Source: Zeus faber
Lineage: Eukaryota; Chordata; Actinopteri; Zeiformes; Zeidae
Length of the DNA: 64,000 nt
Direction: 5' to 3'
Assembly (NCBI GenBank): GCA_960531495.1
Contig: OY482846.1
Location: forward strand, 11,616,783-11,680,782
Shown: positions 1-64,000 of the stretch, piece by piece
Numbering within the stretch: the stretch's first letter is position 1
Layout of the letters: each line of letters opens with the position of its first letter
Position numbers and translations under genes: made by a program
Notes under the pieces: model-generated
Seen by the model: the letters and a program-made list of their open reading frames with translations, nothing else
Told to the model about the DNA's origin: nothing
Databases searched by the model: none

Positions 1-400
1 GTATGTATGTATGTAGGCAAGTTCAAGTTCAAGTTCAAAAGGTTATTTGCCACATACATATACATAGGGTCATACATATATGCAGTGAAATGTCATGAAA
101 CCCGGTGATTACGCACAATAGTCTCTGCATCTATGTATGTATGTATGTATGTATGTATGTATGTATGTATGTATGTATGTATGTATGTATGTATGTATGT
201 ATGTATGTATGTATGTATGTGTGTATAGTATGTGTGTATAGTATGTATGTATGTATGTATGTATGTATGTATGTATGTATGTACATATGTACAGTATGTA
301 TTTATGTATGTATGTACGTATGTATGTATGCATGTGTGTGTGTATGTATGTATGTATGTATGTATGTATGTATGTATGTATGTACACTATATATACTTGT
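1..400. repeat. (TATG)n microsatellite, interrupted
   Basis: Long runs of the tetranucleotide TATG/GTAT fill about 135-390, with a short run at 1-16 and interruptions near 225-245 and 283-335. All frames give Tyr-Val-Cys-Met repeats, so the open frames here are not genes. The tract lies in an adcy3 intron upstream of the first exon seen. The remainder, 17-134 and 400-583, is AT-rich intron with nothing else recognised. Confidence 0.9.
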
Positions 401-583
401 ACTGTATATGTGTGTGTGTGGGGATTATGTGTCTGTTATATGTATAATTATGCATAAATAAAGATTTAATTTTTTATTAAATGAAATGTCATGTTATATA
501 TATCAACTCAACAAAAAATATAATAAAATATTGAAAAGGGGAAATTGGTTTTACATGTACAAATATCATGTTGTTTCTCATAG

Positions 584-3500
584 TTTCGATAGTGTGTGTA
601 GAATTGGATGTTTTTCCTTTCTGGGACAGGCTGACGGTGAACTATGTGACCCTGGCAATCGGAGAGGTGCTGCTGCTCATCCTCACTGTGTGCTCCCTGG
701 CAGCCATCTTTCCCAGGGTGAGTGTGCACAGGGTTTTAGATGGTGACAAAATATGGAGGGAATCCTGGAATGTATTGTGTGGTTTGATTACAAACCACAC
801 AGCCTCCTCCACCCAGTGAGAGTAAAAACAAACCTTTCTATTATCAGTGCTGTCACATACAGTGGGGCAAAAAAGTATCTAGTCAGGCACCAATTGTGCA
901 AGTTCTCCCACTTAAAAAGATGAGAGAGGCCTGTAATCTTCATCATAGTACACTTCGACTATGAGAGACGGAATCGGGGGAAAGAATCCAGGAAATCACA
1001 TTGTAGGATTTTTAATGAATTAATTGGTAAATTCCTCGGTAAAATAAGTATTTGGTCACCTACAAACAAGCAAGATTTCTGGCTTTCACAGACCTGTAAC
1101 TTTTTCTTTAAGAGGCTCCTCTGTCCTCCACTCTGTTTGAACTCGTTATCAGTATAAAAGACACCTGTCCACAACCTCAAACAGTCACACTCCAAACTCC
1201 ACTATGGCCAAGACCAAAGAGCTGTCAAAGGACACCAGAAACAAAATTGTAGACCTGCACCAGGCTGGGAAGACTGAATCTGCAATAGGTAAGCAGCTTG
1301 TTGTGAAGAAATCAACTGTGGGAGCAATTATTAGAAAATGGAAGACATACAAGACCACTGATAATCTCCCTCCATCTGGGGCTCCACGCAAGATCTCACC
1401 CTGTGGGGTCAGAATGATCCCAAGAATGGTGATCAAACATCCCAGAACCACACGGGGGGAACCCAGTGAATGACCTGCAGAGAGCTGGGACCAAAGTAAC
1501 AAAGGCTACCATCAGTAACACACTACGCCGCCAGGGACTCAAATCCTGCAGTGCCAGACGTGTCCCCCTGCTTAAGCCAGTACATGTCCAGGCCCGTCTG
1601 AAGTTTGCTAGAGAGCATTTGTATGATCCAGAAGAGGATTGGGAGAATGTCATATGGTCAGATGAAACCAAAATAGAACTTTTTGGTAAAAACTCAACTT
1701 GTCGTGTTTGGAGGAGAAAGAAGGCTGAGTTGCATCCAAAGAACACCATACCTACTGTGAAGCATGGGGGTGGAAACATCCTGCTTTGGGGCTGTTTTTC
1801 TGCAAAGGGACCAGGACGACTGATCCGTGTAAAGGAAAGAATGAATGGGGCCATGTATCGTGAGATTTTGAGTGAAAACCTCCTTCCATCAGCAAGGGCA
1901 TTGAAGATGAAACGTGCCTGGGTCTTTCAGCACGACAATGATCCCAAGCACACCGCCCGGGCAACGAAGGAGTGGCTTCGTAAGAAGCATTTCAAGGTGT
2001 GGCCTAGTCAGTCTCCAGATCTCAATCCCATAGAAAATCTTTGGAGGGAGTTGAAAGTCCGTGTTGCCCAGCGACAGCCCCAAAACATCACTGCTCTAGA
2101 GGAGATCTGCATGGAGGAATGGGCCAAAATACCAGCAACAGTGTGTGAAAACCTTGTGAAGACTTACAGAAAACGTTTGACCTCTGTCATTGCAAACAAA
2201 GGGTAAATAACAAAGTATTGAGATGAACTTTTGTTATTGACCAAATACTTATTTTCCACTATAATTTGCAAATTCTTTAAAAATCAGACAATGTGATTTT
2301 CTGGATTTTTTTTTCTCATTTTGTCTCTCATAGTTGAGGTGAACCTATGATAAAAATAACAGGCCTCTCTCATCTTTTTAAGTGGGATAACTTGCACAAT
2401 TGGTGGCTGACTAAATACTTTTTTGCCCCACTGTACATATATGTGAAATATATAGATAACTGAAATGGAGCTGGAGCAAAAATGACTTAAATGGGACCTA
2501 TTATGTAAAACTAACTTTTGCAGTGCTTGTGCACATACATTTGGGTCTCTGATGGGACAACTAACACACAAACTGTTAAATAAGACAGCCCCGTCAGTTT
2601 ATTGCGAGCTGTCTGTTTCAGAAAACATGTCCTAAAACGAGCCGTTCAGCTTTGCTGCCTGGATACACGCTACCGAGGGAGTCATTCTAATTAGAACCAC
2701 CCTCCGCGCCAACAAACAAATTGTTTAAAAGAAAGAGGAATTAATACAAACTGTCGGTGAAGAAAACGCAGACGATGGAAATATGTAGGTATTTAAAAAA
2801 TAATTGTGCTGTCTACTGAAAAAAACAAAAGGTATGCGGTAGATAGACTGTAGGCTGAGGCGTGAGGTCCGCTGTGTGTTTCTCCAAACAAATGCAGTAA
2901 AAATTGTGAGTTTTTATTTTAGATGTATTTATTTATTTTATTTTATTTTATTTTCCGATGTTTGCATGAAACAAAAAATCCCCGCGTGTGGTGTCCCAGT
3001 GCAGTGTCCCAAACAAGCTTTGGAGCACGGCAACGAAAGTCGGAGCAAACTTTTAAATAAGGCCTTGTGGATCGAATATGAGTGAACATTCAGCAACTGG
3101 ATTGCTTATTTCCCGCCTCAGATTGGTTCAGAAACTGATTTTGGTGGACTGATGAGGTGAAATCAGTGAACGTTACGGAGTAAATACAACCAAACCTGGA
3201 AGTTATGCTGAAACGCTATTGGCTCACAGAACTCAGGCACTCAGGAGGGATGTTAGAATGGCTAGAATGCATAATCGGAGTGGTATTTTCAGCAAAAAAA
3301 AACTTCAAAAACATGTTTTTGGGACCTCAGAGACCGTTATTAACTTGTGTAAAAAAGGAGCATAATTGGTCCCCTTTAATGAATTGCTTAGTAATGAATA
3401 AAGAAGTATACAAGGGATGCTATAGTAGATTCCATCCTATTTAACACGTCCTCGTAGCATTTCGATGTTCCTGTCCTGCAGAGGTTCTCCAAGAGGCTGG

Positions 3501-5558
3501 TGTCGTTCTCCTTGTGGATCGACGGGACGCGATGGGCGAGGAACATATGGGCGTTTGCGGCCATCTTTGTCCTCACCATGGCCGAGATCGCCGACATGGT
3601 ACGACGCTAAAGAGTGTGTCTGCATCTGTGTGTGTGGATGTTTCCTTTTCGTGTGCGTTTCCACACCATCAGCCTATCAGAACCTATTTAAGCGTCTGAC
3701 TGCCCGTTCCCGGTGGGGTCCATTATTTTGGCATGGTTGTCTGCCTGCCGGCTCATTTGGCGCCTCCCGGGGGGACGGCTTGTTCCTCGCCGCTAGCTGC
3801 TCTGTCTGCGGGGAATAGAGGCAACTGAAGTGAGAAGCTAACTGTCTAAAGTGTCACACCGACTACCTGCTGCTAATCACACATGACAACTTGGAGTAAT
3901 CAGGAACGCCAAATGGTGTTACCATGCATAGCTTTTAGAGACGTTGCCCTATACCTATACCCTATACGCCCTACGTTGCCCTCTGCTGCTTTCACAACCA
4001 GGGTGAAAGTTCAAAAGTCGCCAATATAATGCAGTGATTCCGAGCATTCTCCCTCTGAACCTCTGCCTTAAAGTGGTAATCTGTACGATTTTTTTTTGTG
4101 AAAGAAACTCCCATATTTGATACTCTATTTTGCTGACACTTTATAAGAAACAGCCATTCAGCAGCCATTTACTGTATATGCTCCCTCTATGTGCTGTTTC
4201 TATCGTTGGTGGCGGGATCCGCCATTCCTGGCACGAATGCACTGATCGGCATGTGCGAGAAGCGAAAGGCAGAATTTGATAATGCAGCGTGGCTGGTTGT
4301 GATCAGAAAACTGTGGGTACGGATGAACGTTCACAAAATAATAACAAAAAATATCCGTACCACCTCAAGTGACCAAGAAAATAACAAAAACAAATCAATG
4401 ACGGTTAATGGGATGTTGAGAAAAAAAAAGTTGAATTTTTTTAATGGAATTCTGGGACTTTTAGTGTAATCCACCCGAAACAGACAATCTTATGGATTTA
4501 CACTTTAATGTATTTGAATCTATGAGTCGAACATTCCCTCTCACGCCCTTTTGGTTTTCCCGTTGCACCATCTCTGGTATTCTGCAGCTGAGTTGCGTCC
4601 CTCCGCCGCTTCGGGTTTCCAACACCAGCTCCGGTTTGATGCTGGAGTCTCTGGGAGACCGCGGCTGCGGGGAAAACCCCAAACACTACAGCTTCATGGC
4701 GGTGATGTCGCTCATAGCCACCGCCATGCTGGTGCAGGTCAGCCACCTGATCAAACTGTGGCTCATGGTGATGGTCGTCACGGCGACCGGTGCCGTCAAC
4801 ATCTATAGCTGGCGCGACATCTACGACCTCTACGATTTCCTGCGCTTCGCAGCCTACAGGTGAGGAATGGACGGAAAAAAATATTGACTCTTGCTTTGAT
4901 GTTACATCGTTAATATAGTGTTAAAAATACTGTATCTTTCAACTTCACATGGATTTGTTCTAATTATTGCTCCTCTCTTTCTGTCATGCATGGTTGTTAT
5001 AGAAATGCTCACACAGTATTCATATAGCAACAGTGCATTTCTCATTTTTATTACTCAAAAGTGTACATTTTTATTATTATTATTTTTACTATTATTATTA
5101 TTGTTGTTATTATTATTTTATTATTTTAACAGATCTAAACACAAAGACAAATTTAAACACATTTTTACTTGTTTTCATGTTCCTGGATTTCCCCCTGGGG
5201 ATTATAAAAGTGTTATTTTAGAAGAAGCTAAGAATTTGCTTCTTCTTAACTCCTGATGCTATTCGTTAGAGTGTGAGCGAGAACAAAAAGAAGATGTGTG
5301 TCACAGCTGCTCTCTATTTTCATGTACTTTCATGAATTGTTTTCCAGGACCACAATAGTACCGTCAAAGTACCGGATGACCATGATGATCATTGTGATGA
5401 TGATCAGCTTCTACTACTTCGCCCGTCATGTGAGTCATGAATGGCATTTATTTTCTCTCTATATCTTACAAATATCATATCACCTGCATGACCTTCAGCC
5501 TAGTCGTACTTATTCCAGCAAATACACACGCACACGCACACACACGCACGCACGCACA

Positions 5559-5656
<98 letters not shown>

Positions 5657-5826
5657 TAGGTGGAGCGCCAGTCACGGAAGCTGTTCCTGTGGAAGATTGG
5701 GGTGCACGACCAGAAGGAGCGGGTGTTTGAGATGCGGCGCTGGAACGAAGCCCTGGTCATCAACATGCTGCCCGAGCACGTTGCCAAACACTTTCTGGGT
5801 TCCAAGAAAAGAGATGAGGTTTGGGA

Positions 5827-5866
<40 letters not shown>

Positions 5867-6079
5867 GTGTGTGGGTGGGTGCAGAAAGGATTTTGAGTTT
5901 GTGTTAGGGACAAACCCTGCCTGAGAAGAGCAATTAAGATTGCTATGAAGATATTGATTTTCTTTGCTGTACCTTTCAAAATAAAAGCCTTGTTACAAGG
6001 GACTTTTTTGAGTAGCAAACCCTGAATATCCTCTTGTTCCGACTTTGGCGGAGAATTCCACCCCCTTGTCCATCATCCT

Positions 6080-6141
<62 letters not shown>

Positions 6142-7730
6142 TGCGTGTTTGCGTGCGTGCGTGCATGCGTGTGTATTAAAGAAAATCCCGTTTCAATCTC
6201 CAATCCAATAGGAGCTGTACAGCCAGGCGTACGAGGAGATCGGCGTGATGTTCGCCTCCATCCCCAACTTCTCAGACTTCTACACGGAGGAGAGCATCAA
6301 CAACGGAGGCATCGAATGTCTCCGGATCCTCAACGAAATCATCTCGGATTTCGACAGCGTGAGTCAGCGCAGGGGAATGTTACGTGTCTGTCGGGGGGAA
6401 AAGGGTGGTGGGGGGCATTTGAAGTCATTGTCCGAATCTGACCTTCTCCACCAGTTGCTGGACAAGGACGAGTTCCGTTTCATCACTAAGATCAAGACCA
6501 TCGGAAGCACGTACATGGCGGCTTCAGGCGTCACTCCAGAGAGCAACACCAACGGATACAGCAGTCGCAGGGTACAACACTGCAACACTTGGACTTAGTA
6601 ACTATTTGGTATAGTCACATTAGGGCAAATTATTTCATATCCTGTTCATCGTCTTTTAGTGTGAGGACATTAAGGCCTTGTTATACTGTGACTTCCACTT
6701 TCGTAGTTGGAATTATTGACTCGAGAAAAAAACAGGACCTAAAGTTTCTTACAGTATCTGAAAATTTGAGGCCATTTTTATTTGGAAAAAATGGATGTAT
6801 GTATAATATGTTATGGGGATTCATTTGTAATGATTTTGGAATCTTCACACAGCTGTCATACAATGAATTGAACATTTGAAGTTTTCTACATGTTTATAGT
6901 GTGATGGTGTGATATGGACAGACAATGTATAAAATACCAGACATTAATTATCTTTTTTTTTTCAAATCCCAAAACATTCTTCGCCTTCAATGCGCATCTC
7001 ATAAAACACCCCAACTACGCCCGTTTCTTCTCGCGATCAAAAATATGACGGTCACTTCGTATTGTGCTCCGCCAGGCCCAGGACCAGTCCCTGTCCGAGC
7101 GCTGGCAGCACTTGGCCGAGCTGGCAGACTTTGCCCTGGCCATGAAAGTCACGCTCACCAACCTCAACAAGCAGTCCTTCAACAACTTCATGCTTCGCAT
7201 CGGTCAGTGTATGTGTGTATTTGTGTTTGTCATGTACAAGTGTTAGGGTGTGTGTATGTTGATTGTTCAATGACCGCCCCCAGGCCTGAATAAGGGTGGG
7301 GTACTAGCTGGAGTGATTGGGGCTCGTAAACCTCACTACGACATCTGGGGAAACACAGTCAATGTGGCCAGCAGAATGGAGTCCACTGGGGTGATGGGGA
7401 ACATCCAGGTAACACACAGCCACACACACACACACACATTTATACAAAAGCTTGATTTCAACAACTCCATATATTGTTTTCTTGCAGTTATTTTTCTTTC
7501 TTCCTCCATCCTTCTCCACCTGATTTTTACAACACTGCCCCCAGGTGGTGGAGGACTGCTGCGACATACTGAAAGCGTACGGCTTCCGATTTGTTCGGAG
7601 AGGGCCCATCTTCGTGAAGGGCAAAGGGGAGCTGCTCACCTTTTTCATGAAGGGCAAAGACAAACCCAGCAGCAACGGTGTCGCTCCCGTCAAAAGCGCC
7701 CTTCCACACCAGGTGGTGGACCCCCCCTGA
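584..7730 (+). CDS. adcy3: adenylate cyclase type 3, 3' part (10 exons)
   Basis: This membrane adenylyl cyclase makes cAMP from ATP; type 3 is the olfactory and ciliary form. Exons: 584-717, 3482-3598, 4588-4859, 5348-5429, 5660-5818, 6212-6358, 6455-6571, 7076-7202, 7284-7408, 7545-7730. All junctions are GT-AG and keep frame, giving about 487 codons of a protein that is about 1,144 aa in human. The first three exons carry hydrophobic helices of the second membrane domain ([38 protein letters not shown]). Exon 5 onward is the C2 cyclase domain, with the signature [14 protein letters not shown], the purine-site lysine in [15 protein letters not shown], and the catalytic Asn and Arg in [12 protein letters not shown]. 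The end, LPHQVVDPP, resembles the type 3 C-terminus and separates it from other ADCY types. The first exon could instead start at 630 (a second AG), but the 584 start keeps residues that resemble mammalian ADCY3. The 5' half of the gene lies left of the window. Which teleost paralogue (a or b) is unknown. Confidence 0.95.
860..2433 (+). mobile_element. Tc1-like DNA transposon, near complete
   Basis: A 1,574 bp element begins CAGTGGGGCAAAAAAGTAT and ends with the inverted form ATACTTTTTTGCCCCACTG, flanked by TA on both sides (858-859 and 2434-2435). The terminal repeats are about 200 bp each (860 to about 1060, and about 2237 to 2433). Each has outer and inner repeated motifs, the IR/DR arrangement of fish Tc1 elements. 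It sits in the adcy3 intron between 717 and 3482, in the same orientation as the gene. Confidence 0.95.
1204..2206 (+). pseudogene. Tc1 transposase with one frameshift
   Basis: The first part (1204-1473) begins [20 protein letters not shown] and holds the paired-like helix-turn-helix DNA-binding region. The second part (from about 1466 to the stop at 2206) carries the DDE catalytic domain: first Asp in [10 protein letters not shown], second in [11 protein letters not shown], and Glu in [11 protein letters not shown]. The reading frame breaks once, near 1450-1466 in a GGGGGGAACCC stretch, consistent with a single-base insertion. The rest is uninterrupted for 246 codons, so this is a recently inactivated copy. 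Confidence 0.9.
2487..3379. repeat. TTAA-flanked non-autonomous element, family A copy 1
   Basis: The left end ATGGGACCTATTATG and the right end CATAATTGGTCCCC are inverted repeats of each other, each next to TTAA. Interior blocks such as TTTGGGTCTCTGATGGGAC and the AAACATGTTTTTGGGACCTCAGAGACC block recur at 41925-43015 and 59296-60205. TTAA target sites are known for piggyBac and Kolobok elements; no transposase frame remains here. Intron of adcy3. Confidence 0.75.
4068..4508. repeat. TTAA-flanked MITE, family B copy 1
   Basis: The left end TTAAAGTGGTAATCTGTACG and the right end (read in reverse) TTAAAGTGTAAATCCATAAG form terminal inverted repeats. The core, GTTGGTGGCGGGATCCGCC followed by ATGCACTGATCGGCATGTGC, recurs in the same or opposite orientation at 20195, 31395, 35200 and 54533. 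It ends 80 bp before the adcy3 exon at 4588. Confidence 0.75.
5523..5653. repeat. (CA)n microsatellite abutting an adcy3 3' splice site
   Basis: An interrupted CA/CG run becomes a pure (CA)n tract from about 5565 to 5653. The next bases are GTGTAG, and exon 5 of the visible adcy3 model starts at 5660. The usual polypyrimidine tract is therefore replaced by CA repeats. Confidence 0.95.
5829..5876. repeat. (TG)n microsatellite just after an adcy3 5' splice site
   Basis: About 23 TG units, with one GC interruption near 5861, begin about 10 bases after the donor at 5819. Complementary in sense to the CA tract upstream of the same exon. Confidence 0.95.
6089..6170. repeat. (TG)n microsatellite, interrupted
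   Basis: Pure TG run 6089-6136 followed by mixed CG/TG repeats, in the adcy3 intron between 5818 and 6212. Confidence 0.95.
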
Positions 7731-7908
7731 CCACTCGCGCAGCACAAGCGTAGCTAGATGGAGGCGACATGTTCTTCTCAGACATATATTTACATAGCTT
7801 GCACCACGTCATAAGAGCTACACAAACCAACATCATAACAAATGTAAAAATAGCTATATCAAATGTGAAACTAGACAAACCATAACACATTTCTCTAAAG
7901 TGAAAAAA

Positions 7909-7914
7909 AATAAA
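7909..7914 (+). other. candidate adcy3 polyadenylation signal
   Basis: AATAAA lies 179 bases after the adcy3 stop codon, inside an A-rich stretch. It is the first canonical signal downstream; a later one could also be used. Confidence 0.4.
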
Positions 7915-8054
7915 AACTTTCCGTAAAAAAAAAAATGATGACCACACCTACTGTATTCGATTCAGAGCTGAGACATTTTCACAATTTTATAAATGACTGC
8001 CCGAAAAAACATTTCTGCATATAATGCAGGAACATAGGAAAACATTGAGCACGT

Positions 8055-8890
8055 AACATATACGGAGGTTGGGCTAGATGATGGAAACACCCAACAGCAA
8101 TATATTAATGTCAAGGATATAATAAGGAGCAGGGACACCCTTTTGCCTTCAGATGAGCGGCAATCCTTCTTTTAATGCTGCCACGAGTCCTGAACTGTGT
8201 TTTCGCGGGATATCGCCCCATTCTTCATGAAGAAAAGCCTTCAGTTCATTGAGGGGTGAAGGAGATGGAAATCCGCTTTGCATTCTTCTGCACAGAATGT
8301 CCCATTAAGCTTCACTTATGTTAAGATAGGATGATTGGGAGGCCAAGGTAGGCTGCTGGACTTCATGAAACCGACCTCAAAAAATGTTTAGTTGAGTGTA
8401 TGGGGGAGTGATATCAGGGTTAGGGGACATCATGAGGGAACGCCGTTGCTCTTGTAAAATGGCCTCTTAGTCCTTGGCTGTTATACAACCATGCGGAGCA
8501 ATTATTGGACCCGGTGATTCCCATCTCATCCCCCATCGCAGCCGATGTCGTGGGCTGAAGGTGTCCTTTGGCTTTCTCCAAACGTGAACGTGTCCAGATC
8601 TAGGGAAAAGGGTCAAAGATGGCTCATCCGACCATATTTGCTCAGGTTTTGTGTTCCTTACACCAGGTTACGTGTCTTTCTGTGTCGCGTTTCTGAATGG
8701 CAGCTCTGCAGTTCTGCTGACTACTTGGTCTCTTTGGAGCTCTCGGATGGCTGATGCTTCTCTGACAACTAACACGTTCTCATTCTCAGACCGATTTCAT
8801 AGCTTACACATACTGCTGTATGATAATCCACCCCATGGAACTCACTATTGCACATACATTACATTATTTCATGCAATCGTGGGTTGTTGA
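8055..8890 (-). pseudogene. decayed Tc1-like transposon (transposase remnants)
   Basis: Read on the minus strand, fragments of a Tc1/mariner transposase appear in order: an IWSDEPSLTLFP-like first catalytic block near 8635, HVHVWRKPKDTF near 8580, a degraded middle, then LNELKAFLHEEWGDIP near 8225 and a C-terminal end near 8100. Stops and frameshifts are frequent. It belongs to a different Tc1 lineage from the copies at 860 and 35776. The rest of the adcy3-wdr26 intergenic region (7915-8054, 8891-9270) shows nothing clear. Confidence 0.75.
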
Positions 8891-9275
8891 AGCTTGGAAC
8901 AGACACAATTATCGTTCAATATATTTTATTCTATACGTGTAAATAATGCAGCCTTGTAATCTATTTGTTAAATAAAGATGTTTTTAAAAAAAAGTCATCC
9001 GACCTTTTCTACGCGACCATGGATATGAAGGCGCGCAATGATTTAACCTCTAGGTGTCAGTCTTGCACTTCTTTGAAAGTTGCTTTCGGGAGCGCTGGCG
9101 CCTCTGCTTCATGGTCCGCGGAGTTTTTCTGCGTCGATATCTTGTCCTAAAATGGTACGATCGAGGCGGCGGAGTAGGAGGTGAGATCCAGGTGAATCAT
9201 GGCGAAAATGAGCGTGTAACGAGCCTTGCGTATTGAATTTATAATATATTCCTCCTAAAAAATAAACGGAACGAA

Positions 9276-9372
<97 letters not shown>

Positions 9373-9386
9373 TATATATATATATT
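9276..9386. repeat. (AT)n microsatellite
   Basis: Nearly pure AT/TA alternation, ending in short CA and T runs. The following 9390-9740 is AT-rich low-complexity intergenic DNA. Confidence 0.95.
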
Positions 9387-9754
9387 TTTTTTTTTTTTTA
9401 AATTTATTTATTTATTTATTTATTTTAATTCTCACATATTTATAGGTTTATAATCTATTATTCTATTGTTTATTCTCACGTACATACTTTATTTTTTCCA
9501 TAATAAAAAAAATAAGAACAGTATTTAATCGTAAACAAATCGCAATCAATGCCGATTATATACAATGAGCTCAAAACGGACAGGTAACATGTATATAATA
9601 TCTCGGGAAATATACAAACGTGTTTTATTCAACATGATTTAAATTTAAAAAAAAATGTATAACAATATGATTATTTTTTAACAAAATAATAATAAATATA
9701 ATAAATGCGGTCATTATTGTCGTTTACTGTTTTTAAATTATTATGGGTTATAAT

Positions 9755-10040
9755 TCCACCCGGAAGCATGGCAGTGTAGGAATTTCCGGTGACGTCAGAG
9801 TGTCAGGGCTCCATTAGGATCGCAGCTGTTCGGAGCACAACAACACAGGCAGACGGGGGCGACTGACGGAGCCTCCGCGGCGTCAGTGTCACTTCGTCCG
9901 TCGTCCAAACAAACAAACAGACAAATAAACAAACAAACGGACAAACAACACGGTCTCGAAAAAAAAAAACCTGGGAGCCCAAACCTCCTCCTCCTTTCCC
10001 ACCCGGAGCTCCGCCGGCTTCTAACCACGGCCGCTCTCGG
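9755..10040 (+). promoter_or_regulatory. wdr26 CpG-rich promoter and 5' leader
   Basis: Base composition changes abruptly from AT-rich to CpG-rich at about 9755. Visible sites are an ETS-type CCGGAAG at 9760-9766, a reverse ETS-type TTTCCGG at 9783-9789, and a full palindromic CRE at 9790-9797. There is no TATA box, as expected for a broadly expressed gene. The transcription start cannot be placed exactly. Confidence 0.65.
9790..9797. promoter_or_regulatory. palindromic CRE (TGACGTCA)
   Basis: A perfect CREB/ATF site, about 490 bases upstream of the wdr26 ATG and flanked by ETS-type motifs. A second perfect copy stands in the fez2 promoter at 32051. Confidence 0.6.
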
Positions 10041-10050
10041 TGAGGAAACT

Positions 10051-10281
10051 CTGGCCTCCGCTTCCTCCTCCTCCGACTCGGACACCGGCGGAGCGTCACC
10101 GCCCCCGCGGAAGAAACACCGAGCCTCGGCGGCGGAGGGAGCAGGAGAGCCCGGGGCTTCGACGGGCCTTTCCGGCGTTGTTTTGGGACTCGCTGCTTCT
10201 TCCCCTCCTCTTCCTCCGCACTCCCAAGCGACCTCCGCGATTCATTTCAACCGAAGTGTTGTCAACAACCTCAGCAGCGGC
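10051..10281 (+). other. possible non-AUG N-terminal extension of wdr26
   Basis: The wdr26 reading frame stays open upstream of the first ATG (10282) for more than 130 codons. Within it, a CTG at 10051 has A at -3 and G at +4, a favourable context. It would add 77 residues, including a Ser/Asp stretch and the basic patch PPPRKKHR, which resembles a nuclear localisation signal. CpG-rich DNA often has long open frames by chance, so this is only a candidate. Confidence 0.3.
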
Positions 10282-27782
<17,501 letters not shown>

Positions 27783-28992
27783 TGGTGACTGACGGAGCAG
27801 AAGACGTCTTCTCTCTCTTAACAAAACCAACCCCACAACGAAAACAAAATGAAAATAATGGGAAAACAAAATCCAACGCCAACTTCGGAGAAAAATAACA
27901 AACAAACGAAAGCCACCAAGACAAAAAAGTGAGGCAAAAAAAACCAACAAAAAAACATCTCGTGACTCACCCTGAAAGACGCAACCACAGAGGTGACCCA
28001 GGGCGCTCTGTAAAGAAAAAATAATAATATCCAGGATTTGGTCCAAAAAACCCACTCTTGACCCAGACGCCTGGAGAAGCATTCGTCCCTGCCAGGATGC
28101 TGTCACCATCGGTGGCGGCGCGTCCTCCTCCCAGATCACGTTTCTTTCTCCAACTCCCAGAAGCTCCCAGGTGAAGCTGCCTCCACCTCAGGCCGGGTGC
28201 ATGACGACACTCCATCCAGACATTCATCTAACCGAGTCTCTCCTCCTGTCTCTCTCTCTCACAAATCAGTGTATTTGTACATGAAGACAGACAGGCAGGG
28301 GTGGGGTGGGAGCGGGGTGGGATGGGGTGGGAGCGGGGTGGGGTGGTGTTGAGGGGATTTAGTGACTCTTCTGTGTGTACGTTTTTCCATTTCCCCCCCT
28401 CCCTTAGTATTGCTCTATTCTTCGCACTCGAGTCGTAGGCAAAGGAAGGCAAAGAAAAATCTAAAATCTACCGTAAATACACTGAAATGACCGACTGGCA
28501 GACAAACACAAAGATTACACTCAATGTTGGAATCTTTTTTTTTCTCTTTATTATAATTTTTTTACTGGATAGTCTTAGCATTATTCACATTTAAGAGGTG
28601 AATTTTAGCTTGAATAATAGTGGCCCGTTGGAAAGCTTTAGTGTGAAGAACACACTTTTTCTCTCAATTTCTTTAAACCTAAACAACAAAAACATTATTT
28701 TTTATCCCTTTAATTAAAATTCTAACCGGAAATCTCGTTAATGTTCTATATATACTGACAGCCCTCAGCCCCCAGCCAGGCTCGCTAACGCACACCTCCA
28801 TCACATCTGCGTGTGAGCAGACGGAGGGATTCATAAGTCACATATCAGCGACGAGGGGAGAAGTGGGGGTTCCGCTCCAAGGCCATTTTCTATTATTTGT
28901 CTCTCAGATTAAAAGGAGTACAAAGTGCAGCTTTATTTGCACATCGATGACTACATCTGTCTGTCTGTCTGTCCGTATGTCTGTCTGTCTGC

Positions 28993-29023
<31 letters not shown>

Positions 29024-29280
29024 TGGGGGTTGAATGTAGGTTTATTTGGGCATGTGTGTTTTTTGAACGCCTGTGTTCTATTCACACCAGCAGAAGAATC
29101 TTGCTTCCCTTCACCTCTGCCCTCCATTTGCCACTGAAATTGTAAAGAGGCTTTTAAAACCCTCTCTAAGTTCATCCAAAGCCCCATAGCGACCTCTATC
29201 TGTGGAACAAAGAATACTTGAGAGCCATTTTGTGAAACGCAACTTTTTTTTTTTTTTTTTTTTCTTTCCCCATTTTCAAT

Positions 29281-29312
<32 letters not shown>

Positions 29313-31022
29313 TTTAATCGGGGGCCCTTCTTTTACATGCACATGTATCTGTATCCCTACTGCATAAAATTGAATTGGCACAGAGTTATCGGCATCAAAT
29401 CCTTTTTATTTGCGGAACCGTTGCGTTAAGAGCAAAAGGGGTCGTTTCAGATGAGGAGTTTATGATTGTAAGCATTTTAGCTGGGTTTAGCGTTTACCCC
29501 AGGGAAGAGGCAGCAATAACAGAACCCACACTCTGAGCCCGTAGTGTTAGGGAATGTTTTTAATTTAATTAAACACGATATAACTGCCTTCCTCCTCACA
29601 CATTTGCACAAACACCTTTTTTTTTCTTAACAAGTTCAGTCTCCCCCCCCCCCCCCCCCCCCCTGCACTTTGAGAGGTCTTTTTGCTCATTTGCACCAAA
29701 GACCTAATTCCATTCGGTTCTATGCCATCGGAAACCCTGGCCGTCTGATTGCTCCAACATTCTTGGTTTTGCCACAGGTTTAAACCTAAGAGGAGACTTC
29801 AAAATTGATCAACCTCCCCCTGCCTTTGTACCCCCGCCCCCCATGGAGTGTCGTACATGATGCAGCAGGGAACAGAACCCCGTTTCGAGGGTCCCCACTC
29901 TCATGGTTAAAGAAGGAATCCTGCACAGAACCCCCCTCGCTCTCTGGCCAAGTGGTTTGGTGGTCAGTGAAACCATCCAAGTTTTTCTTCCCTTTTTTTA
30001 GGGTATATAAAATGACTATTTGCTACAAACGGATAAAAGAAAATGTTTAAAAAATGATGCTTTTCTGTCTGTTTTTATTAAACTTTTTTGTTACTTTATT
30101 ATTTTGTTCTCATATCATTATTTTTATTTTTTGGTTGACCGCTATCCCTGTATGATTATATTAAAATATAACCAGACATTTGGAGTCCTCTTTATTTTAT
30201 CTAAATAATTCTGAATTTCTTTTCCACCACCCCGCCCCCCCCCTTTTTTTTTTTTTGGTTACATTTTCAATATATCAACCATTGCTGTTACAAATAATAT
30301 GCACAGTAACACGCCTCCCAATGTGAGTGGGGAAAAGGTTTTGGGACGTGTGTTTCCTACAATCAATCAGGTTTGTACTATCCACCCCTCGCCTTTAAAG
30401 AGAGTTACCTTCATGTGGAAGTTTACTCACATGCCTGTGTAATTTACCCAAATCACTCTTATTTGATGTGCCACCTTTACCTGGCAGTTTCTATTTCTCT
30501 ACCCTGTATGTAAGCCAAAAGCACTTGAGGCCCACAGTCGTGTTTCTGTGGGTGATTGTGTCATGGGCTGATATTCACTCTGAATTCTTCAATTTGAACT
30601 TCCGGATCACTGAACGGACTTGCATCTCTTCTTCCACAACCTTTGACATTTCAGAAGAAGACAAGAGGCAAATCAAAAACAAAGATCCAGTAGAGGCTTT
30701 TCACTAAAGCTTATTGTTTTATCTGCTGGTGGCATATTCTGTGTTTGTATGCAATTTGGTGTCTACTCTGTTCCTTTGTCTTTGGGTTTACCGGGGAAGT
30801 TGTATCTGATTTTAAAAATGTCTTATTCTCTCTCGTGGTCATGGGGAAGGGGCCATTTGGGGGAGTAATAAGGGCTTACTGTAGCATCTTTTAAGAGTTC
30901 CTTGGGTTGGGGTGGGTAGGAGTGATGTGTGGAGTTGCGTTGTATGTGTTATTTGCAAAAGTGATTGTACTGTTTTGTATCATTGTGTAGGAGAAGTGTC
31001 ATGTATGCATATTTTCAATAAA
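27783..31022 (+). other. wdr26 3' UTR with polyadenylation signal
   Basis: The stretch after the wdr26 stop is about 3.2 kb without genes or recognisable transposons. It contains homopolymer runs (T at 29245-29265 and 29298-29317, C at 29642-29663) and a GTGGG-rich patch at 28300-28345. An AATAAA at 31017-31022, in TTTTCAATAAAGC, is the most likely poly(A) signal. A second AATAAA near 31265 is possible. UTR assignment is inferred from position. Confidence 0.6.
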
Positions 31023-31394
31023 GCATTCAGGGTTTTGGAAAAAAAAGTCAATGGCCCATGGAGGTTTTAAGGGGCAGAAGATTGTCAAGGACCCTGTGTA
31101 AATTGCATTAGGTGGCATGTTTCAATGGGCAATGTTGGGGAATATAGGCTTAAACCTGTCAAAAAATACTTTATAAAAATAAAGGTTTTCAAAGAAATGT
31201 GTAGGGCCTGAACATCTGACAGTGGGCTACCATCAGAAGCCACAAAAGGTAATAACGATTGCAAATAAAGTTTCATTATTTTAACAAAACTTTGCTGTTC
31301 CCATAGCTTTTTTTAGTAGAAATCCATGAGATCATCTGTGTTGGGTCGATTACGCTACAAGTCCTGATATTCTATACCCTCAGCTTCACTCTAA

Positions 31395-31648
31395 TCCTGG
31401 CTGCTTATTTCTTTTTTCCAAAGTTTGTTGTCTGATCAGTTGATTTTTGTTGGTGATTTGAGGTGGTGGGGATATTTATGCATCTGTTGCTCCTTTCTAT
31501 GAGCATTCATCTGTATCGGTGCTGGTTTACCAACTTCACCGTGGCGGCCTTCCACTTCTTGCCCTTGCCCCGATCAGTGCATTCTTCCTGGGAAAGGCGG
31601 AAAGAGTGGAAAATAATGGAAACAAATCTTTGCGGATTACTACTTTAA
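31395..31648 (-). repeat. TTAA MITE family B copy 3
   Basis: Core blocks TTGCCCTTGCCCCGATCAGTGC and GGGAAAGGCGG match the other copies in reverse orientation. The right end, TTTGCGGATTACTACTTTAA, is the inverted form of the family terminus. It lies between wdr26 and fez2. The remaining intergenic DNA (31023-31394, 31649-32019) shows nothing else. Confidence 0.65.
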
Positions 31649-32019
31649 TACCAGCGTAGAGGAGTAATGTTTTTTTGTGCATATATTTTACAAGCACTGG
31701 AAAAATGACGCACACTTAGGCCTTTTAGCCGTGTTTCCATCTTAAGCAGTGGGGCAAAGTACTTGATGTCTCGCATGCATCATGCACAAACGGTGCAGTG
31801 GAATGAGGGGGCAACTCCAAAGGCTGTGCAAAAAACAAGTAGTTAGTGCTAAAAGCAATAATACTATCATCTCAATCAGAACAAAATATATACAACCGGA
31901 AAAAATATATGTATGTTAATGAATATGTGTGTGTTTTGTTATTGTACGGTTGTCTTTGAATGATGAATGTATTGCTCATGGTCAGTGCATTTAATAAACA
32001 TTGCAGCGATGATGTTTGT

Positions 32020-32178
32020 TTTGCGCTTTTGGGGGCGGGGCTTGTACTCGTGACGTCACCCCCCCCCCCCTTCCGCCAGGTCTCTCCGTTCGGCGACGCT
32101 CAGTCCGACCCGGAGCCGACAAGCAGAGCACCGTCCCGGGGAGGATTTAACCGACCACCGGAGCCTCTCGCGGCAGTC
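32020..32178 (+). promoter_or_regulatory. fez2 promoter region
   Basis: An abrupt CpG-rich stretch starts near 32030 with a GC box (GGGGGCGGGG, 32031-32040). A palindromic CRE follows at 32051-32058, then a C run. The ATG at 32179 is in a good context (CAGTCATGG). No TATA box. Confidence 0.65.
32051..32058. promoter_or_regulatory. palindromic CRE (TGACGTCA)
   Basis: A perfect CREB/ATF site 120 bases upstream of the fez2 ATG, 11 bases after a GC box. Same octamer as in the wdr26 promoter. Confidence 0.6.
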
Positions 32179-44358
<12,180 letters not shown>

Positions 44359-45455
44359 AACTCCACGGCTCCGCAGTCTCCTGCTACCAGGATGTTCCAC
44401 CATCCGCTGTGTTTGGTCCGTGACAGTTGCCCCCCTCCTTGTGTTGTTTAATGGTTTTTGACATTTCATTTCTGAAGGTACTCACCTTTTAACAGCAGGA
44501 AGCTTCAGCCCCGGTCTGTTAATCTCGTTTCCTGTGTAATCTCACACCCCACCCCATGTCTTTCTTTTGAATTAGAGTGAATCCTTTCTGCACGTTGCCT
44601 CCTGTGCGTGTGGGCCACTGATCAGTATTACTCTCAGCACGTCGCTGGCTCGAATTAACCGGTGGCTGTTGAGCGGTGGAAGTCGGGGGCGACCGGGTGG
44701 GTTTGTTTTGATATTCTCTATGGACGGACTTGGATCCAGTTCCCAGTCTGTTTTGTAAATCGCTCGCCATTTGCATGGCTATGGGGTGGGGGGTGTCCTG
44801 GCACCGTGGCTGGCTCCGTAGCGGCGGCCATGCCAACCCGTCTGAACACTCCCTGTGCTTTGTCCATTCAACCTTTTGTTCCCTCAGTGAGGAATGACTA
44901 TCCTTTCTTTCTTTATTTTAATTTTTTTAAGAATCAAAGAAGCACATTTTACGCTGACATTTTCACACGTCTTTGCATGCTGCTTTCGCCTTGGTAGAGT
45001 CGCATGTCTAATGTTTAAGATTTAATTATTTGATATATTACATTAAGAAAAATTGCACAGCTTAAAACAGGTTTTTTGTTTTTTTTCTTTTTATGTGACT
45101 CGGAAAAAGGGATAAAAGTCAAATGAAAGTAAGTGGAAGAACAAATATGTACAGCGTATTATTTTTGAATGTTTAAAATGGGAATAGGAAACCATTTCTA
45201 AATGCCAATTAGCGTTTGGCCCCCGAGTAGCAGCCATACCTCATGTGCTTTCATCTCTGCAGTAACTTAATGTTGTAGTCAGATTTTGTAGCAGCATAGA
45301 TTGTATAATAGTGAGGGGTGCATCTGGTGTATTACATCCAGGAGTAATCCAGTGGTCTACGTCATGTGAGAAAAGGCGTCTTCTCCACCTTTGTCACTCC
45401 CCCTTGAAGGTTGAAGGTGGGGTCTAGTGATAAACCTCTTTACTTTGGTACTGTA

Positions 45456-45489
<34 letters not shown>

Positions 45490-47021
45490 TTATTATTATT
45501 CTTAACAGTTGTTACTCCCAACCCACAGATCACCAGCTTTAGGGACGTTAGCCGTGAACAGCCGTGTCGCGTGTTCTGCGGTCAGGCCTAGTCCAGTTCT
45601 CAGGTGTCATCGGTGTTTATCCGTATTTTTCAACATTCTGCTGGGAGCGGTCGGGTTTAGCGCCAACATTCCTGAAAAGGTTCCCATCACAGTTTTTAGC
45701 AGGTGCCGGTTCTCACCCTCACACCTTTACGCATCTTCTTAGCCCGTGGGCTGAAAGTCGGGGTTCGTCATAGCTGTTGTCACTGTGTTGTAGGAAGATA
45801 CCAGTGTTATAACCTGTTGGAGCCTGTTTTTTTTAGGGTGCATCATAGTGACAATTAAGTCAAATCGTCGCTCCAGGTCCTAGCATTTAGGCTATCGTAG
45901 TAGCTACTTATTAGCTCTTAATCACTGGTAATTAAATACCACCTTAATAGCTGTAGTTGTAAAGGTAGTCGCCGTCGTAACAGCTGGACCACGGCGGTAC
46001 AAAGTATTCTGACCTTAGTTTGCTTAGAAGTTAAATCAATGGTTACTCTGTAGGAGTTAGTGAGCATGGTTTTCTTTTAAAAAAAAACAAAACAACAAAA
46101 AAGATCAATTTAAGGTTGTTTCGGTAAGATTCTTCCTGCTTTAAGACACTATATAATGCTTGGGAGGGAATTTAAAGTAGCTGCTGATTTGGAATTTAAC
46201 CTCATTTTGGAGACGGAGCAGGTGGAAAGGAAAGGCTTCGTAGTGTTATCGGCAAGAACATCAAATCTTCCCAACACTTTCGTTTTTTTTTTTGTTTTTT
46301 TTCCAAGCGGCAGGTTTTTAGTCCTCTTTTCCCGCCTCTGCTTCTGTTCCACCGTACCTCTATGAACCGAAACTTTACGCTCGTGCCGCGTGCCCGCGGC
46401 GAGAGCAAAATGCCAGCAAACAAAGAGTCGAGATATGTTGGCAATAAACATTGCACAAAGGATTTCAGTCCAGAGATTTGTTATATTTTGTAAAAGAAAA
46501 AAATTATCTAGCAGCGCCATATATACCTTTTTTTAAAATGTTTTAACCTCCTGTTAACGTCTTGCTTTCAAAGCATGTGCTGCATGCTTCTGCATCTGCA
46601 TTTCAATTAGAGAACATGTACCAATAAGATCACACTAAAAGGGACAAATTGCACAGAAAAAAATCGAATTGGCGTTTCTTTCGTGTTTGGTTTTCACTAC
46701 ATTGCATTGCAAGTAGACGCACTGGTGTGGTGTCAATCTTCAGAGCGCTCGCTGTTCCTTTTCTTCAAATGCTTTTCTGGGAAATCTGCGCTCAGCACCA
46801 CATTGTGGAATGTACTTTGAAGGAGTATTTTGTGATGAAGAGGTTAAAAAGTGCTGTGCATATCATTGAGGGTTCTCCCACCTATTCATTAGGACTTTAA
46901 AACGTACATATCAGCGTGCCCACGCAATACAGATTTATATTTATATATCTCAAAATGAGCAACATTAAAAAAAAAAAAAAGAAGGCTGCCTTTGTAAATG
47001 CCTGTTATTTTGTATAATAAA
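44359..47021 (+). other. fez2 3' UTR with polyadenylation signal
   Basis: About 2.7 kb follow the fez2 stop without genes. An (ATT)n run lies at 45459-45498. AATAAA at 47016-47021 (TATAATAAATG) follows A- and T-rich sequence and is the best poly(A) signal; another AATAAA occurs near 47201. UTR assignment is positional. Confidence 0.6.
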
Positions 47022-47689
47022 TGAACTTTTTTTTGTTTTTGATGCAATATAATTCTTACAAGTTTGGGGTTTTTATGTTTACTGTCTCATGTGGTACGTA
47101 CTACAGTACATTAATTTATTCTGTAAATGTTTGTTTTGTATCCATGTTATTGACTAGTGGTACAAGTGTTTTGTGCCAGAATTGAATTACAACTCATTTT
47201 AAATAAATTAATATTCTCCTCTAACTCATGTCTAAGTACCCTTGTATCAAGTCATTTTTCATCATCCTTTTATTAAATAAATCCTGTGCCCTGAAATTAT
47301 CCACACATATGAAAAATCAGCACTGTACAATAAAGCATCATACAACAGTGTAGAAACGTACAATTCACTTACAGTGTATAAGACATTAGTTTTCGTTTTT
47401 TCTTTAACAAAATCACATCACTGGATAAAATCATTGGTTTAAAAGCATCACAACTGTTCTTTTTAAACAATGGTATCACTTCCTTGATATCCTTAAAAGT
47501 GTTATGACTACAATTGTAAAAATGCTCTTAAAGATTTCCTTTGAATTGTAACCAGAAATGATTCAGTTGTAATTATTCCGCCATTTGATCCACAGCATCA
47601 TTTAGTTTTGCTTCGCCATAGTAACACTTTGGTTTCTTTATTAATAACTTCCTCTGCAATAATGCGAAACTTAATAGACCCTTTAGTAT

Positions 47690-48020
47690 ATTCTAGCCCA
47701 TTTAAACCCGGAGTGAAAATAAAGTATATTTGGGTGTATTATCGGTAAGTATATTTGTATTTAGTATACTTATACTTAAGCGGTCAATTTAAAACAATTC
47801 AGTATTTATAAATGACACTTGTATGCTAAGTTGTACTTAGTGTGTTCAAAGTTGTACTTAAGATGAGCTTAAATATATATTTGGTTACATTTTATGACCA
47901 ATATAGTACACTTTTAACAAGTATACTAAAATACAGCTTAGGTTAATGTTTCAATATACTTTCTTTTAAGTGTACTTACACTCCACTTACTTAATGACCA
48001 GTATACTAAAGCTGTTCTTT
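47690..48020. repeat. AGTATACTTAA-type palindromic repeat
   Basis: Many short, near-palindromic words such as AGTATACT, AAGTACAC and ACTTAAG recur in both orientations over about 330 bases between the 3' ends of fez2 and the ush2a fragment. This looks like a non-autonomous DNA element whose ends are built from such words. No open frame. 47022-47690 shows nothing else. Confidence 0.5.
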
Positions 48021-48214
48021 AAAATACCACATAACTAAGTAAATGAGAAGTACCAAAAATAAATTGATTTTGTCCCAGGCAATGGTTTTTGCCAACTATT
48101 CTAGTTGTAATACTTTATTTATTTTTTTTAAAGGAGGGTGAAATGCAAGTTGCTTTGCACATTGAAGTGTTGTTTGGTTAGACAGCGAGGGCACGTGCAA
48201 AGCTCCTTCGAGGG

Positions 48215-51200
48215 TCACAGGTTGGTGTCGGCGAACATGGTGTGCTCCTTCCTCACCGTGCTGAAGCCCTTTATGGTGTCTACAAATTCCTCGTCTTCCA
48301 TGAACTATAAGGAGGGCGGGATGCAAAGAATATAAGGTCTGTAAGTAACCTGTTATTTATAACCAGGTATTTTACATTGCATATTGGAAACTGTTTAATG
48401 TGGATTTGAGTATCACAATGGCAACTTTTATTGTGCACAGGGCGGGTGCGCCAAATGGATTATATAAGGGGGAAAAAAAGATTATTTATATATGTATATA
48501 TAAATATTACACACCAATTTAATAAATGTATCAGTCCCACAACCCCATGTGCATATCAAGTGGCCCCATGTGGGGCCACGACCCCAAGGTTGAGACTGTG
48601 TTTATGGTTATGGTTAAAGTGTGAGCAATTTGCTTCCATTAAGGAAGCAAGATTCCTTTTTTTCCTCACAAGTGAGAGGAACAGCTTGTGTTAAAACCAG
48701 GACCAGAGGCTACGGCCAGACCACATATCTGTAGACTATTTGCATATGTGCTCTTTAAAAATACAAATAGCGGTCACATTCCCTGCTGTTCCCTGACACC
48801 ATAAATACATTTTTAATTGGCTTTAGTACCAGACAGTATGGAGACCCTCTGGAAGTAAAGGTTTAGGGATGAGAGGTTTGGCTCTTTTTTGAGACTCTGT
48901 TCCTTTGATTTTCCTTCCAAAAGGCAGAATTATTGATCTAGGCGGAAGAATGCAAAGTGCGGATCTCATAAATCACATTAGCCTCTCTCTCTCAAAATAG
49001 TTTCTATGTGAATTTTAAGTAATTTTACTTCTGTCAAAATGATTTATGGTGGTGGAATGCAAAGTGTAAATCGTGTCACATTCAACATGAATTAAGCCAA
49101 ATGCTTTTGCCTTTTTTTCCCCACATGAATTCTCTTTTGCCGGATTGACTCGCTACGACCGAATTGTTTGCCAGTCACACACCCAAAGGTACCATTATTA
49201 CTACTCACTACGGATGACTCTCGCACATCCATTCCTACGAGTCTTTAGAATGATCGTTTTTCATGTGGTCTGCTCATACATTTTTGGGGTCTCACCATCC
49301 CGCTGTCGTGGCCTTGCACGCGGGGGTCCCACGCCTCGTCGTCCTCCGTCAGGGATTTCCCGTCCATCACCTGGCTGACGCTGCGGCGCAGGGAGTTCTG
49401 CAGGTGGAGCTGAGCCGAGCCGTAGACCGTGGACACACCGAGGGTCCCCAGGTCCCCGTCTGGAGGGGGCTCACATTTGATCTCCGCCACTTCCTGTGTG
49501 CAGAGAGCAAAAAAGGGAATAAAAAAAGTTGGTACAGGGAGTGTGCGATACGTATTTCTTTGTAAATGTGTGTGTGTGTTGATAGGGCGTTTGGTTTTAC
49601 CTCGACGTGCATAGTGAAGCTCTTGAGTGTCACGCTGTTGGAGAAGCTTGTGGTGTTGGGCACGGTGTCAAACTGGAAAAGGAGGAGAGCGGATGTTCTG
49701 AAGTCATGCGCACACACACACACACACACACTGATCAGACTGCTAAACATCCTTTAAAGTGGTAATCCGTCAAAGGATTTTGTTTAAAAAATATTTTACT
49801 TTATTTTTAGCTGCCATTTTAGAAAAAAAAACAACAGCGATTAACCCTCCTCAGGAGAGGATCTATAGTGGTACAGATAATGGGCGGGCCTCCTCTTACC
49901 AGTACGGAGCGGCTGGGGGGGTAAGCAGAGATGCGGTTCTTCTTCTGCAGGGGAAGGGACACCAGCGGGGGCCTCTCCCTGGTGAACGGGGGTCTGTTTA
50001 GGGCCTTAATTGGGAAGAACGGGGGTAATAATTCCATTATAAAAAGAAAAACTACAACCTGAACTCAAAAGCACAAATTAATTCAGTCTTTCAAAATCTT
50101 CAATTGCTGTGACTTATATTTTTAACAATGAAAATAATAAACTTTATCTATTAAACAATACCCTGAAAAAGGCTTTATTCAAGTTTGTTCTACTACTAAC
50201 ACATCAGTCAATAATAATACAATTAAAACTACTATTAAACTGCTACTAAAAGGGACTTAGTTGTTGATAATTTTGGGTCATTATTTATTTTCATCGAACC
50301 ACTTTGTCTTTTAAATTTTAGCTAAAACCTTAAACTGAAATAACCTAAATCTCAGTGATGATGTTTGGACCAGGGGCAATGGTGTCCCCGCCTTTCATGG
50401 GGCTATCATTTCAAAAGGGCAAAAAATAAGATCAATACTTAACGCAAACAAGAGCCCTGCCGGCTGGTACCTTGTGTAGGACGAGCACCAACACGATGGC
50501 CAGGAGCGCCAGGGCCACAGCCGCCATCAGCACAATGAACCACAGCTCCCGGTAGAAGAGCGGCTGGTCCCCCTGGCCCGCCTCGGCCCGTTCCCCACCC
50601 CCGACCAGCCCTCCCTCCGGGGCAGTGGGCCGCGGTGCATCTGCAGTGGAGAGACAGAAACCCCAAATATCCAAGGCCTGAATAACACTTTGGTATGATC
50701 CCTTTAGTTTGCATTAGTCTCCTATTAACTTTGCTTGTGGTCAGTTGAACATGGTGACTGAGATCGAATTCCCTTAAAAACATCTAAACATGTTTCCATT
50801 CGTCTTTTGATACAACTGTTGTGGTGTGGGGATAGTCTAACGGGCAACAGGTAAAACTGCCATTCTCACACACTCAGGAACGGAGCCCTGTCATGTCATG
50901 TCTATCTGCTCCTGGCTAATTCCAAATGGCCCACTCTCTACAATAAACTGGTGTCTACATCCCTGTCTTCTGTGTCTCTGTGCTGGAGGTCCCTGAAAAC
51001 ACCACTTGGGCAGCGTGTGGTCGGAGAAACTGACACAGTGGCGCCCGAACAGGGACTCTCTGGCACGGGGGCAGGGACACAGAGGGGCCGACGACTCCAT
51101 GGAGCCACCAGTGGATCAACAGGCAGCCCCAGCACCAACCCTCTCCCGACTGGTAGCAGCAGCACCCAGGGAAGCAGAAGCAGATGCAGCAACCACCATG

Positions 51201-53427
51201 GGTAACTGTCTGCAGCTAGCTCCTCCACCCAACAGCCACCGTCAGGACCATCCAGCAGCCCAGCAGCCAGGCCACGCCTCCAAGCAGCCCTCGCAACAGC
51301 CAAGTCCGGCTATGCCTTCACCAGCCAGCACAGCAGCCCAAGGCCCCATGCTCCAGTAGGGAGGAGGGGGCAGACTGTCATCGCCCTGGGGGAAAGAGGC
51401 TGGTCGACCATGCTGCTACCAGGGGACCATAATTATTATTTTTTGTACATTTGTTTAAGGTATGGAAACCCTGTTTCATGGTCCGGTGTTTTTATTATTT
51501 CATGTATAGGAACCCTGTATCAGAGTCTGCTTTAAACACTTTTTTTCATTTTTGTTTTCTGCTTGGTGGTGGCGGGGGAATAGGCTTTGGCCAGGTATTC
51601 TCCCTGGTCTCAGTTAGGTGTTGGGTCTGTGGTGTGAGGATGGTATGGTTGAGTAGCCACACCTGACCTGGATCTAAGTGATTGAGTCAGAGTAGCTGCG
51701 TACCTGTTGCTCGTTGGTTGGTCGAACGATCAGCAGGTAAAAACTCCATCCCCCACACTTCCTCAGGAGAGGAGCCCTGTCATGACATCTTCTATATACT
51801 GCTGGCTAATTCCAACTGGCCAACGCTCTACAATAAACTGGTGTCTACAACATCGTCGTCTGTCTCTGTGCCGAAAGGGCCCTGAAAACGTCACTTGGGT
51901 GTGGTAGGCGAAACTGCCACACTGTTTATATAACCAACCAGCCACAACATTAAAACCACTGACTGGTGAAGTGAAGAACATTGCTCATCTCATTCCAATG
52001 GCATCTGTCAAGAGGTGGGATATATTAGGCAGCAGGTGAACAGTCAGTTCTTGAAGTTGATGTGTTGGAAGCAGGAAAAATGGGCAAGCGTAAGGATCTG
52101 AGCGACTTTGACAAGGGACAAATTGTGATGACTCGGCAACTGGGTCAGAGCATCTCCAAAACAGCAGGTCTTGTGGGGTGTTCCTGGTATGCAGTGGTTA
52201 GTACCTACCAAAAGTGGTCCAAGGAAGGACAACCGGCGACAGTCATGGGCTCATTGATGTGCGTAAGGAGCGAAGTCTAACCCGTCTGGTCCAATCCTAC
52301 AGAAGAGCTACTGTTCCAAAAATAACTGACAAAGTTAATGCTGCTATGATAGAAAGATGTCAGAACACACAATGCGTCACAGCTTGCTGCGTACGGGGCT
52401 GCAGACTGGTCAGTGCCCATGCTGACCACTGTCCACCGCCGAAAGCGCCTACAATGGGCACGTGAGCATCAGACCTCGACCATGGAGCAATAGAAGTACT
52501 CCTGGTCTGATGAATCATGTTTTCTTCTACATTATGTGGATGGCCGGGATCCAATCGAGCATCTGTGGGATGTGCTGGAACAGCAAGCCAGATCCATGGG
52601 GCCCCACCTCGCAACTTACGGGACTTAAAGATCTGCTGATAAGGTCTTGGTGCCAGATACCACAGGACACCTTCAGAGGTCTTGTGGAGTCCATTGCCTC
52701 GACGGGTCAGAGCTGTTTTGGAGGCACAAGGGGGACCTACACAATATTAGTGGTTATTAGTGGAGGTTTAAATGTTGTGGCTGATCAGTGTATCCTCCAA
52801 TATAAATACTCTTGTTTAGCCTGTTATTGGAAAGATATCCAATTCCAGTCTCTAAGCATCCTTATCTGAATCTATTGTCTCGATTATCAAAGAAACACCT
52901 ATTTCCCCATTTTCACACCATTCAGACCTCTGCAGGTCTCACGTGGCGTGAGATGAGGGCACACCTTGATGCTTTTCCGAGAAAGAAAGGGGATCGGGCA
53001 GTCGGCATCTCGCAGAGCACGTGCGCGGCGATAAAGCTGAAATTGGACACGGTGTTCCTCGCATGGCCTGGTTTCTCTGTCGGGGAAAGAGCCGCTACGC
53101 CTAAGGACGCCTCCATTGTTTCCCTCTTATACACAGTAAAGAGCATTCCCCCCATAGTTGCCGTCTTAATGCTCCGATGCTGCAAGGGTATAAATGAAAA
53201 GTAGATATGGGAGTAGATATGGATTTAGGTTTTATCGACAACTAGTTAAGAGCAACCTGAGCCAAAGAGAAAGGGAAGGTGGAAGGCCAAGGTGTGTGTG
53301 TGTGTGTGTGTGTGTGGCCGGCCCGTGGAACTCACCAGCACTGGTCTCCGTGGTGGGTCCTGCCGTGGGGGCGCTGGCTACCCCCCCGCTGTGCGATGCA
53401 TCGATCGGGACGGAGGAAGGATCACAC
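48215..53427 (-). CDS. ush2a: usherin C-terminal fragment: stalk, transmembrane segment and cytoplasmic tail
   Basis: Human usherin has about 5,200 residues, mostly laminin and fibronectin type III modules, then one membrane helix and a tail that binds PDZ proteins of the Usher complex. Minus-strand exons here, in order: 53336-53427, 50471-50640, 49900-50004, 49601-49672, 49296-49493, 48215-48304. All have AG/GT borders and matching phases. The second carries [12 protein letters not shown] and the rest of a hydrophobic helix, close to usherin [12 protein letters not shown]. The third has [15 protein letters not shown]. The fifth has [14 protein letters not shown] and GHDSGM. The last ends [11 protein letters not shown], keeping a class I PDZ ligand (T-N-L). 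The exon at 53336 (residues [15 protein letters not shown]..) is assigned by phase and position only. No exon of the ectodomain is visible between it and esrrg. The gene is either a true short paralogue, a remnant, or a rearrangement. Confidence 0.85.
49754..49812 (+). repeat. TTAA MITE family B, terminal fragment
   Basis: TTAAAGTGGTAATCCGTCAA is the family terminus, followed by the T-rich TTTAGCTGCCATTTT subterminal part; the rest is missing. It lies between two ush2a-fragment exons. Confidence 0.6.
51039..51056 (+). other. primer binding site, tRNA-Lys type
   Basis: TGGCGCCCGAACAGGGAC is the complement of the 3' end of tRNA-Lys(UUU). It stands one base after the end of the left long terminal repeat, the normal place for minus-strand priming. 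Confidence 0.85.
51102..51356 (+). pseudogene. residual open frame inside the LTR element
   Basis: A frame rich in Pro, Gln, Ala and Ser runs from MEPPVDQQ to a stop at about 51359 and contains no recognisable zinc knuckle or protease. It may be a leftover of a structural-gene region or simply open by chance. Confidence 0.3.
51935..52785 (+). mobile_element. Tc1-like transposon with internal deletion
   Basis: The left end CCAGCCACAACATTAAAACC and the right end, in reverse TCAGCCACAACATTTAAACC, are inverted repeats. The transposase begins [20 protein letters not shown] at 52081 and breaks soon after. Near 52500-52565 a [11 protein letters not shown] block runs straight into a [12 protein letters not shown] block, so the middle of the catalytic domain is deleted. 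It abuts the LTR element. Confidence 0.85.
52860..53270. other. unique-looking intron sequence between mobile elements and stalk exon
   Basis: About 400 bases, GC-balanced and of high complexity, with no repeat signature. It contains CACGTGG and GCACGTGC (E-box-like) words. The minus-strand open frame here (52922-53185) resembles no known family. Could be a conserved regulatory element or nothing. Confidence 0.35.
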
Positions 53428-53628
53428 CTGTTTCCCCCCGATCAGTCTTTCACACCCGATTAAAACGAAACAAGAAAAAAAACGACGTCCACGGAGGCCC
53501 CCGGGTAGAAGCCCTCAAAGGTGTGGGCGTGGGTTCCTGGGAGCCATGCCCTTCACTCCGCCTTGTGATGATGTGCTCCGGGTCCTTTGCGTGGGGCTTT
53601 GGGCTCGTTGCTCTGGGCTCTCTCTCAC

Positions 53629-53672
53629 CCCCTCGGTTTCGCATCAACCTTTGCTGCCCCTGCCACCGCCAT
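53629..53672 (-). CDS. ush2a: candidate first coding exon of the short ush2a
   Basis: On the minus strand an ATG at 53672-53670 in the context GTTGCCATGG opens 14 codons (MAVAGAAKVDAKPR) and two further bases before a GGGG|GTGAGAG donor. Joined to the exon at 53427 it restores frame exactly, so the seven exons total 771 nt (256 residues plus stop). No signal peptide is present; the membrane helix (about residues 79-100) would have to serve as the anchor. The acceptor at 53428 has a poor pyrimidine tract. Model is speculative. Confidence 0.3.
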
Positions 53673-54238
53673 GGCAACAGCCTTGTGTTTAAGGTTTCAG
53701 TTTACCGATGAAGCGTGGTCCGAGAGCCATGTCAGTACTCTGATACCGTGTGTGTGTGTGTGTGTGTGTGGTTCAGTATCTGATAGTAGTACATTATATA
53801 GTATAGTCTCCTTGGATGCCTTTTTCAACTGTCAAGTATTTGTAGGACAAGAGATCATTTAGAATATAATATAATAGTTGTGAAAAGTTCCACGTTTGGA
53901 AACAGTGGCCATGGCATTGGAGCTGTCCAAGAGCCCCCTTGTTCTTCTCATTTGAAGGAATTTTATCCTCAGATCACACACACGCACACACACGCTATTT
54001 TTACCCATAGACGACAGTTCGTTCCAAAAACATTGAACAATAAATGTCCTTTTCCTTTATTTAAACAAATGTCTAAAAACAATATTCTATTTTTTCTCAT
54101 TAGAGTAACAGAATTTAGTATTGCTAACAATCTGTAACCGATGATTTTGTAGGGAAACATATTCCAAATCCAGACACCGACTGTTCTTTTTTCTGCCACT
54201 AGAGGACGGCACAGCGCAACGTATTGAATATTATCATC

Positions 54239-54270
<32 letters not shown>

Positions 54271-54532
54271 TATAGTAATAGTAATAATGATAATAATAAT
54301 ATGATCTGACACGTGAAGAAGAAGAAGTGTTAAGACAAAATAAAATCTGGATTTGAAAGATTACAGACCTACGGTTACTATTGCGCCGTTATGAGAGAGA
54401 TTTCTCATTTATAGATTTTGATTGATTATAACTACAAGTTACAACTGGTCAATACTTTTTCTTTTCTAAAATGAGGACAGCATTATTCCCATCCGTGATA
54501 AAAAATAAAAATAAATAACAATAAATACAATT

Positions 54533-54770
54533 TTAAAGTGGTAATCCGTAAGATTATTTTGTTCAAATATCCCATATTTGATACCTTTTTTTTTAGCTGA
54601 CACTGTTAAGAAAGAGATATTCATTGTGTTTGTACAATGCATGCGCTCCTCTGTTTGCTGTTCACATTGTTGGTGGCGGGGTCCGCCTTTCCCACCGAGA
54701 ATGGAAATGCAGGAAGTTGTTTCTCTTCCCGGCTGACGTGTCAGGGAGGTATTGACCAGTTTCAGGGTTG
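54533..54770 (+). repeat. TTAA MITE family B copy 5, 3' truncated
   Basis: TTAAAGTGGTAATCCGTAAG starts the copy; CCCATATTTGATACC, TAGCTGACACTG and GTTGGTGGCGGGGTCCGCC follow in the same order as in the copy at 4068. The right terminus was not found. Confidence 0.7.
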
Positions 54771-56040
54771 ATGATGAAACCCTTCAAAGTCAAAATTTAA
54801 ACAAGTTGACCTTGACCCCCCCCAAAGCCTCCGCTTTACAGTCGCTCGTACGTTGACATTAAATCTGTGTTTTGAGGTCCCCAGTGACTGGCAATTGGTC
54901 AATCAATTAATCCGCGAAGCTTTTCTTCAAGCCATCAGCACATCGACTCTTTAACAGCGACTTTATCGGCAGCAGCTCCGTGGAGACAAGGGGATGTTCT
55001 AACGCTCTCTCGGGAAATATCTGAACTATCCCACCAATGTACTATCCAGTACGCCGACGCTCAGAATCGCCAATTGGAAATTGCCCCACCATTTTCTTCT
55101 ATGTACAGTATGTAGGGCTTCATTCGGGATCGGTAATGCTAATGCTAATGCTAATAGCAGCTTAAAACTGGATTTGGTGAAATTCAAGGACGTGACGATC
55201 GATGTAAACAAATTCCGACCCCCCCCCCCCCCCCACCGCACTTTCTTCCAAAAGAATCATTTTACATCCGAGGTTACATCAGGTGCGGAGAGTCATTTCA
55301 TTTTTCATTTTTGAAAACCTTTTCCACGGACCATCAGAAAGTAAACAGTCCGCTGAGGAGCACACGTAGCGGTGGAGGGGGAGGCGCCTCAAAGTTCCCC
55401 ATGAGAGTGAGATCCATTCTGATCAACTCAAAACAAAGGTGATTATTTCATAAAACCCTCGATGACGTCGCCGACCCCAAACCCCATGAAGGATTTTATC
55501 CGTCACCACCCCCACCCCCCACGCCAGACGACCTGTCGCCCCCACCACACGTTAACCAACAGCGCGCGTCTGATTTACTCCTCCCCGGTGGAACGCCCTG
55601 ATCAGCATTCACACCCTTCCCGCCTTTCTCTCCCTTCATCCCTTCTTTCCTTTCTTTCCCTCCGTTCTCCTCCCCCATGATTCGGGACAATGCTTTTTTT
55701 TTTTTTTTTTTTTTTTTTTTATTGAGGAAGTGATCTCACCCCTGAGTGACAGAATCAGCCTTTTTTTACAGCCCGACATCTCCACCAGGCCTCATCCATC
55801 ACGGGGGCGGGAGACACGGGACACACACTAAGTCATTTAAGAAGAGGGACGGACGGATGGATGGAGGGAGGGAGGGTGGGATGGAGGGTGGGATGGAATA
55901 TATCTCAACATCACTGACAGAGGATGGGATGAAAGATAAAAAGAAGATTAAAGATTGTATTTCCGAACTCTTTCTGCTTGTAAGAACAGGTGAATAGACG
56001 GAGTGTTGATAGAGAAGAGGGGATGAGGGAGGAGGGAATA

Positions 56041-56094
<54 letters not shown>

Positions 56095-56620
56095 ATCTTT
56101 GTTCCTTATGTTTTTCTGTGATTCCCTCGTGGACCTCGCCCCCACACACTGATGTCTCCACTTGTCATCTTCCTCTTCTATCCCCCTCTCTCTCTCTCCT
56201 TTTTGCTCCCCCCTTCATCTTCCTCTTCCCCCGCCCTCCATCCCAACATTGGCCCAACATTGTCCATCAGCTCTCCATCTCTTCTCCTCCTTCTCCTTTC
56301 CCGCACCTCTTCCCCTCCCCTTCTTATCTTTTCATCCTCTCCTCTTCCCCACTTCTTCTCTCCCATGCCTCTTCTCCTCCTCTCATGTCTTCTCTTCAGA
56401 CGCTCTTCTTCCCTTCCGCTTCCTCTCTCCCTCTCTTATCCTTTCCTCTCCTCTTCCTGACCTCCCCTCTTCTTCCTCCACTCGCCTATTCCTCACCTCC
56501 TCTTCCCTCCTCTCCTATTCCTCTCCTCCCCTCTTCTTCTTCGCCTCTTCCTCAGCCCCCCTTCTTCCTCTCCTCTCCTCTTCCTCACCTCTCCCTCTCA
56601 GCCCTCCCCAGTCCTCAACC
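56041..56620. repeat. (CT)n microsatellite and long polypyrimidine tract
   Basis: A (CT)n run with one interruption (56041-56091) is followed, from about 56150 to 56620, by an almost continuous C/T-rich strand made of TCTTCCTC-type words. All frames give Ser/Leu/Pro-rich peptides without similarity to known proteins; not a gene. Confidence 0.9.
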
Positions 56621-58299
56621 GAGCAACATATTTATATCACGTTCTCTGATTCTTTTATGAACAACATCAGTGACTTCGTTTGACACAGTAACTGTTTGTG
56701 CCTGATCTGAAACTGCAGAGAATCAACGATGACATCACAACATCCACCATCACATCGTCCATCTTTGACTCACAAACTGAAAAGAATCACTGAGGATTCA
56801 TTTGAAGTCCAAGGCAAAAGGAAGGCATTCCCCACGATTTGTAAAAAAAATTCAACAATGGAAACTAGCTCTTGTGTTGCAAGATCAAAATTGTGAGGCT
56901 GCACTTAGTCATCAAACTGATCAATTCCAGCAGAATAGCAGCTCAAGGTTCACACTGAGTGAGAACGAGCAGCGATGAAAGGTCTCGACCCTTTTCTTTC
57001 AAAGATTTGTTTCTTCGCGAGCCACTGAGGCACGTCGGGAGTAAAGAGTCATTTACGCTTTTCCCGCTCTCGCTTCGTTTGGTTCAGTTGGTGAAACGCC
57101 CGGCGAGCGAGGGACGACTTCCTGAACCATGAACGAGTCAGAGGCGTCGGTTCGGCTCCGAGTTGGACATGGAATTCTCCCAAGAATCATTGTGAATGCA
57201 ATGTATTTGTGTGAGCCACACACGTACACACACACACACACACACACACACATGCATTACACACGATAATGTTCACAATATGGTGTCACCAAATTGAATA
57301 CACTGTCGTTCAAAATAAAGAAGTGTCACATGGTCTCTTTGACGACTGAGCGTGTCAGTTAACCAGTACTATTTGCATATTTTAGAAACACCTGTCTGAG
57401 TTACAATGCCGCAATTCAAAGCGATACCAACTTCGACCGAGAGAAGAGGAACCTTTCCTTTCCATAACCGCCGTTCAAAGTGATATTAACAGAGCGAGAG
57501 CATGCACTGAAGACTCACCTTTACCTGACGAGCCTGATCCAAAAACAAGAAAATTGCCCAACCCACTTTCCACCCCTGAAGCAACGTTCTCTCTCGTGAT
57601 ATATTTGCTTCTCAAATATGCAAATATATTACTTATAACGTCAAAACCACAACTACACAAGTACATTAAATTCACAATGAATAGACGCAAACAATCGATG
57701 GGATAATTAATATGAAAAATGAATACAAAAACCCGACGATAAAAAAAAATTATTTGTTTAGCAATGTTAGACTTGTCCATAGTCGACCAAATTCTGATCT
57801 GAACTGTTTATTTTAACGTATCTCTCGTACTGTAGATATAACTTCATTGTTTCCCTCGGTTGAAGTTCTACATTTTAGCGGAGCCAACGATGCAAAATAC
57901 AACAGTAAGATCTGAACAATACGCCAAGCCACTACAAAAAGTTCAATGGACAGTACAGAAAATACACAATACCACCTCTAGTTTATTAGATCAAGTTACA
58001 TACTGCGCAGTGCAGAGTTGGTGTCGGTAAACTGCATATTACTCATCCATTCATCCCTTCATCATTCATTCAGATCTAAAGTTGAATTCCATTTGGCCGA
58101 TGAGAAGATCGGTGCACGTTCACCCACTGATCAGTTTTCGCTGGAGCCACGGAGCCATTTAATTACATAGTAGTTGATAAGAAATTGGTACATTTCAAGT
58201 ACAATTATTTACCCATTAGAGTATGGGTGAAGTATTTTTTTTGTATGTTTATTTATAGATTTTCTTCTCTTGTTCAAATAAGGACGCTCCACCGAGATG

Positions 58300-60871
58300 A
58301 CGATTTTTAAACTGGGTATCATCTTTATTGCCCAAGAATCCACCTGAGAATGTAATCACTGCACGTCTCATTTAAACAAGGCTTAGTTTGCATCTTTGAA
58401 CACCGTCACTTTTGGCATAGAACACTATGTACAGCAGAGAGAATATACGCTCAAAACCTTCTCCATGACATATTGCTAGGTCACATACATATCTGTCACA
58501 AAAATATACACATGGTAGTGATTCCGTACCTTTGCACCAAGAACAAAAACTGGAAGATTTTATTTAAATAGACGATTATTTTCAGCGTATGTCCTTCCCT
58601 TCCACGTTTAATTCCCTTCATGTAAAAGACATTTTTAGACCTCTTCATACCGAACGCACAGATTGACAGAGAGCCACCACCAAGTTCCCCAGGCTTTTAG
58701 AGCTAAAAGAAAGTTAGTGCACCAGTCTTACCTTACACATAGAGATACACAATAAAATGGACATTAAGCCTCTTGAATTTTGGGTATATGGCAGCCATTT
58801 TACATTGTTAGTTATATGTATGGTTCTACGCAACTCTACATTAAGTAGACACATAGTCATTGTTATTCAAGTACTTGATCCCACTTATAACTAGGCTGTC
58901 TCTCACGTCATGACATGGTTTTGATATTAGTGCTACATGTGGAGCAAAGTAACTAGTACAAAAAGGAAATCTTTTACAATTACATAGTTTAAAAATGTTT
59001 ACAAATTGACAGAATGTAATTGCACGTACTATTCTATTCTTCATAGTTGAAAAATTAGGAAATAAAAAAAATGCAAAAAAAAAGAATAAACCAAATAAAA
59101 ATAAGCCAGCACTAAATAAATATTGTTTTTATACACAGTTCTATAACAGCATCATGAGATATAGACTCAGACTTCATACATTTATTTTCCCTGAAATAGT
59201 CTATGGGCGATTCGTTATTTTAAATTAGATATCAGCCGAATACAGCTATAACTTCACATGTATTATTTACCATTATAAGAGATGATCGCAACATATTAAA
59301 GGGGACCTATTATGAAAAACTCACTTTTTCAGTGCTTGTGTTCATATATCTGGGTCCCTAATGGGAACACACCACACAAGCTGTGAAATAAGTTACAAGT
59401 TATGAGATGTTAAGCTTTTTGTGAGATGCCTTTGCCAGAAAACTTGTGATTCAACAAGCCGTTCAGATTTGTGTCTTCCTCCTACGTCACTTGGAGACTC
59501 AATAGAATGAGACCGCCCCCCATCTGAGTAACTCCACCCACCGCTTGAGAAATACTGGACCTGCTAGCATTATGTCGAAGCTCAGAGATAAGCATGGGAA
59601 CTGCAATGCTTTTGGCTGCACGGACCAGCACAAATCTTTTAAAAGAGGAATTAATACCAACTGTCTGTGATAAAACTGCAGACAAGGGAAATGTAAGTAT
59701 TTAAAAAATAATTGTGCTATGTGTTCCTTTTGCCATTTTTGAGGCCTGCCTGTCAACCCTCCCGTTTTTCTCGGGATTCTCCTGTATTTTACACTTCTCT
59801 CACTCTGTCCCGTTGAAATATTGTCCAGTTAATCTCCCATTTGGTGGTAATGTCGACGGTAGGCTACGCGGGTACAATCCACTGCGCATTTCTCCAAACA
59901 AAACCAATAAAAACACTGTGTTTTTATTGTAGATGTATTTATTTTATGTATTTTATTTAATTTCTCTCAGTTTCCTAATAGAATGAAAGCAACAAAAAGC
60001 CCTGTGCGTAAAGCCACAAACAGTTCCGGAGTGGCGCGTGGGGAGCAGCAGCTCATTTGCATTTAAAGCGACACACACACTGACTGAACCAGCCCCGTCG
60101 TGAACAGGAGGGTTATAGAGGCATGTTTGAATGGCTAGAATGCATAATCTGAGTGGTATTTGCGGCACAAACCTTCAAAGACATGTTTTGGGGACCTCAG
60201 AGACGCATCATAATGTAAATATAGTTTTGCGATGGAGATCATGAATGCTTTCTGTTAGCGTCTTACAGACCGTGTTACATAATTGTGGATATTTGCTGGT
60301 ATTCTTTTAAAATGAGTCTTCACTCTTTGGCAAGACTTACAGCTCTGTACACTTATTTTAATATCAAATAAAAAGGACCCCTCTAGAAGCACTAGAATGA
60401 AGGTTAACAGGCTTCAAGATGGTTTCTCAATAGAAAAATCCATCAGGATCTTCAAGTATCAGGTGGTCTTTTGACATAGCAAGTTTTACTTTAGGCATCT
60501 AAACTTGGAGAGATCGTGAGGTTTGTCGTCCTCCAACTCGTTCCATGTTAAGAACACGTCTCACGATAAAGACAAAAGACAATTTCTCATCTTCACTTGA
60601 GGCCTTCAGACTCTGAGTCTTGCTCCGTTTACTTCTGTTTTCATTCGCAATAGAAGCAACTTAAAGGAGTGAGGTTCTAAAACTTGACTGCTAGCTTGCC
60701 TGTTCACTCAACACATGTGCGTTCCTGGAGATTCAGATTCAGAACTTGAATGTCCAACAGAGGCCAAAAACAGATGAAGAAGAAAGAGCGTCTCCACAAC
60801 CCCCCGTCCCGCCCTCTCGGACCCTGTTCTGAGCCGTGGACAGGGACAGGGGCAATGGCCGCCCGTCAGGG
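58300..60871 (-). other. probable esrrg 3' UTR
   Basis: AT-rich, microsatellite-poor sequence directly after the esrrg stop. On the minus strand an AATAAA occurs at 58324-58329 (TTTATT on plus), a plausible poly(A) signal. The only clear repeat inside is a family A element (59296-60205). UTR extent is inferred, not shown. Confidence 0.4.
59296..60205. repeat. TTAA-flanked element, family A copy 3
   Basis: It begins TTAAAGGGGACCTATTATG and shares successive blocks with copies 1 and 2 (GGACCTGCTAGCATTA, GACCAGCACAAATCTTTTAA, GACATGTTTTGGGGACCTCA). The right terminus is lost after GACCTCAGAGACG. A short frame near 59595-59670 (GNCNAFGCTDQHKSFKR) has the C-x5-C..H look of a zinc-binding domain start. 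Confidence 0.75.
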
Positions 60872-61720
60872 TCAGGCCTTGGCTTCCAGCAGTTCCAGGA
60901 ACAGTTTGTGCATGGGCACGCGGCCGTCCTGCTTGATGCTGCAGAAGTGCTGCACGGCTCGAGCCGCCGTCTGACGGAGGAGGGGGAGCGTCATGATCAG
61001 CTTGCCGGCCCGACGCTGGTCCTCCGGGTGCTGGGCGGCCTCGTAGTCCTGCAGGGCCCCATGGAGCACGTCCTGCAGCCTCTGGACGGCCTCTGCGTCC
61101 TCAATCTGCATGGAGTCTGTGGAGAGTGGAACGGTGTCATTATTCAAGCCGCGCGGAGGAGGGGAAAACACAGATGGGAAGGCAGGTTGATAGAAGGAGC
61201 AACGGAGATTTTTGTGAGTTCAATTTATCACCCTATTATAAGGCTGGACAACCATGTGCCATGAAATCAGAAACCCTGCGTACCCTTGGTGCTCCTTGGC
61301 ACATGGCTGCCCAACCCTGGCCCATTGTAATAACCATGCCTTAGGAACAAAATTAAGCATGGAAATACCGTGAGGTCTATGTGTGCAGATATTTGGATGC
61401 CGACCGACACGATTACACAGATTGGAATGCAGGGAATCTGTCTGACACACCTGAGTTAGCGAGAGCAATGGCTTTGAGCACCACAAACTCCTCTCTCTCC
61501 AGTCCCATGGCTTTGTATTTCTTCACCAGTTGCAGGATGGCGTTGTTGAGGTCCAGAAGGCCGGCTAATTTCGACTGCTCCTCGTCCATGACGTAGTCCT
61601 GCGCGTACACCAGCTGGTCCTCCAAGGCCAGCGAGCGGAATACCACGCGCAGGATCAGGATCTCCATCCAGCCGCTCTGCAGGAGACTCATCTGGTCTGC
61701 CAGTGAGAGGGAGGCGAAGC
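60872..61720 (-). CDS. esrrg: estrogen-related receptor gamma, C-terminal part (last two exons)
   Basis: ERR-gamma is an orphan nuclear receptor that binds TCAAGGTCA sites and drives mitochondrial and metabolic genes. Minus-strand exons: 61451-61720 and 60872-61116 (stop at 60872-60874), joined in frame (G|AC). They encode the ligand-binding domain from [15 protein letters not shown] (helix 3) through [17 protein letters not shown] and [17 protein letters not shown] to the AF-2 helix [11 protein letters not shown]. The [15 protein letters not shown] and [10 protein letters not shown] segments fit ERR-gamma better than ERR-beta, as does linkage to ush2a. Several otherwise constant positions differ ([11 protein letters not shown]; a final Ala), so this is a somewhat diverged copy, perhaps one of two teleost paralogues. 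Upstream exons (DNA-binding domain and the rest) lie beyond the window. Confidence 0.93.
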
Positions 61721-62314
61721 CTGGAGAGAGGGTACAGAGAGAAAGTCACAGACAGTACAAGCATTCACAGGTCACAGAACCAGCGCTCAGACAACACACT
61801 TTAAAATGTCCACACAAACGCGTGACTTTCCGCAGCTCATTCCAGTAGTCAGGTCCAAGGCCCGACATGTCTTCACCAATTCAGTGTCGGGAAGAAGAAC
61901 CCTAAGGGCCGTAACGGCACGGAGATATGCAGTTTCCATCTCGATGATCATGACGACCATCCCACTTTTCCATGTAACTCACAATTAAGTAAAATACTTT
62001 GCCAGAACACTGTTGTTTTTTCTAAGGGTGATTGCTTTCCGTATGATGGCCGGTGATTGCAAGGTCGTTTTTATTCACCGACTGATCAATAAGGAGGCTC
62101 CAGATTGGTGCTCAGTCCTCGGACGGGAGACATTCACTGATGAGCTGCCTCCCCACGCAGGTATGTGCACAACAAATAGAAGTTGTGGACGGCGCCACTG
62201 AATAGGTTCCCATTTTAATTAGCTTTCCAGGGATACACCCTTTTCGCCTATTACCTCACACAGGGGTATGATGAAAACCACTCAAGTGGCCACGTACATT
62301 AAAGCGCTAGTGCG

Positions 62315-62315
<1 letters not shown>

Positions 62316-62372
<57 letters not shown>

Positions 62373-62393
62373 CGCACACACACACACACACAC
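62316..62393. repeat. (CA)n microsatellite
   Basis: CA run with a few CG interruptions, in the esrrg intron. Confidence 0.95.
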
Positions 62394-62631
62394 AATCATT
62401 ACAATTAAAGAGGCAATTTTACGGAGGATAGGGGAGGAGAACGGGGGGGTCGGGCTTTTATTTTTGACACCATCAGTGATTGTTATCAGGATCCAGGGTT
62501 ATTTTACAATTACCTCGGGAATGGCTTTGCCGCCCATTTCACTCTTATCTCTTCCTGATTGATTGGAAAAACCGGCTGCACAGTTTCATTGGTCGATAGG
62601 GATCAGTATTATTACACTGTAGGATCGATCA

Positions 62632-62633
62632 GT

Positions 62634-62688
<55 letters not shown>
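62632..62688. repeat. (GT)n microsatellite
   Basis: GT run in the esrrg intron, 240 bases from the CA run and complementary to it. Confidence 0.95.
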
Positions 62689-62690
<2 letters not shown>

Positions 62691-63708
62691 GTGATATGCT
62701 TGGTAGATGATAGAAACACAGCTGCTCAATGTCAAACTGTCAATGGAATGAAAAAGTCAAAGAGCAGACACTCTGCAGGGCGGTGAAGAGAGGAGGCGAT
62801 GGGGACTATTGTTTCCTCATTTGAGTCATCTAAACACCTACACACACACACACACACACAAGCAGAAATGTGCACATATGCAAAAAAAAATAACAACAAA
62901 AAAAAACGCTTTGCACTCAAATGTGACAGACGACTCGCCACAGAATAAAAGAAAAAAAGGGCAAATCCGTGCAGGGCAGTTGGTCTTTCGCCATCTCGTC
63001 TGCCACGCCGGCCCTGCGACTTCACCTCGCATCACTGTCAGTCTGGCTGATGGTGGGGGGTGGGGGGCAGGCGGAGCAGTGGTCCCCATCATGCTCACCT
63101 CCCCCCGGGCTTAGAACTCAGATGGCTGGGACCTTTTTTTTTTTTCCTTCTCCGCCCGGGACCCTGGTTCTTCCAGTCTTCCAGCCCTGTGGACGCCATG
63201 TAGCCCGCCACTCATCCAGAGCCGATGTGACACAACCATTACGCTGCCAGGAAGAGGCAGCCTTTTTTTCCCTCTCCATCTCACTCACTCATCTCTCTCT
63301 ATACAACTGGATCCTCTATCTATCTTCCACCCTTTCTTTTTCCCCTCTGCCCCTCCCCTCAGCCTCTGAGGAAACATATCATCTCTTCATTTCACTGTCA
63401 CGACAACTCTCTTCTCCTCTCTCTCTCTCTCTCTCTCTCTCCTTCTCTATCTTTCTCCATCTTCCCCTCCACCCTCGGGTGGGTCTCTGCTGCGCGGTCC
63501 ACGGTCCCTGCCTCGTGCCGTGGACCAGCCGGGTAACTCCACTGGCAAAGGGCCACAAATACACTCATCACTCGCACCGCGTCCTGACGGTAAACGTGTC
63601 GGACAGGACAGAGGCGGACGGACGGCTGCAGCCTCCAGGGGCCTGCGCCGCGCGGCCGTTAGTCCTCTGCCTCCTTTCCAAGAGAACAATGGAAATGCTG
63701 ATAAGGAT

Positions 63709-63766
<58 letters not shown>
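63709..63766. repeat. (CA)n microsatellite
   Basis: CA run followed by GCACGCG, in the esrrg intron near the window end. Confidence 0.95.
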
Positions 63767-63770
<4 letters not shown>

Positions 63771-64000
63771 GCGTATGTGCGTGTGCGGTTATTCATTGTC
63801 GCTTTAATACGAGAAACACAGCAGCATCATGTATACTACACAAACACAAGCGCGTACACGCCGCTGTCCTAATTGCCGACTCACTCACGCGAGCACGCAA
63901 ACAAACACACACACACCTGCTTTGTTTGTTTTGTAAGCATTCCAGGGACAAGGCATCAACAAAAACCCAGGTGTTTCCCTGGTGATGTTTTGGGTGTGGA

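What the first reader, a model, noticed from the sequence alone, without database searches (positions are those of the whole stretch)
48215..60871. A usherin gene reduced to its membrane helix and cytoplasmic tail
Seen: six consecutive minus-strand exons with intact frames, phases and splice sites encode the usherin helix and tail, and the esrrg 3' end follows about 7.4 kb further upstream on the same strand. Known: human USH2A and ESRRG are neighbours in this orientation, but USH2A has a very large ectodomain encoded by dozens of exons. No laminin or fibronectin exon was seen in 53.4-60.9 kb. Inference: after gene or genome duplication one copy lost the ectodomain but kept the tail, giving a short membrane protein that could bind Usher PDZ partners. 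Alternatives: the ectodomain exons were moved by inversion, the assembly is broken, or this is a young relic.
Basis: partly seen in the sequence, partly recalled or inferred. Interest (0 to 1): 0.82.

Follow-up and report, generated by a model that had tools for sequence, protein, structure and literature searches.

The report
Tail-only usherin gene in teleosts
Teleost fish carry, besides the giant Usher-syndrome gene ush2a, a second small copy that keeps only its membrane anchor and inner tail, in the form that mammals are reported to reserve for the inner ear; it looks conserved and working, and should be reckoned with when fish are used to model Usher syndrome.

Summary
Five minus-strand exons (50,640-48,215) and a less certain sixth (53,427-53,336) encode the usherin membrane helix and tail; ERR-gamma (esrrg) exons lie 7.4 kb upstream. 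No laminin or fibronectin exon was found in the window. The same assembly holds an essentially full-length ush2a on another contig (~192 kb), so this is a second gene, neither displaced nor broken. It is not lineage-specific: 119 listed relatives of 134-307 aa, the named ones all teleost. 38 of these and the window form one clade (100/99) beside teleost full-length usherin. This fits the teleost genome duplication best, but an older split is not excluded (AU p 0.08). New here: exon 4 is homologous to an optional 24-residue usherin exon, reported as inner-ear-restricted; 117 of 119 short proteins include it. The C-terminus is nearly always DTNL; the last exon is more conserved than in long usherin (93% against 69%), the helix and exon 5 less. 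Most likely it is a functional, ectodomain-free membrane ligand of Usher PDZ scaffolds, perhaps in hair cells. Expression, start codon and binding are untested. Databases list it as "usherin"; my searches found no paper describing it.

The parts
53336..53427 (-). candidate exon 1: last stretch before the helix ([14 protein letters not shown]), probably a relic of the last fibronectin-III exon; 5' limit and start codon unresolved
   Evidence: direct DNA likeness to this genome's own long ush2a exon not significant
50471..50640 (-). exon 2: glycine-rich stub and transmembrane helix [29 protein letters not shown] (starts in phase 1)
49900..50004 (-). exon 3: juxtamembrane tail [15 protein letters not shown]..
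49601..49672 (-). exon 4: 24 codons [24 protein letters not shown], homologue of the optional usherin exon 71
   Evidence: passages
49296..49493 (-). exon 5: ..[22 protein letters not shown]
48215..48304 (-). exon 6: ..[19 protein letters not shown] and stop; class I PDZ-ligand end
60872..61219 (-). stop-to-stop frame holding the last coding exon of esrrg (ERR-gamma)
61413..61745 (-). stop-to-stop frame holding the preceding esrrg ligand-binding-domain exon

Best explanation
This is a functional second usherin gene, a teleost paralogue of ush2a that lost the ~5000-residue ectodomain but kept the last exons. SHOWN: an essentially full-length ush2a in the same genome on another contig; a clade of short proteins from many teleosts; conserved tail, above all its end; near-universal inclusion of the optional 24-residue tail exon in the deposited models; near-invariant C-terminus DTNL. 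INFERRED: that it is expressed; origin in the teleost (3R) genome duplication; a single-pass protein with a short outside stub and the tail inside the cell; binding of its C-terminus to PDZ scaffolds of the USH2/ankle-link complex (whirlin PDZ1 first, PDZD7 next). Most likely action: in hair cells (perhaps photoreceptors) it sits in the membrane as a link-free usherin that occupies or tethers the scaffold and so tunes how much full-length usherin is held, stabilised or degraded, without entering the extracellular links.
For: Own genome: ush2a exon by exon on C3 (13 matches; 63-block chain over 192 kb, from residue 355 to the end of the Maylandia protein, covering 3848 of 5588 residues, with 35 kb of the fetched 209 kb reading N); it has its own tail ending DTHL and its own exon-71 homologue. 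Eleven species appear in both lists; for the six with a contig on both sides the listed contig lengths differ (the lists do not say whether both come from one assembly). Tree: 39 short rows one clade 100/99, with 22 long teleost rows 96/90, gar, bowfin, paddlefish and bichir outside. Exon 6: mean pairwise identity 0.93 short (39 rows) against 0.69 long teleost (22 rows), last 15 residues 0.98 against 0.85. Over 45 matched species pairs the short tail is on average not faster than the long tail (0.85 against 1.00 changes per column; shorter in 31). Optional exon in 117 of 119 (109 by pattern, 8 of the 10 misses by inspection). USH2A C-terminal 10-mer binds whirlin PDZ1 with Kd 23-28 uM (PMC10238197, passages).
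Against: No transcript or protein data could be examined. The window has no in-frame ATG before the methionine inside the helix; 48 to 54 relatives' models (two patterns) also start there, so the N-terminus and perhaps the topology are uncertain. Helix and exon 5 are less conserved than in long teleost usherin (0.65/0.77 and 0.56/0.70). Paralogue NG86 dN 0.33, dS 0.79 is only mildly below 1. AU tests do not reject an older duplication (p 0.083 and 0.078). The second esrrg copy was not located: not found in the readable part of C3:14,620,501-14,829,500, and the whole-genome query did not complete. The inner-ear role rests on exon homology alone.
Confidence: 0.75

Rival explanations
1. The ectodomain exons were moved by inversion or lost from the assembly, so this is the 3' end of an ordinary ush2a.
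For: The neighbour esrrg matches the ordinary locus (USH2A flanks ERR-gamma in jawed vertebrates: PMC7617844, passage).
Against: An essentially complete ush2a with its own helix, tail and DTHL end lies on C3; the same short gene is listed in many teleosts.
Confidence: 0.02
2. A decaying relic in this species, not translated.
For: No in-frame ATG in exon 1; frame of the 5' part of exon 1 shifted against P0003 and P0006; alanine in place of threonine just before DTNL.
Against: Five exons open with AG/GT borders; nearest rows are the gadiform copies, up to 78% identity, and its end branch is not among the long ones; 48-54 relatives' models likewise start only in the helix.
Confidence: 0.06
3. The duplication is older than teleosts (before gar and bowfin, or before ray-finned fishes), the short copy being lost in the others.
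For: AU p 0.083 and 0.078, not rejected; long-teleost clade support only 88/42.
Against: Free tree joins short and long teleost rows 96/90; every named short protein listed is teleost except Polypterus P0113, which carries ectodomain sequence like gar's before the helix and falls outside. Only the best 120 of 166 hits were listed.
Confidence: 0.15
4. Translation starts at the methionine inside the helix, giving a ~165-residue protein with no outside part at all.
For: First in-frame ATG of the window; 48-54 models start there; M at this place in 63 of 63 short proteins that show it, L in 7 of 7 acanthomorph long usherins.
Against: M is also the usual residue in other long usherins (89 of 92 non-teleost, 21 of 28 teleost); the ELWFIV stretch before it is kept in the window, and its LWF core in 63 models that reach it, which untranslated leader need not be.
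Confidence: 0.25

Closest known systems
USH2A isoform b (full-length usherin), including the cochlear exon-71 form
   Same: Helix, tail exons, 24-residue optional exon, C-terminal PDZ ligand, neighbour esrrg
   Different: No LamNT, LamG, EGF-Lam or FN3 ectodomain; separate gene; optional exon nearly always included; C-terminus DTNL, against DTHL, DTPL or DTQL in 115 of 120 long ones
Short 'usherin' / Si:ch211-57i17.5 models in fish databases
   Same: Same gene by sequence and tree; 134-307 aa, DTNL end
   Different: Listed as database models; described in no paper that my searches found
USH2A isoform a (short usherin, said to be eutherian)
   Same: A short usherin product
   Different: Isoform a is the N-terminal, predicted secreted part of the same gene (PMC3781144, passages); the present gene is the opposite end

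Membership tests
Full-length usherin (USH2A) | Laminin and fibronectin-III ectodomain | tested here: not met
   No ectodomain match in the window with 10 long usherins, best E 0.22
Full-length usherin (USH2A) | Usherin helix and tail with class I PDZ-ligand end | tested here: met
Teleost short usherin clade | Monophyly with the short proteins, apart from long usherin | tested here: met
   39 rows (38 of 119 relatives plus the window), 100/99; window with Gadus, Lota, Muraenolepis 96/90
Teleost short usherin clade | C-terminus DTNL | tested here: met
   window; 116 of 120 listed hits, one of them the bichir P0113, which is not of this clade
Teleost short usherin clade | 24-residue exon-71 homologue included | tested here: met
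   window exon 4; 117 of 119 relatives (109 by pattern, 8 of 10 misses by inspection)
3R ohnologue pair with ush2a | Second copy on another chromosome of the same species | tested here: met
   contigs C2 and C3 of G000; C3 is 40 Mb
3R ohnologue pair with ush2a | Duplication after the gar/bowfin split | tested here: inconclusive
   free tree yes (96/90), AU for the older split p 0.083
3R ohnologue pair with ush2a | Paired synteny, an esrrg copy beside each | tested here: inconclusive
   esrrg beside the short gene; none found in the 209 kb fetched around the long one, 35 kb of it N; whole-genome query unanswered
USH2/ankle-link complex member | Binding to whirlin, PDZD7 or harmonin PDZ domains | not testable with these tools
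   inferred from the C-terminus and PMC10238197 (passages)

The most novel reading that the evidence does not exclude
After the teleost genome duplication usherin was split by body part: the long copy keeps the extracellular links, while a miniature, ectodomain-free copy fixed the inner-ear tail exon and acts from inside the membrane on the hair-cell Usher scaffold. Usherin would then have a tail function separable from its links, testable in zebrafish.
Probability: 0.35. Interest if true: 0.82.

Novelty: new variant of a known kind. Interest (0 to 1): 0.62.

Why it matters
Zebrafish ush2a mutants are used as Usher models (passages), and the medaka paper reports a single orthologue (PMC3781144, passage). 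A second, tail-only usherin with the hearing-type exon could buffer or modify hearing phenotypes and cross-react with tail antibodies (inference). It also gives a natural experiment: the usherin tail kept in many teleost lineages without its ectodomain, which makes separable testing of link and scaffold functions, and of exon 71, possible.

Tried and rejected
Pfam was run on 137 of 177 listed open frames, those between 0.5 and 45.7 kb. An upstream first exon (MPLQ-like, as in P0001 and P0002) was looked for with short-protein tblastn and by eye; none was found. Direct DNA alignment of exon 1 with this genome's last FN3 exon: 1306 of 2000 shuffles score as high, so it is no evidence; in the same call exon 3 and exon 4 DNA were reached by 5 and 8 of 300 shuffles, helix exon, exon 5 and exon 6 by none. 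The case for exon 1 rests on the protein chain, where P0011 failed throughout. Rfam at gathering thresholds: no match. PDB search with the tail: nothing below E 1. AlphaFold of the short family: one confident helix, the rest low confidence (mean pLDDT 55). Papers naming the zebrafish-style gene: none; 'usherin-like' fish, ush2a ohnolog, ush2a paralog teleost, usherin teleost duplication: no description in the listings. The counts of exon 71 in long proteins (22 of 120 by one pattern) come from cluster representatives and are not a measure of splicing.
Full report
THE OBSERVATION. The minus strand of 48.2-50.6 kb holds five exons with AG/GT borders and open frames that spell the usherin helix and cytoplasmic tail and end in ..[13 protein letters not shown] (exon 3 runs 50004-49900). 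Of 120 short database proteins 56 to 120 match each of these exons in place. A sixth, upstream exon at 53427-53336 is in frame, but only 4 of 120 match it, and alone it beats shuffles clearly for three of ten relatives tested. It has no in-frame ATG, and its 5' part is out of frame with P0003 and P0006. The frames at 61,745-60,872 are ERR-gamma, 7.4 kb upstream on the same strand. Ten long usherins searched against the window gave no ectodomain match (best E 0.22), while all ten tails were found.

A SECOND ush2a EXISTS. The window is C2:11616783-11680782 of an 803-Mb assembly of 153 contigs. A 440-residue end of Polymixia usherin hits another contig, C3, exon by exon. In 209 kb fetched from there, 35 kb of it N, 63 collinear blocks over 14,636,733-14,828,696 cover 3848 of 5588 residues of Maylandia usherin, from residue 355 to the end; the first 354 residues were not found. 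Its tail has the corresponding exons, an extra optional exon (RPYPELCCKH..), an exon-71 homologue (FETVADCVEIGNVALKSYTVYTE) and a DTHL end. Intron phases agree at four of the five borders; the helix/exon-3 border differs by one base (my reading). Displacement and misassembly are therefore excluded as the cause.

MANY TELEOSTS HAVE IT. A search with the spliced product gave 166 proteins; 120 are listed. All named ones are teleosts, from Anguilla and Arapaima to pufferfish, except Polypterus P0113, which carries ectodomain sequence like gar's before its helix and looks like a cut long protein. P0003 is unnamed. Through gar usherin 231 long usherins were found, 120 listed. Eleven species occur in both lists: Maylandia, Siganus, Scatophagus, Astyanax, Sinocyclocheilus grahami, Triplophysa, Trichomycterus, Arapaima, Denticeps, Paramormyrops and Cyprinus carpio. 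Where both rows give a contig (six species) the listed contig lengths differ; whether both come from one assembly is not stated.

AGE. A tree of 77 tails (38 of the 119 short relatives plus the window, 22 of 28 listed long teleost rows, 4 non-teleost ray-fins, 12 others) puts all short rows in one clade (100/99) beside the long teleost rows (88/42), both together 96/90, with gar, bowfin, paddlefish and bichir outside. Within the short clade the window joins Gadus, Lota and Muraenolepis (96/90). This fits the teleost duplication. Against it: holding long teleost rows with gar and bowfin, or with all non-teleost ray-fins, is not rejected (AU p 0.083, 0.078); placing the short genes outside all bony vertebrates is (0.018). 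The partner esrrg was not found, as the genome query did not complete.

THE TAIL IS OF THE INNER-EAR TYPE. Exon 4 has 24 codons. Long usherins of a shark, bowfin, birds and mammals hold a homologous 24-residue stretch at the same place, in some models only (11-17 of 24 residues identical to the window in five examples). [quoted passage not shown] passages; the first cites Adato 2005, not seen). Equating the two rests on length and position. In the short family 117 of 119 proteins include it (109 by pattern, 8 of the 10 misses by inspection); the two without are P0032 (partial) and P0094. The C-terminus is DTNL in 116 of 120 listed hits (bichir included), against DTHL 90, DTPL 13, DTQL 12 and DTNL 2 of 120 long ones.

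CONSTRAINT. Mean pairwise identity, short against long teleost: exon 6 0.93/0.69; last 15 residues 0.98/0.85; exon 4 0.72/0.39; exon 3 0.71/0.61; but helix 0.65/0.77 and exon 5 0.56/0.70. The exon 4 figure for long rows includes rows without that exon, so it is not a fair comparison. Over 45 matched species pairs the short tail is closer in 31. Between the two copies of this genome NG86 gives dN 0.33 and dS 0.79 (helix exon, exons 5 and 6).

ORIGIN OF THE FIRST EXON. The stub before the helix in Arapaima (SASTPTTEDNTDTSTDPVKPTPGG) aligns with the end of the ectodomain of gar (SISTPIIKYNTATGIGPVDPTAGG); 0 of 1000 shuffles score as high. Eight of twelve short-long pairs gave 0 of 1000; all four with Umbra P0011 failed. 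In this genome's long gene that stretch is the exon before the helix exon. So the break probably fell inside the last fibronectin exon (inference).

START AND TOPOLOGY. In the window the first in-frame ATG lies inside the helix. By two patterns 48 and 54 of the models start there too. That residue is M in 63 of 63 short proteins that show it and L in 7 of 7 acanthomorph long ones, but M in most other long ones. P0001 and P0002 share an MPLQ start that points to an upstream spliced exon. The charge pattern (acidic stub, basic LHKALN..RER) favours tail-inside (inference). AlphaFold of P0003 with 31 relatives shows one confident helix, the rest of low confidence.

MECHANISM. Usherin's C-terminal 10-mer binds whirlin PDZ1 (Kd 23-28 uM), and whirlin brings the ligase WDSUB1 to usherin and controls its stability (PMC10238197; abstract and passages). 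A tail without ectodomain could occupy or tether the same scaffold and tune usherin turnover in hair cells. This is the mechanism I think most likely; no step of it was tested.

KNOWN OR NEW. The gene is in databases as 'usherin' or Si:ch211-57i17.5. Searches of the held library gave no description of it that I saw, from listings and the passages read. The medaka paper states a single orthologue (PMC3781144, abstract and passages), although a short medaka protein is listed (P0116). Zebrafish ush2a papers were seen only in passages (PMC10258241, PMC7372554, PMC7828047). Most subscription-journal papers are not held.

Mended: the tree holds 38 of the 119 relatives; helix-start counts are 48 and 54; exon 1 was tested alone and is weaker than first written; all ten tails were found.

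Noticed in passing
window 6212-7750 (+): Adenylyl/guanylyl cyclase catalytic-domain exons; by recall resembling adcy3.
   Followed up: partly
window 9793-27162 (+): WD40-repeat exons at 23.5-24.0 and 26.7-27.2 kb; by recall the frame at 9793-10551 resembles the start of wdr26.
   Followed up: partly
window 31960-32487 (+): FEZ-family exon: the nearest Pfam-recognised gene found downstream of the short usherin.
   Followed up: no
window 35872-36483 (+): Tc1-like transposase piece.
   Followed up: no
window 51900-52830: Intron 1 holds a Tc1-like element by eye (only a weak helix-turn-helix match, E 0.0023, below the Pfam cut-off).
   Followed up: no
window 50873-50980 and 51762-51870: Direct repeats of 80 nt (84% identical) and 27 nt (89%), spaced about 890 nt, in intron 1.
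   Followed up: no
L008 5968-6039 (C3:14826468-14826539): The long ush2a of this fish has a further 24-codon tail exon (RPYPELCCKH..) beside its exon-71 homologue; listed long acanthomorph proteins carry one or the other.
   Followed up: partly
long acanthomorph usherins P0221, P0228, P0233, P0235, P0236, P0239, P0241: The otherwise usual methionine in the membrane helix is leucine in all seven.
   Followed up: no
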